Part shown: in pieces, positions 1 to 64,000 of the stretch
Layout: every line of letters starts with the position of its first letter
How positions within the stretch are numbered: position 1 is the first letter of the stretch
Made by a program: the position numbers and the translations under genes
The notes under the pieces: model-generated
The model's input: only the letters and a program-made list of their open reading frames with translations
The model's database searches: none
Told to the model about the DNA's origin: nothing
Assembly: GCF_017355915.2 (NCBI RefSeq)
Contig: NZ_JAFEUV020000003.1
Span: forward strand, 628,858 to 692,857
Length of the DNA: 64,000 bases
DNA from: Telluribacter roseus
GTDB taxonomy: Bacteria; Bacteroidota; Bacteroidia; Cytophagales; Spirosomataceae
Direction: 5' to 3'

Positions 1-43
1 TGTGGTAAAAGTTGGTCAATTGAAGTTCACCTCCTAACTTGGT

Positions 44-1300
44 ATGTTAGATCTATATATTAAACATACAGAAGCAATGAAGCGGCATATTGAAATGCTG
101 GATGCACTTTTCAAGCATGCTACCGAAGGAATCGTAGTGGTTGACGGCGATGGGAGTATCTTTATGGTCAATCCCAAGGCCCGCGAGATGTTTGGATATG
201 ATGAAGGTGAACTGGTTGGAGAAAAAATAGAAGTACTGGTTCCACGGCGCCACGCCAAAGCCCACGTGCAGAACCGGGTAGGCTACTCGCTGGGGCCCCA
301 CGCCCGGGGTATGGGTAGTTCACTGGACTTGTTTGCGCGCCGTCACGATGGCAGCGAGTTTCCGGTGGAGGTGAGTCTGAGCCCTTTTTCGACCAGTGAG
401 GGCGACTTTGTGGTAAGCTTTATCATAGATATTACCGAACGGAAAAAGCAGGAAGATACCATCCGGATTGCCAATCAGGAAATACAGAAGCTAAACGCCG
501 AGCTGGAAGAGCGGGTGGAACTGCGAACGCGTGAGCTGGGCGAAGCCCTTAGCAAACTGGAAGAATCGCAGCACGAAGTGATGCGGGCGCTGGAGAAGGA
601 GCGTGAGCTCAACGATATGAAGAGCAAGTTTGTCACTATAGCCTCGCATGAGTTTCGTACACCGCTGGCTACCATTCTGTCGTCGGCTTCGCTGATTGGC
701 CGGTATTCGCGTACAGAAGACGAAGAGAAGCGCCAGAAGCACGTGCAGCGTATAAAATCAGCCGTTACAAATCTGACCGAGATACTGAACGACTTCCTTT
801 CTATCGGCAAGCTGGAAGAGGGTAAAGTACATACAGTACCGGTAGAGGTCAAACTGCCGGACTTCTGTAATGATCTGATTGAGGAAATCAGAGGTGTATG
901 TAAGGAAAAGCAGAAGATCTACTTTGAGCACGAGGGGGCGGAAGAGGTATGGCTGGATAAGCAGCTGCTCAAGAACGTGATCATCAACCTGCTTTCTAAT
1001 GCCATTAAGTACTCCGAGGCGTGTACGGACATATACCTGCGTACCCGGGGTGAAGAAGATACCGTTTATTTTGAGATAGAAGATCAGGGCATAGGTATTC
1101 CCGAAAAAGATCAGCCCTACGTATTTGACCGGTTCTTCCGGGCGCAAAATGCCGGCAATGCCCAGGGAACAGGCCTGGGGCTGAATATTGTGAAAAAGTA
1201 CATCGATCTGCTCAATGGTGAGATTACGTTTAAGAGTGAGTTCGGCAAGGGGACTACCTTCTACGTGAAGCTGCCTAACCACAAGCAGGTTTTAGTTTAG
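44..1300 (+). CDS. PAS-domain sensor histidine kinase
   Basis: Soluble two-component sensor kinase of 418 residues with no membrane segment. A PAS domain lies at about 15-130 (DGSIFMVNPKA, then RRHDGSEFPVEVSLSPF), a coiled coil at about 130-190, the dimerisation/phosphoacceptor domain has H202 in SHEFRTPL, and the ATPase domain shows the N box (NLLSNAIKYS), DQGIGIP and GTGLGLNIV. It lies 22 bases upstream of a receiver-Crp fusion regulator on the same strand, so it very likely phosphorylates that protein. His74 of the PAS domain sits where FixL has its haem ligand, but the same H-N6-Y pattern occurs in non-haem PAS domains, so the signal is unknown. The start is uncertain: ATG 44 gives a natural N-terminus, ATG 77 is also possible, and little upstream sequence is visible. 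Confidence 0.9.
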   Translation: MLDLYIKHTEAMKRHIEMLDALFKHATEGIVVVDGDGSIFMVNPKAREMFGYDEGELVGEKIEVLVPRRHAKAHVQNRVGYSLGPHARGMGSSLDLFARRHDGSEFPVEVSLSPFSTSEGDFVVSFIIDITERKKQEDTIRIANQEIQKLNAELEERVELRTRELGEALSKLEESQHEVMRALEKERELNDMKSKFVTIASHEFRTPLATILSSASLIGRYSRTEDEEKRQKHVQRIKSAVTNLTEILNDFLSIGKLEEGKVHTVPVEVKLPDFCNDLIEEIRGVCKEKQKIYFEHEGAEEVWLDKQLLKNVIINLLSNAIKYSEACTDIYLRTRGEEDTVYFEIEDQGIGIPEKDQPYVFDRFFRAQNAGNAQGTGLGLNIVKKYIDLLNGEITFKSEFGKGTTFYVKLPNHKQVLV

Positions 1301-1322
1301 TTTCCGAAACGGAATTTCTGAG

Positions 1323-2387
1323 ATGAGTACCAAAAAGATATTACTTATAGAAGATAATCCCGAGATGCGGGACAACACGGCCGAGATTCTCGAGCTGGCT
1401 AATTTTGATGTAACGACAGCCGTCAACGGGAAAGAAGGCGTAAAGCTGGCGCACCAGCTACAGCCCGACCTGATCATCTGTGACATCATGATGCCCGAGC
1501 TGGACGGATACGGCGTGCTGCACATGCTGAGCAAAGACGACCGTACGGCCGGTATTCCATTTATCTTCCTGACGGCCAAGGCTGAGAAGAACGACTACCG
1601 CAAGGGCATGACCATGGGCGCCGACGACTACCTCACTAAGCCCTACGATGATATAGAGCTGCTGAGCGCAGTAGAAATGCGTATCAAGAAGAGTGAGCGC
1701 ATCAAGGCCGAATTTAGCCGTACGGCCGAAGGGCTGGACAAGTTCATCCAGGAGGCCCGCTCGTTTGACTCGCTCAGCAAGCTGGCCGAGGATAAAAAGA
1801 TCAAGTACATCCGCAAGAAGGAAACGATCTATACCGAAGGGAGCTACCCAACCGGTATTTTTTTCCTACAGAAGGGCAAAGTAAAGGCCTATAAAGCCAA
1901 CGAGTTTGGCAAGGAGTACATTACCGACCTGTACAAGGAGGGCGACTTCTTCGGCTACGTGGACCTGCTGCAGGGAGTACCCTACCAGGATAGCGTAGTA
2001 GCCCTGGAAGATGCCGAGATTGCCATTATCCCCAAAGACGATTTCTTTAACCTGCTGCAGGGAAGCCGCGACGTCTCTTCCAAGTTCATCAGGATGCTCT
2101 CCAACGAGATCAAGGAACGGGAAGATCGTCTGCTGCAACTAGCCTATAACTCCGTCCGGAAGCGGGTAGCGGAGGCCCTGGTGATGCTGGTCAACCGCTA
2201 CCAGGACGACCACTCCAAGCCCTTCTCCATGGCTATTACCCGCGAAGACATCGCGTCTATAGTAGGTACCGCTACCGAAACGGTCATCCGTACGCTCTCT
2301 GACTTCAAGGAGGAGCAACTGGTAGACATGAAGGGTAGCCTCATCACGGTACTTAACTACGACAGGCTGGCTAAGATGCGGAACTGA
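1323..2387 (+). CDS. Response regulator with Crp/Fnr-type output (REC-cNMP-HTH fusion)
   Basis: Transcription factor of 354 residues joining a receiver domain to a Crp-family effector. The receiver (1-120) has the acidic pair E10/D11, phospho-acceptor D54 (ICDIMMPELDG), T84 and K106. The cyclic-nucleotide fold (about 155-275) has GDFFGYVDLLQGVPYQDSVV where Crp has its cAMP-binding Arg-Ser, so cAMP binding is unlikely. The C-terminal helix-turn-helix (EDIASIVGTATETVIRTL) keeps the Glu and Arg that read TGA half-sites in Crp/Fnr. Phosphorylation by the kinase just upstream probably replaces ligand control. The last 17 bases overlap the end of the convergent dehydrogenase gene. Confidence 0.9.
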   Translation: MSTKKILLIEDNPEMRDNTAEILELANFDVTTAVNGKEGVKLAHQLQPDLIICDIMMPELDGYGVLHMLSKDDRTAGIPFIFLTAKAEKNDYRKGMTMGADDYLTKPYDDIELLSAVEMRIKKSERIKAEFSRTAEGLDKFIQEARSFDSLSKLAEDKKIKYIRKKETIYTEGSYPTGIFFLQKGKVKAYKANEFGKEYITDLYKEGDFFGYVDLLQGVPYQDSVVALEDAEIAIIPKDDFFNLLQGSRDVSSKFIRMLSNEIKEREDRLLQLAYNSVRKRVAEALVMLVNRYQDDHSKPFSMAITREDIASIVGTATETVIRTLSDFKEEQLVDMKGSLITVLNYDRLAKMRN

Positions 2388-3309
2388 CCCACTCCCGGAT
2401 CTGCCGTACCAGTACTTCGTTGATCCGCACGTAGCTCTCGTGTGACCACCCGGCTATGTGCGGGGTCAGTACCACGCGGTCGGAGGTACGGAGGTAGTCA
2501 AATGCAGCCTGCTGAACGGGACTCAATTTATCCAGCTTTTCATTTTCCAGTACATCCAGGCAGGCTCCCCGTAGTTTGCCGCTTTCCAGCCCGCGTACTA
2601 CCGCCTCCAGGCTTACGACTTCGCCCCGGGATACATTCATCAGGAAAAAGGGCTTTGCCATATTGTCAATAAACGCATCATTTACCCACTGACGGGTTTC
2701 GGAGGTGAGGGGTACATGCAAACTCAGTACATCCGCCTCCGAGCAGATCTGCTCCAGCGTAGCTTCCTGAGCGTAGGCATCACCGTACTGGTCGCGATAC
2801 TTATCATAGGCAAGTACTTTACAGCCGAAGCCACTCAGGCGGCGGGCGGTGGCACTTCCGTTGTTGCCATAGCCTATTATTCCCACCGTCTTTCCCATTA
2901 CTTCAATACCCCGGTTGCCTTCGCGGTCCCAGACTCCCTGTCGTACCTCGCGGTCGGCCCGCAGGATATTGTTGAAGAGGCAAAGCAACATACCCAGCGC
3001 GTGCTCGGCTACGGCGTCGCGATTGCCCTCGCCCGCGTGGAACAGCCGGATGTTCTTCCCCTGCACCGCTTCCAGATCAATCAGGTCCAGGCCGGCACCG
3101 GCGCGGGCAATAAAGCGCAGATTTTGGGCCTGTGCCAACAGTTCCTCGTCAACTCTTGTTTTACTTCGTATAAAAAGTCCGTCGTAGGACGAAATATGGC
3201 TGAGAATAGCGTCGCGGCGAAACTGAGGCTGGTAGTCGTAGCTCCAGCCTTGCTCGTCAAGCATCCCCAAAAGGGAGGGATGCATTTCATCAGCAATCAG
3301 GATTTTCAT
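2371..3309 (-). CDS. D-2-hydroxyacid dehydrogenase (phosphoglycerate dehydrogenase-like)
   Basis: NAD-dependent D-2-hydroxyacid dehydrogenase of 312 residues, as in the short SerA/GyaR group without an ACT domain. The nucleotide motif is GIIGYGNNG (G146, G148, G151). The catalytic triad is R228 (NVSRGE), E255 (DVLENE) and H284 (LTPHIAGW). It may supply 3-phosphohydroxypyruvate for serine synthesis, or act on glyoxylate or hydroxypyruvate; no serC or serB is near. I chose the ATG at 3309 because the protein then begins MKILIADEMH and because an exact -7 box (3352-3359, minus strand) would overlap a longer start at 3354. The 3' end overlaps the convergent regulator gene. Confidence 0.85.
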   Translation of the reverse strand: MKILIADEMHPSLLGMLDEQGWSYDYQPQFRRDAILSHISSYDGLFIRSKTRVDEELLAQAQNLRFIARAGAGLDLIDLEAVQGKNIRLFHAGEGNRDAVAEHALGMLLCLFNNILRADREVRQGVWDREGNRGIEVMGKTVGIIGYGNNGSATARRLSGFGCKVLAYDKYRDQYGDAYAQEATLEQICSEADVLSLHVPLTSETRQWVNDAFIDNMAKPFFLMNVSRGEVVSLEAVVRGLESGKLRGACLDVLENEKLDKLSPVQQAAFDYLRTSDRVVLTPHIAGWSHESYVRINEVLVRQIREWVSSAS

Positions 3310-3351
3310 GCGGGAGGTGGAATTTTCGTAACTTGCCGTTAAATTATGATG

Positions 3352-3359
3352 CAAAAGTA
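3352..3359 (-). promoter_or_regulatory. Promoter -7 box for the hydroxyacid dehydrogenase
   Basis: On the minus strand the sequence is TACTTTTG, an exact match to the Bacteroidota -7 consensus TAnnTTTG, about 43 bases upstream of the ATG at 3309. No clear TTG -33 box is visible. The intergenic space also holds two direct copies of TCTGTAAAC (3371-3379 and 3389-3397) that could serve a regulator. Confidence 0.5.
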
Positions 3360-3416
3360 AAAGGAAGAAATCTGTAAACCCGCATATATCTGTAAACTGC
3401 GTTTTAAGACTATCCT

Positions 3417-4523
3417 ATGAGTGAACAATATAACGATAAGCCCCTGATCGGGATAAGCCTGGGCGATTACAACGGAATAGGACCGGAGGTAATACTCAAA
3501 GCGTTGGAAAGCAACCAGTTGTCGAGTATGTGTACGCCGGTCATCTATGGCTCGCTACGCGTACTGAACCGGTACCGCCACCTGCTGAACATGAAAGACT
3601 GGAACCTGCACGGCATACAGCGCCCCGATCAGGCCAACCCAAAGCATACCAATGTCATTACCTGCTGGAACGATCAGCAGACGGAGGTAGAGCCGGGCAA
3701 AGTAACTCCCGAGGCCGGTCAGGCAGCTTTTGCTTCGCTCAAGCGGGCTGTGGAGGATCTGAAAGCTGGAAAGATACAGGCTCTCGTGACCGCTCCGATT
3801 AATAAGGACAACATCCAGAGCGAAGAGTTTAAGTTTCCGGGCCATACAGAGTACCTGGCCAGCTCATTCGGAGCCCGGGAAGCCCTGATGTTTATGGTGG
3901 CCGGTGACCTGCGGATAGGGGTACTGACGGGGCACATTCCGTTGGGAGACGTCCGGCACCAGGTAACGCGGAACAAACTAGCCGCCAAGATCAAGCAGAT
4001 GCTTACTTCGCTCAGAGAAGACTTTGGAGCCGGAAAACCAAGAATAGCGGTACTGGGCCTTAATCCGCACGCGGGTGAAAATGGTCTTCTGGGCAAGGAG
4101 GAGCAGGAGGTTATCATACCGCTGCTCAATGAGTTTCGTGAGAAGGGTGACCTGGTATTTGGTCCTTTTCCAGCCGACGGCTTTTTTGCCGCCAAGACCT
4201 ACCGCAACTACGATGCCGTACTGGCTATGTACCATGATCAGGGGCTGATTCCGTTCAAGACGCTGGCCTTCAACGAGGGAGTTAACTTCACAGCGGGCCT
4301 CCCGGCAGTACGCACCTCACCCGACCACGGTACTGCCTACGACATTGCCGGTAAGAATCAGGCCGAGCCAGGCTCGATGCTGCAGGCCATCTACCTGGCG
4401 TGTGATGTATCGCGCTACCGAAGTGAGCTGAAAGAGCTCCAGAAAAATGCGCTACAGGAAAAGCCGCAGCCATCCGAAAGCCAGCACCCATCCAATAAGC
4501 AATACCAACGCAATAAATTCTAA
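3417..4523 (+). CDS. pdxA: 4-hydroxythreonine-4-phosphate dehydrogenase
   Basis: PdxA oxidises 4-phosphohydroxy-L-threonine in DXP-dependent vitamin B6 synthesis. The 368-residue protein opens with IGISLGDYNGIGPEV. Its metal-binding histidines lie in FPGHTEYLA, NPHAGENG and YHDQGLIPFK, and the end of the domain has TSPDHGTAYDIAG, all hallmarks of the family. The last 15-20 residues form a polar Gln/Ser/Pro-rich tail outside the fold. The gene is followed after 9 bases by yicC, so the two are probably co-transcribed. No other pdx gene is in the window. Confidence 0.95.
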   Translation: MSEQYNDKPLIGISLGDYNGIGPEVILKALESNQLSSMCTPVIYGSLRVLNRYRHLLNMKDWNLHGIQRPDQANPKHTNVITCWNDQQTEVEPGKVTPEAGQAAFASLKRAVEDLKAGKIQALVTAPINKDNIQSEEFKFPGHTEYLASSFGAREALMFMVAGDLRIGVLTGHIPLGDVRHQVTRNKLAAKIKQMLTSLREDFGAGKPRIAVLGLNPHAGENGLLGKEEQEVIIPLLNEFREKGDLVFGPFPADGFFAAKTYRNYDAVLAMYHDQGLIPFKTLAFNEGVNFTAGLPAVRTSPDHGTAYDIAGKNQAEPGSMLQAIYLACDVSRYRSELKELQKNALQEKPQPSESQHPSNKQYQRNKF

Positions 4524-4532
4524 AGAATACAC

Positions 4533-5420
4533 ATGCTAAAATCCATGACCGGCTACGGAGTAGCCACCGTAGAATCGGATACGCTTACTATCACAGTAGA
4601 AATAAAAACCCTGAACTCGAAGTTTCTGGATATTTACTGCCGGATTCCCAAGAACTACTCAGAGCGGGAGATCGAAATCCGCAATATGCTTACGCAGGCC
4701 CTGGAGCGTGGTAAGGTTGAATGTACCCTTACGTTTCAGCAAACAGGAGAGGCGGCAGGTACTTCGGTAGTGAATCGTCCTCTCGTTAAGGCGTACTTCA
4801 ACGATCTGAAGCAAACGGCCAGCGAGCTGGCTTTCGAACCCGACCCAACCGAGCTGCTACGCATAGCTCTGCAGCTGCCCAATGTATATAACTCAGATGT
4901 GGCCAACGAAGAGCGTCGCGAGCAGGAGTGGGGGATTATCAGGCAGGCCGTAACCGAAGCCCTGCAGAAGTGTAACAACTTCCGCCAGCAGGAAGGAGAG
5001 CTGACCGCTAATAAGTTCAAAGAGTATATAGAAACGATACGTACGCTGCTGGATCAGGTGCAGGAGCAGGATGTACTGCGTATACCGGCTGTCCGCGAGC
5101 GCCTGGAGAAGAATGTGCGGGACCTGCTGTCAGACGAGAATTTCGACCCCAATCGCTTTGAGCAGGAACTGATCTACTACATCGAGAAGTACGATATATC
5201 GGAGGAAAAGATGCGGTTGAGCAACCACCTGAGCTACTTCATCGAAACGCTCAACGCCTCAGACAGTAATGGTAAAAAGCTCAACTTCATAGCGCAGGAG
5301 ATAGGCCGTGAGATCAATACCATCGGCTCCAAAGCCAACGATGCCGGCATCCAGCGTCTGGTGGTACAGATGAAAGATGAGCTGGAGAAGATCAAGGAGC
5401 AGACCCTGAATGTAATCTAA
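4533..5420 (+). CDS. yicC: YicC family endoribonuclease
   Basis: YicC-family protein of 295 residues, the usual length. It begins with the signature MLKSMTGYG and contains EIKTLNSKFLD, and ends with the conserved C-terminal domain (ISEEKMRLSNHLSYF, GKKLNFIAQEIGREINTIGSKAND). Family members are manganese-dependent endoribonucleases that act on small RNAs. It is the second gene of the pdxA-yicC pair. The reading frame ends just before a strong hairpin terminator. Confidence 0.93.
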   Translation: MLKSMTGYGVATVESDTLTITVEIKTLNSKFLDIYCRIPKNYSEREIEIRNMLTQALERGKVECTLTFQQTGEAAGTSVVNRPLVKAYFNDLKQTASELAFEPDPTELLRIALQLPNVYNSDVANEERREQEWGIIRQAVTEALQKCNNFRQQEGELTANKFKEYIETIRTLLDQVQEQDVLRIPAVRERLEKNVRDLLSDENFDPNRFEQELIYYIEKYDISEEKMRLSNHLSYFIETLNASDSNGKKLNFIAQEIGREINTIGSKANDAGIQRLVVQMKDELEKIKEQTLNVI

Positions 5421-5426
5421 TAAAAA

Positions 5427-5466
5427 AAGCCCGCTCTTCTGACTTTGCAGAGGAGCGGGCTTTTCC
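5427..5466. terminator. Bidirectional terminator between yicC and the hibernation factor gene
   Basis: The inverted repeat AAGCCCGCTC ... GAGCGGGCTT has an A tract before it and a T tract after it, so it can stop transcripts from both convergent genes. Confidence 0.9.
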
Positions 5467-5485
5467 TGTATTCCTATACCAGGTA

Positions 5486-5806
5486 CTAGTCCTTCTTGTA
5501 CTGCTTCTGGATCTGCTTAATAACCTGCTCAGTGGCATTCTTAAGAAGTTGTAACCAGTCGCTTCCCTTTTCTGCCGCAAACGGATCCCGTCCGGGAATT
5601 CCTACCTTAATATGTACAGACTTATCGTTGGTAGACTGATTAGGCTCCCTTCTCAGAAAGAAAGTGGCATAAATAACATCTACGCTCGAAAACCGACGAA
5701 TGCGCGCAACGGCCGCTTCAATTCGATTCAGAAAGCTTTCATCCAGTTCAAAGTCAATGGCATGTATCTCTAACTGAACGCCATCTATATTTGTGTTGTA
5801 GTGCAT
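5486..5806 (-). CDS. hpf: Ribosome hibernation promoting factor, short form
   Basis: Protein of 106 residues with the HPF/RaiA beta-alpha-beta fold pattern: an N-terminal strand-helix (QLEIHAIDFELDESFLNRIE), central strands (VIYATFFLRRE and VHIKVGIPG), then AAEKGSDWLQLLKNATEQVIKQI and a basic tail. Short HPF binds the 30S decoding region and promotes 100S dimers in stationary phase. It has no C-terminal dimerisation domain like that of long HPF. It converges on yicC across a shared terminator. Divergence from the best-known members makes the subfamily less certain than the family. Confidence 0.8.
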   Translation of the reverse strand: MHYNTNIDGVQLEIHAIDFELDESFLNRIEAAVARIRRFSSVDVIYATFFLRREPNQSTNDKSVHIKVGIPGRDPFAAEKGSDWLQLLKNATEQVIKQIQKQYKKD

Positions 5807-6098
5807 AGTAGTAGTAGTTTAAGTAATCCATAAAGGGGTTATGTTATTCACCCGTACTCTTTGCTTAGGTAAACAAAAGAAACATACCTCCATTTATTAA
5901 AAGGGATAAGTTGTAACCGTTTTTCGTCGTTACCACTGGATTATTATACGTTTACCTATTTAATGCACTGAAATATAGCATTTTGTGTAGGATTGAGAAG
6001 GGCAAAGCTGATCTGGAATATCATAAGCTACTGCATTAAATTTAGATTGAATAGGGAAGATTCACCCCAAAATTGAAACTACTGTCTACGTGTTACCC
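5807..6098. other. AT-rich divergent intergenic region
   Basis: About 290 bases between the divergent hpf and glycosylase genes. It must hold both promoters, but I find no exact TAnnTTTG box in a good position on either strand and no open reading frame with family signature. A GTA triplet run lies next to the hpf start. Confidence 0.4.
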
Positions 6099-6719
6099 AT
6101 GAAGGAGAAATTATCCGCCGATTTTTACCAAAGCCACGATACCCTGACGCTCTCCCGTAAGCTGCTTGGCTGCGAGTTGGTGCACGATAGTCCGGATGGT
6201 CGTACGGCGGGCATTATCGTGGAAACCGAAGCGTACCTGTGGGGGGATCCGGCCTGCCATGCCTATCGCCGCAAAACCGCCCGAAACGCCGCGATGTTCG
6301 GTACGGCCGGAACACTGTATGTGTACCTGATCTATGGGATGTACTACTGCGCCAACATAGTCAGTGGCGAAGAAGGGGTAGGAGAGGCCGTACTGATCCG
6401 GGCACTTCAGCCTACTGAGGGGGTAGAACTGATGCAGTGGAGGCGCCAACTGCACCCCAAGACACAACTCCCCCAGAACAGAAGTAAAGTTCTACTGGAA
6501 AAAGACTTGTGTAGTGGACCCGGAAAGTTGGTACAAGCCATGGGCATTAGCCTGAGGGAGCACAACGAGACTTCGCTTATTACTGGTCCTGTTTATGTAA
6601 CCGCACCAGTTGTAACTGATTTTGATGTATTCACTACTACCCGCATCGGCATTACGCAGGGAGCGGAGCTTCCGTATCGGTTTTATATAAAAAACAGCAG
6701 TTACGTGAGTAGAAAGTAA
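6099..6719 (+). CDS. 3-methyladenine DNA glycosylase (AAG/MPG type)
   Basis: Base-excision repair enzyme of 206 residues in the AAG/MPG fold. Diagnostic stretches are IIVETEAYLWGDPACHAYR with the catalytic Glu, RNAAMFGTAGTLYVYLIYGM, and EAVLIRALQPTEG. It removes 3-methyladenine, 7-methylguanine and hypoxanthine from DNA. I chose ATG 6099 rather than an in-frame GTG three codons upstream. The gene stands alone, with 292 bases of AT-rich DNA upstream in which I see no clear promoter box. Confidence 0.92.
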   Translation: MKEKLSADFYQSHDTLTLSRKLLGCELVHDSPDGRTAGIIVETEAYLWGDPACHAYRRKTARNAAMFGTAGTLYVYLIYGMYYCANIVSGEEGVGEAVLIRALQPTEGVELMQWRRQLHPKTQLPQNRSKVLLEKDLCSGPGKLVQAMGISLREHNETSLITGPVYVTAPVVTDFDVFTTTRIGITQGAELPYRFYIKNSSYVSRK

Positions 6720-6960
6720 CAGGCGGTTGCTTTTTATTTCTGTCAAAAGTACACTTATATATTTTCTATCTTCCGCTATATCAGTAGTGTAGGTAGATTT
6801 AGGGCTTATTAAAGTATAAAATTGCTAAGTGAGGATACAGTGGGGAGTTTAGCTTTTTTATATTTATAATCAATAGATGTCTATTGTAGCTAATTTGTGG
6901 GTGGTGTACCTACCCTGCCTCAAGAAAAATATGTATCTTTCGAGCGTATAGTTTATTCGA

Positions 6961-8757
6961 ATGAGAATATTTTTAACGTTTTTTTTCTGCTTTTTTCTTG
7001 CTGGTATAGTTACAAGCTATGCTACCAGCAGAGAGGATTCTAGTCAGTTGTTCAAGCGTATTCAGCTCCTGGAACGCAAGTCCCCTTCTTTTCGATACGA
7101 TACGGCACTGGTACATGCCTACGTAGATGCAGCCTTTTTCTACCTGCACAGAGATAGTCACCTGGTTGAGAAGTATGCTCAGAAGGCGTTGCATCTATCT
7201 CAGGAGCAAAGATGGGATAAGGGAAAGGTAATGGCGTATAACGCTTTGGGGTATTCCTATTTCTACAACGGAGATTTTGATGTACTGATGGAGCTGGCAA
7301 CAGAAAGCTTTCTGCTTTCTGAAAAGCTGGAGTTACCGCTTTATAACGCCCATGCTGCCCGCTTCATTGCCGATAGTTACTCTGAATACAGTCGCTGGGA
7401 CTCCGCCGGCGTCTACTATAACCAGGCTATTGAGATCTACAAAGCTGCCGGTGCGGATAGTCTGATGGCTTCGGCCTACGAGAACCTGGCTAACCTGTAC
7501 CGCGAACGTAACGAATATTCGCAGGCACTCTACTACTATCGCCATTCGTACAAGCTGTTTGACAAGATAGGTTCGGAATGGGGTAAAGCCAATGTCCTGC
7601 AGAGCGAAGGCTTTATGCTGGTCAAGAAGCAGAAGTACCCGGAGGCATTGAATACATTTAATAACGCCCTGGCTATATTCCGTCGGTTAGGTAACCGCTT
7701 TGGGATCATGAATGCACTCAATGATATAGCCAATGCGTACTTTTATCTGCAGCAGTACGATAAGGCCATACAGGCGGCACAGGAAGCCTTATACCACGCC
7801 GAGCAGTACCACTCCACTCAACAGAGCAACTGGGCCCTGGCTTCCATGTACAGAGCATACAAAGCCAAGGGCGATCTGGCCTCGGCCCTGAGTGCGTCGG
7901 AAAAGATTAACCACACCAAACGGAAGATACGCGAAGAGAGTGTTGAGCGTAAGTCTACTATGCATCAGCTCCTGTTTGACAATCACCAGAAGGATGTAGA
8001 GATTCAGAAAGCCATCATCGAACAGCAGGAGGTTACGCAGAAGTTTCTGATCGGTTTTTCGATACTTATCCTGCTGGTTGTGGGGTTGCTGTGGTATAAC
8101 AACATCAAGCTTCGGGAAAAGAATGCGGAGATCCGGGAGGCGCTGGTAAAAGGGCAGACCCTGGAACGCAAGCGGGTAGCAGCCGAACTTCATGACAACC
8201 TCGGATCCACGATATCCTCCATCACCTGGTTTCTTCACGGTCTGGACAAGAAAACACTATCTGAGGATGAGCAGCAGATCTATGAGCGCGTAAAAGAAAT
8301 GATGAGCAACGCCTACGATGAGGTACGTAGCCTGTCGCATAACCTGTTGCCTAAGGAATTGGAAAAAGATGGCCTGAGGATGGCCTTGGAAAAGCTGAAA
8401 CAGAAGCTTAACGCCAACGGTAGGATCAGCTTTACGCTGGAAGTGGATGGCTTTCAGGGGAGACTGGACCGGCGAACTGAGTTTGAGCTGTACAGCATGG
8501 TACTTGAGTTGGCCAACAACATCATCAAACATTCGGATGCTACACAGGCTATTATCTCGCTGCATAACAGCGAAGAGCAGATAGCGCTTTGTGTGGAGGA
8601 TAATGGCAAAGGAATGGATTCTGTCGGCTCCGAAGGGGCAGGGCTGAGTAACGTGCGGAGCCGGGTAGATAGCCTGCGCGGAAAGATAAGAATAGTCGGG
8701 AAAGATGTACGGGGTACTCGTGTACAGGTGCAGATTCCTAAGAAAATAACTGCCTAG
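6961..8757 (+). CDS. TPR-repeat sensor histidine kinase (NarX/DegS-like, HisKA_3)
   Basis: Protein of 598 residues. Residues 1-21 are a signal peptide or anchor, about 50-310 hold repeated tetratricopeptide helices (ALGYSYFYNGDF, AYENLANLYRERNEYSQALYYYR, ALNDIANAYFYLQQYDKAI), 361-380 are one membrane span, and 381-400 a coil. The HisKA_3 phosphoacceptor is H411 in ERKRVAAELHDNLGS, followed by an ATPase domain (VEDNGKGMD, GAGLSNVRSRV). The TPR part is predicted to be periplasmic, so it may sense a protein or envelope signal. Such kinases partner NarL/LuxR-type regulators; none lies beside it. A near-match -7 box, TATCTTTC, is at 6934-6941. Confidence 0.9.
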   Translation: MRIFLTFFFCFFLAGIVTSYATSREDSSQLFKRIQLLERKSPSFRYDTALVHAYVDAAFFYLHRDSHLVEKYAQKALHLSQEQRWDKGKVMAYNALGYSYFYNGDFDVLMELATESFLLSEKLELPLYNAHAARFIADSYSEYSRWDSAGVYYNQAIEIYKAAGADSLMASAYENLANLYRERNEYSQALYYYRHSYKLFDKIGSEWGKANVLQSEGFMLVKKQKYPEALNTFNNALAIFRRLGNRFGIMNALNDIANAYFYLQQYDKAIQAAQEALYHAEQYHSTQQSNWALASMYRAYKAKGDLASALSASEKINHTKRKIREESVERKSTMHQLLFDNHQKDVEIQKAIIEQQEVTQKFLIGFSILILLVVGLLWYNNIKLREKNAEIREALVKGQTLERKRVAAELHDNLGSTISSITWFLHGLDKKTLSEDEQQIYERVKEMMSNAYDEVRSLSHNLLPKELEKDGLRMALEKLKQKLNANGRISFTLEVDGFQGRLDRRTEFELYSMVLELANNIIKHSDATQAIISLHNSEEQIALCVEDNGKGMDSVGSEGAGLSNVRSRVDSLRGKIRIVGKDVRGTRVQVQIPKKITA

Positions 8758-8783
8758 GCTGGCGGACCAGTCCAGGCAGTTAT
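8746..8783. terminator. Hairpin overlapping the stop codon of the TPR kinase gene
   Basis: The inverted repeat ATAACTGCCT (8746-8755) and AGGCAGTTAT (8774-8783) spans the stop codon and lies between two convergent genes. There is only a short T/A tract, so it is weaker than the other terminators here. Confidence 0.55.
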
Positions 8784-8805
8784 ATAGATAGGTCGGGTAG
8801 TACTA

Positions 8806-11247
8806 TCAGAAATCGATACGGTAGTAGAATACCGGCAGGAAGCCCAGCTGGTACTCCTGCTTGATAAAGGAGCCATCCGGCTGTGGCGCATAGCTCAGTG
8901 ACAGCAGGTTCTGAATCCCCAGCACATTTACCAGGTCTACGGCAATGGTGTGGGTCAGTCCGGCCCGGTTGATCTTATATTCGGTCTTGATATCAAACCG
9001 GCGGTAGGGCGCGAATTGCAGTGTATTGCGTCCGGCATCTTCATACACAATCTCCTGCTGAGCACGTGAAGCCGCTTCGTCTACCGGGCCGTACCAGCGC
9101 CCGCCAATCGCCGTAAACTTCGCTCCAATATTGAGCCGTGACCGCTCCTTAATTACGAACTCCTTCGAGAACAACGCGTTGAAAGCGTAGCGTCCGTTGA
9201 AGTCGGTGTTGCGCCATACGCCATCGTTGGCCCGGTACCTTGAGTCAAAGATGGACGAGGTAATCAGGAAGTAGTACCCCTGGCTGAAGAATTTTTCCAG
9301 TGTCAGCTCTACCCCGTAGTTGCGTCCAATGCCCTGGTTGACCAGCTGGTTGGGAAAGATGCGGGTAAAGGCCGAGCCGGTATTGAGGATAGAAAACGAG
9401 CTCGTTGGCGAAGCCTCCACGGGTACATCAAACAGGCGCTGGTAGTAGGCCTCAGCGAGCAGGCGCATGTTCTGTCCCAGCAGACGGCTGTAGCCGGTTA
9501 CCCAGTGCCAGCTCTTGGTCAGTCCCACATCCCGGTTAGGAAGTTTAGCTTTGCTGGTGACAGATCTGAGATCATCCCCATAAAAGTACGTATAGGTGGG
9601 CATCATCTGGCTGTGCAGTCCTGTCGCGAAAGTCAGCTTCTGACGATCAGGCAGGTCCCACGAGAGCCCGGCCCGGGGCTCGAAAGGAGAGAAGCTGTTG
9701 GTGTTAATAGAATTGTACAGGCTGCTTGCACCCAGGCTGAGCGTCAGCTTATCCGACAGCAAGTACTTCCACTGTATATAGGGTTGCAGCATCACGAAGG
9801 CCTCATTCGCATCCCAACGGCTGCGCCAGTCGCCGAGTTCCGTATTGGCTACATCTGTGAATGTGCGGGTACTATCCGTGGCTTTGAAGTTAAATACATC
9901 CGCATTGATACCGATCTTCAGGGTAGAACGGGCGCTGAACTTCCGGTTGAGCGAGGTAACGGCCGAAACCTTCGTCTCGCTGAACAGGTAGTCGAGGATG
10001 GGCGCCTTCCGCTCCACCACAAAACGATCGTTCTCAATGACCGGATTACCCTGGTTGTCTTTGCGCATAAACAGGTAGTCGTGGTTAGCATCCTGTGTAT
10101 TGTTGGATACCGCCAGCGTAGCCCGGAAGAAGGTAGCCCGGCTCAGTGGCTGGTTGTAGGTCAGTCCCATTACCCCCATTTTGGAAGTATAGTACTGGTC
10201 CCGGTCATTCTGCCCGAAAATGTTGCGGTCGTCGGCCTTCTGCTTACTGATCAGGATATCGACGGTACTGGTACCGCCTAGTCCCCACAGGGCTACGTTA
10301 CCGCCGTTGCGGGTAGGGAAGTTGAGGCGGAAAAATCCATCCTGATAGGTAGGTACGGCCTGGGTACCTATGTCGATACCTGCTTTGTTGAACAGCCAGA
10401 GGTTGGCGTAGCGGTAGCTGGCCAGGTACGATGAGCCGGACTTCTTGGAGATGGGGCCTTCGGCCATACCCTCCGTACCCAGAAAGCCAAACTGCGCCAT
10501 AAACTCGTGTTTCTGATTGTTACCATTGCGCAGCTTCAGGTCAAAGGCACCGGCGATGGAGTTGCCGAACTCGGCCGGAAATGCGCCGGTAAAAAAGTCG
10601 GAGTTGGCCAGATACCGGTTGTTGACTATACTTACCGGTCCACCCGAGGTACCGGCTATGGCAAAGTGGTTGGGGTTGGGAATACTTACGCCTTCCAGCC
10701 GCCACAGTACTCCCGAGGGCGAGTTCCCCCGGATCACGATGTCGTTGCGCGAGTCGTCGGCTCCCTGTACTCCCGCAAAGTTAGAGGCCATACGGGCGGG
10801 CTCGCCGCGGCTCCCGGCGTAGCGCTCCGTTTCTTCCACCGAAAACTGCCTCGCCGATACAATAGCCATTTCGTTGGTAGCCTCTCCGTTGCGGCGCGCT
10901 CGGACGGTCACCGCCGTCAGCTCCGTAACGCTCTCTTCCATCTCTACGTTCAGGATGGTCTCGCGTCCGGCATCTATGACTATGTTATTAAGCAGTACAT
11001 CTTTATAGCCTACCAGCGTAAAACGTACACTGTGACGGCCTACGGGTACATGGGCAATCCGGTATACTCCGGCCGTATCCGTAATAGTACCCAATGTAGA
11101 GCTACCATCTACTACTATCGTAGCGCCGGTCAGCGGAAACCGGGATTCTTTATCAACGGCCCGCCCGCGTAGGGTTTGGGTAATCTGGGCCGTAGCGGTG
11201 AAGGCAATGCCAAGGATAAGGAGTGAGCTAAGTATAAAGTTCTTCAT
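8806..11247 (-). CDS. TonB-dependent outer-membrane receptor with carboxypeptidase-like N-domain
   Basis: Outer-membrane protein of 813 residues. It has a signal peptide ending near TATAQ, an N-terminal carboxypeptidase-D-like regulatory domain (TLRGRAVDKESRFPLTGATIVV ... TDTAGVYRIAHVPVG), a plug domain (about 120-240, with NDIVIRGNSPSGVLWRLEG and NPNHFAIAG) and a C-terminal beta-barrel ending in an aromatic residue (FYYRIDF). There is no SusD partner, so it is not a typical polysaccharide locus; the substrate is unknown. It is divergent from the lysine degradation operon. The minus-strand box TAATTTTG at 11285-11292 is a good promoter candidate. Confidence 0.9.
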   Translation of the reverse strand: MKNFILSSLLILGIAFTATAQITQTLRGRAVDKESRFPLTGATIVVDGSSTLGTITDTAGVYRIAHVPVGRHSVRFTLVGYKDVLLNNIVIDAGRETILNVEMEESVTELTAVTVRARRNGEATNEMAIVSARQFSVEETERYAGSRGEPARMASNFAGVQGADDSRNDIVIRGNSPSGVLWRLEGVSIPNPNHFAIAGTSGGPVSIVNNRYLANSDFFTGAFPAEFGNSIAGAFDLKLRNGNNQKHEFMAQFGFLGTEGMAEGPISKKSGSSYLASYRYANLWLFNKAGIDIGTQAVPTYQDGFFRLNFPTRNGGNVALWGLGGTSTVDILISKQKADDRNIFGQNDRDQYYTSKMGVMGLTYNQPLSRATFFRATLAVSNNTQDANHDYLFMRKDNQGNPVIENDRFVVERKAPILDYLFSETKVSAVTSLNRKFSARSTLKIGINADVFNFKATDSTRTFTDVANTELGDWRSRWDANEAFVMLQPYIQWKYLLSDKLTLSLGASSLYNSINTNSFSPFEPRAGLSWDLPDRQKLTFATGLHSQMMPTYTYFYGDDLRSVTSKAKLPNRDVGLTKSWHWVTGYSRLLGQNMRLLAEAYYQRLFDVPVEASPTSSFSILNTGSAFTRIFPNQLVNQGIGRNYGVELTLEKFFSQGYYFLITSSIFDSRYRANDGVWRNTDFNGRYAFNALFSKEFVIKERSRLNIGAKFTAIGGRWYGPVDEAASRAQQEIVYEDAGRNTLQFAPYRRFDIKTEYKINRAGLTHTIAVDLVNVLGIQNLLSLSYAPQPDGSFIKQEYQLGFLPVFYYRIDF

Positions 11248-11549
11248 GCGGTGTAAAGAGGGGTACTATGCTGGAAATTAGGTGCAAAATTATATTTATT
11301 ACTAAGAAAACATATATTTGCCCAAACCGCTGTAAAAGATTTGAATCCAGCCATTAACATACAGCTTGCCCATATGGCTTTTCTCCGCAGCATGAGTTCC
11401 CATGTGCCGGGCATGTAAGTACTTTCTTTTGGCCTTTCTGGTCCTTCTATCATCTATTTTATCGTAAAGTGGCTATTGAAACATCCTCTTTCGGGGAGAG
11501 TTATTTCTATACTATACCTCATACGTTCATTCTAATCAAGCACTCTATT
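11248..11549. other. Divergent promoter region, TonB receptor / lysine operon
   Basis: About 300 bases without a gene. It holds an exact -7 box for the minus strand (TAATTTTG) and one for the plus strand (TATATTTG, 11313-11320), the latter about 230 bases before the dehydrogenase start. Short open frames inside it show no family signature. Confidence 0.45.
11285..11292 (-). promoter_or_regulatory. Promoter -7 box of the TonB receptor gene
   Basis: The minus-strand sequence TAATTTTG matches TAnnTTTG exactly and lies 38 bases upstream of the ATG, a typical leader length. No convincing -33 TTG is seen. Confidence 0.5.
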
Positions 11550-12611
11550 ATGAAAAAAATCCTTGTCATTGGCATGGGAAAGGTGGGCTCGCTGGTGGGT
11601 ACCTTACTGGCCAAGCAGTTTGATGTTACCGGTTTTGATAAAGCGCAGCCTGCTGTTGAACTGGGCTTTCCTATAATCAAAGGTGATGTGACCAATGTAA
11701 GTACCCTGGAGCAGATAATTCCGGGTTATGATGCGGTGGTATCGTGCATGCCTTACAATCTCAACCTTCCAATCGCACTGGTAGCTTACAAAGCAGGGAT
11801 CCATTATTTTGATTTGACCGAAGATGTACCTACCACTACGGCTGTCCGCGAAATGGCCAAAGACAGTAAGGGCGTGATGGCCCCGCAGTGTGGGCTGGCA
11901 CCGGGCCTGATCGGCATTGTCGGGGCTGATCTGGCGGGGCGCTTTAGTAAGATACGCGATATGGAGCTACGGGTAGGCGCACTGCCCCGCTTTCCCAATG
12001 GGTTGCTGGGCTACTCCTTTACCTGGTCGCCGGCGGGTGTGATCAATGAGTACATCAATGATGCCGAAGTAATCCATAACGGAGTGCGCAAGATGGTACC
12101 TTCGCTGGAAGGCATTGAGATGATCAACATCGAAGGGCAGGAGTTTGAGGCTTTTAGTACTTCCGGTGGGCTGGGTACCATGTGCGAGACCTACGAAGGC
12201 CGGCTCGATACCCTCAACTACAAGACCATCCGCTACCCCGGTCACTGCCGACTGATGCGCTTCATGCTGTACGAACTGATCCTGAAAGAGCAGCGGGAGC
12301 TGGTAGAGAAAATATTGACCGAAGCCAAGCCCCCCGTCCAGGATGATGTCGTGTACGTGTATGCCGTCGTAGAAGGCTGGAAGGGTGACCACCTGGAGCG
12401 TGAGGAGTTTTATAGGGCCTACCATCCCATCGAGATCGACGGGCAGCGCTGGCGGGCCATATCGTGGACTACGGCCGGCTCCATAGCGGCGGTAGTAGAG
12501 ATGGTCGCGGCGGGTACTTTGCCCCGACAGGGCTTCCTGAAGCAGGAAGAGATACCGCTGGAGGCCTTCCTGGCTACCCAAAACGGCAGCTTATTCGTAG
12601 ATCGTGATTAA
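11550..12611 (+). CDS. Saccharopine dehydrogenase-family protein (lysine degradation)
   Basis: NAD(P)-dependent dehydrogenase of 353 residues with an N-terminal Rossmann motif (ILVIGMGKVGSLVG) and the saccharopine dehydrogenase C-terminal domain (QCGLAPGLIGIVGADL, TSGGLGTMCETYEG, NYKTIRYPGHC). It either cleaves saccharopine to aminoadipate semialdehyde and glutamate or, like the lysine 6-dehydrogenases of this length, deaminates lysine directly. The next gene, 46 bases downstream, oxidises that semialdehyde, which supports a catabolic role. I chose ATG 11550 because MKKILVIGMG is the natural Rossmann start; the frame upstream to 11469 (a GTG) has no homology pattern. Confidence 0.85.
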   Translation: MKKILVIGMGKVGSLVGTLLAKQFDVTGFDKAQPAVELGFPIIKGDVTNVSTLEQIIPGYDAVVSCMPYNLNLPIALVAYKAGIHYFDLTEDVPTTTAVREMAKDSKGVMAPQCGLAPGLIGIVGADLAGRFSKIRDMELRVGALPRFPNGLLGYSFTWSPAGVINEYINDAEVIHNGVRKMVPSLEGIEMINIEGQEFEAFSTSGGLGTMCETYEGRLDTLNYKTIRYPGHCRLMRFMLYELILKEQRELVEKILTEAKPPVQDDVVYVYAVVEGWKGDHLEREEFYRAYHPIEIDGQRWRAISWTTAGSIAAVVEMVAAGTLPRQGFLKQEEIPLEAFLATQNGSLFVDRD

Positions 12612-12657
12612 GCACTCCCTACTTAATGTATTAGACAAGATATATCAACAAACTACC

Positions 12658-14184
12658 ATGAAAGAGATACTGGATAAATTAGGGATAAAGTCTGAGAACG
12701 CGGGCATAAGTACCGGGCAGCAAAGCTGGGAGGGAGGCGGAGGCCTTATTGAATCCTACTCGCCCGTAGATGGGCAGCTGATCGCCAGCGTCAGGGAAGC
12801 CAGCCGCGAAGACTACGACCGGGTGATCGAACAGGCCCTGGTGGCCTTCAGGGAGTGGCGGGTACTACCCGCACCGAAGCGCGGAGAAGTAGTACGGCAG
12901 ATTGGGGATCAGCTTCGTGCTTATAAGCGTGAGTTGGGTACGCTGGTGAGCTACGAAATGGGCAAAAGCCTGCAGGAAGGTATGGGTGAAGTACAGGAGA
13001 TGATCGACATCTGTGACTTCGCGGTAGGTTTGTCACGTCAGCTCTATGGCCTCACTATGCATAGCGAGCGGCCCCTGCACCGCATGTACGAGCAGTGGCA
13101 CCCGCTGGGGGTAGTAGGCATTATATCGGCCTTTAACTTCCCCGTAGCGGTTTGGTCCTGGAACTCGATGCTAGCCTGGGTATGTGGCGATGTATGTGTA
13201 TGGAAAGCTTCCGAAAAAGCACCTTTATCATCAATAGCCTGTCAGAATATCATCCGGGAGGTACTCGTCCGGAACGGGGTACCCGAAGGGGTATCCTGTC
13301 TGGTAACGGGGGGGCGTGATGTGGGGGTATGGCTGTCGGAAGATACGCGGGTACCGCTGGTATCGGCTACGGGTAGTACCCGTATGGGCAAAGCCGTGGG
13401 CGAGGCCGTAGGGCGGCGCCTGGGACGGAGCCTGCTGGAGCTGGGAGGGAACAATGCCATTATCGTAGCTCCCTCGGCGGATCTGAACATAGCTATACCG
13501 GGTATAGTATTCGGTGCAGTAGGTACGGCCGGGCAGCGCTGTACCTCTACCCGTCGCCTTATCATCCACGAGAGCATCTATGAGGAGGTAAAACAGCGGC
13601 TTGCCAAAGCGTACTCGCAGCTCCGGATCGGGAACCCGTTGGACGAAACCAATCACGTAGGGCCACTTATTGATCAAGATGCCGTAGAAGCGTACCTGGC
13701 CGCCGCTGAGGAAGTCCGCAAAGCGGGAGGTACCTTCGTGGTGGAGCCTAAGGTGCTGGAAGGGCCGGGCTACGAGTCGGGCTGCTACGTGGCGCCCTGT
13801 ATTGCGGAGGTAGAGAATCATTACTCCATCGTACAGCACGAAACCTTTGCTCCCATCCTGTACCTGATCCGGTATAGTACCATCGAAGAAGCCATTGAGC
13901 TGCAGAATGGCGTTCCGCAGGGATTATCATCAGCTATCTTCACCCTCAGCATGCGGGAGTCGGAGCTGTTCCTGTCGCACGCCGGCTCAGACTGTGGCAT
14001 TGCTAACGTAAACATAGGTACTTCGGGGGCGGAGATCGGAGGAGCCTTTGGAGGAGAAAAAGATTCCGGTGGGGGACGTGAATCCGGCTCCGACGCCTGG
14101 CGTGCCTACATGCGTCGACAGACTAATACCATCAACTATGGAAACGCCCTACCACTGGCTCAGGGTATCAAGTTTGATCTTTAA
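12658..14184 (+). CDS. Aminoadipate semialdehyde dehydrogenase (ALDH7 family)
   Basis: Aldehyde dehydrogenase of 508 residues. Catalytic residues are N160 (SAFNFPVAVW), E261 (LELGGNNAI) and C295 (GTAGQRCTSTRR). The GQRCTSTRR and EIGGAFGGEKDSGGGRESGSDAW stretches are typical of the ALDH7/antiquitin group, which oxidises alpha-aminoadipate semialdehyde to alpha-aminoadipate in lysine catabolism. It follows the saccharopine dehydrogenase-like gene by 46 bases, forming a two-gene operon. I chose ATG 12658; the longer frame from 12604 would overlap the preceding stop codon. A strong terminator follows. Confidence 0.9.
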   Translation: MKEILDKLGIKSENAGISTGQQSWEGGGGLIESYSPVDGQLIASVREASREDYDRVIEQALVAFREWRVLPAPKRGEVVRQIGDQLRAYKRELGTLVSYEMGKSLQEGMGEVQEMIDICDFAVGLSRQLYGLTMHSERPLHRMYEQWHPLGVVGIISAFNFPVAVWSWNSMLAWVCGDVCVWKASEKAPLSSIACQNIIREVLVRNGVPEGVSCLVTGGRDVGVWLSEDTRVPLVSATGSTRMGKAVGEAVGRRLGRSLLELGGNNAIIVAPSADLNIAIPGIVFGAVGTAGQRCTSTRRLIIHESIYEEVKQRLAKAYSQLRIGNPLDETNHVGPLIDQDAVEAYLAAAEEVRKAGGTFVVEPKVLEGPGYESGCYVAPCIAEVENHYSIVQHETFAPILYLIRYSTIEEAIELQNGVPQGLSSAIFTLSMRESELFLSHAGSDCGIANVNIGTSGAEIGGAFGGEKDSGGGRESGSDAWRAYMRRQTNTINYGNALPLAQGIKFDL

Positions 14185-14207
14185 TTCTATATTATCTATA
14201 TAAATAG

Positions 14208-14257
14208 AAAGAGCCTCCCGGTTTGGTGCTAACTGGCACCGGCCGGGAGGCTCTTTT
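14208..14257. terminator. Bidirectional terminator after the lysine operon
   Basis: A 14-bp stem (AAAGAGCCTCCCGG / CCGGGAGGCTCTTT) has a further small hairpin (GGTGC ... GCACC) in its loop and ends in a T tract, with an A tract on the other side. It serves both convergent genes. Confidence 0.92.
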
Positions 14258-14273
14258 AATTAAGTAGTACCTA

Positions 14274-14975
14274 TTACTTGATCACCGCTGTGATCTTGTC
14301 GTAGTACAGAGTTGTTTTTCCTTCGAAACCTGAGTCAGTACCTACGCACAGCCAGATCTCACCGTTAGCGTTAGGCTTGACCGATACAGGTGTTTCAGCG
14401 TTACCACGCTTTACCAGTTTGTAGACGAAGTCTTCTACACCGTTGCTTACATCGCCTAAAAGAATTACTTCTTTGCCACCCACAGCCTGTTGGCCTTTGT
14501 CGATGGTGACGGTGTAGAAATCGTCTACCAGTTTCTTCACGGGCTCGTTAGGTGAAGCTCCCGCTTTCAGGTACACCGAGCTACCGGGTGATCCACCGAT
14601 TCCTACGCTGTTGGCGGGATAGTCGGTACCCAGGTCAATCTCGAAAGTTACTTTGTAGGTACGGTTAGGGTCGAGGCCGGTAACCTTTCTTTTGAGGAAC
14701 ATAAACATGTCGTCGCTCCGGTTCATACCTTCGATCTTCATGGCCTTTCTGGAGGCATCGATCGCAGCAGGGAGTGAAGTACGTTCCAGTTTAAATTCCA
14801 TAATGGAATCCTGTGCAGTAGAGTATTCAGCAAAGTCTCCGGTCCAGTCGTCCGCGCTGGTTTCAAAGTCTGAAACGATCTTTTTTTCGGCATCTACTGT
14901 GTCTTGCTGAGGGTCACAAGCTGTCATGCTTACTACTGTAAGGGCGGTGAAGCCCAACCACATCCATTTCTTCAT
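14274..14975 (-). CDS. Lipoprotein of unknown function
   Basis: Protein of 233 residues with a lipoprotein signal peptide: a hydrophobic stretch followed by SMTAC, with lipidated Cys20. The mature part begins with an acidic segment (FETSADDWTGDFAEY) and contains TYKVTFEIDLGTDYP and a C-terminal strand-rich region (GEIWLCVGTDSGFEGKTTLYYDKI). The pattern suggests a single beta-sandwich, perhaps carbohydrate-binding-like, but I cannot name the family. It is probably anchored in the outer membrane or at the cell surface. It is a single gene between two terminator-bounded units. Confidence 0.75.
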   Translation of the reverse strand: MKKWMWLGFTALTVVSMTACDPQQDTVDAEKKIVSDFETSADDWTGDFAEYSTAQDSIMEFKLERTSLPAAIDASRKAMKIEGMNRSDDMFMFLKRKVTGLDPNRTYKVTFEIDLGTDYPANSVGIGGSPGSSVYLKAGASPNEPVKKLVDDFYTVTIDKGQQAVGGKEVILLGDVSNGVEDFVYKLVKRGNAETPVSVKPNANGEIWLCVGTDSGFEGKTTLYYDKITAVIK

Positions 14976-15182
14976 GGCGTTGAGTTGTTTGTTGAGTTAG
15001 GTTATTAAAATAATTAAAGAACTACTCAATAGACTCGTGCCTTAGCGTGTAGGTTGGAATGGCAGAATAAAATTTTGTGTATTTTTTTGTAATCACTTGG
15101 CTACCTGTATTATAGAATATACGTAAAAAATATAATTTTAAAGGAGGCCTTGCGATGAAACCCAACGTGCCCAAGTACCCCT

Positions 15183-15662
15183 TTAGCCAGCCTCAGCAAC
15201 CTGTCGCTCCTGAGATCTGACGTTTTTGTGACGGTGTAGCAGGTGTATGGATAACAGGTCAAATAGAAGAAGAACAGCTCCCTGCAGGAGTACTGAATAG
15301 CCAAATCCGGTGAAATAGGCAGCATATTCTCCCGCTAACGTTCCTTTTTTCAGCAACCACAGACCAGCCATGAGGTAGGTACTATCCAGAAAAATATTGA
15401 TCAGGAGTACTTTTCTGAACTGCCGGGATCGGGACAGGGCACTACCAGGGGTAGTGGTTTGGGTAGTCGAATACCACAGGATCAGACCTACTACCAGATT
15501 GACACTCCCCCAGGCGGCGTTCATGTGTAGAAAATGATGGAGGAGTCCTGCGCTGAAAAACATACCTACGCCACCTACCGTCAGGTTCAAAATGGCCCAA
15601 GCTATAAGCGCATACGTGTGCCTTAGAATGTGACGCTGTACGTAGTCGGATGGGATTGTCAT
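15183..15662 (-). CDS. Small integral membrane protein of unknown function
   Basis: Protein of 159 residues with four predicted membrane spans (HTYALIAWAILNLTVGGVGM, NAAWGSVNLVVGLILWYST, IFLDSTYLMAGLWLL, SVLLQGAVLLLFDLLSIHLL). MNAAWGSVN is the most conserved-looking motif and resembles an uncharacterised Bacteroidota membrane family, but I cannot name it firmly. It is the last gene of a three-gene minus-strand cluster with a second membrane protein and an outer-membrane-like protein. Confidence 0.7.
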   Translation of the reverse strand: MTIPSDYVQRHILRHTYALIAWAILNLTVGGVGMFFSAGLLHHFLHMNAAWGSVNLVVGLILWYSTTQTTTPGSALSRSRQFRKVLLINIFLDSTYLMAGLWLLKKGTLAGEYAAYFTGFGYSVLLQGAVLLLFDLLSIHLLHRHKNVRSQERQVAEAG

Positions 15663-15698
15663 AAGAGTAGGTGTAGTAGTGGGTGCTCTTCTTACCCG

Positions 15699-16235
15699 CT
15701 AAGAGTGATCAGCTGTCTGCATATCAGGTGTAGTGGCCCGGGACGAATAGCGAGCCAGGTACTGCCAGAGGTATTGATGGCTTCTTCTTTGGTAAAGTAG
15801 GTAAAAGCTGGCTGCCATCAGGAGCGTAGACGGAAATGCCGAGCCAAAGCCTAACGGTGCTATACCCAGGCAGAAGGCTATCCCTCCCACGCAGCCCCAC
15901 CGGAACCAGCTTCCTTTTAGGAGCATGGCCAGGGCTATGGCTACTTGTCCCGCGGCTATACTCACTATGATAGGTACCGTAAACTGGCTGAAAGGCTCTT
16001 CAATAAACCATTTGTAGATGGACAGGAAGGTATAGTCGGCGTAGTCGTAGTACACCCAGGGAGATTCCAGAGCGGTTCGGGTATTGAAGTAGGCCGCTCC
16101 GGCAAATAACAGAAAGAACAGAAAGCGGGTCAGGTTGGGAAACCACTGGCTTCCGGCCAGCAGCAGCAGTGCCACCAGGTTGGTGATGCCATAGGCCATC
16201 CATAGGCTGGATTCGGGGATCATAGGAGATTCCAT
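15699..16235 (-). CDS. Integral membrane protein of unknown function
   Basis: Protein of 178 residues with about five membrane spans (YGITNLVALLLLAG, FLFFLLFAGAAYF, FTVPIIVSIAAGQVAIALAM, GCVGGIAFCLGIAPLGFG, LLMAASFYLLY). The ATG at 16235 gives a start before the first span and avoids overlap with the upstream gene that begins at 16932 and ends at 16273; longer forms would run into it. Spacing to its neighbours is 37 bases on each side, which suggests one transcript. The family was not recognised. Confidence 0.65.
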   Translation of the reverse strand: MESPMIPESSLWMAYGITNLVALLLLAGSQWFPNLTRFLFFLLFAGAAYFNTRTALESPWVYYDYADYTFLSIYKWFIEEPFSQFTVPIIVSIAAGQVAIALAMLLKGSWFRWGCVGGIAFCLGIAPLGFGSAFPSTLLMAASFYLLYQRRSHQYLWQYLARYSSRATTPDMQTADHS

Positions 16236-16272
16236 AGACAGAGGTTGTTTAGAGGATACAGATGGGTGCCGG

Positions 16273-16932
16273 TTATTTAAATACAGCGCCACCGCCGAGC
16301 GTAAGGGACGCATAGAAGCCCGCCGGACGACCCAGGGCCGTAAACTGCCAGCTACTGCTACTGATATCCCTTTCGTAAAACTGCGGTTGCCAGCTCCACA
16401 GGCACCCGACGCGTATCCCCAGCATCAGCAATTGTCCGGTTCGGCCCGGGCTCGCAGGGCTCTGGTGGAGGACTACGTCGGCGTTCATTCCTACGTCGGA
16501 TGTGTACTGGTAAAAGTGGCGAAGCTGATCCGTAGTGACGGTACGTTCGTTGAAGCTGATGGTGGTCAGGCCAGGACCCAGGGAAGGGTACAGAGCGTAG
16601 CGCTTGGTTTGCTTTACGATCCACCCTACCTTGAGGTGGCGGGTTGAGCCGGTGATGCTACTTTCGCTCCCGTCGGGGGCTACCCAATGCTTCCCCAGCC
16701 CCGCCACATTCAGTGAGAAAACAGCTCTTTGGGTGCGGTAAAACAGCTCACAACCCGCTGTACCGTAGCGGGCAGAAGGAGTACCCGGGTACTTAAGTAC
16801 TTCTTCTGATAGGGCATGTACGTTGGGCAGAGCGGCATATCCTCCGCTCAAAAAGCCACCCACTATACGTTGAGCCACGGCTGTCGAAGCAGTCAGTACG
16901 CCCAGTAGCAGTATAATAAACGCTGGTTTCAT
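16273..16932 (-). CDS. Secreted protein, probable small outer-membrane beta-barrel
   Basis: Protein of 219 residues with a clear signal peptide (ILLLGVLTASTAVAQ, cleavage after residue 20). The rest shows alternating strand patterns rich in Tyr, Gly and Ser (GTAGCELFYRTQRAVFSLNVAG, RYALYPSLGPGLTTISF) and ends FYASLTLGGGAVFK, as in small eight- to ten-strand outer-membrane barrels. It is the first gene of the three-gene envelope cluster. Two FNR-like palindromes lie 147 and 213 bases upstream of its start. Confidence 0.6.
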   Translation of the reverse strand: MKPAFIILLLGVLTASTAVAQRIVGGFLSGGYAALPNVHALSEEVLKYPGTPSARYGTAGCELFYRTQRAVFSLNVAGLGKHWVAPDGSESSITGSTRHLKVGWIVKQTKRYALYPSLGPGLTTISFNERTVTTDQLRHFYQYTSDVGMNADVVLHQSPASPGRTGQLLMLGIRVGCLWSWQPQFYERDISSSSWQFTALGRPAGFYASLTLGGGAVFK

Positions 16933-17078
16933 AGCTAGTGGTCAGGTTAAAGATCCGAATCGGAAAGCGTGGTGGTACACAGAGAAACTTCTATATCCAT
17001 AAAAGAAGCCCCGGTAGAGGCCGCATCAGGACTGAGCAAATACCGGGATAAAGGTACTAGTCTTCGTGCTGCTAATAC

Positions 17079-17092
17079 CTGATGAAAATCAG
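17079..17092. promoter_or_regulatory. FNR-like operator, site 1
   Basis: CTGATGAAAATCAG is a perfect inverted repeat of CTGAT with a 4-base spacer, the geometry of Crp/Fnr-family sites (TTGAT-N4-ATCAA). Its centre is 66 bases from site 2. Confidence 0.5.
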
Positions 17093-17144
17093 TGGGTTAA
17101 GTGATTGTAGGCAGGTGCTGCCGGCGCGCCTGCTGTAAGGCAAA

Positions 17145-17158
17145 CTGATAAGGATCAG
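17145..17158. promoter_or_regulatory. FNR-like operator, site 2
   Basis: CTGATAAGGATCAG has the same half-sites and spacer as site 1, and both copies are followed by TGG. The two sites lie about 90-165 bases upstream of the ytxH-type gene. Confidence 0.5.
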
Positions 17159-17248
17159 TGGCTGGACCAACTTTAGTCATTAGATACCCGGCTTGTTGAC
17201 CGGATATTTGTACCGGAATAACTTCTTAAACCATAATTGTTCACTCAT

Positions 17249-17491
17249 ATGAAAACAGAAAATGTAGTACTAGGTATAGCACTGGCCGCTGTGGCGGGAA
17301 TCGCCGTCGGAATGTTGTTTGCACCGGAGAAAGGAGAAAGAACCAGAAGAAAAATCAAGGAAAAGGGCGAAGACCTGCTGGATGATCTCCAGCACGATTA
17401 CGATCGGTCGGTGAAGCAAATCAAGCGTAAGGTAGAGACAGCCTACGAAAACCTGAGTGCCGAAATAAGCCAGTCAGAAGTACCTGTTTAG
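17249..17491 (+). CDS. YtxH domain protein
   Basis: Small protein of 80 residues: an N-terminal membrane span rich in Gly/Ala (VVLGIALAAVAGIAVGMLFAP) followed by EKGERTRRKIKEKGEDLLDD and a charged amphipathic helix. This is the YtxH/gas-vesicle-GvpP-like pattern, common in general stress proteins of the envelope. The start is taken as ATG 17249 (MKTENVVLG). The two FNR-like palindromes upstream suggest control by a Crp/Fnr-family regulator. Confidence 0.85.
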   Translation: MKTENVVLGIALAAVAGIAVGMLFAPEKGERTRRKIKEKGEDLLDDLQHDYDRSVKQIKRKVETAYENLSAEISQSEVPV

Positions 17492-17518
17492 TAAAATCCA
17501 TCCATAAGTTACACATCC

Positions 17519-17555
17519 GAAGGGGAACTGTCGAAAGCGGTTCTCCTTCGCTTTT
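17519..17555 (+). terminator. Terminator after the ytxH-type gene
   Basis: GAAGGGGAAC (17519-17528) pairs with GTTCTCCTTC (17540-17549) with one G-T wobble, followed by GCTTTTAT. Confidence 0.65.
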
Positions 17556-17560
17556 ATACA

Positions 17561-18280
17561 CTATCCCAGTAAAAAAATAGTTGGTTTTTTGTGCAGATCA
17601 GGTTTTTGCTGCTTCCAGGATTTGATGGCAAGAGTCCGGATCAACTGATCGGGAGCTGTAAGATTGCAGGCAATGCAGAGGCGGGTGTCGGGGTGGCAAG
17701 CCTCCAGTACCGCTTCCAGCAGTTGATTATTGCGGAAGGGTGTTTCCATGAAGAGCTGCGTCTGGTGGCGCTGGCTGGCATTCTGCTCCAGCTGCTGGAT
17801 GGTCTTGCGGCGCTGTACTTTGTCAATGGGCAGGTACCCATGAAAGGCGAAGGACTGCCCGCTCATACCCGAGGCCATCAGGGCCAGCAGGATGGAGGAA
17901 GGGCCTACTAGTGGAACCACCGTATATCCCAACTGATGAGCCAACCCTACGGCTACCGCGCCGGGGTCGGCCACACCGGGGCAGCCGGCTTCGGATATGA
18001 TACCGGCCGTACTGCCAGCCGGAAGCTGGCGGAGCTGCTCGTACGTTTCAAACTCAGGGGTATCTTTGGTTAGCTCAAAGAAGGTCAGTTCATCAATGAC
18101 TTTGCCCAGCCTGAGGCTACTTATAAAGCGGCGGGCCGTACGTACATTCTCCACAAAGAAATGGTCCACCTGCCCTATTACTTCCAGTACCTGCGGAGGG
18201 AGTACCTGCTGGGCGGTATCTTCGGCCAGTACGGTGGGTATGAGGTAGAGGGTAGTGGCGGGTGGCTGGTGGTTAGTCAT
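17561..18280 (-). CDS. SAM-dependent methyltransferase, RsmI-like tetrapyrrole-methylase fold
   Basis: Protein of 239 residues with the two-domain tetrapyrrole-methylase fold used by RsmI, the 16S rRNA C1402 2'-O-methyltransferase. Visible motifs are LYLIPTVL near the start, ISEAGCPGVADPG in the SAM pocket (the RsmI signature), VVPLVGPSSILLALMASG, FAFHGYLPI, and FMETPFRNN. It is a little shorter than E. coli RsmI and belongs to a divergent Bacteroidota subgroup, so the exact rRNA target is inferred. I chose ATG 18280 (MTNHQPPATT); the frame upstream is not conserved-looking. Confidence 0.8.
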   Translation of the reverse strand: MTNHQPPATTLYLIPTVLAEDTAQQVLPPQVLEVIGQVDHFFVENVRTARRFISSLRLGKVIDELTFFELTKDTPEFETYEQLRQLPAGSTAGIISEAGCPGVADPGAVAVGLAHQLGYTVVPLVGPSSILLALMASGMSGQSFAFHGYLPIDKVQRRKTIQQLEQNASQRHQTQLFMETPFRNNQLLEAVLEACHPDTRLCIACNLTAPDQLIRTLAIKSWKQQKPDLHKKPTIFLLG

Positions 18281-18474
18281 GGATGGCAAGTCAGGTACTT
18301 CGTTAGTATGATATTGAGTGGACACAAAGGTAAAGCTTCTGCGCCGAAGGCAGACATACAACTTTGGCTATTGTACGAGTACCTGCTGGTATCGGTACTA
18401 ACATAATTTTTGGCCCAACCGCTTCCAACCAATGTGGAGGTGGTTGTCTCTTAAGTGTATAAACGGGTTTACAA

Positions 18475-18906
18475 ATGATGTATATAAAGTATGTGTTAAT
18501 GGTCCTGCTAATGGTGGGATGTGCCAAAGGTGATGTTTCTCCGGAAGTAGTGAAGCCTCTGGTAGGTACCTGGCGAGTGGCTGCTTATGAGCAGACTGTT
18601 AATGATAAGAAGGAATGGGTAGAACTACCGGTTGAGAATGCCTATAAGCTGCAGTTCAGGGAAGATGGAGTAGTACTTGACGTAGCGGGGCTGCCCATCT
18701 GCTGCGGGCCATCAGCCTTGCGTATCAACGGGACTCTACTCCAAATAAGACCTGCCACTGCCTTGCCCGAAAACCCTACCTGCCAGTTGGTCAATTGTGC
18801 AGTTTGTGAAGTTTGGGATATAGAGCTTAGTAAGGACGGACAGGAGTTTGTCTTTGAATGCCAGTTCAGTAGCGGGTCGTATAAAACAAGATACGTACGT
18901 GTATAA
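18475..18906 (+). CDS. Small lipoprotein, lipocalin-like
   Basis: Protein of 143 residues with a lipoprotein signal peptide (MVLLMVGCAKGD; Cys at 16). The mature region starts with LVGTWRVAAYEQ and has alternating strands, a pattern seen in Bacteroidota lipocalin-like lipoproteins. It carries a Cys-rich segment (LPICCGPS, CQLVNCAVCEVW) that could form disulphides in the periplasm. Two adjacent ATG codons (18475, 18478) are possible starts. Function unknown. Confidence 0.7.
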   Translation: MMYIKYVLMVLLMVGCAKGDVSPEVVKPLVGTWRVAAYEQTVNDKKEWVELPVENAYKLQFREDGVVLDVAGLPICCGPSALRINGTLLQIRPATALPENPTCQLVNCAVCEVWDIELSKDGQEFVFECQFSSGSYKTRYVRV

Positions 18907-18928
18907 GGAGTAAGGCCCGGCCAGGAAG

Positions 18929-18980
18929 GCCCAGCCTGGAAGATCCTACCATTAAATAGGGCTTTCCAGGCTGGGCTTTT
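18929..18980. terminator. Bidirectional terminator
   Basis: The 13-bp stem GCCCAGCCTGGAA (18929-18941) / TTCCAGGCTGGGC (18964-18976) is followed by TTTT and separates two convergent genes. Confidence 0.85.
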
Positions 18981-18983
18981 GTA

Positions 18984-19754
18984 CTATTTTTTCAGGAAGC
19001 TTATCAATGACTCCACAAAAGCCTTTGGCTGCTCGGCATGGATCCAGTGACCTGCTCCCGCAATGGTATCGAGCTCGGCATTAGGGAATATCTTTTTGAT
19101 CATGTTCTGGTCCGTATCCAGTACGTAGTCAGATTTGGCTCCGCGCATGAATAGGGTAGGGGCTGTGACGGCCTCCGTAGCGGCTATGGGTACACCTACC
19201 TTTTCGATGTCACGAGTCAGTACTTGTAGGTTAAACCGCCAGTCGAAGGTATCATCCTCCTTGCGGTAGAGGTTTTTGAGCAGGAATTGCCTTACCCCCA
19301 GGTTCGGCTCGTATTGCGCAAACGTCTCATCCGCCTGATTCCGATTTTCCAGTTCATGCAGCGGTACGGCATTAAGTCCTCTCAGGATGTCGCCATGATG
19401 TACCGGGTAGGCTTTGGGAGCCATGTCCACCACGACCAGTTTATCAAACGTGCCCGGATAGGTAACCGCATACTGCATCACCGTTTTGCCGCCCATCGAG
19501 TGCCCTACCAGCACCGGGTTAGATAGCTGGTGCTCTTCCAGAAACTCTTTCAGGTCGGCTGCCATGTGCTCGTACGAAAACGCATCATCGTGGGGCGAGC
19601 GTCCGTGGTTGCGCTGATCTACCAGATACACAGTATAGCCCTGGTTGGCAATGGCTTTGCTGAGGGTAAGCCAGTTGTCCAGCGACCCGAAGAGGCCGTG
19701 CAGGATGATAAGGGGCTGACCTCCTTCCCCTACTTTTTTATAATTAAGAGTCAT
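18984..19754 (-). CDS. Alpha/beta hydrolase (YbfF-like esterase)
   Basis: Cytoplasmic alpha/beta-fold hydrolase of 256 residues. The oxyanion motif is ILHGLFGSLDNW, the nucleophile S86 lies in VGHSMGGK, the acid is probably Asp in RGAKSDYV, and the catalytic His lies in GAGHWIHAEQP. VDQRNHGRSPH is characteristic of the YbfF/BphD-like esterase group, which cleaves short acyl esters or thioesters. It is 109 bases downstream of selD on the same strand, with a tandem octamer repeat between them. Confidence 0.85.
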   Translation of the reverse strand: MTLNYKKVGEGGQPLIILHGLFGSLDNWLTLSKAIANQGYTVYLVDQRNHGRSPHDDAFSYEHMAADLKEFLEEHQLSNPVLVGHSMGGKTVMQYAVTYPGTFDKLVVVDMAPKAYPVHHGDILRGLNAVPLHELENRNQADETFAQYEPNLGVRQFLLKNLYRKEDDTFDWRFNLQVLTRDIEKVGVPIAATEAVTAPTLFMRGAKSDYVLDTDQNMIKKIFPNAELDTIAGAGHWIHAEQPKAFVESLISFLKK

Positions 19755-19775
19755 GCGTCAATTGAGTGATATCAT

Positions 19776-19815
19776 GAATGAGTGAATGAGTGATTGAGTG
19801 ATTGAGTGATTGAGT
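19776..19815. repeat. Tandem octamer repeat, five copies
   Basis: Two copies of GAATGAGT are followed by three of GATTGAGT, with a further partial copy upstream at 19761-19770. It lies between selD and the hydrolase gene and could change length by slippage. Confidence 0.9.
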
Positions 19816-19863
19816 GAAGAGAATAAGAATCCGGATCTCTTTCTCCTTTCTCCCTTATCTCCT

Positions 19864-20907
19864 TTAGTTAACATATACCACCTTTTCACGGGGGGCTACC
19901 AGTTGGCCGATGGGTTCGGCTTCTATGCCGTTTTCGGCTAGTACCTTTTCTACCTGCTCACGCTCCTGTGGCTCTACGGCTATCAGCAGGCCGCCGCTGG
20001 TCTGGGGATCGGCCAGGATGTAGCGTTGGATATCGCTCAGCTCATCTACTTTATGTCCGTAGCTGTTCCAGTTGCGCGTGGTACCGCCCGGGAATGACTT
20101 CAGGGCCAGGTACTCCTCTATATAAGGTAGCTTAGGTACTTTGTCGAAGTCGATCTCGGCGCTGAGTCCGCTGCCACCGGCCATTTCGATCAGGTGACCC
20201 AGTAGTCCAAAGCCGGTCACGTCGGTAAGCGCCTTTACGCCGGGTAGTGTACCCAGGGCAGCCCCTACCTTGTTGAGCTGTCGCATCTGGTCGGGAGCTA
20301 TGTGTGCATGCTCCGGTTTCAGAAGCCCCTTCTTCTGGGCCGTGGTCAGGATACCTACTCCGAGCCGCTTGGTCAGGAACAGCAGGCAGCCTTCGGTGGC
20401 AGTATTGTTCTGCTTCAGATGTTCTATCCTGACCTTGCCGGTTACGGCCAGTCCGAATATGGGTTCGGGGCTATCGATACTGTGGCCTCCGGCCAGGGGT
20501 ATACCCGCTTCGGCGCAGATGGCCCGGCTTCCCTCAAGTACCTGTTGCGCTACCTCGGCGGGTATCTTATCAACGGGCCAGCCCAGGATAGCAATGGCCA
20601 TAAGGGGCGTACCACCCATGGCATATACATCACTGATGGCATTGGCCGAGGCGATGCGTCCGAAGTCAAAGGCATCGTCTACGATAGGCATAAAGAAGTC
20701 GGTAGTGCTGATCACAGCCTCGCCGTTGCCCATGTCCAGTACGGCCGCGTCATCACGGCTGTCGTTCCCAACCAGCAGGTTCTGAAACAGGGGGGAAGGC
20801 GTTGTGCTATGCAGTATTTTCTCCAGCACGGAGGGGGCGATCTTACAGCCGCACCCGGCTCCATGGCTGTATTGGGTAAGTGCAAAGGCAGAAATTTCTG
20901 TATTCAT
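19864..20907 (-). CDS. selD: Selenide, water dikinase (selenophosphate synthetase)
   Basis: SelD makes selenophosphate from selenide and ATP, the selenium donor for selenocysteine and for 2-selenouridine in tRNA. The 347-residue protein has the glycine/cysteine-rich active site SHGAGCGCK (C19, C21, K22), [14 protein letters not shown] for ATP and metal binding, [18 protein letters not shown], and [11 protein letters not shown]. Both active-site cysteines are present as Cys rather than selenocysteine. No selA, selB, selC or mnmH is in this window, so the use of the selenophosphate cannot be decided here. Confidence 0.96.
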
Positions 20908-21266
20908 AAAAAAATGGGAAATCCGGTCAGAGACTAAAACCGGAGGATTTCAGGTAGTACAAAGAGCGGGCAAAATACCACTTTATCGTTGAAAAATTAG
21001 ATTATATCACAAACCTTTTTTACGCTTTCGGGTTCAAACAGGTGAAATGAATTTCTTAACAAAAACTTAATATAATAAATATTGAATTAAAGGGGTACTA
21101 TTCTGGACTATTCCAATAGATCAACGGGTTACGATTGTTGAGATAGTATTTTAGTAGGAAGTGTGCCGTTGTTTAGTAAGTAAAATTACGCTTATTTTGC
21201 GGGCGAAAATTCAACCATAATGTTGTGTTCAGCCTCCAACAATCTAAAACCAAATCCCAAAATCCA
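20908..21266. other. Divergent intergenic region, selD / Oar-like gene
   Basis: This 359-base, AT-rich stretch holds the promoter of the large TonB protein (listed separately) and presumably that of selD. I see no gene and no strong hairpin in it. Confidence 0.45.
21169..21199 (+). promoter_or_regulatory. Promoter of the Oar-like TonB protein gene
   Basis: TTG at 21169-21171 is separated by 20 bases from TTATTTTG at 21192-21199, a close match to the Bacteroidota -33/-7 arrangement. The start codon is about 68 bases downstream of the -7 box. Confidence 0.45.
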
Positions 21267-24200
21267 ATGAACAGGAAAAGTTTACTTTTCAAGGCAATGG
21301 GTGCCACGTTTTTGGCGTTCGTGTTGTCGCTTTTGAGCGTACAATCCTTCGCGCAGGTAACGTCATCATCCATTACTGGCCAGGTAACTGATGCGAAGGG
21401 TGAAGCCCTGCCGGGTGCTACGGTAGTGGCCATACACCAGCCTTCAGGTACCCAGTATGGTACTATTACCAATGAAGCAGGGCGCTATGTGTTTCCGGCT
21501 GTGCGTGTAGGTGGTCCTTATCGTGTTACAGTAACGTATGTGGGGTACACGGACATAACCCGTGAGAATATCTCAGCTAACTTGGGTACTGCGGCTAACG
21601 TAGATTTCAGACTGACTGACGAAGGTACTCAGCTCGGTGAAGTAACCGTAGCTGGTTCAAGAAGTGATGTATTCAGCTCGGATCGTACCGGTGCTGCTAC
21701 TACAGTGACCAAAGAAGTACTGAACAGCCTGCCTACAGTAGGCCGTACGATCAGTGACTTTACTCGTCTGACTCCTCAGGGTAACGGACGTTCGTTTGGT
21801 GGTCAGGACAGCCGTCTTAACAACATTACGGTTGACGGTGCTGTATTCAACAACGGTTTCGGATTGGGTGACCAGCCCGGTGCCCGTACCAGCGTAGCTC
21901 CTATCTCTCTGGATGCTATCGAAGAGATTCAGGTTAACGTGGCTCCTTTCGACGTACGTCAGTCTGGTTTTACCGGTGCTGGTGTGAACGCCGTAACCCG
22001 CTCAGGTACTAACGAAGTAACAGGTTCAGTATTCCACCTGTGGTCTAACAACAGGTTAGTAGGTACCCAGGCTGGTGATCAGAAAGTAACCGTACCTAGC
22101 TTTAACAAGCAGATCACAGGTTTCCGGGTAGGAGCTCCTATCATCAAGAACAAACTGTTTATCTTCCTGAACGGTGAATTTGAAAAGCGGGTTGATCCGG
22201 CCGATCAGAATAACTGGGTAGCTAACCGCGGACAAGCCGGTGATAACGTAACCCGTGTACTTGCCAGCGACCTCGATGCCGTTAGCGCTCTGATGAGAGA
22301 TAAGTTTGGCTACGAAACAGGTGGCTACGAAAACCTTAGTCTCAATACGAAGGGTAACAAGTTCCTGGCTCGTGTAGACTGGAACATCAACCGTAACCAC
22401 AAGTTCAACGTACGTTTCTCGATGCTGGATGGTGGTGCTGAGAACCTGATTTCAAACAGTGCTTCGGCCGGTGCCGGTAACCGTCGTACCAACGCCAACG
22501 CTATGTCATACAAGAACTCAGGCTACATCCTGAACGAAGACATCGTGTCGGTAATTGGTGAATTGAACTCGACCTTCGGCAGCAAAATGTCAAACAGCCT
22601 GATCGTAGGCTTGACCAGCAACAACGAAGACCGCGAGTACCTGTCACCTGGCTTGTTCCCAACTATAGACATCCTGCAAGGTAATAGTACGTATATCTCA
22701 GTAGGTATGGATCCATTTACTCCATACAACCTCCTGAACTATAAGACGTTCCAGTTTATTGACAACCTCTCGTACTTTGCTGGTAAGCATACCATTACTG
22801 CCGGTATCAGTGTTGAGCGGTTTACTTCTAACAACTCGTTCTACTCAGCGGCTAACGGAGTGTACGTATTCAACTCACTGCAGGATTTCTACAGTGCAAT
22901 GAATGGTACCGACCCTGTTACCCTAAACCGTTTTCAGTATCGCTACTCACTTCAGGGAGGTGGTCAGCCACCCCTACAGCAGATCAAAGTACTTTACCCT
23001 GGTGCTTATATCCAGGACGAGTACCAGGCTACGCCTAATCTGAAACTGACGGCTGGTCTGCGTGTGGATGTACCTATCTTCGGTAATACTGCTCTCGAAA
23101 ACCCACTGGTGTCAGAGATGAACTTCCGCGCTCCGGATGGAACTATGCTAAGGACTAACACAGCTAACCTGCCCGACGCTCGTCCGCTGTGGTCACCTCG
23201 TTTCGGATTTAACTGGGATGTTACCGGCGAAAAAACAACGCAGGTACGTGGTGGAACGGGTGTATTCACCGGTCGTCCTCCATTCGTATGGATCTCTAAC
23301 CAGGTTGGTAACAACGGGGTGTTGAGCGGATTCCTGGATGTACAGAATACCAGCGCTTATCCTTTTGTGGTAGATCCTTCGGGCTATGCACCTACTACTA
23401 CGGATCTTTCGCGTGCTACATTTGACCTGGCTAATACTGACCGCAACTACAAGTTCCCACAGGTATGGCGTACCAACCTGGCGGTGGATCAGCGTTTGCC
23501 ACTGGGTCTGATCGGATCACTCGAGTTTATCTACGACAAAAACGTTAACCAAACTATCTACTGGAACGTCAACCAGAGAGAAGTAACAGGTACATTCGCT
23601 GGTCCTGACAACCGTACCCGCTATGCCGGTACTGCTGCGGCCAACCGTCTGAACTCTAACGTTACCCGTAACATCTACCTGACCAACACCAACCTGGGTG
23701 GAGGTACTCTGATCACTGCCAAGATCGAGAAGCCGTATACAAGAGGTTTTTATGGTATGGCTGCCTATACTTACGGTAACACCAGAGATGTTACCAGCGC
23801 CGGATCAGTGGCTTCTGGTTCATTTGAAGGTAACCCAACCGTAAACGGTGGTAACTTTGCTCCGCTTTCGTACTCAAACAACGATCAGCGTCACCGTGCG
23901 ATCGCTTCGCTATCGTACCGTATCAACTACGGTGGCAAGCTTGGTGCATCAACTCAGATCGGTCTGTTCTGGGAAGCTCGTAACCAGGGACGTTATAACT
24001 TCGTATACGCCGGTGATATGAACGGTGACGGTATTTCTAACAACGACCTGATCTTCGTACCTAACAACGCCAGCGACATTCGTTTTGCCAGCCTTACTGC
24101 CAGTGGACAGACTTTCTCTCCTGAGCAGCAGGCCGCCGCTTTCGAATCATTCATCAAGCAGGATCCTTACCTGAGCAGCATCCGTGGTCAGCACTCTGAG

Positions 24201-24539
24201 CGTAACGGTGGTGTAGCTCCCTGGAGATTCACGGCTGACCTGAGCATTGTTCAGGAGTTCCACTTGATGATCGGTGGTAAGCGTAACACCATCCAGCTAC
24301 GTGGTGATATCATGCGTGCAGGTAACGTTATCAACAGCAACTGGGGTGTAGGTGATAACCAGGTTAACAACCGTCCGCTGTCATTCGTACGGGTTGATCC
24401 GGACGGAGTACCTGTATTCCGTATGGCTACTCAGCAGAAGGCCGGACAGACTGTACTGCTGCAGGATACTTTCGTGAAGAGTGCAGGTATCAGTGATGTA
24501 TGGCAGGCCCAGATTGGTGTCCGCTACATCTTCAACTAA
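21267..24539 (+). CDS. Oar-like TonB-dependent outer-membrane protein
   Basis: Outer-membrane protein of 1090 residues. A signal peptide ends near SVQSFAQ, a carboxypeptidase-like domain follows (SITGQVTDAKGEALPGATVV ... YVGYTDITRENI), then the plug (TVGRTISDFTRLTPQGNGRSF, NNITVDGAVFNNGFG) and a large barrel ending in VWQAQIGVRYIFN. The pattern GTQYGTITNEAGRYVFPAVRVGGPY and the ISDFTRLTPQ motif are typical of the Oar/OmpA-like TonB group rather than SusC. Codon choice differs from its neighbours: Gly is mostly GGT and Arg CGT, with few GGG or CGG codons, which suggests very high expression. I chose ATG 21267 (MNRKSLLFKAMG), which follows a promoter-like element. Confidence 0.9.
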   Translation: MNRKSLLFKAMGATFLAFVLSLLSVQSFAQVTSSSITGQVTDAKGEALPGATVVAIHQPSGTQYGTITNEAGRYVFPAVRVGGPYRVTVTYVGYTDITRENISANLGTAANVDFRLTDEGTQLGEVTVAGSRSDVFSSDRTGAATTVTKEVLNSLPTVGRTISDFTRLTPQGNGRSFGGQDSRLNNITVDGAVFNNGFGLGDQPGARTSVAPISLDAIEEIQVNVAPFDVRQSGFTGAGVNAVTRSGTNEVTGSVFHLWSNNRLVGTQAGDQKVTVPSFNKQITGFRVGAPIIKNKLFIFLNGEFEKRVDPADQNNWVANRGQAGDNVTRVLASDLDAVSALMRDKFGYETGGYENLSLNTKGNKFLARVDWNINRNHKFNVRFSMLDGGAENLISNSASAGAGNRRTNANAMSYKNSGYILNEDIVSVIGELNSTFGSKMSNSLIVGLTSNNEDREYLSPGLFPTIDILQGNSTYISVGMDPFTPYNLLNYKTFQFIDNLSYFAGKHTITAGISVERFTSNNSFYSAANGVYVFNSLQDFYSAMNGTDPVTLNRFQYRYSLQGGGQPPLQQIKVLYPGAYIQDEYQATPNLKLTAGLRVDVPIFGNTALENPLVSEMNFRAPDGTMLRTNTANLPDARPLWSPRFGFNWDVTGEKTTQVRGGTGVFTGRPPFVWISNQVGNNGVLSGFLDVQNTSAYPFVVDPSGYAPTTTDLSRATFDLANTDRNYKFPQVWRTNLAVDQRLPLGLIGSLEFIYDKNVNQTIYWNVNQREVTGTFAGPDNRTRYAGTAAANRLNSNVTRNIYLTNTNLGGGTLITAKIEKPYTRGFYGMAAYTYGNTRDVTSAGSVASGSFEGNPTVNGGNFAPLSYSNNDQRHRAIASLSYRINYGGKLGASTQIGLFWEARNQGRYNFVYAGDMNGDGISNNDLIFVPNNASDIRFASLTASGQTFSPEQQAAAFESFIKQDPYLSSIRGQHSERNGGVAPWRFTADLSIVQEFHLMIGGKRNTIQLRGDIMRAGNVINSNWGVGDNQVNNRPLSFVRVDPDGVPVFRMATQQKAGQTVLLQDTFVKSAGISDVWQAQIGVRYIFN

Positions 24540-24563
24540 GCGCATCTTAGCAGATACAAATAC

Positions 24564-24597
24564 AAGAAAAGGCCCGCTTTGTAGCGGGCCTTTTCTT
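24564..24597. terminator. Bidirectional terminator after the Oar-like gene
   Basis: The 15-bp inverted repeat AAGAAAAGGCCCGCT / AGCGGGCCTTTTCTT has a 4-base loop. Confidence 0.92.
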
Positions 24598-24625
24598 ATT
24601 ATCTATCCTCCTTAAAGCGCAACTA

Positions 24626-25549
24626 CTATACAGCCTTATTATTCACTTCTTCGGCACGCTTCATGGCATGGAGTCCTTCCTTATAGCCTTCTACGATAAG
24701 TCGCGAAATATCTTTTTCGGTAAAGTGCTGCAGGTTCAGGATCAGGGGCTCGCTGGGCCGGATCACCGTAAGCTTCATGTTATTACCACGCAGGATGGAC
24801 CGCTCTGCATAGTTCTCAGCCCAGTTGATGTCGTTATTCACAATCTGGTTGACGGTAATATCCCGTACCCGCTCAAACAGGCTGACCAGGTTGCGATGAC
24901 TAAAGCCTTCCTGGTGGTAGATCTTCTTGGAGTGGCACGCTATAATAACTACCTCCGTGGCTCCGTCCTCGATAGCCTGTCGTACGGGAGCTACTTCGCG
25001 CAGACCACCATCCATAAATATATCTTTGACGCTACCGATGGGTATGGCTGGCATCAGCATGGGTAGCGAAGCACTGGCCAGCACGTATTCCAGGAAGAAC
25101 TCGTCCTGGGGCGAAGCATAGATCAGCTCCCCGCTGGTAATATTAACGGCACCTACCTTCAGCTTGATGGGGCTGTTGCGCAGGATAAAGCCTTCGACAT
25201 TCTGACGAATGGTATTGTGCAGAGGAGTAGGATCGAGTACGCCATCGTATCGGCTCATCAGGGTATATACACCCAGCGCCATGCGCGACCGCAGCAGAGC
25301 GATGTCCTGCGGCTGAGCGATATTCTTGATCCAGAACTCCAGCAGCTTTCGTCCTACCGAAGGCCATTTGATACCTTTTTCTTCAATGGCCTGACGTCCG
25401 GCTTCATTGACCAGGAAAGTAGAGTTTAACGCACCGACTGATATACCGTAAACCATGTCGGGCTCAAAGCCGCTTTCCAGTACCGCCTGTACGGCGCCTA
25501 CCTGATAGGCGCCTTTTATAGATCCTCCTCCGAGTATGAGTGCTTTCAT
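24626..25549 (-). CDS. Patatin-like phospholipase
   Basis: Lipid acyl hydrolase of 307 residues. It has the oxyanion loop LGGGSIKGAYQVG (5-17), nucleophile S37 in YGISVGALN and the catalytic Asp in FMDGGLREVAPV, the Ser-Asp dyad of patatins. It lacks a signal peptide and a barrel domain, so it is probably cytoplasmic or membrane-associated. The ATG at 25549 starts directly at the patatin fold; the frame extends upstream without homology. It is divergent from the polyprenyl synthase gene. Confidence 0.9.
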   Translation of the reverse strand: MKALILGGGSIKGAYQVGAVQAVLESGFEPDMVYGISVGALNSTFLVNEAGRQAIEEKGIKWPSVGRKLLEFWIKNIAQPQDIALLRSRMALGVYTLMSRYDGVLDPTPLHNTIRQNVEGFILRNSPIKLKVGAVNITSGELIYASPQDEFFLEYVLASASLPMLMPAIPIGSVKDIFMDGGLREVAPVRQAIEDGATEVVIIACHSKKIYHQEGFSHRNLVSLFERVRDITVNQIVNNDINWAENYAERSILRGNNMKLTVIRPSEPLILNLQHFTEKDISRLIVEGYKEGLHAMKRAEEVNNKAV

Positions 25550-25862
25550 AGAGTAGTAATTTCCCTGGTCGGGAAGATAAGTCTGAATGGTAATTCCTGT
25601 ATATGCGTACCGCCCCGATGAGGCAAATGTTCGGGTAATAAAACAGGTGCTTGGCAAAAAAACAACTACTCAGCTTTGCTTATGTTTATTTGTTCGGGCT
25701 GGCTGGCTAAACATTTTCAATCATAAATAGGTATAAACAGAAGATTTTGTAAGAAATTTGGACGTTCATTGCACTCAGCGCTATTTCGGGGCTAATGTGC
25801 CGTACCTGCCGCTACTGATACCCACTACCAGCTACGACCTGCGGCGGTCAATTTTGTTTAGT
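25550..25862. other. Divergent intergenic region, patatin / polyprenyl synthase
   Basis: About 313 bases. An open frame continuing upstream of the polyprenyl synthase reads through part of it but shows no signature. I find no exact -7 box; TTTG at about 25689 followed by TAAACATTTT is the best weak candidate for the plus strand. Confidence 0.35.
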
Positions 25863-26837
25863 ATGACCCTTTCTATACGCGAGATACAAGCTCCCATTGC
25901 CGACGAGATGAAAGTTTTCGAACAGAAGTTTCGTCAATTCATGAAAAGCGAGGTGATGCTTCTCGACCAGATCATGAATTACATTGTGCGCCGGAAGGGA
26001 AAGCAGCTCCGGCCCATGTTTGTATTCCTGTCGGCGGGAGTATGTGGGACTATCAATGAATCGACGCACAGAGGGGCTGCCCTGATCGAGCTGCTGCATA
26101 CGGCTACGCTGGTACACGACGACGTGGTGGACGACTCCAACTACCGGCGTGGGTTCTTCTCGGTCAATGCCCTCTGGAAAAATAAAATTGCGGTGCTGGT
26201 AGGTGACTACCTGCTGGCCCGGGGCCTGCTGCTCTCGGTGGATAATAAAGATCACGGCCTGCTCAGGATCGTATCCACTGCGGTACGTGAGATTAGTGAA
26301 GGAGAGCTGCTACAGATCGAAAAGGCCCGAAGGCTGGATATTACCGAGGATGTGTACTACGAGATCATCCGCCAGAAAACTGCCTCGCTGATCGCGTCGT
26401 GCTGTGCGACCGGAGCCTGCTCAGTGGACGCTGACGAGACCATTGTACAGCGGATGCACCAGTTTGGCGAGAAAGTAGGGATTGCCTTCCAGATTAAAGA
26501 TGACCTGTTTGATTACGGCGATGCGGAGGTAGGTAAGCCACTGGGTATTGATATCAAAGAAAAGAAAATGACCCTGCCGCTGATATACGCCCTCAATCAG
26601 GCGAGCTGGGTAGAAAAGCGCCGGATCATCAATATCATCCGGAACCAGAGCCACAAGCCTAAGAAAGTGGCCGAAGTGATTGCCTTCGTGAGGGACTCTG
26701 GAGGGATCAGCTATGCGCAGCAGGTTATGCAACGCTACGTAGAGGAAGCCCGTCTGCTACTTCACGAATTTAGTGAATCGCCCTATCGTACGTCGCTCGA
26801 GCATCTGGTACAGTACACCATCGAGCGCAGCAAGTAA
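25863..26837 (+). CDS. Polyprenyl diphosphate synthase (trans, long-chain type)
   Basis: Isoprenyl chain-elongating enzyme of 324 residues. The first Asp-rich motif is LVHDDVVDDSNYRRG, the second is QIKDDLFDY, and RKGKQLRPMF is the substrate-binding Lys/Arg segment. The length and motifs match octaprenyl/solanesyl-type synthases, which make the menaquinone side chain in Bacteroidota; a geranylgeranyl product for carotenoids is an alternative. The start ATG 25863 (MTLSIREIQ) was chosen because upstream codons look non-coding. It is tail-to-tail, 12 bases apart, with a carotenoid-ketolase-like gene. Confidence 0.92.
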   Translation: MTLSIREIQAPIADEMKVFEQKFRQFMKSEVMLLDQIMNYIVRRKGKQLRPMFVFLSAGVCGTINESTHRGAALIELLHTATLVHDDVVDDSNYRRGFFSVNALWKNKIAVLVGDYLLARGLLLSVDNKDHGLLRIVSTAVREISEGELLQIEKARRLDITEDVYYEIIRQKTASLIASCCATGACSVDADETIVQRMHQFGEKVGIAFQIKDDLFDYGDAEVGKPLGIDIKEKKMTLPLIYALNQASWVEKRRIINIIRNQSHKPKKVAEVIAFVRDSGGISYAQQVMQRYVEEARLLLHEFSESPYRTSLEHLVQYTIERSK

Positions 26838-26849
26838 AATCTGCAAAAT

Positions 26850-27581
26850 TTATTTCTGGGTAATGGAATGAGTCAGCTCACGGGCCTTGGGTAGCCTCCA
26901 CCAGGGCAGGTAGGGGTAGGCGTGGTGCTCCATATGGTAGCCAAAGAAGTAGCACGTCAGAAACGCCCAGGTGTGGTTGAGGGTTTGGCTGCGGGCGTTG
27001 AGGGGCGGGTTGTGGTGCTCGCCGCGGTGGGGCAGGTAGGTGCCGAAGAAGAACAACTGAAACGTACTGAGTACCGCCGGAGCCATCCAGAATACCACCA
27101 GATTTTCCCACGGAAATACCAGCTTCAACAGGTTATAGGTCACTGCCATCAGCAGGATCTGCTTCCACGATATATATTCTTTCAGAAAACTGTAGTACCA
27201 GGCCAGGAAGGAGGCGTTGCCTTCATGAAAGTCCGGATCATCGTCGGTACCTGAGTGCCGGTGGTGGAGGTGGTGCTTACCAGAAAGCTTCTTATAATCA
27301 TTAAAAGCAAAAAGCGTAGCCGACAGCCAGCCGATGGCCCCGTTGAGGCGCTTGTTGTGCGGAGCTACTACGCCATGAATGGCATCGTGAGCCGTGATAA
27401 ATACACCCGTATAGAGGTGCATCTGTACCAGCACCAACAGGTACACCAGCGGATCCGTGAAGTCGACGGGATAGTGCAGCAGGTACACCAGACTCACCAT
27501 CCACAACAGCAGGACGGTGCAGGCGATGAGGAGGCCCTTATAGCCAATGGGTACGGGTGCTATGCGTGGTAGTGATTGCAT
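26850..27581 (-). CDS. crtW: Beta-carotene ketolase-like membrane oxygenase (CrtW type)
   Basis: Membrane di-iron oxygenase of 243 residues with three His boxes: HDAIH (65-69), HHLHHRHSGTDDDPDFH (from 103) and HMEHH near the C-terminus, plus FFFGTYLPHRGEHH. The DPDFH after the second box and the FFGTYLPHR stretch are features of CrtW-type 4,4'-ketolases rather than of acyl-lipid desaturases; four hydrophobic segments surround them. CrtW adds keto groups to beta-carotene rings (echinenone, canthaxanthin). Start taken as ATG 27581; a TTG nine codons upstream is possible. A plain fatty-acid desaturase is the main alternative. Confidence 0.75.
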   Translation of the reverse strand: MQSLPRIAPVPIGYKGLLIACTVLLLWMVSLVYLLHYPVDFTDPLVYLLVLVQMHLYTGVFITAHDAIHGVVAPHNKRLNGAIGWLSATLFAFNDYKKLSGKHHLHHRHSGTDDDPDFHEGNASFLAWYYSFLKEYISWKQILLMAVTYNLLKLVFPWENLVVFWMAPAVLSTFQLFFFGTYLPHRGEHHNPPLNARSQTLNHTWAFLTCYFFGYHMEHHAYPYLPWWRLPKARELTHSITQK

Positions 27582-27744
27582 GGAAGGTGTATAATCTACT
27601 GCCTTCAAAACGCAGTGTCCAGGCGATTGGTTTGGTAGCTAAGGTATTATCGCTTCATTTTATCATTAAGTTACCCTGAATGTACCTTTTTCTGAATGAT
27701 AGCCCCTAACTTTAACGTCACAATCACCAACATTTCAGTACCTG

Positions 27745-29421
27745 ATGAAAAGTAATTATGTAAAAGTACTTTGCTACTGGATGGTAAGCCTGGCTCTGGT
27801 GGGTTCGGCTGCTGCTCAGACGGCAAGGAAATCAACCCCCAATACTAGTCCCTCCCCGCTGGCTCGTCCTAAGCTAGTGGTAGGTATCGTAGTAGATCAG
27901 ATGCGCTACGACTACCTGTACCGCTTTTATGATAAATACGGTGAAGGAGGATTCAAACGACTAATGAATGAAGGCTTCAACTGCCGTAATAACCACTACA
28001 ACTATGCCCTCACAGTAACCGCGGCCGGTCATGCGGCTGTGTATACCGGCTCTATACCTGCCATCAATGGGGTAGTCGGAAACGAGTGGTATGATCCCAT
28101 AGCCGGGCAGGGTGTATACTGCGTAGAGGATAGTACCGTAACTACCATTGGTAGCACCAATACTACTGCCGGTAAGATGTCGCCCCGTAACCTGCTGACC
28201 AGTACCGTAACGGATCAGCTGCAGATTGGTACCAACTTCCGCTCCAAGACCGTCGGAGTAGCCATTAAGGACCGGGGCGCTATTCTGCCCGCCGGACATA
28301 CCGCCACCGGCGCCTACTGGTTTGACTCCAAAACAGGAAACTGGATATCAAGTACCTTCTACGGTACTGAGCTACCCCAGTGGGTAAAGGACTTTAACGC
28401 CCGGAAGCTCCCTTCGGAGTACCTCAAGCGCGGCTGGAACACCCTGTTGCCGATTGACCAGTACGTCGAAAGTACCCCCGACGATCAACCCTACGAACGC
28501 AAGCTGACCGGAGCGGCCAAGCCGGTATTCCCGTACGAACTGGCCGGTATTGCCGGTGATGCTTTCGGAGTGATTGCCACTACACCCTGGGGAAACACCA
28601 TGACCAAGGATATAGCGATCGCGGCAGTGAAAGGGGAGAATATGGGTAAGGGAGCTTTTACGGATTTTCTGGCGGTTAGCTTCTCTACCCCTGACTACGT
28701 AGGCCACGCCTATGGGCCTAACTCCATCGAAGAGCAGGATATATTCCTGCGTCTCGACCGGGAGTTGGCTGATTTCTTTACTTTCCTGGATGGCTGGGTA
28801 GGCAAAGGCAACTTTACGGTGTTCCTGACGGCTGACCACGGGGTGATGGATGTGCCCGCGTTCTGGCAGGAGCATCGCCTGCCGGCCGGTCTGCTGGAAG
28901 CAACCAAGATCAATGCGGCCGTTAACAAGGCTCTGACCGATAAGTTTGGCGAAGGCAAGTACGTACGCGCCAGCGAAAACTATCAGCTTTACCTGGACCC
29001 CAAGGTACTTAAGGATAAGAAGGTAAGAGTGGAGGATGTATATGATGTAGTGCGGGAAACCCTGCTACCCATGCCCGGTATTGCCGATGTACTCAACATC
29101 AGAGAGCTGGGGGAGTCACACCTGAACCCCTACCAGCTCGAGCTGTATAAGAATGGGATCAACGTAAAACGGAGTGGGGATATCCAGATTATTCCGCAGC
29201 CAGGCTGGTTCTCGGGCGGAATGACCGGTACTACCCACGGTTCGCCCTACAACTACGATACCCACGTGCCCTTCCTGCTGTACGGATGGGGAGTGAACAA
29301 AGGTGAAACCCTGCGTCGCACCACCATTGCTGACATAGCGCCTACCATATCGGCCCTGTTGCGCATCTTGCCGCCGGATGGTGCGGTGGGGCTACCGGTG
29401 CAGGAAGCCCTGAAGAAATAG
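27745..29421 (+). CDS. pafA: PafA-type alkaline phosphatase
   Basis: Secreted phosphatase of 558 residues with a signal peptide ending near SAAAQ. It has the alkaline phosphatase superfamily core: metal ligand D51 in VVDQMRYDY, the nucleophile Thr92 in TVTAAGHAAVYTG, and the second metal site in FLTADHGVMD and TTHGSPYNYDTHVPF. K175 and R177 (VAIKDRGAILPAGH) correspond to the Lys-x-Arg pair that marks PafA, the phosphate-insensitive periplasmic monoesterase of Bacteroidota. An AACTTTA-type box lies about 30 bases before the start. A very strong terminator follows. Confidence 0.9.
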   Translation: MKSNYVKVLCYWMVSLALVGSAAAQTARKSTPNTSPSPLARPKLVVGIVVDQMRYDYLYRFYDKYGEGGFKRLMNEGFNCRNNHYNYALTVTAAGHAAVYTGSIPAINGVVGNEWYDPIAGQGVYCVEDSTVTTIGSTNTTAGKMSPRNLLTSTVTDQLQIGTNFRSKTVGVAIKDRGAILPAGHTATGAYWFDSKTGNWISSTFYGTELPQWVKDFNARKLPSEYLKRGWNTLLPIDQYVESTPDDQPYERKLTGAAKPVFPYELAGIAGDAFGVIATTPWGNTMTKDIAIAAVKGENMGKGAFTDFLAVSFSTPDYVGHAYGPNSIEEQDIFLRLDRELADFFTFLDGWVGKGNFTVFLTADHGVMDVPAFWQEHRLPAGLLEATKINAAVNKALTDKFGEGKYVRASENYQLYLDPKVLKDKKVRVEDVYDVVRETLLPMPGIADVLNIRELGESHLNPYQLELYKNGINVKRSGDIQIIPQPGWFSGGMTGTTHGSPYNYDTHVPFLLYGWGVNKGETLRRTTIADIAPTISALLRILPPDGAVGLPVQEALKK

Positions 29422-29434
29422 GGTAGTAGAAACC

Positions 29435-29477
29435 AAAAAATGAACGGGTGCCTAAATCAGGCACCCGTTCATTTTTT
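29435..29477 (+). terminator. Terminator after the PafA-type gene
   Basis: The 19-bp perfect stem (29435-29453 with 29459-29477) has a 5-base loop, an A tract before it and a T tract after it. The convergent NfeD gene ends 86 bases downstream and may share it. Confidence 0.92.
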
Positions 29478-29562
29478 AAGAGGTATAAGTAAGACAACTC
29501 GTAGCAGCACTTCCCACTACAGTACCTTTCTCCCTTCCTCCTTTATACCTTTCCTCCTCTAC

Positions 29563-30000
29563 TCACGATTCCTCTACGATCAGCTTGATACCTTCCGTCC
29601 GGCGGATAACTACTTTACTACCCGCCTCGATGGGAGAATGATTGGCCGAAATAGCGGTCCATTCGGCTCCCCGGTAAAATATACGTCCTTCACCCGTAGC
29701 GGGTATATCTTTGATGACCATAGCCGTTTCGCCGGCGTACTCGTTATACTCCTGGCTCTTCCCCCGGCTGTCGAGAAGCTGCCGGGCTTTCTTCCTGAAA
29801 AACAACAGGGACAGTAGCGAAGTCAGCGAAAAGGCAATCAGCTGCGAGTCCAGATCCGGCGCTATACCTAAAGCGGCCAGGAGAGCTGTCAGTAAGGCTC
29901 CAATCGCGAAAAAAGCAAAAACGAGCACTACACTTACTAATTCCGCGAACAGCATCAGTAGCCCGATGATCAGCCATATGTGCGGAAGTGATAAATCCAT
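29563..30000 (-). CDS. NfeD family membrane protein
   Basis: Protein of 145 residues with N-terminal membrane spans (WLIIGLLMLFAELVSVVLVFAFFAIGALLTALLAALG and the following SQLIAFSLTSLLSLLFF) and a C-terminal OB-like domain (YAGETAMVIKDIPATGEGRIFYRGAEWTAIS ... GSKVVIRRTEGIKLIVEE), the short NfeD1b layout without the protease part. NfeD proteins work with SPFH/stomatin scaffolds. It is 66 bases downstream of the SPFH gene on the same strand, the usual arrangement. Confidence 0.9.
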   Translation of the reverse strand: MDLSLPHIWLIIGLLMLFAELVSVVLVFAFFAIGALLTALLAALGIAPDLDSQLIAFSLTSLLSLLFFRKKARQLLDSRGKSQEYNEYAGETAMVIKDIPATGEGRIFYRGAEWTAISANHSPIEAGSKVVIRRTEGIKLIVEES

Positions 30001-30066
30001 AATCCTTATATTGGTAAAAGTGTACGAACGACCTGTTGAGGGCCGCCTGTCAAAAGGTAGAGCCCT

Positions 30067-30978
30067 TTATTTCTTGGTTTCTGATTTTACTACGCTCATA
30101 GCTGCAGCAATAAGTGAGCCCATATCCGCGAAGTTGGCCGGAAGTATAAGCGTATTATTTGTCTTAGCCAACTTTCCGAACTGATCCACCAGGTTATCGG
30201 CTACCCTCAGCTGGACCGCCTCCATGCCGCCTTCAGTTTGGATGGCCTGTGCTACCAGTCGTATACTCTCAGCCGTAGCTTCTGCTACCGAAAGAATAGC
30301 CGAAGCCTCTCCCTGGGCTTCGTTGATAGCCCGGGCGCGCAAACCTTCCGATTCGAGTACTACTTTCTGTTTTTGTCCTTCGGCCACATTAATAGCCGCC
30401 TGCTTTTCTCCATCTGATTGCAGGATGACCGCCCTGCGCTCTCGTTCGGCCTGCATCTGCTTTTCCATAGCCATCAGCACGCTCTGGGGAGGCGTAATAT
30501 TCTTGATTTCGTAGCGTAGTACCTTCACTCCCCAGCCCGTAGCCGCTTCGTCGATGGCCTCTACTACGGCCCGGTTGATGGTCATACGCTCCTCAAATGT
30601 CTTGTCCAGCGCCAGCTTACCTATTTCGCTACGCATGGTAGTCTGGGCCAGCTGGGTTACGGCAAAGGTGTAGTCAGCAATTCCGTAGGCCGCTTTTTTA
30701 GGATCAATGACCTGAATAAAAATAACGCCATCCATCCGTACCTGTACGTTGTCATTGGTAATACAGATCTGTTCGGGAATATCTATGGCTGCCTCTTTCA
30801 AGGTATACTTATAGGCAACACGGTCAAAAAATGGAATAATGAAGTTGATACCTGGCTGAAGAACAGCATAAAACTTACCCAGGCGTTCTACCACGTAGGC
30901 GGTTTGCTGGGGAACTACCTTTACCGTCATCAAAACGGCCAGAATCACTAAAGCCAGTAGTACATATAAAGCGATCAT
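30067..30978 (-). CDS. SPFH/stomatin-like protein (QmcA/paraslipin type)
   Basis: Membrane-anchored scaffold protein of 303 residues: one N-terminal span (ALYVLLALVILAVLMTVKVV), the SPFH domain (QTAYVVERLGKFYAVLQPGINFIIPFFDRVAYKY ... GWGVKVLRYEIKNITPP) and a coiled coil rich in Ala/Glu (MQAERERRAVILQSDGEKQ, AINEAQGEASAI). It is of the HflK/QmcA/paraslipin type and forms cages or microdomains with NfeD, whose gene follows. A perfect 18-bp palindrome and a -7-like box lie just upstream. Confidence 0.92.
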   Translation of the reverse strand: MIALYVLLALVILAVLMTVKVVPQQTAYVVERLGKFYAVLQPGINFIIPFFDRVAYKYTLKEAAIDIPEQICITNDNVQVRMDGVIFIQVIDPKKAAYGIADYTFAVTQLAQTTMRSEIGKLALDKTFEERMTINRAVVEAIDEAATGWGVKVLRYEIKNITPPQSVLMAMEKQMQAERERRAVILQSDGEKQAAINVAEGQKQKVVLESEGLRARAINEAQGEASAILSVAEATAESIRLVAQAIQTEGGMEAVQLRVADNLVDQFGKLAKTNNTLILPANFADMGSLIAAAMSVVKSETKK

Positions 30979-31012
30979 AGGTTAAGAGGGGTTAGTCCGG
31001 TTTGTATTGATA

Positions 31013-31020
31013 CGAAAGTA
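31013..31020 (-). promoter_or_regulatory. Promoter -7 box of the SPFH-NfeD operon
   Basis: The minus-strand sequence TACTTTCG differs from TAnnTTTG by one base and lies about 35 bases before the SPFH start. Confidence 0.4.
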
Positions 31021-31027
31021 GTGAGGG

Positions 31028-31045
31028 AGTTGTAAGCTTACAACT
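31028..31045. promoter_or_regulatory. 18-bp perfect palindrome, probable operator
   Basis: AGTTGTAAGCTTACAACT is a perfect palindrome placed just upstream of the -7 box, over the expected -33 position of the SPFH-NfeD promoter. A dimeric repressor bound there would block transcription. It has no T tract and no loop, so it is not a terminator. Confidence 0.55.
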
Positions 31046-31107
31046 AGTGTCGGATAAGCGACCCGGGTGTAGGGTTGTCGGTACGCTCCGTGGATAAATG
31101 GTAAGGA

Positions 31108-31145
31108 GTAAAAACAAGAGTGCCGTCATAGTTATATGACGGCAC
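31108..31145 (-). terminator. Terminator after the acyl-CoA dehydrogenase gene
   Basis: On the minus strand the 11-bp stem GTGCCGTCATA / TATGACGGCAC with a 4-base loop is followed by TCTTGTTTTT. Confidence 0.85.
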
Positions 31146-31155
31146 CGGTAGTAGT

Positions 31156-32298
31156 TTAGTCTTTAAGTATCTCTCTTGAAATAACCAGCTTCTGTATCTC
31201 ACTGGTACCTTCACCAATGGTACAGAGCTTACTATCGCGGTAGAACTTCTCAACGGGATAATCCTTGATAAACCCATAGCCGCCGAATACCTGTACGGCT
31301 TCGTTGGCTACCCTGACGGCCGTTTCGGAGGAGTGGTACTTGGCTACAGAGCTGGCCAGACTTACCTTTTCGCCCCGGTCTTTGCGATCGGCGGCATCGT
31401 ACGTAAGCAGGGTAGAGGCCTGTACATCCGTATACATATCAGCCAGCTTGAAGGCAATCCCCTGAAACTTGGAAATAGACTGTCCGAACTGTTTGCGTTC
31501 CTTGGAATAAGCCAGAGCTGCTTCGTAAGCGCCCCAGGCGGTACCTACTCCCAGGGCCGCAATAGAAATTCGCCCCCCGTCCAGGATCTTAAGCGACTGG
31601 ATAAATCCGTCACCTACTTCGCCGAGGCGCTGGCTGTCGGGTATACGGCAGTCCTCAAAGATCAGTTCGGCGGTTTCGGAAGCCCGCATTCCCAGTTTAT
31701 CCTCCTTCTTGCCCGCCGAAAATCCTGGAGTACCTCTTTCTACAATAAAAGCGGTGGCTCCGTGTTTATCACCGGGCTCGCCGGTACGGGTTATTACTAC
31801 GGCTACGTTGCCACTCTTTCCGTGGGTAATGAAGTTCTTGGAGCCATTGAGTACCCAATGGTCTCCATCGCGCACGGCTACGGTACGCATATTACCAGCG
31901 TCAGAGCCGGTATTGGGCTCAGTGAGGCCCCAGGCACCAATCCATTCGCCCGAAGCCAGCCTGGGCAGGTACTTGCTCTTCTGATCTTCGTTACCAAACA
32001 TCAGGATATGATTGGTGCAAAGGGAATTATGAGCCGCCATCGAAAGACCGATGGAGGGGTCTACTTTGGACAGCTCTACGATGGCGGCCACGTACTCGCG
32101 GTACCCCAGGCCAGCGCCACCGTACTCCACAGGTACCAGCACACCCATGAGCCCTACTTCTCCTAGTTTATGGAAGACCTCAACCGGAAAGTGCTGGGCT
32201 TCGTCCCATTCGCGTATATGAGGACGTATATATCTTTCGGCAAAGTCACGAACCGTTTGCTCAATGAGGGCTTGGTTTTCGGCTACTTCGGTTGTCAT
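31156..32298 (-). CDS. Acyl-CoA dehydrogenase
   Basis: FAD-dependent acyl-CoA dehydrogenase of 380 residues, the usual length of the short-/medium-chain group. Visible signatures are GAWGLTEPNTGSDAGNMRT (FAD and substrate loop), KNFITHGKSG, RKQFGQSISKFQGI and VQVFGGYGFIKDYPVEKFYRD, with the catalytic Glu expected in IGEGTSEIQK. It catalyses the first step of fatty acid or branched-chain acyl-CoA oxidation with electron-transfer flavoprotein as acceptor. It is a single-gene unit, so chain-length preference cannot be told from context. Confidence 0.93.
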   Translation of the reverse strand: MTTEVAENQALIEQTVRDFAERYIRPHIREWDEAQHFPVEVFHKLGEVGLMGVLVPVEYGGAGLGYREYVAAIVELSKVDPSIGLSMAAHNSLCTNHILMFGNEDQKSKYLPRLASGEWIGAWGLTEPNTGSDAGNMRTVAVRDGDHWVLNGSKNFITHGKSGNVAVVITRTGEPGDKHGATAFIVERGTPGFSAGKKEDKLGMRASETAELIFEDCRIPDSQRLGEVGDGFIQSLKILDGGRISIAALGVGTAWGAYEAALAYSKERKQFGQSISKFQGIAFKLADMYTDVQASTLLTYDAADRKDRGEKVSLASSVAKYHSSETAVRVANEAVQVFGGYGFIKDYPVEKFYRDSKLCTIGEGTSEIQKLVISREILKD

Positions 32299-32474
32299 AT
32301 GGTTGCTTCTTTTTAGAATGTTGATGCGTTATGGATGAAGCTTGCTTGCAACAATATAACGATTTTAAGACTGCTTTGTTGGTAAGCATTATATAATACT
32401 CCGTAAGGCGATTTCCTGTAAAAATGACACTTAAAATGCTGATAAACCGCTTGCTAATAAGTGATGAACGGAGG

Positions 32475-32504
32475 TTTGAAATCTGTAGAAAACAACTATT
32501 TTTG
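32475..32504 (+). promoter_or_regulatory. Promoter of the UDP-glucose dehydrogenase operon
   Basis: TTTG at 32475-32478, an 18-base spacer and TATTTTTG at 32497-32504 match the Bacteroidota -33/-7 consensus exactly. The -7 box is 88 bases before the ATG at 32593 and lies inside the longer open frame, which argues for the downstream start. Confidence 0.65.
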
Positions 32505-32592
32505 GGCAGAGTTAAGGAAACAATTCCTAAAAAATAGTTTAGAGGACAGTTGTAATATAATATCTCACACTTATCAAACTAATCAACAAGAT

Positions 32593-33930
32593 ATGAAGAT
32601 CGCAGTAGTAGGTACCGGCTATGTAGGGCTGGTAACCGGAACATGTTTTGCCGAAACCGGAAACCAGGTATGTTGCGTAGACATCGACGAAAATAAAGTA
32701 GCCCGCCTTAACGCCGGTAAGATACCCATCTACGAGCCCGGCCTGGACGTGTTGTTCGACCGCAACGTGGCCGAAGGACGCCTCAAGTTCACCACCAACC
32801 TGGCCGAAGGTATCGCCGGGGCACAGGTGATCTTCCTGGCGCTGCCTACCCCTCCCGGTGAGGATGGCTCTGCCGATCTGAAATACATCCTGCAGGTAGC
32901 CAATGACCTGGGCCCCATACTAGATCAATACGTAGTAGTCATAGACAAGAGTACCGTACCCGTAGGTACCGCCGAGAAAGTACGCGCGGCTATCGCTCAG
33001 AATGCTAAGGTAGAATTTGACGTAGTCTCCAATCCGGAGTTCCTGCGCGAAGGTGTAGCCGTGGAAGACTTCATGAAGCCCGACCGCGTGGTAGTAGGTA
33101 CTACCTCAGACAAGGCCAAGAAGGTGATGGAGAAGCTCTACGCGCCGCTGGTGCGCCAGGGCAACCCGGTGATCTTCATGGACGAGCGCTCAGCCGAGAT
33201 GACCAAGTACGCCGCTAACTCCTTCCTGGCCATGAAGATCACCTTCATGAACGAGATCGCCAACCTGTGCGAGAAGGTAGGAGCCAACGTGGATGATATC
33301 CGCCGTGGTATTGGTACCGACAGCCGCATTGGCAAGCGCTTCCTGTTTGCCGGTATCGGCTACGGGGGTAGCTGCTTCCCCAAGGACGTACAGGCGCTGG
33401 CTAAGACATCCGAAGACTATGACTACGACTTCCGCATCCTCAAATCGGTGATGGAGGTGAACGAAGACCAGAAGAAGAAGCTGTTGCCACGGGTGAAGGA
33501 GTACTTCGGCGGCGAGCTACGTGGCAAGACCATTGCGGTATGGGGACTGGCGTTCAAGCCCTATACTGATGATATCCGTGAGGCACCGGCCCTGGAGAAC
33601 ATCAAGGCGCTGCTGGCCGAAGGAGCCAACGTGACGGCTTATGATCCGGAGGGAATGGAGAATGTGAAGCGCCAGCTGCCGGAGATTACCTACTGCCATA
33701 CGCCCTATGCGGCCCTGGATGATGCCGATGCACTGATGATCTTCACGGAGTGGCCGCAGTTCCGCACGCCGGACTTCGAGAAGATGACACGCCTGCTGAA
33801 GAACAAGGTGATCTTTGACGGACGTAACCTGTACGAGCTGGATGTCATGCGTGAGCAGGGCTATACCTACTACTCAATAGGTCGTGAGGCGGTGAATGCC
33901 GTAGTCAATCAGGCTGAGCCCACTTTGTAA
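32593..33930 (+). CDS. ugd: UDP-glucose 6-dehydrogenase
   Basis: Enzyme of 445 residues that oxidises UDP-glucose twice to UDP-glucuronate. It shows the NAD motif [12 protein letters not shown] (5-16), [21 protein letters not shown], the central helix [20 protein letters not shown] and the catalytic Cys in [10 protein letters not shown]. The C-terminal UDP-binding domain has [18 protein letters not shown]. The ATG at 32593 gives the canonical [12 protein letters not shown] start and follows a consensus promoter. The next gene, 37 bases on, decarboxylates the product. Confidence 0.96.
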
Positions 33931-33967
33931 GAATTTAATTCTCATATTCTACCCATACCTTTTATTA

Positions 33968-34957
33968 ATGAAACGCGTACTTATAACCGGAGCAGCGGGA
34001 TTTCTAGGGTCGCACCTGTGCGATCGCTTTATTAAGGAAGGCCACTACGTGATTGGCATGGACAACCTCATTACGGGGGACATGCGCAACATTGAGCACC
34101 TGATGCCGAACCCTAATTTTGAGTTCTATCATCATGATGTAACCAAGTTTGTGCACGTACCTGGCGATCTGCACTATATCCTGCATTTTGCTTCACCCGC
34201 CAGTCCCATTGACTACCTTAAGATCCCCATCCAGACGCTGAAAGTAGGTGCAATGGGTACGCATAACCTGTTGGGGCTGGCCCGGGCCAAAGGAGCACGG
34301 TTTATCATAGCCTCTACCTCGGAAGTATACGGTGACCCGCTGGTACACCCACAGACCGAAGACTACTGGGGACACGTGAATCCTATCGGGCCGCGTGGCT
34401 GCTACGACGAAGCCAAGCGCTACCAGGAGGCTATTACCATGGCTTATCACCGCTACCACGGGCTGGAGACGCGCATCGTTCGTATCTTCAATACCTACGG
34501 ACCACGCATGCGCCTGAACGACGGCCGTGTACTGCCTGCCTTTATCGGACAGGCTCTGCGGGGCGAAGACCTGACGGTATTTGGTGATGGCTCACAAACC
34601 CGCTCGTTCTGCTACGTCGATGACCTGGTAGAAGGTATCTATCGCCTGCTCAAGAGTGACTACCCGTATCCGGTCAACATCGGAAATCCGGCTGAGATTA
34701 CGATCGGGGAGTTTGCTGAGGAAATCATCAAAATAACCGGTACCAGTCAGAAGGTGATTTACAAGCCACTGCCACAGGACGACCCCAAGCAGCGTCAACC
34801 AGACATTAGCAAGGCCAGGGAAATACTGGGTTGGGAACCTAAAGTAGGTCGTGAAGAAGGACTCCGTATTACCTATGATTACTTCAGGAACCTACCGGAA
34901 GACCGCCTCTATGAGGAAGCCGGACACAGGGCTTTTGCAGAATTCAAGAAAGACTAA
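33968..34957 (+). CDS. UDP-glucuronate decarboxylase (UDP-xylose synthase)
   Basis: Short-chain dehydrogenase/reductase of 329 residues in the UXS group. The NAD motif is [12 protein letters not shown] (7-18), the catalytic Ser/Thr lies in [10 protein letters not shown], and the Tyr-Lys pair in [28 protein letters not shown] and [18 protein letters not shown] are typical of UDP-xylose synthases. It turns UDP-glucuronate into UDP-xylose and CO2. With ugd it forms a two-gene nucleotide-sugar operon that probably feeds polysaccharide or glycoprotein synthesis; no glycosyltransferase gene is adjacent. Confidence 0.93.
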
Positions 34958-34987
34958 GTACAGTCAAAACGGTACTAATACATCCGG

Positions 34988-35014
34988 AAAAGCCTCCCAC
35001 TATGGGAGGCTTTT
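34988..35014 (+). terminator. Terminator after the UDP-xylose operon
   Basis: The 12-bp stem AAAAGCCTCCCA / TGGGAGGCTTTT with a 3-base loop runs into TTTTTT. Confidence 0.92.
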
Positions 35015-35249
35015 TTATTATTTGTCTATCAGGATCGTGCCAGACAGGGCGTGGAGTACTTTACGCAGTACGGGTGTAGACCAGGAGGGACACTAGGCTT
35101 TAAACAACTTTATTTATATAGTTTACATAGCTTAGGTACGACTTTTTATCTATCTAAGACGAGCTTTGATCTATGATAATGAGCGTGTTAACGTATATAT
35201 GTGATTGCAAAGCTCTTAAATGATGTTGAACTAAAATATGAATACTATC

Positions 35250-35864
35250 ATGAAAAAGTTAAAAAAAGCACTTGTAGTACTATTAGCCTTTGTCGCGACA
35301 CCTATACTAGCACAGAACACAAACTACCGGGTAGAGTCAGACAAGGATTTATCCGCGCCGTTTAGTAAGTACAAAACCTTTGCATGGGCACAGCAGGTTA
35401 ATTCAGCCCAAAGCCTGGCTTATGCTGTGAATGATGCCATCTTCAAGACTGCCATAAGAGATGCCGTTGCGCATGAATTAGCCGCTCGTGAGTACAAAAT
35501 GGACAGCCAGAATCCGGACATTCTGGTAAACTTCCGCGTATTTGATCAGCCTGTTGAAATGACGGGCTATGAGGGATATTTCCGTGATGCCAATTACTGG
35601 GGTGCCAATGAAGTTCGTAATAACAATCTGGGACTTATAACTCGTACGCACAATACTACAGGTACTACTGATCGGGGTAAGCAGTACTACTTTGATAAAG
35701 GTACAGTTATGATCCAGCTGGTTGATGCCAAGAAAGGTGTAGTAGTATGGCAGGGATACGCCAGCGGACTTACCGATGGTAATGCCTTTGATAAGAACAC
35801 TGACCATGTAACCAAGGCCGTACACCAGATCTTCCGGGAGTATGACCTGGTACTGAATAACTAG
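35250..35864 (+). CDS. DUF4136 domain secreted protein
   Basis: Protein of 204 residues with a basic N-terminus and a signal peptide (KKLKKALVVLLAFVATPILAQ). The mature part matches the DUF4136 pattern: LSAPFSKYKTFAWA near the start, a central VAHELAAREYKMDSQNPDILVNF, and the end region GTVMIQLVDAKKGVVVWQGYASG. DUF4136 proteins are envelope proteins of unknown function; unlike many members this one has no lipobox Cys. ATG 35238, four codons upstream, is an equally possible start. Upstream, GAGCTTTG (35161-35168) and CAAAGCTC (35208-35215) form a wide inverted repeat. Confidence 0.8.
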   Translation: MKKLKKALVVLLAFVATPILAQNTNYRVESDKDLSAPFSKYKTFAWAQQVNSAQSLAYAVNDAIFKTAIRDAVAHELAAREYKMDSQNPDILVNFRVFDQPVEMTGYEGYFRDANYWGANEVRNNNLGLITRTHNTTGTTDRGKQYYFDKGTVMIQLVDAKKGVVVWQGYASGLTDGNAFDKNTDHVTKAVHQIFREYDLVLNN

Positions 35865-35890
35865 TAACAGTTTGTTGCTGATAAAGCCTT

Positions 35891-35934
35891 AAAACAAGAA
35901 GGCTCTTTCCATCCGGGAAGAGCCTTCTTGTTTT
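35891..35934. terminator. Bidirectional terminator between DUF4136 gene and frr
   Basis: The 17-bp stem AAAACAAGAAGGCTCTT / AAGAGCCTTCTTGTTTT carries A and T tracts on both sides. Confidence 0.92.
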
Positions 35935-35953
35935 ATATAAGTAGTGTATAGTA

Positions 35954-36514
35954 CTACACTTCCATGATATCCTTTTCTTTGGCAGCAAATACCTGCTCAA
36001 CTCGGGCAATGTAGCTGTCGGTGATCTTTTGTACCCGCTCTTCTCCTACCTTTACCTCGTCTTCCGAAACACCTTCCTTGGTAAGCTTACGGATGGAGTT
36101 ATTGGCGTCCTGACGGATGTTACGGATGTTGATCTTGGCAGTCTCGGCCTCCTGCTTAGCGCGCTTAACCAGATCCCGACGGCGCTCCTCGGTCAGCGGT
36201 GGTATATTGATACGGATAAGCTCCCCATCGTTTGAGGGAGAAAAACCGAGGTTGCTGTTACGGATTGCTTTGTTGATCTCACCTATCATGTGTTTTTCGA
36301 AAGGCTTGATGGCAATAGTACGGGCATCAGGTGTATTGATAGTGGCTACCGTATGTAGCGGAGACATTGAGCCGTAATACTCTACCTGAATTCCATCCAG
36401 CATCTGGGGAGTAGCCTTTCCTGCCCGAATTTTTGTCAATTCGATGTTCAGGTGCTTGAGGGCTCCTTCCATGGTGTCTTTGGCGTCTTCCAGATATAAT
36501 TCTATCTCTTCCAT
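35954..36514 (-). CDS. frr: Ribosome recycling factor
   Basis: Protein of 186 residues, the standard length. It shows the family pattern: helix 1 with AKDTMEGALKHLNIELTKIRAGKATPQMLDGI, the domain II segment VEYYGSMSPLHTVATIN, and IPPLTEERRRDLVKRAKQEAE. RRF with EF-G splits the post-termination ribosome. It is 37 bases downstream of pyrH on the same strand, a widespread gene order. Confidence 0.97.
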   Translation of the reverse strand: MEEIELYLEDAKDTMEGALKHLNIELTKIRAGKATPQMLDGIQVEYYGSMSPLHTVATINTPDARTIAIKPFEKHMIGEINKAIRNSNLGFSPSNDGELIRINIPPLTEERRRDLVKRAKQEAETAKINIRNIRQDANNSIRKLTKEGVSEDEVKVGEERVQKITDSYIARVEQVFAAKEKDIMEV

Positions 36515-36551
36515 GAGGTTTGGTTAAATAGTTATTTATGAAGTTACGCTG

Positions 36552-37274
36552 TTATTCGTTGGCTACCAGTGTACCTACTGATGCACCCATAACCAGGTCA
36601 TACAGGTTACCATTCTTATTCATGTCAAACACGATGATGGGCAGGTTGTTTTCCTTGCAAAGCGTAAAGGCAGTCAAATCCATTATTTTCAGATTCTTGC
36701 TCAGCGCTTCATCAAAGGTCAGACGGTCGTACTTGGTAGCGGTGGGATCTTTCTCCGGATCAGCCGTATACACACCATCCACGCGGGTACCTTTGAGTAC
36801 TACGTCTGCTTCGGACTCAATAGCCCGCAGGCTGGCGGTCGTGTCGGTAGTAAAGTAGGGGTTACCGGTACCTGCACCAAATATAACGATCCGGCCTTTT
36901 TCAAGGTGTCGGATAGCCCGGCGACGAATCAGCGGCTCACTTACCTGCTCCATCTTGATGGCCGACATCAGCCGTGTGTACATGCCGTGCTTCTCGAGCG
37001 AGCTCTGGATGGCCATGCCATTGATCACAGTAGCCAGCATACCCATATGGTCGCCCTGTACACGGTCAATACCTGATTTTTCAACGGATGCACCTCTGAA
37101 AATATTTCCTCCGCCAATCACAATGGCTATCTGAACGCCGGTTTCGGCTACGCGCTTGATTTCGCTGGCGTAGGTATCAAGGATATTGAAGTCTATTACC
37201 TGGGTTTTGTCACCACCATTTAGGGCTTCCCCGCTAAGTTTTAGAAGAATACGTTTGTATTTAGGTTCCGGCAT
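36552..37274 (-). CDS. pyrH: UMP kinase
   Basis: Amino-acid-kinase-fold enzyme of 240 residues that phosphorylates UMP to UDP. Motifs are [40 protein letters not shown] and the ATP-binding [20 protein letters not shown]. It precedes frr, as in many bacteria. It is an essential step of pyrimidine nucleotide supply. Start ATG 37274. Confidence 0.97.
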
Positions 37275-37335
37275 GATGTAAGTATTGGAATGGATTCGTA
37301 AAAATAAGGACAGGGGGGGCAGAATTACAAGCTAT

Positions 37336-37836
37336 TTACTCAAACTCTACCAATACCTGATTCTTTTCCACATTATCTCCCGCATTTATACGCAGCGCCT
37401 TTACCTTGCCTTCACCGGGAGCTTTGATGGCATTTTCCATTTTCATAGCCACCAGTACCAGTAGGGTATCGCCCTTCTGTACCTCATTACCTACCTGTAC
37501 ACTAACCGATTGGATCAGGCCGGGCATGGGGGCTTTGACATCATTTACCTTAGTACCAGCGGCTTTGCTCATCCCCATGCTTTCGAGCAGAAGGTCAAAA
37601 CGATTTTTGGCCGAAGTAGTGTACAACTGGCCATTGATACGCAGGGTACAGGTCTTGGCGGCGCGGTCCGATTCCACTATTTCGATATTGTAGGACCGGT
37701 CATTCCAGATCACGTGGTAACGCTTGTCTTGTAGATCGACGATGTTGCCGTCAAAAGGGGTGTCTCCCAGCCACCACTGGTCTTTATCCTGGCGTAGTTC
37801 GTATGTGTCTGACTCATTAACAGTGATCTTGAGCAT
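37336..37836 (-). CDS. Biotin carboxyl carrier protein-like (acyl-CoA carboxylase)
   Basis: Protein of 166 residues. The C-terminal half (about 97-166) is a biotinyl domain with KAPMPGLIQS and the biotinylated K132 in VAMKMENAI. The N-terminal half is a linker/half-domain (YHVIWNDRSYNIEIV) seen in Bacteroidota carriers of propionyl-CoA/acetyl-CoA carboxylase type rather than in AccB of fatty acid synthesis. The carboxylase and carboxyltransferase subunits are not in this window. It lies 61 bases upstream of pyrH on the same strand. Confidence 0.88.
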   Translation of the reverse strand: MLKITVNESDTYELRQDKDQWWLGDTPFDGNIVDLQDKRYHVIWNDRSYNIEIVESDRAAKTCTLRINGQLYTTSAKNRFDLLLESMGMSKAAGTKVNDVKAPMPGLIQSVSVQVGNEVQKGDTLLVLVAMKMENAIKAPGEGKVKALRINAGDNVEKNQVLVEFE

Positions 37837-37862
37837 GGGCTATGTAGTATAGTTTGTGATGA

Positions 37863-38822
37863 TTAAACAATAGGTTCTTCTTTGGGGGATGGGGGTATCT
37901 GAGCGGGGGGCGGATACATTTTTCGTTTCCGGTTGATCAGGTACACGCCCACCAGGATCACCAGGGTGCCCATCCACTGCTGCACACCTACCGCCTCGTG
38001 GTCCAGGATACCCCACGACAGGGCCACGATGGGCATCAGGTAGGTTACGGAGGACGCAAATACGGCGCTGGAAAGCTGGATGAGCCGGTTGAAAAGGATG
38101 GACATAAGGCCGGACGACAATACCCCCAGGCACAGTAGGAACGAGGAAGGGAGCAGATAGGCCGGATTGGACATCTTACCAAAAAAACTGGTAGAGAACA
38201 GGATGCCCAGAGCCAGTGGCCCTACTCCCGCAAAAATCCAGGCAGTGGACACCACGGCAGACAAACCACTCAGATGCCTGGCTACTATATTGATGTTGGT
38301 GCCATAAAATACGGTAGCGGCTACCGCAAAAAGAGCATAGGGGTTAGCCACGGACAAGGATGAGCCGCTTCGGGTCAGGATGAGCATGAGAGCCCCGCCA
38401 AGCGCAATAAGCAGGCCCAGTACCTGCATCCACCGGGGGCGCTGACCAAAAAACAAAGTACCTATCAGCATGGTAAACATGGGGCTGAGGGCATTGAGGG
38501 TACCAGCCATGGCGCTGCTGATGTGCTTGGCCGCCTGCGCAAACAAAAAGGCCGGCAGCAGATACCCCAGCAGCCCTGACAGGAACAGGTACTTGAATAG
38601 AGGACGCGGTACCTCTTTGTAGGAACGTAGCAGTATCGGCAGAAAGAAAACAAAAGCCAGAAACACCCGGCCCGCTGCCACCTCCGCCACGCTATATACC
38701 TGCAGGCTCTTTTTGATCAGGATAAATGAGCTTCCCCAGATCAGGGCCAGGAACAGCAATAGCCCCCAGATAATCAGGGGGGAGTCGGTCCTGGATTTGG
38801 GGAAGGTGGTGATGCTACTCAT
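37863..38822 (-). CDS. EamA/DMT-superfamily transporter
   Basis: Inner-membrane protein of 319 residues with ten predicted spans arranged as two EamA repeats. Typical segments are LFLALIWGSSFILIKKSL at the start of repeat 1, SSAMAGTLNALSPMFTMLIGTLFFGQRP at its end, and AVFASSVTYLMPIVALSWGILDHEAVG in repeat 2. Members export amino acids or other metabolites; the substrate here is unknown. Its ATG overlaps the dusB stop codon by four bases (38819-38822), so translation is probably coupled. Confidence 0.92.
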   Translation of the reverse strand: MSSITTFPKSRTDSPLIIWGLLLFLALIWGSSFILIKKSLQVYSVAEVAAGRVFLAFVFFLPILLRSYKEVPRPLFKYLFLSGLLGYLLPAFLFAQAAKHISSAMAGTLNALSPMFTMLIGTLFFGQRPRWMQVLGLLIALGGALMLILTRSGSSLSVANPYALFAVAATVFYGTNINIVARHLSGLSAVVSTAWIFAGVGPLALGILFSTSFFGKMSNPAYLLPSSFLLCLGVLSSGLMSILFNRLIQLSSAVFASSVTYLMPIVALSWGILDHEAVGVQQWMGTLVILVGVYLINRKRKMYPPPAQIPPSPKEEPIV

Positions 38823-39817
38823 GCAGTGACAGGTTCGGCCTGGCTAAATACATCAGAGATTTCGTCCAGAATACTATTTAGTTCGAGGTACGACAGGCTC
38901 TCGACCAGCCTCATGCGATAAGGCTTGAAGTGGTTGAGTCCCTTGAAGTAGTTGGTGTAGTGGCGGCGCATCTCCAGGATACCCGTCATCTCACCCTTCC
39001 AGCGTACCGAGAACTCAAGGTGTTTGCGGCAGGCTTCTACCCGCTGTGCCAGGGTAGGAGGGGCCATCATTTCGCCCGTCCGGAAGTAGTGCTTGATCTC
39101 GTTGAAGATCCAGGGGTACCCAATGGAAGCCCGTCCGATCATGATGCCATCTATGCCGTAGCGGTTGCGGTACTCGAGGGCTTTTTCGGGGGTATCAATA
39201 TCACCATTCCCGAATATAGGAATCTTGATCCGTGGGTTTTCCTTGATTTTGGCAATAAGGGTCCAGTCGGCCGATCCCTTGTACATCTGTACACGCGTGC
39301 GGCCGTGTACCGTCAGGGCCTGTATGCCTATATCCTGCAGGCGTTCGGCTACTTCCTCAATATTTTTTGTGCTTTCGTCCCAGCCCAGTCGCGTCTTTAC
39401 CGTTACCGGCAGGTGGGTGGCTTTTACAACGGCTTCGGTCATCCGTACCATCTTCGGAATATCCTGAAGCAGGGCCGCTCCGGCTCCCTTACAGGCCACA
39501 TTCTTAACGGGACAGCCGTAGTTAATATCAATCAAATCCGGACCGGCTTTGGTGGCAATCTGGGCGCACGAGCGCATGGTTTCGACATCGCTACCGAACA
39601 GCTGTATCCCTATCGGACGCTCATACTCAAATATATCCAGCTTCTGTACACTCTTGGCGGCGTCACGTATCAGGCCTTCTGACGAAATAAACTCCGTATA
39701 CATCAGATCTGCCCCATTCTCCTTACACACGGCACGAAACGGGGGATCACTGACGTCCTCCATTGGAGCCAGCAGCAGTGGAAACTCACCCAGTTCGATT
39801 TGCCCTATCTTTACCAT
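38819..39817 (-). CDS. dusB: tRNA-dihydrouridine synthase B
   Basis: Flavoenzyme of 332 residues that reduces uridines in the tRNA D-loop. It has LLAPMEDVSDPPFR for FMN binding, DINYGCPVKNVACKGAGAALL with the catalytic Cys, VKTRLGWDES, VHGRTRVQMYKGSADW and IPIFGNGDIDTPEKA, all standard for DusB. It is the first gene of a two-gene unit with the EamA transporter; the pairing is probably incidental. Confidence 0.95.
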   Translation of the reverse strand: MVKIGQIELGEFPLLLAPMEDVSDPPFRAVCKENGADLMYTEFISSEGLIRDAAKSVQKLDIFEYERPIGIQLFGSDVETMRSCAQIATKAGPDLIDINYGCPVKNVACKGAGAALLQDIPKMVRMTEAVVKATHLPVTVKTRLGWDESTKNIEEVAERLQDIGIQALTVHGRTRVQMYKGSADWTLIAKIKENPRIKIPIFGNGDIDTPEKALEYRNRYGIDGIMIGRASIGYPWIFNEIKHYFRTGEMMAPPTLAQRVEACRKHLEFSVRWKGEMTGILEMRRHYTNYFKGLNHFKPYRMRLVESLSYLELNSILDEISDVFSQAEPVTA

Positions 39818-39949
39818 TCTATGACTAATTTGTTAGATTATTTTTAACTCGTCCGGTACCTCCGCTGGTTCCGGCAGACTACTATTTCAAACACCTCACT
39901 GAAGAAACTTGTTCTCGGATATGAAATTAGCCGTAAATTTACACCAATT

Positions 39950-40909
39950 ATGGCAGAAACTAACCATCCCCCGGTACGTTCGCGCGTGCCCAATACCTGG
40001 CGAAGTCTACTGGTACTGATAGGATTTATCCTGATTGGTATGTCGGTAGGTAATATCCTGGCGGCTCTCCTGCTGGTGGCCTATCTGGCTACGCAGGGTG
40101 ACTTTTCAATGGACGTAGTCAGTACTCTACTCCAGAATCCCCAGCAGGTACCCAATGGCTGGTACGCTCTGATGATCCTGCAGAGTACCGCTCATCTGTT
40201 TACCTTTCTGGTGCCTTCGTTGATGTACTGGTACTACATTGAGCGGCGCAAAAACGATGATTTTAATTTTAAGGAAGAGGCCAACGGCCGCATATGGCTG
40301 CTGGTATTGATACTGGTGATTGCCTTCATGCCATTCAACAGTCTGATCATCGAGTGGAATGCCGGGATGAAGTTCCCCCACAGCCTGCAGGGACTTGAAA
40401 ACTGGATGAAAGGCAAGGAAGATCAGCTGGCACGCCTGACGAAGTTTCTGACGGAGTTTGAGAGCCTGCCCCAGCTGATCATAGCGCTGGTGGTGATCGC
40501 GCTCATTCCGGCCATCGGCGAAGAAGTACTTTTCCGGGGGGTACTGCAGCGGAAGCTGGCCGAGTCGTGGTCCAATGTGCACCTGGCTATATGGGTGACG
40601 GCGGCTATCTTCAGCGCTATCCATATCCAGTTTTACGGCTTTTTGCCGCGCCTGCTGCTGGGGGCCTTGTTTGGCTACCTGTACTTCTGGTCGGGCAGGC
40701 TGTCGCTGGCTATTTTTGCTCACTTTGTCAATAATGGCTTTACGGTACTGATGGTGTACCTGTACCACCACCGGGCCGTTGATATCAATATCGAGGATAC
40801 GCGCTCAGTACCTTTCGGAACGGCTGTATTCTCCTTCGCGGCCACGGCTGCCCTGCTGTACAGCGTATGGCGCTGGACCGGACACTTCAAAGACAACAGA
40901 CTCGTATAA
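39950..40909 (+). CDS. CPBP family intramembrane metalloprotease
   Basis: Membrane protein of 319 residues with about eight spans. The CAAX-protease (ABI/CPBP) motifs are GEEVLFRGVLQRKL (motif 1, Glu-Glu-x-x-x-Arg), FSAIHIQF (motif 2 His) and FAHFVNNGF (motif 3). Family members are glutamate intramembrane proteases; bacterial substrates are mostly unknown. It heads an apparent operon with a DUF2007 protein (41 bases on) and cdsA. Confidence 0.9.
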   Translation: MAETNHPPVRSRVPNTWRSLLVLIGFILIGMSVGNILAALLLVAYLATQGDFSMDVVSTLLQNPQQVPNGWYALMILQSTAHLFTFLVPSLMYWYYIERRKNDDFNFKEEANGRIWLLVLILVIAFMPFNSLIIEWNAGMKFPHSLQGLENWMKGKEDQLARLTKFLTEFESLPQLIIALVVIALIPAIGEEVLFRGVLQRKLAESWSNVHLAIWVTAAIFSAIHIQFYGFLPRLLLGALFGYLYFWSGRLSLAIFAHFVNNGFTVLMVYLYHHRAVDINIEDTRSVPFGTAVFSFAATAALLYSVWRWTGHFKDNRLV

Positions 40910-40950
40910 CATCGGGCAGGGCAGCAGCCTCCGATCGAACCAATAATCCT

Positions 40951-41172
40951 ATGCAAGATAACTGGGAAAAGATATTTTCGACCAACCAACTCGTACGGGC
41001 TGAGATAGCCCGGTCGGTGCTGGAGCAGCATGGCATAAACGCCGTAGTACTCAACAAGCAAAGTAGTAGTTATCCGATATTCGGACTTTGTGAAGTGTAT
41101 GTACCAACCGATGATGCCAGTAATGCCCGAAACCTTCTTGATAATGAGTCAGCACTTAAAGAATCTGAATAA
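40951..41172 (+). CDS. DUF2007 small signal-transducing-type protein
   Basis: Protein of 73 residues in the DUF2007 (GlnB-like fold) family: KIFSTNQLVRAEIARSVLEQHGINAVVLNKQ, then CEVYVPTDDASNARNLL. Members are thought to sense or signal but have no firm role. ATG 40951 gives the canonical short protein. Its last 29 bases overlap the start of cdsA in another frame, which suggests coupled translation. Confidence 0.85.
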   Translation: MQDNWEKIFSTNQLVRAEIARSVLEQHGINAVVLNKQSSSYPIFGLCEVYVPTDDASNARNLLDNESALKESE

Positions 41173-41977
41173 CTTACAACAACGAGTAATTGCCGCATTG
41201 GTTGGCGTCACGATCATCGTAATGTCCATCCTGTACAGTGATCTGACTTTTATGCTGTTGTTCTGTACGTTAAGTGCGCTTACACAGCTTGAATTTTATA
41301 AGCTTCTGGGCCTGGACGGCAACCAGCCGCTTACGCACTATGGTACTATGTGCGGAGTAGTACTGATTATACTTACCTACATCATCGAAAAAGGATTAGT
41401 AGCTTATGAGAACTACTTCATCATAAGCCCGCTGCTGGCGATGATCTTCTTTATCAAGCTCTACAAGCGTAACGATCTGAAGCCCTTTACCAACATTGGT
41501 TTTACCTTCCTGGGGCTGATCTATGTGGCGTTACCTTTTTCGCTGATCATAGTGGTAGCTATGCGCGGGGGTATCTATAATCCCGAAATTGTACTGGGAA
41601 GCCTGCTGCTGCTGTGGGCGAGCGACATAGGCGCCTACTTTGCCGGTACCAAGTTTGGCCGTCGCAAGCTGTTTGAGCGGGTATCACCCAAGAAGTCCTG
41701 GGAAGGTGCCGTGGGAGGAGCTGTTTTCGCGGCCTTTGTAGCCTTTTGTCTGGGCTTTTATTTCCGTACCTACGAGCCCTGGAAGTGGTACTGTATCGGG
41801 GCTATCATTACCGTGACAGGTACATACGGTGACCTTGTAGAGTCACTTTTTAAGCGTAGTATCGCCATCAAGGATTCGGGGAGTAGTATACCCGGTCACG
41901 GGGGATTTCTGGACCGCTTTGATGGGTTATTGCTGTCCACTCCGTTTATTGTGACCTTCATCAAGCTGTTTTCCTGA
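41144..41977 (+). CDS. cdsA: Phosphatidate cytidylyltransferase
   Basis: Integral membrane enzyme of 277 residues that makes CDP-diacylglycerol from phosphatidate and CTP, the branch point of phospholipid synthesis. It has the CdsA features WASDIGAYFAGTKFGRRKLF, SPKKSWEGAVGG and the C-terminal signature SLFKRSIAIKDSGSSIPGHGGFLDRFDG. Seven to eight membrane spans precede this. The ATG at 41144 (MSQHLKNLNN) lies inside the DUF2007 gene; longer starts would be an out-of-frame overlap with most of that gene. Confidence 0.94.
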   Translation: MSQHLKNLNNLQQRVIAALVGVTIIVMSILYSDLTFMLLFCTLSALTQLEFYKLLGLDGNQPLTHYGTMCGVVLIILTYIIEKGLVAYENYFIISPLLAMIFFIKLYKRNDLKPFTNIGFTFLGLIYVALPFSLIIVVAMRGGIYNPEIVLGSLLLLWASDIGAYFAGTKFGRRKLFERVSPKKSWEGAVGGAVFAAFVAFCLGFYFRTYEPWKWYCIGAIITVTGTYGDLVESLFKRSIAIKDSGSSIPGHGGFLDRFDGLLLSTPFIVTFIKLFS

Positions 41978-42037
41978 GATGGCACTCTTTTTTTTCTTAA
42001 ATTTTCTTAATTACAATTAGTGGGAAGGTAGGGCGTT

Positions 42038-42045
42038 TATCTTTG
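42038..42045 (+). promoter_or_regulatory. Promoter -7 box upstream of the carboxypeptidase-like-domain gene
   Basis: TATCTTTG is an exact TAnnTTTG match, 87 bases before the ATG at 42132; TTAG at 42017-42020 may stand in for the -33 box. Confidence 0.45.
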
Positions 42046-42131
42046 AGAGGAATTCGTAATTTAGAATAAACAGCAGGCTCTTTCTTAGTCGATGGAGCAA
42101 TCTTCAGACCCACAGATAAAGAAATGTAGTC

Positions 42132-42860
42132 ATGAGATATAGAATAATCCTGTTATTGATAGTGTTGCTGGGGTGCCTCGGAGGCAAAGAGGCCGCTGCA
42201 CAAGGTCAACAAAAGGCAATTATATTTACTGGCGTTGTAGTAGCAGGTAGTACTACTGAGCGCCTGCCGGGTACGTATATATTCATTCCCAAGGCCGGAA
42301 AAGGCACGCTGGCAAGTAGCTCAATGCAAAGCTTAGGACACTTTGCTATCCCTGTTTTTCCGGGCGATAGTATTGTGTTCAGCTACGTGGGTTATAAGAC
42401 GCAGTACCATGTAATACCCCGTAACTACAATGCCGAAACCTATTCGGCTATTATAGCCATGCGTGAGGATGTACAGATGCTGGCCGAGGTACGGGTATAC
42501 CCGTATGCTACCGAAGAGGACTTCAAGAAGGCTTTTCTGGAGCTGAAACTTCCCGATCAGGCCGGACGTGATGCGCTGGCCCGCAATACCGATCCTGACT
42601 ACATCAACCGCATGGCGGCCCAGGTACCCAACAACGCACAGACCAACTTCAGGTACACCATGGACCAGCAGTTGTTTGGGCGTGAGTCGGCGGCCAATAA
42701 GGGTTTCGCAACCACATTTCCCTTCCTGAACCCATTCGCCTGGGCCAACTTCATCAAGTCGGTGCAGAACGGTGACCTGAAGCAGAAAGACTGGCGTAAG
42801 GAACTCAACCAGACGCCCCGCGAGAACATGACGCGGCAGGACTTCATGCGGGAAAAGTAG
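42132..42860 (+). CDS. Secreted protein with carboxypeptidase-D-like domain, no barrel
   Basis: Protein of 242 residues with a signal peptide (ending near GKEAAAQ) and a single carboxypeptidase-D-like regulatory domain (FTGVVVAGSTTERLPGTYIFIPKAGKGTLASS ... DSIVFSYVGYKTQYHVI), the module that usually precedes TonB barrels. After it comes MREDVQMLAEVRVYPYATEEDFKKAFLEL and a mostly helical C-terminus with no barrel. Such free-standing proteins are common in Bacteroidota but have no known role. Convergent with lpxH, two bases apart. Confidence 0.8.
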   Translation: MRYRIILLLIVLLGCLGGKEAAAQGQQKAIIFTGVVVAGSTTERLPGTYIFIPKAGKGTLASSSMQSLGHFAIPVFPGDSIVFSYVGYKTQYHVIPRNYNAETYSAIIAMREDVQMLAEVRVYPYATEEDFKKAFLELKLPDQAGRDALARNTDPDYINRMAAQVPNNAQTNFRYTMDQQLFGRESAANKGFATTFPFLNPFAWANFIKSVQNGDLKQKDWRKELNQTPRENMTRQDFMREK

Positions 42861-42862
42861 GG

Positions 42863-43666
42863 CTAGGCCTGATAGCTCAGCAGCTCTACCGTGGTACCAT
42901 CAAATACAGCGTAGTGCTGCTGAGTCACCCACTCACCCAGATTGATATAACGGCTCTGCGCATTGACGCGCAGGTTGAGAGGTAGGTGGCGATGCCCGAA
43001 AATGTAGTAGTCGTGGTGCTGGATACCTTCCATAGCTACGCAGTACTGAAACAGCCACTCCCGTTCTTCACCCAAAAACTCATCTTCTGCTTTCTTATTA
43101 TTTGAGATCCGGCTTCGGCGCGACCAGCCGGTAGCCAGTCGTATGCCCAGGTCAGGGTGAATCTGCCGGAACGACCAGCGCGCTAATGGATTTTCAAATA
43201 CCTTTTTGAGCTGCTTGTACACGTGGTCACCCGGTCCGAGTCCGTCACCATGTCCAACCAAGATGCTGCGTGTAGTACCGGAGGAGGTAGTAAACTCGTA
43301 GCGTACCGGATCGCGGTACACCTCCGCATGGAGCTCTTCCGTCAGGTAGTCCGACATCCACATATCGTGATTACCCGTAAAGATCACCAGCCTGATTCCC
43401 TCGTCCGACAGCTCAGCCAGCTTGCCCAAGAGCCTGACGAAGCCTTTGGGTACGGCATGCTTGTATTCAAACCAGAAGTCAAAGATATCGCCCACCAGGA
43501 AGATAATCTGCGCGTTGCGCCGAATCGACTCCAGCCAGTTGACTATCTTCTTTTCCCGCTCGCGACTGACGGCGGGATTGGGAGCTCCCAGGTGGAAGTC
43601 AGATGAAAAGTATACGTGTTTTCCTGCCTGCAGGTGTACTGATTGGGAGGGTATGGTTAGCTTCAT
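42863..43666 (-). CDS. lpxH: UDP-2,3-diacylglucosamine diphosphatase
   Basis: Calcineurin-like metallophosphoesterase of 267 residues for lipid A synthesis. The metal-binding motifs are all present: FSSDFHLGAP, VGDIFDFWFEYKH, TGNHDMW, VGHGDGLG and FGHRHLP. It cleaves UDP-diacyl-glucosamine to lipid X and UMP at the inner membrane. I chose ATG 43666 (MKLTIPSQS). A less specific metallophosphoesterase is possible but the DFWFEYKH and GHGDGLG segments favour LpxH. Confidence 0.88.
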   Translation of the reverse strand: MKLTIPSQSVHLQAGKHVYFSSDFHLGAPNPAVSREREKKIVNWLESIRRNAQIIFLVGDIFDFWFEYKHAVPKGFVRLLGKLAELSDEGIRLVIFTGNHDMWMSDYLTEELHAEVYRDPVRYEFTTSSGTTRSILVGHGDGLGPGDHVYKQLKKVFENPLARWSFRQIHPDLGIRLATGWSRRSRISNNKKAEDEFLGEEREWLFQYCVAMEGIQHHDYYIFGHRHLPLNLRVNAQSRYINLGEWVTQQHYAVFDGTTVELLSYQA

Positions 43667-43893
43667 ACGGTAAAATTCCAAAAGTCGCGCAAGTTACGAC
43701 GTCCGACCAAACTGTGGTACTGGTAGGGGCTAATAGTTAGGTAGAGTACTTAAAACTTTGCCAAACCGGCAGGTGTGTTGTTGACTATCTGTACCACAGG
43801 CTGGTAGAAGATAAGGCAGACGTATAGGGACAAATGGCATGTTCTTTGCGCAAAAAATAGTACGTTTTGTATTAGTACTATTACTTCTTTCGG

Positions 43894-46800
43894 ATGAATA
43901 AAATAAAAGGCTGCCATGGGTGGAGTAAAAACTGGATGGCAATCTTTATGGTCCTGTTCTTTCAATCTTACTACTCTACCGCACAAGAACTACGTTGTGG
44001 TACTCCCGAACCAACGGGAGCCGAAGTAGCCCGCCAAAAATCCAGCCTGACCGCCCTGAATGGGGCACGAAAGGGAGCGCGTACCAGTGGAGGTACTCTA
44101 TACGTGCCGATCCGATTTCATGTACTGCGCCAAGGGGATGGGGCTGGAGGAGCCAGTCTGGGGGAGCTCAATCTGGTTCTGTCTGATCTGAATCAGCATT
44201 ATTTACCGGGAGGTATCCAGTACTACATGGCAGGCAGCACTCCTGACTACATCGACAGCGACATCTACTATGACCTGGACATTACGGAGGAAGCGGCGCT
44301 ATGCGCAACTCATGATGTACCCAATGCCATAAACCTGTACCTGCCGGGCACGATTACCAGCGAGGGCTCCCTTATCACCGGCTATGGCTATTATCCCTCC
44401 ACAAGTGCCATGAGCAACCGGCTCTTTGTCCGTAAGGACAGGGCGCTTGATCATAAAACCATAGCGCACGAGCTGGGGCACTACTTTAATCTGCTACATA
44501 CCTTTTATGGCAATGCCAGTACGGCCGTAGAGAACCGCGAGCTGGTCACACGCGGCGAAGGAGCCAACTGCAACCTAGCGGGTGATCTGGTGTGTGATAC
44601 GCCCGCTGATCCGTACGGGCTACCTGGTACCAGTACCACCGGCTGTACCTACACGGGTACGGCTACGGATGCACGGGGAGAGCAGTTTACGCCTCTTCTT
44701 TCTAACATCATGTCGTACTACTACTCGTGTGGGAATAGGTTTACTCCCGGCCAGTACGCCCGTATAAGTGATGGGGTAGTACTCAGACTAAGCCCGCACA
44801 ACCAGTATACGCTGGATTATGCACCGGCGCCGGGCGAGGTAGTAAGTAACCTGATCGCTACCTATACCGAGCAGGGAGTCCGGCTGGGCTTCACCGATAA
44901 CAACTCTAACGAGAGCGGGTACCTGATCGAGCGCGCTACCTCACCCGATGGACCTTTTGTGGCCCTAACCGGGCTGGCGCCGGATGTTACCACCTACCTC
45001 GACACCCAAGTTGATTCCCATCATACCTACTACTACCGGATCAGGGCTTCGAACGGTCTCGCGTATAGCGCTACTGCGTCGGTGCAGGTACAAAAACACT
45101 ACTGCCGTCCCTCGTATACCACCGCCTGCTCTCCTGTGTTCATTGCCGATTTTTTGCTAAGGAATGCCAGCCAGACGCTGATCAGTACGCTAAACTCAGA
45201 CTGTGGCCAGGGCGGTTACAGCGACTATACCAGCGTCGCGAGTCCGGTGAAGGTGGGAGAAAGGTACACCTTTACGGCCAGAGCGGTAGCAGGTGGAGCA
45301 GGAAGCTACTACAAGCAGCACCTGACCATCTGGATTGATTATAACCAAAATGGTACGTTTGATGGGGCTGAGATGGTGTTTCAGTCCGATGAAAGTACCA
45401 TGATGCTGCCTACCGCATCGGCGTCGTTTACAGTACCATCCACAGCCCTGCCGGGTACTACCCGCATGCGGGTACGGTCGCAGTACCATACCTACGGGCC
45501 GGTTAGTGACCCTTGCGGCCAGCTCGCATTCGGAGAAGTAGAGGACTATACCCTTCAGATCATTACGACTCAGCTGCCGACTATCGCTACCACCTCGTTG
45601 AGTACTAACGTGGTATACCCGGGGGAGAGCCTGGAAGTAGCTTTTGAGACTACGGGAGAATTTGGAGAAGGAAATAGATTTACGGTCCAGCTGGGAGGAG
45701 CTAGTGAGGAGGAGTTCTTTGCCATCCCGACTACCGGAGCGGGTAGTCCACTCACTGTAAAGATTCCGGACGAGCTGGTAGGTGGAACAAACAACCGGGT
45801 ACGCGTGGTGGCCAGTCAACCAGCCACTATGGGTACCGTAAGTACGCAGCTACTACAGCTCAGGCAGTTACCGCCAGCGCCGTTGATTTCAGCCGATAAA
45901 ACTACCATTTGTGAGGGAGAGAAGGTGGTGTTAAGTGCTACGGGCTGCGAAGGTACTGTTACCTGGTCGCACGGGGCTACGGGAGCATCGGTAGAGGTAC
46001 TGCCTGTAACACCCTCCTCCTATACCGCTACCTGTACCGTTGAAGGCCGTACAGGCGGCGCCGCCGATAGTATACGCATCACGGTTCAGCCCAGGGTAAA
46101 GGCTACCATCGGCACTGATGCAGACATACGCCTGGGTGAAAGTACTAAGCTAACCGTAAGGCGTACGGCCGGTGCGTCGCCCTGGGGCTTTACCCTTTCG
46201 GATGGTTCTGTGTATGATAATCTGGTGGATTTGGTGGTGACTGTACCGGTTACACCTGCTGCTACCACTACGTATCGTCTGGTACAGGTGCAGAATATGG
46301 CCTGTGGAGTGGGCGAGGGGAGTGGTGAGGCTACGGTTATAGTTAGTAAGAGTCAGGTAGTGGATCTACAAATCAGGGTACTTCTGGAGGGACCGCTGCG
46401 ACGCAATACAAATCAGATGGTGACCAGCCTGAATCAGCGTGGGCTACTGCCGGGACAAGTACCCGTCAATCCTGCGGCGCCACCTACACTGGCCGGACAG
46501 CCGTATAGCGGGAGCCCCTGGAACTACGCAGGCACCGAATCAGTAGACAGCTATCCGGCTGATGTGGTGGATTGGGTATTGGTAAGCCTGCGTACATCCC
46601 CTTCGGCAAAAGACTTAGTACACCGTATGGCCGCTCTGTTGCATTCGGATGGGCACCTGAGTTTCCCGGGTACATTACCCGAGCTGTACAAAGGGGAGGC
46701 GTACTACCTGGTAGTGGAGCATCGCAACCACCTGGGCGTACTGTCGCACCAGGCCGTGCCGGTACAGAATGGTACCATTTTCTATGATTTCAGCCAGCAG

Positions 46801-47067
46801 GATGCCTACACCGCGACCACGCCCCGCTCGGCCGGACAGAAAAAGATTGGCACCTTATTTGCTATGTTTTCGGGCGATGGAAACAAAGGTTTACCTAATC
46901 AGAACTTTGATCTGAACGTAAACGATTTTAGCCTCTGGAAGCTGTCGAATGGCATTTTTGACCGGTATCAGCAGGCCGACTACACTCTGGACGCTCAGGT
47001 GTCGGTAGCAGATAAGGTACTTTGGAGCCAGAATAACGGCAAATTCTCAATGATCGGCAGGCAGTAG
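43894..47067 (+). CDS. Large secreted M43-type metalloprotease with FN3, GEVED, Ig-like and dockerin-like domains
   Basis: Secreted protein of 1057 residues. A signal peptide (about 1-31) precedes an M43/pappalysin-like protease domain with zinc site HELGHYFNLLH (192-202), CDTP near 234 and the Met-turn NIMSYYYSC near 270. The usual HExxHxxGxxH Gly is Asn here. Then follow a fibronectin-III-like domain (about 305-395), a GEVED domain (about 400-553, WIDYNQNGTFDGAE and GEVEDYTLQI), three Ig-like regions (about 553-825) and a C-terminal region whose last 75 residues form two EF-hand-like repeats (FDLNVNDFSLWKL, YTLDAQVSVADKVLW). There is no usual type IX sorting domain. The next gene is co-oriented, 43 bases away, and shares an Ig-like domain. 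Confidence 0.85.
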   Translation: MNKIKGCHGWSKNWMAIFMVLFFQSYYSTAQELRCGTPEPTGAEVARQKSSLTALNGARKGARTSGGTLYVPIRFHVLRQGDGAGGASLGELNLVLSDLNQHYLPGGIQYYMAGSTPDYIDSDIYYDLDITEEAALCATHDVPNAINLYLPGTITSEGSLITGYGYYPSTSAMSNRLFVRKDRALDHKTIAHELGHYFNLLHTFYGNASTAVENRELVTRGEGANCNLAGDLVCDTPADPYGLPGTSTTGCTYTGTATDARGEQFTPLLSNIMSYYYSCGNRFTPGQYARISDGVVLRLSPHNQYTLDYAPAPGEVVSNLIATYTEQGVRLGFTDNNSNESGYLIERATSPDGPFVALTGLAPDVTTYLDTQVDSHHTYYYRIRASNGLAYSATASVQVQKHYCRPSYTTACSPVFIADFLLRNASQTLISTLNSDCGQGGYSDYTSVASPVKVGERYTFTARAVAGGAGSYYKQHLTIWIDYNQNGTFDGAEMVFQSDESTMMLPTASASFTVPSTALPGTTRMRVRSQYHTYGPVSDPCGQLAFGEVEDYTLQIITTQLPTIATTSLSTNVVYPGESLEVAFETTGEFGEGNRFTVQLGGASEEEFFAIPTTGAGSPLTVKIPDELVGGTNNRVRVVASQPATMGTVSTQLLQLRQLPPAPLISADKTTICEGEKVVLSATGCEGTVTWSHGATGASVEVLPVTPSSYTATCTVEGRTGGAADSIRITVQPRVKATIGTDADIRLGESTKLTVRRTAGASPWGFTLSDGSVYDNLVDLVVTVPVTPAATTTYRLVQVQNMACGVGEGSGEATVIVSKSQVVDLQIRVLLEGPLRRNTNQMVTSLNQRGLLPGQVPVNPAAPPTLAGQPYSGSPWNYAGTESVDSYPADVVDWVLVSLRTSPSAKDLVHRMAALLHSDGHLSFPGTLPELYKGEAYYLVVEHRNHLGVLSHQAVPVQNGTIFYDFSQQDAYTATTPRSAGQKKIGTLFAMFSGDGNKGLPNQNFDLNVNDFSLWKLSNGIFDRYQQADYTLDAQVSVADKVLWSQNNGKFSMIGRQ

Positions 47068-47110
47068 TACTATCCTCGCAGCCTGACTGATAGACACGTA
47101 AACGCTACTT

Positions 47111-47986
47111 ATGAAGTACCACTTATACTCCACGTCACCCCTCCGCTACCTGTTACTCCTCATCCTGTGCCTTGCCTACAGCGCCACGACTATGGCTCAG
47201 AGCGGCCGGTTTGATCTGAGGCTGCGGCAACAGTCTTCCGACTGTGCTACACGTAAGGTGGTGTTTGCGCTTGAAGTCCGGGCCTCCGATGCGGATCATA
47301 CCTTTACCCTGGCTTCGTCTAACCTGCGCTTTTCGTACCCAACTGCCGTGCTCAACAATCCGGTACTGAGTTCGCAGGTGAGTTATGCGACTGGTAACTA
47401 CGGCGCCCAGACTTTCGTGAATCAGGATGGCATTGTAACGATCAACATCAACTACCAGGGCGGTGTACATACCGATACGATCAATGTTAACACCACCTGG
47501 CGGACCGTGTCGCAAATTACGTTTGATATACCCCAGGCTTCGACCGGTTGCTACAGCCTTAACTGGAATACTACCGACTTTCCAAGCCTGGAGGTGTACC
47601 AGTTGGATGGCGGCCCCAGCAACGAAGTACCGGCTACGCTGGGAACCGCTAGTAACGCCACAGGCTGCGCTTTTACAGTTCCAACGGCTACACTAACTGG
47701 TACCCAGAGCGTGGATAAAGACGAGGCGGCTATGCTTACCATCGCATATACGGGTACTGCCCCCTGGAAGGTGACCCTCTCCAACGGCAATACCTACACC
47801 AGCAGCAACACCATGCAGATGATCGAGGTATACCCTACGGCTTCCACTTCGTATACGATTACAAAGGTTGAAGATGCCTGCTCGGTAGGTACCTCCAGTG
47901 GCAGTGCGGTGGTATCTATCAAGGACCCCGGCCCCACATGCCGGACACTCTGTGCACCGATCAGCTATCGGATCATCAGGAACTAG
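47111..47986 (+). CDS. Secreted protein with cohesin-like N-domain and Ig-like C-domain
   Basis: Protein of 291 residues with a signal peptide ending near ATTMAQ. Residues about 30-170 form one beta-sandwich-like domain (VVFALEVRASDADHTFTLAS, SNLRFSYPTAVLNNPV, GIVTININYQGG, TTWRTVSQITFDIP) that resembles cohesin-type modules of Bacteroidota. Residues about 190-275 form an Ig-like domain (LTIAYTGTAPWKVTLSNGNTY ... TSYTITKVEDACSVG) clearly similar to one in the preceding protease. The protein ends shortly after, with no recognised sorting signal. The function is unknown; a partner or surface anchor for the upstream protease is an inference from context. Confidence 0.75.
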   Translation: MKYHLYSTSPLRYLLLLILCLAYSATTMAQSGRFDLRLRQQSSDCATRKVVFALEVRASDADHTFTLASSNLRFSYPTAVLNNPVLSSQVSYATGNYGAQTFVNQDGIVTININYQGGVHTDTINVNTTWRTVSQITFDIPQASTGCYSLNWNTTDFPSLEVYQLDGGPSNEVPATLGTASNATGCAFTVPTATLTGTQSVDKDEAAMLTIAYTGTAPWKVTLSNGNTYTSSNTMQMIEVYPTASTSYTITKVEDACSVGTSSGSAVVSIKDPGPTCRTLCAPISYRIIRN

Positions 47987-48009
47987 CTACTTAGGGTACA
48001 TCTATAACA

Positions 48010-48044
48010 CAAAAGGCCTCTGGACTTAGTCCAGAGGCCTTTTG
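48010..48044. terminator. Bidirectional terminator after the secreted protease pair
   Basis: The inverted repeat CAAAAGGCCTCTGGACT / AGTCCAGAGGCCTTTTG with A and T tracts separates convergent genes. Confidence 0.92.
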
Positions 48045-48060
48045 TTGCATGAGTTATCGC

Positions 48061-48564
48061 TTACTGCTCAGTAGCAGCCCGCTCCGCCATTACCTCCGAC
48101 AGAGGACGCAGGTTAGCCGGAATCTGTTCTTCATCTGTATCGCTGCTGTACGGAAATACATCCAGAATAGTGGTCAGGTTCAGATCCGTCGTTTCGTAGG
48201 GGACCAGCATGGTACGCAGGCTATCGGTGATACGCTCCAGGGCCTGGGTGATATCTTCGGCGTTGAGCAGCATGTAGTTGGTTACCTTCTTTTCTTTCCC
48301 GCTTTTCTCGTCGATGGAGTAGTACACAACCTTAGCCTTAAACCACTTTTCACCCTCTTCGAAGGTAAACAGGTCGGCCAGACGCATACGGGTGATACTG
48401 TTAACTGTAAAGTCCGAAGCACCCGTTACAATCTGCTTGTAGAGCCGGGCTTCGGCTTCGGTATATGAAAGGGCATCAACCAGATAAGTCTCATTGATGG
48501 TCTTTAATTTTCCGCTCTCTTCTTCCTTTTGGTATCGGATTTTTCCTAGGTACCAGCTTGCCAT
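48061..48564 (-). CDS. DUF4494 domain protein
   Basis: Cytoplasmic protein of 167 residues that begins with the DUF4494 signature MASWYLGKIRYQKEEESGKLKTINETYLVDALSYTEAEAR and continues with WFKAKVVYYSIDEKSGKEKKVTNYMLLNAEDI. The family is restricted to Bacteroidota and has no known function; it resembles phage- or recombination-linked proteins in some genomes, but no such context exists here. I chose ATG 48564; sequence upstream of it lacks conservation cues. Confidence 0.82.
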   Translation of the reverse strand: MASWYLGKIRYQKEEESGKLKTINETYLVDALSYTEAEARLYKQIVTGASDFTVNSITRMRLADLFTFEEGEKWFKAKVVYYSIDEKSGKEKKVTNYMLLNAEDITQALERITDSLRTMLVPYETTDLNLTTILDVFPYSSDTDEEQIPANLRPLSEVMAERAATEQ

Positions 48565-48736
48565 GATATATCGATTTGAAATGTTGAACTTCGTAGTCAG
48601 GGCCGCAAAGGTAGCTGCTAACGGGGCGCCTTGCAACGGAAGCTCCACATCTTTTCACCAACAAAAAAAGCATCGTACGCAGGCACGACGCTTCTCAGGA
48701 ATCTATCAGATTTATACTGTACAACAGAGGCGATAC

Positions 48737-48937
48737 TTAGGTAGTCGCTCTTGTCTTCTTGATCTTTTTTCCCCGGTTTTCGCCCCATTCCTCGGCCTTG
48801 GCCGTAGCAATGGCAATGGCTCTGCCTTCTTCGTATCCCTCATCAAGTAAGGCATTGGCAATCTCGATGGCTTTATTGCGTACAGGAGCCATCAGGTTTT
48901 TCATGGAAGCCGGATAGTTTTCTTTGGTCCAGGGCAT
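48737..48937 (-). CDS. Small ChaB/DUF2188-associated-type protein
   Basis: Protein of 66 residues: MPWTKENYPASMKNLMAPVR, then NKAIEIANALLDEGYEEGRAIAIATAKAEEW and a basic tail (NRGKKIKKTRATT). This helix-rich pattern is frequent in Bacteroidota, either alone or joined to a DUF2188 domain, and resembles the ChaB fold. Function unknown. ATG 48937 was chosen because the conserved block starts there. Confidence 0.75.
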   Translation of the reverse strand: MPWTKENYPASMKNLMAPVRNKAIEIANALLDEGYEEGRAIAIATAKAEEWGENRGKKIKKTRATT

Positions 48938-49120
48938 AGCTGTCGATGTTAAAGTGGTGACTTGTATGGGTAGGAAAACAATTATGCCAGAAAGTCTGTA
49001 TTTATGCTGAAAATCAGTTTGCAACTTCCCACATTGGTTTAGTTTTTAGTAAATTTTTGATTTCCACACAAACAAAGAAAAGCTAATTCAACTTAGATAA
49101 GGCATAAACAGACCTTAAAA

Positions 49121-50950
49121 ATGTTATCACCCGATACCTATCTTTACGCATACTTTCTTATTACGCTTCTCCTACTTCTCCTATTTGGTATTGCTATTAG
49201 CCGATATCCCAGTACCTCCCTCTCCAAGATTACAGGGTACGGGTTGGTAGTCTTACCCATAATATACTTCTTTTATATCATTTACAGCCATGCCGTAGAC
49301 ATCCCCTTTACCGATGACTACGAACTGCTCCAGTCGTTTTACAAGCTACTGTATGCTCCCGAGCCCTTAGACAGGGTTAAGGCCTGGTTTGAGCAGGTCA
49401 ATCAGCACCGCTTCGCCTTTGAGCGGGCGGTTATGCTGGGTATTTACCAACTGGCGGGCTCCGAAAACATAAAAATGCAGATCATAGTCGGTGATTTGTT
49501 TCTGCTGGGTATCCTGTTCCTGCTGTATAGGCTTTGGCGGGCAGAGGGCCTATCGCTGGCAGCCTTTGTACCGGTGCCTTTTCTGTTGTTCAACCTGATC
49601 TACCACGAGAATGCCATTTGGGGTATTGCGGCCATTCAGAACACCTCCCTCATCTTTTTTGCCATGCTGGCGGCCTACGCCCTAAGTCTTAATACCACCC
49701 GGGGGTACTACGGGGCACTGGCCTGTACCGTGACCATCACCTTTGTGAGCGGGAGCGGGTTGGCGGTATGGCCAATTGGACTCCTGATCCTGTTCCTGCA
49801 GAAACGGTATAAACACATGGGAATATGGATAGCTGCCGCCGTGGCGGTGGGGCTTTTTTACTTCCTGTTCGACTACGAGTACATCAAAGGTGATAATGCG
49901 GCCCTGTTCAGCCACCTGTTCTATAATCTTATCTATGGGCTGAGTTTCATGGGCGGTACTTTTTATATGGACAGGCCGCATCCACATCCCTCGAGCTACT
50001 ACCTGGATGTAATTGTATCGGTGGTGGCAGGGGCTGTATTGATCACTATATTCGTCTTGTTCTTTCTGCGGATTCTTCAGCAGAAGTCGGCTTCGGTACG
50101 CTGGACCTACTGGTTCTTGCTGGGCAGTATGCTATTTCTGCTGGCTACGGGAGCCATGCTGGTACTTAGCCGGCCGGTTAGTGTCAATATCATCTGGGGA
50201 GGTGAGGTATTTGCCCGCCGGTACATGATTTTTGGTACTGTATTTCTGGTTTGCTGCTACCTGGCAGTGGTGCTCCTGATTAAAAGTTATCCTGCCACCA
50301 TAATGCGGGCATGGGTTGGGGCTTCGCTTGTACTGGCGGTGGGGGTGAATCTGGCGAGCTACTATATTTCGTTGCATCAGGTACGCATCTATCGCGAAGA
50401 TCTTATTGCCGACACCTACTACTGGCCTACGCACCAGATGCTGCTAACTACCGGGCAGGACTACGGGCAGAAGTTTTTTTGGAACCACCCCACCATGATG
50501 ACGGACCTGACGCGTAATCTTGACCGGAGCGGGCTCTACCGGTTCCCGGTGCACCCCCTGACGCCTCTAACAGCCAGCTTAGCGTCTGTGCCGGTACAGG
50601 AAGATCCGGAGCAGAAAGGGATTATGGATATAAAGTCGGAACAAAAGCCAGGCTGGGCGGGAATGGTGAAAAACCGGGTAACCCTCGCCTATGAACTGCC
50701 GGAGGAGCCCACCGGAGAACTCAAGTACGTGGCTTTACGTTCTGACAAGCACCTGTTTCTGTTACCAGCTGTACCCAGGCCCAATCCTTTTATGGATTTT
50801 GTCAGAACGGGCAATTATTACGGTACAGAGTACAAGTATTCCTTCTGGGGGACCAAGTTGTTAACTGATACGTACGAAATCTGGTTGTTGTACGTAGACC
50901 AGGCCGGTAACTGGAGCCGAACGGCAACCGGACAAGTTTTAAACCTTTGA
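49121..50950 (+). CDS. Multispan membrane protein, probable GT-C-type glycosyltransferase
   Basis: Protein of 609 residues with about eleven membrane spans over residues 1-420 and a soluble C-terminal domain of about 170 residues. After the second span comes the acidic motif IPFTDDYELLQSF, in the first external loop where GT-C enzymes keep their catalytic Asp pair, and QHRFAFERAVML follows. The C-terminal part (LKYVALRSDKHLFLLPAV, GTEYKYSFWGTKLL, YEIWLLYVDQ) looks like a strand-rich periplasmic domain. The layout fits a polyprenyl-phosphate-sugar-dependent glycosyltransferase, but I cannot name the family or the sugar. Confidence 0.6.
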   Translation: MLSPDTYLYAYFLITLLLLLLFGIAISRYPSTSLSKITGYGLVVLPIIYFFYIIYSHAVDIPFTDDYELLQSFYKLLYAPEPLDRVKAWFEQVNQHRFAFERAVMLGIYQLAGSENIKMQIIVGDLFLLGILFLLYRLWRAEGLSLAAFVPVPFLLFNLIYHENAIWGIAAIQNTSLIFFAMLAAYALSLNTTRGYYGALACTVTITFVSGSGLAVWPIGLLILFLQKRYKHMGIWIAAAVAVGLFYFLFDYEYIKGDNAALFSHLFYNLIYGLSFMGGTFYMDRPHPHPSSYYLDVIVSVVAGAVLITIFVLFFLRILQQKSASVRWTYWFLLGSMLFLLATGAMLVLSRPVSVNIIWGGEVFARRYMIFGTVFLVCCYLAVVLLIKSYPATIMRAWVGASLVLAVGVNLASYYISLHQVRIYREDLIADTYYWPTHQMLLTTGQDYGQKFFWNHPTMMTDLTRNLDRSGLYRFPVHPLTPLTASLASVPVQEDPEQKGIMDIKSEQKPGWAGMVKNRVTLAYELPEEPTGELKYVALRSDKHLFLLPAVPRPNPFMDFVRTGNYYGTEYKYSFWGTKLLTDTYEIWLLYVDQAGNWSRTATGQVLNL

Positions 50951-51006
50951 ATGGCTGACGCATCTAACCAACCGAAGGCGTCACTGAAACAAATAGATTA
51001 GCTTAT

Positions 51007-51636
51007 ATGAAAAAAGTACTTTTTGGAATACTCGCTCTTATGGTCGCGGTGGTATTCACTCAATGTAGTGTAGGAAGACAGATCAAAGAAGCAAAGGCTT
51101 TGGCTGATTGCAAATTCCAGATCACCTCCGCCGATAGTATCTACCTGGCAGGAATTGATGTACGCGAATTCCGGACTATTACCAATCCCAGTGAATTGGA
51201 TCTGGCTCGTTTCCCTCGTTTGGGTGTGGCGCTACTACGTCGTGATGTACCGCTGAACCTCCGGCTTAACCTCAGCATCATGAACCCTACTAACCGGGTA
51301 GCCGCTGTTAACCAGCTTGAGTATAAGATACTACTGGCCGACACGGAATTATTTAAGGGATTGCTGGATCGTCGTATTGAGGTATCACCTGACTCCGGCA
51401 GGACTACTATACCCATCAGCCTAAGTACCAATGCTTACCAGTTGATCTCTAATCAGCAGACGAGAGATGAATTCCTGGCGATGGTACAGGCCCTGTCGGG
51501 TAGAGCGGATGCCAAGCCGGCCATTCTGACCATACAGGTTAAGCCTACCCTGGCAGTGGGAGATAAGCAAGTAGATTATCCTGGTTATATCACCATCAAG
51601 CAGGAAATCACCAGCAAGACCTTTCTTGGATATTAA
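51007..51636 (+). CDS. LEA type 2-like lipoprotein
   Basis: Protein of 209 residues with a lipoprotein signal peptide (ALMVAVVFTQCSVG; lipid Cys20). The mature part has the beta pattern of LEA type 2 domains: CKFQITSADSIYLAGIDVREF, LGVALLRRDVPLNLRLNLSIMNPTNRVAAVNQLEYKILLADTEL, then a proline- and serine-rich strand region. The function is unknown; it is expected to sit in the periplasm or outer membrane. Convergent with the sugar dehydrogenase gene 15 bases away. Confidence 0.72.
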   Translation: MKKVLFGILALMVAVVFTQCSVGRQIKEAKALADCKFQITSADSIYLAGIDVREFRTITNPSELDLARFPRLGVALLRRDVPLNLRLNLSIMNPTNRVAAVNQLEYKILLADTELFKGLLDRRIEVSPDSGRTTIPISLSTNAYQLISNQQTRDEFLAMVQALSGRADAKPAILTIQVKPTLAVGDKQVDYPGYITIKQEITSKTFLGY

Positions 51637-51651
51637 GAAAAAACAAAGCTT

Positions 51652-53001
51652 TCAGTCGGTCAGGTGGAGTACACCCACGTTGTGAAATTCTATCTGACCG
51701 ACTATATGTAGTCCTCTGACCTGTGGACTTTGGTCCTGAATAGTAACGGTATGGCCGGGACTAATAATAGCTTTTTCAGTACCCGAAGGAAGGCAGTGGC
51801 AGGACCAGGTAGAGGGAGTACTCCAGTTCCCTGACTGTATACTTTCGATTTCATTGGTTTTTATCCGGTATATTTTTCCTTCAAAAAAAGTGGCTACGTA
51901 CAACTCACCTGCCTGATCTTCCCCAAAGGCAACTGGATTTGTTAACTGTACCCCGTGGTCAGTTACAGTAGTGGTCTGATCCAGATTTCGGTAGATACTC
52001 CCTATTCTCCCGGAAGCATTGTCAGTAAACAGGTACCTGCCGTAAAGTGTTGGGTACCTTTGTCCCCGGTACACGTAACCACCTATTACCGATGCTGATT
52101 TATTTCCGTTGTTGTTAAAACCCGGGTACTCATAGATCGGGTTCGTGAAGCTACTACTCGCTGGACAATTGTTATAGGGATGGGTACCCTCGTAACAACT
52201 CCAGCCATAGTTAACTCCCCCCGCAGTTCCGGCCGGTGTAAAATCAATCTCTTCCCAGCCATCCTGGCCGTTTTCTCCGAGCCATAGATCACCTGTCTGT
52301 TTGTCAAAGCTAATCCGCCAGGGGTTCCGCAGACCCAATGCCCATATTTCATCCGGAATATTATCTCCATTACTAATATAGGGATTGGTAGGCGGTATGG
52401 AATAAGGAGTACCTTGGTCCACATTGACTCGAAGTATCTTGCCTTTTAAGGATTGAAGGTTTTGGGCAACCCCTGTGGGGTCACCTACCTCGCCCCGTCC
52501 ACCGGGCTCACCGTCGCCCGTTGGAATATACAAATACCCATCAGCTCCGAACGCAATATCTCCAGCCCGATGCCCACCCTGGTAGGGTACAGTAATTATA
52601 ATTTGCTCACTGGCCGGATTTGAAAAGTCCGGGTTAGTGGCATCCCTTTGGAAGCGGGAAACTACCAGGCTGCCATCCTTCCCAATGTATTTGACAAAGA
52701 AGTAGCCATTGGATGCATAGTTAGGATGAAAAGCTAATCCAAATATACCATTCCATTCCGTATCGCTTAACTTGTGACTAATGTCCAGCAGGGGCAGGGG
52801 GAGCAGGAGGCCACCGGGAGAAATGATTCTTATTTTTCCTCCTACCTCTGCCACATACAGTCTGCCGTCATGGACGGAGGCGATATCGGTTGGTCGGGTC
52901 AGGCCGCTGGCATACTCCTGTACTTGCACAACGGCCGGTTGTGCCATGACTAGACTACCCAATAAAACAACCAGTAAAAAGGTGTGTGTAAGGTGGCTCA
53001 A
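51652..53001 (-). CDS. PQQ-dependent sugar dehydrogenase-like protein (GSDH family)
   Basis: Secreted beta-propeller of 449 residues in the glucose/sorbosone dehydrogenase family. Visible are LTRPTDIASVHDGRLYVAEVGGKIRI, GIFGLAFHPNY, GGHRAGDIAFGADGYLYIPTGDGEPGG, ALGLRNPWRISFD, GENGQDGWEEIDF and NYGWSCYEG. These enzymes oxidise aldose sugars with PQQ in the periplasm. The signal peptide is LLVVLLGSLVMAQ. The only start I find is TTG 53001, as an in-frame stop lies just upstream and no ATG precedes the signal peptide core. The last 60 residues (from SIQSGNWSTPSTWSCHC) form a short strand-rich appendix, perhaps the beginning of a second domain. Confidence 0.85.
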   Translation of the reverse strand: MSHLTHTFLLVVLLGSLVMAQPAVVQVQEYASGLTRPTDIASVHDGRLYVAEVGGKIRIISPGGLLLPLPLLDISHKLSDTEWNGIFGLAFHPNYASNGYFFVKYIGKDGSLVVSRFQRDATNPDFSNPASEQIIITVPYQGGHRAGDIAFGADGYLYIPTGDGEPGGRGEVGDPTGVAQNLQSLKGKILRVNVDQGTPYSIPPTNPYISNGDNIPDEIWALGLRNPWRISFDKQTGDLWLGENGQDGWEEIDFTPAGTAGGVNYGWSCYEGTHPYNNCPASSSFTNPIYEYPGFNNNGNKSASVIGGYVYRGQRYPTLYGRYLFTDNASGRIGSIYRNLDQTTTVTDHGVQLTNPVAFGEDQAGELYVATFFEGKIYRIKTNEIESIQSGNWSTPSTWSCHCLPSGTEKAIISPGHTVTIQDQSPQVRGLHIVGQIEFHNVGVLHLTD

Positions 53002-53077
53002 GATAGTAGTGTGTTAGGTACAGTGTTTATAATGGAAAAATACTAAACTGGCTGTTATTTACTTTATGCTTAATAAG

Positions 53078-53107
53078 AAAAGCCAGCGAGTCCCCTCGCT
53101 GGCTTTT
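53078..53107. terminator. Terminator upstream of the sugar dehydrogenase gene and after msrA
   Basis: The 13-bp stem AAAAGCCAGCGAG / CTCGCTGGCTTTT with a 4-base loop lies downstream of msrA on the minus strand. Confidence 0.9.
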
Positions 53108-53127
53108 GTATAATACTGACTGGATAA

Positions 53128-53799
53128 TTAATGGTTGCCTTTTAATTTCCCGGTATAATTCTCCTTGAACTTGTTAAAACGGGGGAGGGACACCTGCTGT
53201 ACGTAAGGGTTGTCGGGGTTATGCTCGATGTAATCCTGGTGGTACCCTTCGGCCCGGTAGAAGGCATCCAGGTTTTTGATCTCCGTGACGATTCGCCCGT
53301 TGAAGCGCTCCTGATTCATGGTAGCCGTTACACGCTCGGCTATCTGTTTTTCTTCGGGTGAGCGGTAAAACAGGATGGAGCGGTACGATGAGCCCCGGTC
53401 AGGTCCCTGCTGGTTAGGCGTGGTGGGGTCATGGGAGAGGTAGAATATTCTGGCCAGCTCTTCGTAGTTCACCTGCTCGGGATTGTAGTACACCAGTACC
53501 GTTTCGGCGTGGCCGGTGGTCTCGGTATTGACGAGGTCATAAGTAGGGTTAGGTACAGTACCTCCGGCGTAGCCCGATACGACCGAATCAACCCCTACGA
53601 CTGCTTCGAAAATCTCTTCGGTACACCAGAAGCAACCCGATGCAAAGGCTGCGATGGCTCGGCCTTCGGGGGCTAGTAGTTGTACCTGGCGTACCGCGCT
53701 GGTGTCACCATTGCCTTTGTTGGTATTCTTTGAGGTATTACAGGCTGTAAAGGCTACAGCGAGTGCAACAATGCAAATGCGGGTGGCTATGCTTTTCAT
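53128..53799 (-). CDS. msrA: Peptide-methionine (S)-S-oxide reductase, lipoprotein form
   Basis: MsrA reduces methionine-S-sulphoxide in proteins. This 223-residue form has a lipoprotein signal peptide with Cys20 (VALAVAFTACNTS), so it acts in the envelope. The catalytic C56 lies in ASGCFWCTEEIF, and SGYAGGTVPNPTYDLVNTETTGHAETVLVYY and FYLSHDPTTPNQQGPDRGSSYRS are standard family features. The start ATG 53799 is chosen to give a typical signal peptide; a start 10 codons earlier is less likely. No msrB is nearby. Confidence 0.94.
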   Translation of the reverse strand: MKSIATRICIVALAVAFTACNTSKNTNKGNGDTSAVRQVQLLAPEGRAIAAFASGCFWCTEEIFEAVVGVDSVVSGYAGGTVPNPTYDLVNTETTGHAETVLVYYNPEQVNYEELARIFYLSHDPTTPNQQGPDRGSSYRSILFYRSPEEKQIAERVTATMNQERFNGRIVTEIKNLDAFYRAEGYHQDYIEHNPDNPYVQQVSLPRFNKFKENYTGKLKGNH

Positions 53800-54119
53800 G
53801 GGAGTAGTACGACTAATGTACTTATCCAACAGTGTGTTCAGAAATTATGTTCGCAAATGCCCAAAAGGACAAAAAGCGGGAGCAGCAGACCCTTTCAAAG
53901 CCCTGAAAGATACTTTTTTATCCTTAAGGTAATTGGGAGGGGTAAGTTCTTGTAAAAATCGTCTTTTATTTTGTAATTGTTCATCACCCAAAAAGAAGAC
54001 CCTCCTCCCGTGACACCAGCTCTTATTCCAACGCCAGGATCAGGTATACCGGAAGTGCTTCTCATCCGGTGCCAATGCAATCCAATCTTTTCAAACTTTT
54101 AAATCTTTATTAACTAGCA

Positions 54120-54650
54120 ATGAATAGAAGAGAAGCTGTTCAGAGAATTGCTCTGCTCATGGGAGGTGCCCTGTCGGCTCCGGTCATGGCGGGTGTAATG
54201 GGAGAGAAACTGTACGATGGTCCCAGCGTGAATGTTACAGCTGAGCAGGAAGCCCTGCTGGCTGAGGTAGCTGATGTGATCATTCCTACTACCAGTACCC
54301 CCGGTGCCAAAGCAGCCGGTGCGGAGAAGTTTATCGTGCGGGTGATGCGTGACTGCTTTCCGCTAAAAGATCAGGAAACATTCTACAACGGTCTGACACG
54401 TCTGAACACCGAGAGCAAGAACAAGTTCGGAAAGAGCTTTGAGCAGCTGCCGCTATCTCAAAAGAATGAGATGGTAAAGCATACTATGACCAGCGACACC
54501 CCTTTCTTCCGCCGCATGAAGGAGCTTACCGTAACGGGGTATTTTACGTCTGAAATCGGAGCGACTCAGGCGCTGGAGTACCTGCCTATACCGGGCCGGT
54601 TTGAGCCCTGCATACCCCTCAAGCCGGGACAGAAGGCCTGGGCTATCTAA
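54120..54650 (+). CDS. Gluconate 2-dehydrogenase subunit 3-like protein
   Basis: Protein of 176 residues with a twin-arginine signal (MNRREAVQRIALLMGG), so it is exported folded. The rest matches the gluconate dehydrogenase subunit 3 family: EQEALLAEVADVIIPTTSTPGAKAAGAEKFIVRVMRDCF. This small subunit partners a flavin GMC-type large subunit, encoded 39 bases downstream. The substrate in this organism is unknown; related pairs oxidise gluconate or other sugars. No cytochrome c subunit gene is adjacent. Confidence 0.88.
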   Translation: MNRREAVQRIALLMGGALSAPVMAGVMGEKLYDGPSVNVTAEQEALLAEVADVIIPTTSTPGAKAAGAEKFIVRVMRDCFPLKDQETFYNGLTRLNTESKNKFGKSFEQLPLSQKNEMVKHTMTSDTPFFRRMKELTVTGYFTSEIGATQALEYLPIPGRFEPCIPLKPGQKAWAI

Positions 54651-54689
54651 GTTTGTTTCTATCACTATTCTTACGCAAGTACATAACGA

Positions 54690-56405
54690 ATGGCTAATCT
54701 AAATATAGATGCAGTAAAAGACATGACCTACGATGCCATCGTCGTGGGGTCGGGTGTGTCGGGCGGCTGGGCTGCCAAAGAACTGACCGAAAAAGGGCTG
54801 AGGGTACTGATGCTCGAGCGGGGTAAGCAGCTCGAGCACGTAACCGGCTACGAGAACGCGCTGAAGGCTCCCTGGCAGCTGCAGTACAACGGTAGACTGA
54901 CTGAAGAGCAGAAAGAAACGCATCCGAAGCTTTCGCGTGACTACCCCTATAATGAAATGACCGAGAAGTACTGGATGAAAGATGCCGACTCTCTCTACAA
55001 AGAAACAAAGCGATTTGACTGGTTTCGGCCCAATATCGTGGGTGGTAAGTCCATCATGTGGGGACGGCAGTCGTACCGGTTGAGTGATATTGATTTTGAA
55101 GCCAACGCCAAGGAAGGTATCGCGGTAGACTGGCCTATCCGCTATAAGGATATTGCTCCCTGGTACTCATACGTAGAAAAACACGTAGGTATATCAGGTG
55201 AGAAACTGGGGCTACCTCAGTTACCCGATAGTGAGTTCCTGCCCCCGATGGAGATGTTCTGCGTGGAGAAGGAAGTGCGTAAGCGCATTGAGAAGCAGTT
55301 TCCCGGTCGTGTAATGACCATCGGACGGGTGGCCAATCTGTCGGCGGCCGGTAAGGCACAGCTAGGGATTGGACGCTCGGCCTGTCAATACCGCAACCAG
55401 TGCGCCCTCGGGTGTCCCTACGGAGCTTACTTCAGCACACAATCGTGTACGCTGCCACCGGCCGCCAAGACGGGCCGCCTCACGCTCCGCCCCGACTCTA
55501 TGGTAACCAACATCCTGTACAACAAAGATACCCATAAGGCCACGGGGGTACGTGTAGTTGATGCGGTGACGCTGGAAGAGCGGATCTACAATGCCAAGAT
55601 CGTATTTGTATGTGCCAGTGCACTGGGATCCACTGCTCTGCTGCTTAACTCCACTTCGGAGCGTTTTCCGGATGGCATGGGTAATGACTCGGGTCAGCTG
55701 GGACACAACCTCATGGACCACCACTTCCGCATTGGAGCGAGTGGCGAGTGGGAAGGGGATCTAGACAAGTACTACTACGGACGCCGGGCCAATGGTATCT
55801 ATATACCGCGCTACCGCAACATCGGCAACGATAAGCGTGACTACCTGCGTGGCTTTGGGTACCAGGGACGCGCCAGCCGCGAAAGCTGGCAGAGAGGTAT
55901 TGCTGAGCTGAGCTTTGGAGCCGACTTCAAAGAAGAAATGACCACTCCGGGCCACTGGCAGATGGGAATTGGTGGCTTTGGTGAAACGCTGCCTTACTAC
56001 GAAAACAAGATGTACCTCGACAAGACCGAGAAGGACAAGTGGGGTATGCCGCTGGTAGTGTTCGACGCGGACCTTCGTGAAAACGAAATAAAGATGCGCG
56101 AGGATATGAAGAATGATGCCGCCGAGATGCTGGAAAAATCAGGTCTGAAAAATGTGAAGGCTTACGACCGGGGCTCGTACCTGGGTATGGCGATTCATGA
56201 GATGGGTACCGCCCGTATGGGACGCGATCAGAAAACGTCTGTACTTAACGGCAACAACCAGGTGTGGGGAGCCAAGAACGTATTCGTTACCGATGGTGCC
56301 TGTATGACCTCTGCCTCCTGCGTGAATCCGTCGCTTACCTACATGGCTCTGACGGCCCGCGCCGCTGACTTTGCGGTGAAGGAGTTGAACAAGAAGAATA
56401 TATAG
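54690..56405 (+). CDS. GMC-family oxidoreductase (gluconate dehydrogenase-like large subunit)
   Basis: FAD-dependent GMC oxidoreductase of 571 residues. The FAD motif is YDAIVVGSGVSGGWAAKELTEKG (14-36), VGGKSIMWGRQSYR follows, and the C-terminal half has AIHEMGTARMG with the catalytic His and FVTDGACMTSASCVNPSLTYMAL. It lacks its own signal peptide and probably leaves the cell with the Tat-borne subunit 3. It oxidises an alcohol or sugar at C-H and passes electrons to the respiratory chain. It ends with a strong terminator. Confidence 0.92.
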   Translation: MANLNIDAVKDMTYDAIVVGSGVSGGWAAKELTEKGLRVLMLERGKQLEHVTGYENALKAPWQLQYNGRLTEEQKETHPKLSRDYPYNEMTEKYWMKDADSLYKETKRFDWFRPNIVGGKSIMWGRQSYRLSDIDFEANAKEGIAVDWPIRYKDIAPWYSYVEKHVGISGEKLGLPQLPDSEFLPPMEMFCVEKEVRKRIEKQFPGRVMTIGRVANLSAAGKAQLGIGRSACQYRNQCALGCPYGAYFSTQSCTLPPAAKTGRLTLRPDSMVTNILYNKDTHKATGVRVVDAVTLEERIYNAKIVFVCASALGSTALLLNSTSERFPDGMGNDSGQLGHNLMDHHFRIGASGEWEGDLDKYYYGRRANGIYIPRYRNIGNDKRDYLRGFGYQGRASRESWQRGIAELSFGADFKEEMTTPGHWQMGIGGFGETLPYYENKMYLDKTEKDKWGMPLVVFDADLRENEIKMREDMKNDAAEMLEKSGLKNVKAYDRGSYLGMAIHEMGTARMGRDQKTSVLNGNNQVWGAKNVFVTDGACMTSASCVNPSLTYMALTARAADFAVKELNKKNI

Positions 56406-56432
56406 TCGAGATAAGTCACTGATAGTAAATAG

Positions 56433-56465
56433 AAAAGGGGCGGCCTCACTGAGGCCGCCCCTTTT
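56433..56465 (+). terminator. Terminator after the GMC oxidoreductase gene
   Basis: The 15-bp stem AAAAGGGGCGGCCTC / GAGGCCGCCCCTTTT with a 3-base loop. Confidence 0.93.
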
Positions 56466-56594
56466 TGTGTTGTATTCTACCAAAAATTGATTTGTCCAGA
56501 AAAAAAGCTTATCGAAATTCAATAAGCTTTTCTGACTTAACCAATCAATCTTCTATGATAGAAGAACTCTTAGATATCTTTGTATTATACAATA

Positions 56595-57191
56595 TTATGC
56601 CGTTGTTCCTGTGACGATTTTAACATCCACCGTAAAATTATCATAAATCAGCTTATCCCCCAAATTTTCGAAAAACGAGCCTGAGCGGTACTGCAGGCCA
56701 AACTTGGTGCGGTCCACATCAAACTTGGCTTCGGCCGATACATTGCCCTTGGCGTCCACTTTGACCTTAGCCGGGAAAGTCACACTCTGCTTCACGCCTT
56801 TGATGGTCAGGTCGCCGGTGATGTCGTAGTTCTCTCCACCCTTAGGTACGGCCTTGGTGATCTTAAAGGTTGAAGTTGGAAATTTCTCTACATCAAAGAA
56901 GTCCGCTGATTTCAGGTGCGTCACCAGCCGCTGGTTAGGAGCATCCTTGCCGTCGGTGTTGGTCAGCGTATTCATCTCAATGGTGAAGTCACCTCCGGTA
57001 AGCTTACCCTTGTCTACTAGCAGGGTACCATCCTGGATGTTGATGGTGCCGTAGTGCTCACCCGTTACTTTCTTGGCCAGCCAATTGAAGGTACTGGCCT
57101 TGGTATTTACTTTTACCGGAGTAGGCCTGGCAATGGCCGCGGTGAGTCCTGCTACAAACAGGAGCATGAGCAATAGATTCGACTTTTTCAT
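56595..57191 (-). CDS. YceI family lipid-binding protein
   Basis: Secreted protein of 198 residues with a signal peptide (LLLMLLFVAGLTAAIA). The YceI fold is clear: STFNWLAKKVTGEHYGTINIQDG at the N-terminus, FTIEMNTLTNTDGKD, LKSADFFDVEKFPTSTFKITKA and FDVDRTKFGLQYRSGSFFENLGDKLIYDNFTVDVKI. YceI proteins are lipocalin-like barrels that bind isoprenoid or other lipids in the periplasm. ATG 57197, two codons upstream, is an equal alternative start. Single-gene unit. Confidence 0.93.
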   Translation of the reverse strand: MKKSNLLLMLLFVAGLTAAIARPTPVKVNTKASTFNWLAKKVTGEHYGTINIQDGTLLVDKGKLTGGDFTIEMNTLTNTDGKDAPNQRLVTHLKSADFFDVEKFPTSTFKITKAVPKGGENYDITGDLTIKGVKQSVTFPAKVKVDAKGNVSAEAKFDVDRTKFGLQYRSGSFFENLGDKLIYDNFTVDVKIVTGTTA

Positions 57192-57268
57192 AGGCATTGA
57201 GATTTGGGTTATAGATGGATTACAGATACTCAGGTACTGTCAGGATCACTCTATTCTCTACAAAAGTC

Positions 57269-59809
57269 TTAGTTCATGTCGCCACCGCTCTTGACGTCGT
57301 CGTTGCGGACGCCACGGGTTTTCTTCTTCTCCACGAAACTCATCTTACCTATCTTATAACTGAACGTCAGTTTGATGTTCTGATTGTAGATGTAGTTGAC
57401 ATTCCGCTGGTTAAACAGGGGAGAGTTCAGCGAAGTCACCATCCGCATTCCGCCAAAGAAGTTCTCGGCGGCCAGTCCCAGGCTTCCCTTTTTGTTGGGG
57501 AAGTCTTTGCGTACACCTACTGAGTACATACCCATTCCTCGCTGATAGCCCTGTAGCTGCACCCGGTTGCCGCGATACCCCCCGAAGGCCTGGATACCCC
57601 AGCCGTGCGGTAGCTGTACCTGTGACTGCAGGCGTCCGCCTACCACAAAGCCTGAGTTGCTCACAGGTACCGATGTACCCGTTATATCCTGCTGCATACC
57701 TTCGAGGTAGTTGTAGAAGACATCCATGCCTCCATTGAGCGTCCACTTGGGAGTCAGGAACACGTTACCAAATACGTTGGCTCCTGTAGCCTGCTCGCGA
57801 CCGATGTTCTCCCAGGTAGTGATCACAGCTCCCGCCAGCGTGTCGGAAGGTACGGTTAGGCGCGTAATACCGTTGTTGGTAGAGCGGCTGAATACTGATA
57901 TGTTCAGGTAGGTCTTCTTGATGCTGGTGCTCAGGCTCAGCTCTACGTTATCCGTTAGTTCGGGGCGCAGCAGAGGGTTACCGATGTTGATACTCTGTGG
58001 GTTGGCCGCGTTGAAGTTGGGGTTCAACTGCTGCAGGCCCGGGCGCTGGATCCGGCGGTTATAGGCCAGCTTTATGGTAGAGCTCTTACTCAGTGCCTTC
58101 GAAATGTTCAGGCTGGGTACTAGGTTGGAGTAAGCCGGTATGTTGATGGTACTCCTCTGGTCAAAGGCATCGATGGTCGTATGCTCAAAGCGTGAGCCTA
58201 CCTTGAAGGTATACTTGTTGGCAGTCGAGAACGTGTACGACAGGTACCCCGCTGCTATGTTCTGGTTGTAGTTCAGGTAGCCTGCCGGATTGCGCGCATC
58301 CGAAGAGAACAAGCCCGTAGGGCCGGCAATCTGGTACTGGAAGTCAGAGTTTACCTCGCGGAAGATACCCTTCACCCCAAACTCGATCTGCTGGTTTTTT
58401 CCGATTGGATTTACGTAGTCGGTTTGTACGGTAAGCTCGCTGTTGGTATTGCCGTTGATGTTTTTCTGACGGCTGGTCAGGCTGCCCGATTCAGTCAGTA
58501 GATCCGCGTCGAAGTTGTTGGTCAGGTTGCTGGTACTGTACAGGGTAGATACCGACCACTCCTGTCCTGGCTTGAACGTACGGATGTAGTCCACGTTGAT
58601 ATCAACGGTGTTGGAGTAATCGCGGCTGTCTACGTTGCGGTAGGTGGTAGAGCTTAGTACATTATCACGGAACAGGTCAGTTGTAAAATCCTGGTCGCGG
58701 GAGAAGTTACGGGTACCAAAGTTGATACCAGCCGTCAGCGACTGATTCTTGGCCAGGTCGTAGTCGAAGCCCAGGTTATAGCGGCCAAAGAGGCCATTGT
58801 CGTAGGCGTCAGCCGTCTGGCGGGTAAGTACGTTAGTACCATTCTGTACGGTGTTCTGGTCCAGGGTTATGAACGCTTTGTTATAAAAGGCACGTCCAAA
58901 ACCACCCAGCGTTACGCCCAGCTTGCCCTGGCGGTAGCTACCGTTCAGGCCTAGGTTAGAGCCCCGCAGACCTATACCGGTGTCGACATTGAGGGTAAGG
59001 CCCTGCAGCGTTGATTTTTTGGTGATAATGTTGATGATTCCCCCCGATCCTTCGGCATCGTATTTGGCCGAGGGCGACGTGATTACTTCCACGGTTTTGA
59101 TCAGCTCGGCAGGAATCATTTTCAGAGCATCGGCAATGCTGCTGGCTACGATGGTAGAAGGCTTGTTGTTGATGAGTACCCGTAGATTAGAACTACCGCG
59201 CAGACTGACGTTACCGTCCAGGTCCACCGACAGCATGGGTACCTTCTTGAGTACATCCGAGGCGTCACCTCCCTGGGCGGTCAGGTCCTTTTCGGCGTTG
59301 TACACCAGGCGGTCTACCTTTTCCTCGATCAGGGCCTTTTCGCCCGTCACGTTTACGGCATCCAGCATCACGGTGTTTTCCGAGAGCTTAATTACCCCCA
59401 GGTCCAGGTCCTTACCCTTCTCTACTTTGATGTTATTGATTTGCTTTTCGTTGTATCCAATGAAGGTGATCACCAGGCGGTACTCTCCTTCGGCAATACG
59501 GTTGAGGCTAAACTTACCTTTTTCGTCGGCTACAGTACCATCGATGGGCTTTTTGGTATTCTTGTCTACCAGGGCAATGGTAGCGTACTCTACGGCTTTG
59601 GTCAGGGCGGAGTCTACCACAAATCCGCTGATCTTGGAATTACCACGCGGACCGTTGGATTCCATATTAAAGCCAGGGGCGTCATTGGCAGGGCGGCTGC
59701 GGCCGTTGCCGTCTCCCATAGGTCGGCCTCCGGGGCCACCCGGAAACTGAGCCATGGCCACACTTCCTGTCATAAGTAGCAGGATGGCTAAGGAGTAATG
59801 TTTTTTCAT
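57269..59809 (-). CDS. TonB-type outer-membrane beta-barrel protein
   Basis: Outer-membrane protein of 846 residues. After the signal peptide (LAILLLMTGSVAMAQ) comes a Gly/Pro/Arg-rich segment (FPGGPGGRPMGDGNGRSRP), then a carboxypeptidase-like domain (ISGFVVDSALTKAVEYATIALV ... EGEYRLVITFIGYNEKQ), a plug (VKKVPMLSVDLDGNVSLRGSSNLRVLINNKPS) and a long barrel (outer-membrane beta-barrel family of TonB-like proteins). The C-terminal end (KKTRGVRNDDVKSGGDMN) is unusually charged for a barrel. Start ATG 59809 gives a signal peptide; the open frame extends far upstream without homology. Divergent from the LytS/LytTR pair. Confidence 0.9.
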   Translation of the reverse strand: MKKHYSLAILLLMTGSVAMAQFPGGPGGRPMGDGNGRSRPANDAPGFNMESNGPRGNSKISGFVVDSALTKAVEYATIALVDKNTKKPIDGTVADEKGKFSLNRIAEGEYRLVITFIGYNEKQINNIKVEKGKDLDLGVIKLSENTVMLDAVNVTGEKALIEEKVDRLVYNAEKDLTAQGGDASDVLKKVPMLSVDLDGNVSLRGSSNLRVLINNKPSTIVASSIADALKMIPAELIKTVEVITSPSAKYDAEGSGGIINIITKKSTLQGLTLNVDTGIGLRGSNLGLNGSYRQGKLGVTLGGFGRAFYNKAFITLDQNTVQNGTNVLTRQTADAYDNGLFGRYNLGFDYDLAKNQSLTAGINFGTRNFSRDQDFTTDLFRDNVLSSTTYRNVDSRDYSNTVDINVDYIRTFKPGQEWSVSTLYSTSNLTNNFDADLLTESGSLTSRQKNINGNTNSELTVQTDYVNPIGKNQQIEFGVKGIFREVNSDFQYQIAGPTGLFSSDARNPAGYLNYNQNIAAGYLSYTFSTANKYTFKVGSRFEHTTIDAFDQRSTINIPAYSNLVPSLNISKALSKSSTIKLAYNRRIQRPGLQQLNPNFNAANPQSINIGNPLLRPELTDNVELSLSTSIKKTYLNISVFSRSTNNGITRLTVPSDTLAGAVITTWENIGREQATGANVFGNVFLTPKWTLNGGMDVFYNYLEGMQQDITGTSVPVSNSGFVVGGRLQSQVQLPHGWGIQAFGGYRGNRVQLQGYQRGMGMYSVGVRKDFPNKKGSLGLAAENFFGGMRMVTSLNSPLFNQRNVNYIYNQNIKLTFSYKIGKMSFVEKKKTRGVRNDDVKSGGDMN

Positions 59810-60151
59810 GGGTAAAAGATGGGTAAAAGTTATGTATGGAAATAAGATGTTGTAAAGTTGAATGGCTCCCTTTGATAATACCTTACAAATCAATAGTACT
59901 TTTTTTATATAAATTCGAATAATAGACCAGCAGACGTTTTTAGTCGACAGTCGGCCTACTTTTGGCCTATTTCCTGAGTATAGATCAAAAGGGGGCATTT
60001 ATAGACCTAACAGGGTAAAGAGTCGAAAATAAGGTAGTACGTATCTGTACAGGCATATAAATTTTGTAGTTTTCGACCCTGATCGGGATTATGGAGGCGA
60101 GAGGATGTACCTGCGTATTGGTTTGATCCTGTGTTTATTGAGTACTCTACT
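59810..60151. other. Divergent promoter region, TonB-type barrel / LytS-LytTR
   Basis: This 342-base region holds an exact plus-strand -7 box, TACTTTTG at 59957-59964, and inverted GGCC repeats around it, about 190 bases before the kinase gene. GGGTAAAAG is repeated directly just before the barrel start (59810-59829). No gene is seen. Confidence 0.45.
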
Positions 60152-61192
60152 ATGCAAGGCATACAACAGCGCAAGCAAATCTTCTACCTGCACCTGTCAT
60201 TCTGGTGTCTGTACTTCTCTTTTTTCTTCTACCAGATCACAGGGGGGAGGCATGGGAGTGAGCCTAATTTGGTACTGGCTTTCTGGGATGCCACCACGCA
60301 CGTACTGTTGATGGCCTTTATAGCCTATCTCAATTATTTTATTTTTCTGCCGCGCTTTCTGGAGCACAGGCAGGTGGGCCGGTTCCTCGTCGAGTTTCTG
60401 CTACCCTTTGTACTGATCGTAGCCGGGCATATCTGGCTGAAACGTTTTATATACGGAGGTGCCCCTTACAGAGGGTTTCTTTACAGTGACAGGTTTATTA
60501 TTCAGCACGTGCTCATTACCCTGTTCATTGTCATCTTTGTGGGGATGCTCAAATTCGTGGAGGATTGGTTTGACCTGCAGGCCAAGAAGAAAGAAATTGA
60601 GAATGAACGACTGAATGCCGAGCTTCGGTTTCTGAAGGCCCAGATCAACCCGCACTTCCTGTTCAATACGCTCAATAACCTGTACTACCTGGCCTTCACC
60701 AATTCGCCCAATACTACTACCGTCATAGAGAAGTTGTCGCAGATGATGCGGTACATGATCTATGACTCTAATCAGACTAAGGTATCTCTCAATAAGGAGA
60801 TTGAGTACATGAAGAACTACATCAGTCTGGAGCAGCTACGACTTAACAACCAGATACCGATCTGCTTTGAGGTAGAAGGTACTACCGGTCATCAACTAAT
60901 TGTACCCTTTATATTTATTACCTTTCTGGAAAATGCTTTCAAGCATGGGGTAAGCAATTCTTTTGAGGAAGCCTGGGTACACGTACGGATTAGGGTGGAG
61001 GGCAACGAGTGTACCTATACCGTAGAAAACAGCAAGCTACCCCAAAGGGAAGAGGAGGCGCTTGAGAAGTCGGGAATAGGCTTACAGAATGTACATCGCC
61101 GGCTGGAGCTGAGCTACCCCGGTGCCTACACGCTCCAGGTCGATAACCAACCAGATCGCTATGCTGTACAACTCCAACTGACGCTGCTATGA
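60152..61192 (+). CDS. LytS-type sensor histidine kinase
   Basis: Kinase of 346 residues with four membrane spans in the first 145 residues (LSFWCLYFSFFFYQ, ATTHVLLMAFIAYLNYFIFLP, VEFLLPFVLIVAGHIWL, HVLITLFIVIFVGML) followed by a coil and the His_kinase domain with phosphoacceptor His in KAQINPHFLFNTLNNLYY. The ATPase part has VPFIFITFLENAFKHGVSN and KSGIGLQNVHRRLELSY. This is the LytS/YehU class that partners LytTR regulators; the next gene overlaps it by four bases. The signal is unknown. Confidence 0.93.
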   Translation: MQGIQQRKQIFYLHLSFWCLYFSFFFYQITGGRHGSEPNLVLAFWDATTHVLLMAFIAYLNYFIFLPRFLEHRQVGRFLVEFLLPFVLIVAGHIWLKRFIYGGAPYRGFLYSDRFIIQHVLITLFIVIFVGMLKFVEDWFDLQAKKKEIENERLNAELRFLKAQINPHFLFNTLNNLYYLAFTNSPNTTTVIEKLSQMMRYMIYDSNQTKVSLNKEIEYMKNYISLEQLRLNNQIPICFEVEGTTGHQLIVPFIFITFLENAFKHGVSNSFEEAWVHVRIRVEGNECTYTVENSKLPQREEEALEKSGIGLQNVHRRLELSYPGAYTLQVDNQPDRYAVQLQLTLL

Positions 61193-61938
61193 CCTATACC
61201 TGTATAATAGTAGAAGATGAGCCGCTGGCGCGGAGCCTGCTGGAACAGTACATCCAGAAGATACCCTACCTGCAGCTGGTCAATCAATTTTCGAACGCGT
61301 TGTCGGCTCTGGACTTTCTGCACCACAATTCCGTAGATATCATGTTCTCGGATATACAGATGCCCGAAGTGACTGGCATTGCCATGCTTAAGATCCTACA
61401 GAAAAAGCCACTGATCATCCTTACGACGGCTTACTCGGAGTACGCGCTGGAAGGCTACGAGTTGGACGTGGCCGACTACCTGCTGAAACCGATTACGTTT
61501 GAGCGATTTATCAAGTCCGTTGAAAAGGTAACACGGCGCCTTCATGTGGCTCAGCCTACGGTAGCCCAGCCACTGCCTGAAGTACCTGCCCTGTCCAAGG
61601 CTGCGGAGCCTCAGCAATCCTTCATATTTGTAAAAGATGGTACCCGGTTGGTGAAGGTACGCCTGGATGAGATTACCTATATCGAAGGGTTGAAGGACTA
61701 CGTAGCTATACATACCATTCAAAAGAAGATAGTGTCGCTGCAGACGATGAAGTCGCTGGAATCCCAACTACCCGCCGATCGCTTCATACGGATCCACAAC
61801 TCCTACATTGTAGCGCTGGAGGCCATCGAAAGCATCGACCGGGAGAAGGTCCAGATCGGAGCGGTGTACCTGCCTATCAGCGATACCTACCGCAAAGCCT
61901 TCCGGGAGTTTATAGAGCGTAATCAGATAGGCGAGTAA
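61189..61938 (+). CDS. LytTR family response regulator
   Basis: Regulator of 249 residues with a receiver domain (acidic pocket VEDEP, phosphoacceptor D55 in FSDIQMPEVTG, switch Thr in LTTAYSEYA, K in LLKPITFERF) and a LytTR DNA-binding domain at about 145-245 (FIFVKDGTRLVKVRLDEITYIEGLKDYVAIHT ... FIRIHNSYIVALEAIE). Its ATG overlaps the kinase stop codon by four bases, so the two are translationally coupled. The divergent TonB-type barrel gene is a possible target. Confidence 0.94.
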   Translation: MTYTCIIVEDEPLARSLLEQYIQKIPYLQLVNQFSNALSALDFLHHNSVDIMFSDIQMPEVTGIAMLKILQKKPLIILTTAYSEYALEGYELDVADYLLKPITFERFIKSVEKVTRRLHVAQPTVAQPLPEVPALSKAAEPQQSFIFVKDGTRLVKVRLDEITYIEGLKDYVAIHTIQKKIVSLQTMKSLESQLPADRFIRIHNSYIVALEAIESIDREKVQIGAVYLPISDTYRKAFREFIERNQIGE

Positions 61939-61945
61939 CAAAAAA

Positions 61946-61970
61946 GCGCGGAAGCTATGCCTCCGCGCCC
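61946..61970. terminator. Hairpin after the LytTR regulator gene
   Basis: GCGCGGA (61946-61952) pairs with TCCGCGC (61962-61968), with an A tract before it; there is no T tract on the plus strand, so it works better for the minus strand gene. Confidence 0.5.
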
Positions 61971-61992
61971 TGAATCTGTATTTCAGAAAGCC

Positions 61993-62829
61993 TTATTTGA
62001 GCTGATAGGCCGTCACGTTATTCTTCATGAACGTAGGTACATACACGATCTTCTTTACCGGATCGTAGCCTATATCCGCCGAGTTCGTTTTGTCCTGGCG
62101 GGTATCCAGCAGGGTATGCTTGCTGCCGTCCGACTTTACATGATATACCACGCCCGACCAGCAGGATACCAGGTACTCGCCCGGTCTGATCTCCTCGATA
62201 CCATCCGTACTGGCATCCATACCTTCGGCCAGCGTGGTTACGTTTTTCTTCGCATCCAGTTTCAGTAACTTCCCACCGATCGCCATGAGCAGACCATCGT
62301 TTACCGACAGTACACCATTCGGGTTAGCCGATGTTTCGTAGTAAGTACTTGCTTTACCGTCCTTGATCAGGTGGATCTTGCCGGTTTGCATGTCCGATAC
62401 GTATACTTCACCCTTCTTGTTGGCCGAGACGTCGTTGAGGTGCTGACCCCCTTCAATGGCGATACGCTGTGTCACCTTGCCCGATTTACGATCAATGACC
62501 ACTACCTCGTCCATGTCGGCTACGTATAGCTGGTTACCCACTATACCCATACCCTTGGGGGCATGCAGACCAGTCACCCAGGTGTTGCTGATTACTTTTC
62601 CGTCCAGACCTACCTTGGCTATACCCCCCTGGCCGTCCTTATCCCACGGCTTACCGTCAATCAGGGATACGTACAGTACCTTATCAGTAGGGCTGTACAG
62701 TACTGATTCGGGTATGGGCAGGGTCGATTCGCTGGTCCAGAGTTGGGTGAGTGAACTCTGCTGAGCCTGTGCCATGGTAGTACACAGCATAGCGGCCAGC
62801 ATAGAGCCTAGTAGTTTTCTTGTCTTCAT
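61993..62829 (-). CDS. Secreted six-bladed beta-propeller, SMP-30/NHL-like
   Basis: Protein of 278 residues with a signal peptide (MLAAMLCTTMAQAQ). The mature part is a beta-propeller of the SMP-30/gluconolactonase or NHL kind: repeated blades with VLYSPTDKVLYVSLIDG, GIVGNQLYVADMDEVVVIDRKSGK, LNDVSANKKGEVYVSDMQTGKIH and NPNGVLSVNDGLLMAIGGKLLKLD. Similar proteins are annotated as secreted or periplasmic ATP/GTP-binding-like propellers, but no catalytic residues can be assigned with confidence. An exact -7 box is upstream. Confidence 0.75.
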   Translation of the reverse strand: MKTRKLLGSMLAAMLCTTMAQAQQSSLTQLWTSESTLPIPESVLYSPTDKVLYVSLIDGKPWDKDGQGGIAKVGLDGKVISNTWVTGLHAPKGMGIVGNQLYVADMDEVVVIDRKSGKVTQRIAIEGGQHLNDVSANKKGEVYVSDMQTGKIHLIKDGKASTYYETSANPNGVLSVNDGLLMAIGGKLLKLDAKKNVTTLAEGMDASTDGIEEIRPGEYLVSCWSGVVYHVKSDGSKHTLLDTRQDKTNSADIGYDPVKKIVYVPTFMKNNVTAYQLK

Positions 62830-62871
62830 AGTGAATGGAGTTAGTGAATATTGAATACTAATTCAATAACA

Positions 62872-62879
62872 CAAAAGTA
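62872..62879 (-). promoter_or_regulatory. Promoter -7 box of the propeller gene
   Basis: Minus-strand TACTTTTG matches TAnnTTTG exactly, 43 bases upstream of the start codon. Confidence 0.5.
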
Positions 62880-62938
62880 TAGGTATCCGGCTTTTTTACT
62901 ATGGAATCAGGGTCAATGTTCTTTAGTCTATGGGCGGA

Positions 62939-63310
62939 TCAGTAGTTTGACTGACTAGCTGAGTAGTTACACAGCACTCTCCGGGCTTTTCCTTCGTCAT
63001 CCATCTCGAATACTTCTGTGACCTTACGCCCATTCACCGACGTATAGTACAGTACTACTGTATTGACGCCCGTAAAAACATTATGCAGCCGGAAGTGCAG
63101 GTCAGGAAACGCGTTGAGCCCGATCCGGAAGTAGCTTTTCAAGTCGTCTTTATTCGTTATGAGCCCCTGGTCGTTAACCTTGAGCAGTGTGATCATGGGA
63201 GAATGAAATTCTACTTCATTGCTGTAGTGCTCCATAATGGCGTCCAGGTCATGGCTATTCCAGGAGTTGATCCAGTGTTCGGCAAATTGGTTAGCTTGTT
63301 CCTCTGTCAT
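62939..63310 (-). CDS. SnoaL/NTF2-like protein
   Basis: Small protein of 123 residues with the cone-shaped NTF2/SnoaL fold pattern: helix (QANQFAEHWINSWNSHDLDAIMEHYSNEVEFHSPM), then GLITNKDDLKSYFRIGLNAFPDLHFRLHNVFTGVNTVVLYYTSVNG and a terminal strand. Such proteins are either small hydrolases/isomerases or ligand carriers; no activity can be assigned. It follows the DinB gene by 32 bases on the same strand. Confidence 0.85.
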   Translation of the reverse strand: MTEEQANQFAEHWINSWNSHDLDAIMEHYSNEVEFHSPMITLLKVNDQGLITNKDDLKSYFRIGLNAFPDLHFRLHNVFTGVNTVVLYYTSVNGRKVTEVFEMDDEGKARRVLCNYSASQSNY

Positions 63311-63342
63311 AGGTATGAAATATTAGCGTATGTAGTGGCGCT

Positions 63343-63867
63343 TTATGATTTTAGGATACGGAGAAAATCAATCCAGGGACCAACTTCCTCTGTGTACTGC
63401 TTGGCCATTATTCTGGATATCTGGGCGATATGATTAAGATCATGAACTACCCAGGTAGCCAGGAGCTGGCGCAACGTCACCGTGCCAAAGGTCGGATGGA
63501 TGCCCGTTTTGGCAAGATCTGCCTCGGTAATGTTCAGCTTCCGTAGCCTTTCTATATTCACCTGCCTGAGCTCTCTGAACTCGTGAAGTAGCTGGTCCAG
63601 AGTTTTGCCTTTACTGGTTTCAAACTGAGCAAATCGGTCAAAGGGGTCGAACGTTTTAGTATTCTGATCGGATAGAATAATCCTGGTCCTGACGAGCCAG
63701 TCCGTTTTATCGCCGTGAATCAGATGCCCGACTACATCAAAGACACTCCAGGTACCTTCGCCTTCGTTAGGGGAGGTCCAATCCTCCGAAATGCCGTGCA
63801 GCATCCGATGCAGAACCTCCGGCGTTCGTTCGAGTACTTCCAGCGAATGAGGTAGTGAAAAGTCCAT
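63343..63867 (-). CDS. DinB family protein
   Basis: Protein of 174 residues of the DinB four-helix-bundle type (bacillithiol/metal-dependent transferase-like). The His ligands are likely in VFDVVGHLIHGDKTDW and WVVHDLNHIAQISRIMA, with the third contributed between. Family members often have a divalent metal and act as thiol transferases or in stress. It is 11 bases downstream of a truncated gene and 32 bases upstream of the SnoaL gene, so all three probably share a transcript. Confidence 0.88.
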   Translation of the reverse strand: MDFSLPHSLEVLERTPEVLHRMLHGISEDWTSPNEGEGTWSVFDVVGHLIHGDKTDWLVRTRIILSDQNTKTFDPFDRFAQFETSKGKTLDQLLHEFRELRQVNIERLRKLNITEADLAKTGIHPTFGTVTLRQLLATWVVHDLNHIAQISRIMAKQYTEEVGPWIDFLRILKS

Positions 63868-63878
63868 AGGCAGCAGGT

Positions 63879-64000
63879 CTACTTTTCTTCCTTTTTGAGA
63901 AATTCATCCGTAAAATGCTCGTTATGTTTCGGCTTGGCAAATTTTTCGGCATTAAAGCTTTTGGAACTACCCTTCGGAATGGATAGGGAGTCCCACTTTT
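63879..64000 (-). CDS. Partial gene, C-terminal 39 codons, product unknown
   Basis: The last 39 codons of a minus-strand gene that continues past the window edge. The visible tail reads KWDSLSIPKGSSKSFNAEKF, then further Lys/Glu-rich residues ending in LKKEEK. The high charge suggests a cytoplasmic C-terminal tail, but the family cannot be told. It is 11 bases upstream of the DinB gene, in the same direction. Confidence 0.6.
   Translation of the reverse strand, partial: KWDSLSIPKGSSKSFNAEKFAKPKHNEHFTDEFLKKEEK

Follow-up and report, generated by a model that had tools for sequence, protein, structure and literature searches.

The locus lies in a window of 64,000 nucleotides from Telluribacter roseus, the whole stretch of DNA that was analysed, and is composed of two genes on the + strand. 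The first encodes an M43-like protease; the second begins after a 43 bp gap from the protease stop codon and encodes a predicted secreted protein, here called protein 2 or the partner. Both open reading frames lie where an earlier note on this DNA had placed them, and a search of plasmid records gave no match. The features are as follows:

43894..47067, + strand: gene of the predicted secreted metalloprotease, 1057 aa, M43-like (ORF; Pfam M43 and GEVED above cut-off)
44452..44775, + strand: Peptidase M43 catalytic domain, residues 187-294 (Pfam PF05572, E 3.6e-6, 27.4 bits, cut-off 23)
44467-44499, + strand: protease zinc site HELGHYFNLLH (motif position)
44704, + strand: protease Met-turn NIMSY (motif position)
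45322..45558, + strand: GEVED domain, protease residues 477-555 (Pfam PF20009, E 1e-23)
46360..46857, + strand: X-module-like domain ahead of the dockerin, protease residues 823-988 (AlphaFold2 model of 823-1057; whole-region VIA alignment with type II X-dockerins)
46858..47055, + strand: predicted dockerin module of two loop-helix repeats, protease residues 989-1054 (VIA match to the isolated dockerin 2y3n_B)
46876..46926, + strand: calcium-loop-like repeat 1, D995 to D1011, with an insertion (aspartate conservation)
46978..47013, + strand: calcium-loop-like repeat 2, D1029 to D1040 (aspartate conservation)
47111..47986, + strand: gene of protein 2, 291 aa, predicted secreted (ORF)
47195..47590, + strand: cohesin-like domain, partner residues 29-160 (family HMM, E 2e-44; family fold predicted on the relative L114)
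47678..47932, + strand: Ig-like domain, partner residues ~190-274 (matches elsewhere in its own genome)
47939..47983, + strand: partner C-terminal tail CRTLCAPISYRIIRN, a possible sorting signal (tails compared by eye)

Judged by eye, signal peptides span approximately residues 1-31 of the protease and 1-29 of the partner. The protease zinc site has an N at a position where the usual motif has a G.

The conserved end module of the protease comprises about 235 residues (823-1057), for which AlphaFold2 gave a confident model (pLDDT 95, pTM 0.92). In the structural comparison (VIA), every one of ranks 1-8 was a type II X-module-dockerin or a chain that includes one (Z 9.4-10.3), and the first match below these eight fell to Z 4.8. 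The alignment to 4wi0_B (Z 10.3, rmsd 4.0) takes in model residues 1-233 and 151 of that chain's 156 residues; for the isolated dockerin 2y3n_B (Z 4.4, rmsd 3.1), model residues 167-232 cover 59 of 60 residues. In the whole-region alignment with the type II X-dockerins, an X module directly precedes the dockerin. In sequence, the module shares no more than 11-17% identity with known X-dockerins. The earlier note had likened the last ~75 residues, with their two repeats, to type I dockerins. The dockerin itself stands, and these residues do belong to the module, but the conserved unit is the full ~235 residues, and type I was set aside. Because the structural matches listed are type II X-dockerins, the modelled protease end is largely assigned as a type II-like X-dockerin, with calcium binding inferred; the absence of type I dockerins from that list excludes nothing.

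Sequence searches gave little indication of this relationship. A Pfam scan reported neither Cohesin nor Dockerin in either window protein. For the module family, the best Pfam lead was Dockerin_1 (PF00404), and it was weak (2 of 28 members at E <=1, best 0.0033), although distant module homologues in six genomes (G051, G053, G054, G062, G073 and G079) coincide with Dockerin_1 matches above the cut-off. Many other such matches in the family are half-domains in ORFs of ~1000-1200 aa and were excluded from the dockerin count. Against PDB chains, single-sequence searches found no match, and the module profile found nothing firm, a dockerin (5k39, E 0.25) ranking level with a GTPase (E 0.27).

The two calcium-loop-like repeats are strongly conserved. 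Loop 2 is a regular 12-residue loop (D1029-x-T1031-x-D1033-x-Q1035-x-S1037-x-x-D1040). Loop 1 is about five residues longer, with its first and last aspartates kept, and in the AlphaFold2 model both loops run on into helices (1009-1018 and 1038-1047, respectively). Across 87 aligned modules, including that of the window protease, three of the aspartates (D1011, D1029, D1040) never vary, and position 995 is an aspartate in 82. The two EF-hand-like repeats that the earlier note had seen at the protease C-terminus are thus borne out, as is the predicted EF-hand-like fold. A chance resemblance, in which degenerate repeats have no function, could be entertained on the ground that neither window protein has a Pfam dockerin or cohesin match; we give it almost no credence, since the conservation of the loop aspartates across all 87 modules implies constraint and rules it out, and the X-dockerin fold is confidently predicted.

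The domain at the start of protein 2 is predicted to be cohesin-like, a proposal of the earlier note that was examined on a relative. L114 carries a cohesin and an X-dockerin in one chain and was used to fold the partner's domain family; the window domain is linked to that fold only through the family HMM. The L114 cohesin domain matched 6kgc_A over 141 of 144 residues (Z 12.0, rmsd 2.9 A). Rows 1-44 of its matches are, by title, cohesin, cohesin-like, scaffoldin or cellulosome-component chains, and the first clearly unrelated row has Z 8.3. The domain family is accordingly predicted to form the cohesin sandwich. Taken whole, L114 also aligns with 3kcp_A over 292 residues (Z 12.9, rmsd 17); that chain, like 4fl4_C, is taken to be a Coh-X-Doc fragment of CipA, with the same domain order in one chain as L114. 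The joint alignment (A3) was built with natural proteins that have both domains, its rows picked only for correct placement; the misaligned A2 was dropped. As for the module, Pfam offered only a weak lead: Cohesin (PF00963) matched 2 of 36 members of the partner family (best E 4.2e-4), the window protein not among them. No Cohesin match exceeded the cut-off in any of the 222 genomes of the family, and of eight matches beneath it, two lie on the partner domain (G048 and G134) and six elsewhere. The cohesin-domain profile found only one unrelated weak match among PDB chains. The Ig-like domain of the partner has five further matches in its own genome, in two ORFs of 1312 and 653 aa.

The pairing of the two domains is widely conserved among relatives. 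The cohesin domain is present in all 29 genomes that have the module, and in 28 of them module and cohesin are adjacent, in the order module then cohesin, with 118-734 bp between the matches. A cohesin gene lies within 1.5 kb downstream of 35 of the 54 strong module matches. In Runella loci, the paralogous pair types each remain together, separately from one another. Module and partner distances correlate over 29 pairs (Spearman 0.66-0.70), a signal that could also arise from shared ancestry and linkage. It remains conceivable, if unlikely, that the folds are correctly assigned yet the two neighbours mainly bind other proteins: protein 2 would be a general surface receptor for other dockerin proteins, the protease would dock elsewhere, and adjacency would reflect joint transfer and expression. 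The remaining 19 of 54 modules, for which the 1.5 kb downstream contains no cohesin match, are compatible with this, as are two further X-dockerin-like proteins encoded in the T. roseus genome itself (contig C4). So is G219, of the same genus, in which only a short remnant of the protease persists, protein 2 is kept at 79% identity and two other X-dockerin-like matches occur. The shared order and the close spacing in 28 of 29 genomes, and the fidelity of the Runella pairs, speak against it. A point against the pairing is that the cohesin domain also occurs in twelve genomes that lack a strong module; in three of these (G135, G211 and G221) even a profile search found no module.

The association extends beyond the window's family. 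In nine of ten Saprospiraceae MAGs examined, module matches number between 36 and at least 150 per genome, alongside 13-26 cohesin domains; the tenth has six and two, respectively. Over the 17 genomes examined, those with at least 36 modules have at least 13 cohesin domains, and those with 1-6 modules have 1-6 cohesin domains; an 851-aa protein of G161 contains three cohesin-domain matches. Environmental Bacteroidota are probably largely aerobic, and the earlier note had considered such a complex unusual for an aerobic member of the phylum. The pairing is, however, no one-off, as it recurs in Saprospiraceae and in the window's family, to which Spirosoma and Runella are inferred to belong from coinciding coordinates. 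Nine module-bearing cargo proteins were scanned, of which three are M43 proteases, two CotH proteins and one a sulfatase; at E <=0.001, no glycoside hydrolase domain was matched in any of them.

In agreement with the earlier note, an NCBIfam scan at E up to 1 found no T9SS sorting model in either window protein, and for the partner even a limit of E 10 gave no NCBIfam match. In relatives, eight of ten scanned proteins of the partner set, all eight of them cohesin-bearing, have a T9SS type A/B domain, and three cohesin proteins match CVP-CTERM (NCBIfam NF058574), a putative sorting domain, above the cut-off. The window partner is not detected by this model, nor are L100 and L113, whose tails are similar to its own; its tail nevertheless lies where relatives have T9SS or CVP-CTERM sorting tails. 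The dockerin proteins end at the dockerin, and of 96 closed ORFs, 94 have at most 15 aa beyond the module. These positions leave room for a different view, namely that the C-terminal module is an undescribed T9SS-like sorting or maturation domain resembling an X-dockerin, and protein 2 an unrelated adhesin: the module forms the very C-terminal end of a variety of secreted proteins, where sorting domains usually sit, and no known sorting domain is present in the window pair. We consider this very improbable, given that X-dockerins are the top structural matches, the loop aspartates are invariant, the partner family is predicted to fold as a cohesin and most of the scanned partner-set proteins have T9SS domains themselves.

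CVP-CTERM is not confined to cohesin proteins. Two proteins of the T. roseus genome score above the cut-off, one of 435 aa in the genome's second X-dockerin-like cluster and one of 876 aa without a cohesin-like N-domain by eye. The N-domain of L204, from that second cluster, resembled a cohesin by eye; it is not claimed as one because a profile comparison, based on two sequences, gave a probability of only 0.3.

We conclude, with a probability of roughly 0.8, that the locus encodes a non-cellulosomal cohesin/X-dockerin pair in which the protease is tethered via its partner. The pairing proposed in the earlier note is thereby supported and largely holds, on observed gene order, module boundaries, linkage, loop aspartates and sorting tails of relatives, together with predicted folds (for the cohesin, that of a relative). 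That the two bind, that they need calcium to do so, that they sit at the surface and that the window tail has a function are inferences, there being no complex or binding data. The M43 protease would be exported via Sec, and its X-module-dockerin, with calcium bound, would dock into the cohesin domain of the next gene's product. The partner would stay on the cell surface through a C-terminal signal that it carries itself; this role would fall to a T9SS type A/B domain or CVP-CTERM tail in relatives and possibly to the similar-looking Cys/Pro tail in the window protein. Docked on such a partner, the protease would be tethered without needing a sorting domain itself. A broader arrangement can be suggested only tentatively: environmental Bacteroidota may operate cohesin/X-dockerin networks on a cellulosome scale, in which a few shared adaptors, cohesin proteins with T9SS A/B or CVP-CTERM tails, export and anchor from dozens to more than 100 dockerin-tagged enzymes and adhesins that themselves lack a sorting signal. 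On this view, cargo might already be bound to its adaptor in the periplasm and pass through the secretion system on it, and proteins that combine a terminal cohesin with a dockerin at the opposite end might assemble into filaments on the surface.

The clostridial type II cohesin/X-dockerin pairs (PDB 2b59, 5m0y, 5g5d, 4wi0 and 3kcp) likewise have a C-terminal X module and dockerin, with the cohesin on a separate protein. The present system differs in belonging to Bacteroidota, in the length of its module (~235 versus ~156 aa), in the scanned cargo (M43, CotH and sulfatase, without a glycoside hydrolase match) and in the T9SS or CVP-CTERM tails of its cohesin proteins; clostridial anchors use S-layer homology domains. 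A cellulosome-like complex was predicted by InterProScan in MAGs of Candidatus Stygibacter (Cloacimonadota) from an anoxic lake (PMC8542988). It shares predicted dockerin-bearing peptidases and a scaffoldin with tandem cohesins and a C-terminal surface-attachment domain; it is from another phylum, and section 7 of the paper mentions neither an X module nor a pairing of neighbouring genes. The same section names the Planctosome, a cellulosome-like structure proposed for polypeptide degradation in freshwater Planctomycetes, again a different phylum. A rumen Bacteroidetes genome was described as having no cohesins or dockerins, "consistent with other Bacteroidetes" (PMC5831590), and none were reported for two soil species (PMC6247017). 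Searches of the open-licence literature turned up no account of such a cohesin/X-dockerin system in Spirosomataceae or Saprospiraceae, a mention by Peer et al. 2009 not being excluded.

The analysis thus points to a recurrent cohesin/X-dockerin system in the window's family and in Saprospiraceae, lying beneath Pfam's Cohesin cut-off. If the pairs bind, they would account for the retention on the cell of many large surface proteins that have no T9SS domain and would provide docking pairs that are both new and orthogonal, and the problem of cargo that is secreted but lacks sorting signals would become testable.

The two genes lie on contig C3 of the 6.3-Mb genome, on the same strand and separated by 43 bp:

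43894-47067, + strand: protease gene (ORF, 1057 aa)
47111-47986, + strand: protein 2 gene (ORF, 291 aa)

Pfam searches of the protease detect an M43 peptidase domain as well as GEVED. Its zinc site reads HELGHYFNLLH, with N at the position where the usual motif has G, and its Met-turn is NIMSY. Protein 2 has no Pfam match over the cut-off, and no T9SS sorting model matched in either protein.

The C-terminal module of the protease (residues 823-1057) is predicted to fold as an X-module-dockerin. The AlphaFold2 model, built with 87 rows, has a pLDDT of 95.0 and a pTM of 0.92. Ranks 1-9 of a Foldseek comparison with the PDB were all type II X-dockerins or chains that include one, with E-values from 2.2e-4 to 3.6e-3. 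The same was true of VIA ranks 1-8, at Z 9.4-10.3; these align over 144-151 residues with an rmsd of 3.5-4.3 and 11-17% identity, and the next VIA row had a Z of 4.8. Residues 989-1054 align with the isolated type II dockerin 2y3n_B over 59 of 60 residues (Z 4.4).

The N-terminal domain of protein 2, present in 41 of 222 genomes of the window's family, was folded within the relative L114, a 1753-aa ORF in which it shortly precedes an X-dockerin; the window's own domain was left out. In the 419-residue model (pLDDT 87.7, pTM 0.68), the best matches of the domain are cohesins (6kgc_A: Z 12.0, rmsd 2.9, 141 of 144 residues), and the first clearly unrelated row has a Z of 8.3. Its X-dockerin half aligns with 151 of 157 residues of 5m0y_B (Z 10.3). 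The whole chain matches 3kcp_A with a Z of 12.9 and an rmsd of 17, as expected from separately placed domains, and Foldseek ranks the scaffoldin chain 4fl4_C first (E 1.9e-8). We take 3kcp_A and 4fl4_C to be the CipA Coh-X-Doc fragment.

Pfam leads agree weakly with these predicted folds. For the cohesin-like domain, 36 members were scanned, and Cohesin was the most frequent family (2 of 36, best E 4.2e-4); among 28 modules Dockerin_1 was found in two (best E 0.0033), tying with a choline-binding repeat in number and leading by E-value. Both leads are weak, and neither includes a match in the window's proteins. A stronger lead is given by the Dockerin_1 matches over the Pfam cut-off that overlap module homologues in six genomes (G051, G053, G054, G062, G073 and G079). 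Cohesin passed the cut-off in none of the 222 family genomes, and of its eight weak matches there, two fall on the partner domain (G048, G134) and six elsewhere.

Judged from sequence, the module is real and conserved. A search with the last 228 residues of the protease gave some match in 100 of the 222 family genomes (E up to 1e-3), including 54 strong matches (E < 1e-50) in 29 genomes, within reading frames 207 to 4566 aa long. A genome-collection scan with the module alignment found 318 stretches encoding a relative. The best 80 of these, corresponding to 77 loci, come from Rhabdobacter, Arundinibacter, Persicitalea, Larkinella, Arcicella, Runella, Spirosoma, Fibrella and Arsenicibacter, among others, and from MAGs named Cytophagales or Cytophagia, Chitinophagales, Spirosomataceae and Saprospiraceae. 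That the window's family includes Spirosoma, Runella and Fibrella is inferred from the S. profusum, R. defluvii and F. aquatilis matches, which share contig numbers and positions with family members (G233/G198, G234/G162 and G236/G112). Across 87 aligned modules, aspartates 1011, 1029 and 1040 are invariant, and position 995 is D in 82.

For 17 of the 77 loci, we searched the respective genome, and both domains occur in all 17 (E up to 1e-10 for the module and up to 1e-5 for the cohesin). Since these loci were selected for the module, its presence is uninformative on frequency; the cohesin counts are unselected. The module/cohesin matches are 62/16, 77/19, 70/23, 48/15, 64/19, at least 150/26, 36/17, 37/13, at least 150/15 and 6/2 in ten Saprospiraceae MAGs, 1/1 in Rhabdobacter roseus, 4/2 in Spirosoma profusum, 6/4 in Runella defluvii, 5/3 in Arcicella aurantiaca, 4/3 in Fibrella aquatilis, 3/6 in a Chitinophagales MAG and 2/3 in a Cytophagales MAG. 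The matches listed are close to full length; weaker, unlisted ones were not inspected. One Saprospiraceae MAG locus (L163) holds four X-dockerin-module ORFs within about 14 kb, one of them directly followed by an 84-codon ORF with a dockerin piece only.

The module and the cohesin domain are linked. For 35 of the 54 strong modules, a cohesin-domain match lies 118-734 bp downstream on the same strand, a pairing seen in 28 of the 29 module genomes. All 29 also belong to the 41 genomes with the cohesin domain (Fisher p 4e-27, uncorrected for kinship), which by our count holds in 13 of 13 genera. Twelve genomes have the cohesin domain without a strong module; in one, G196, it is a weak match with an internal stop. 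A profile search of these twelve detected no module in G135, G211 and G221. The seven other genomes of genus g22 yielded short dockerin pieces (G141 among them gave a longer match as well), and the matches in G196 and G219 are both longer and more distant. G219 belongs to the same genus as the window; in it, protein 2 is intact (79% identical), and only a short, broken remnant of the upstream protease is left:

L040:2374-2680, minus strand: protease remnant, with protein 2 downstream

In 29 adjacent pairs, the Spearman correlation between module and partner distances is 0.66 when the dockerin part is used and 0.70 with the X part, and 0 of 2000 permutations reach the observed values. Shared descent accounts for part of this correlation. 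In the Runella loci, separate pair types remain together.

At five loci from as many g22 genomes (L060, L062, L063, L096, L097; cf. L059 and L103, Larkinella soli), an intact 44-codon dockerin tail in the -1 frame comes directly after a cohesin-domain ORF. Among them, pS is 0.30-0.83 and pN 0.00-0.05 in the dockerin frame, as if the tail were still translated. A programmed frameshift and recurrent recent deletions are both possible.

Cohesin domain and X-dockerin are joined in one protein in six cases in the 77 loci (L105, L108, L109, L114, L128, L164), and a single 851-aa ORF of G161 has three cohesin domains. The predicted sorting tails sit on the partner proteins, and module proteins end almost at the module, with at most 15 residues after it in 94 of 96 closed ORFs and at most 30 in all 96. 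Nine scanned module-bearing proteins comprise three M43 proteases, two CotH, one sulfatase/YHYH, one lysyl oxidase-like protein, one with LVIVD repeats and one without match. Of ten partner-set proteins, six passed T9SS type B and two further ones type A (L107 passes both); an own-genome 435-aa protein, whose cohesin nature was not demonstrated, passed the putative CVP-CTERM, and protein 2 passed no sorting model. In a second scan of six partner proteins, three passed CVP-CTERM; protein 2, L100 and L113 did not. By eye, many cohesin-domain proteins end in C-x(3,4)-C-x-P, roughly C-x(3,4)-C-x-P-x(4)-I-I-(K/R/N), as does protein 2:

47939-47983, + strand: C-terminal Cys/Pro tail of protein 2, found by eye and resembling CVP-CTERM

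This tail, undetected as CVP-CTERM in the cases scanned, may be a variant sorting signal. Nine T9SS type B domains over the cut-off make it very likely that the own genome has a T9SS.

A second X-dockerin-like cluster (L204) lies on own-genome contig C4, at about 337-343 kb. Its genes encode a giant protein with SprB repeats, an 824-aa protein that ends in a related double-repeat module and, adjacent to these, the 435-aa protein, which carries DUF11 and the CVP-CTERM tail. The 824-aa and 435-aa proteins have an N-domain of unassigned fold in common.

A cellulosome-like complex has been proposed for Cloacimonadota, in which peptidases bear dockerins and a scaffoldin carries cohesins and a surface CTD (PMC8542988), and no cellulosomal dockerin or scaffoldin is reported for two soil species (PMC6247017). 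We found no description of such a system for Spirosomataceae or Saprospiraceae in the open-licence literature. The parts of the system resemble clostridial type II cohesin/X-dockerin pairs, and we regard it as a variant of previously described systems. On the boldest reading, dockerin proteins without a sorting domain would cross the outer membrane bound to a T9SS-tagged cohesin; the crossing route remains open. The analysis shows the predicted folds (that of the cohesin on L114), the conservation, the linkage and the tails of relatives. In the mechanism that we consider most likely, the protease would leave the cytoplasm via Sec, its dockerin, inferred to be calcium-loaded, would bind the neighbouring protein 2, an interaction likewise inferred, and the tail of this partner would hold the protease at its inferred location, the cell surface.
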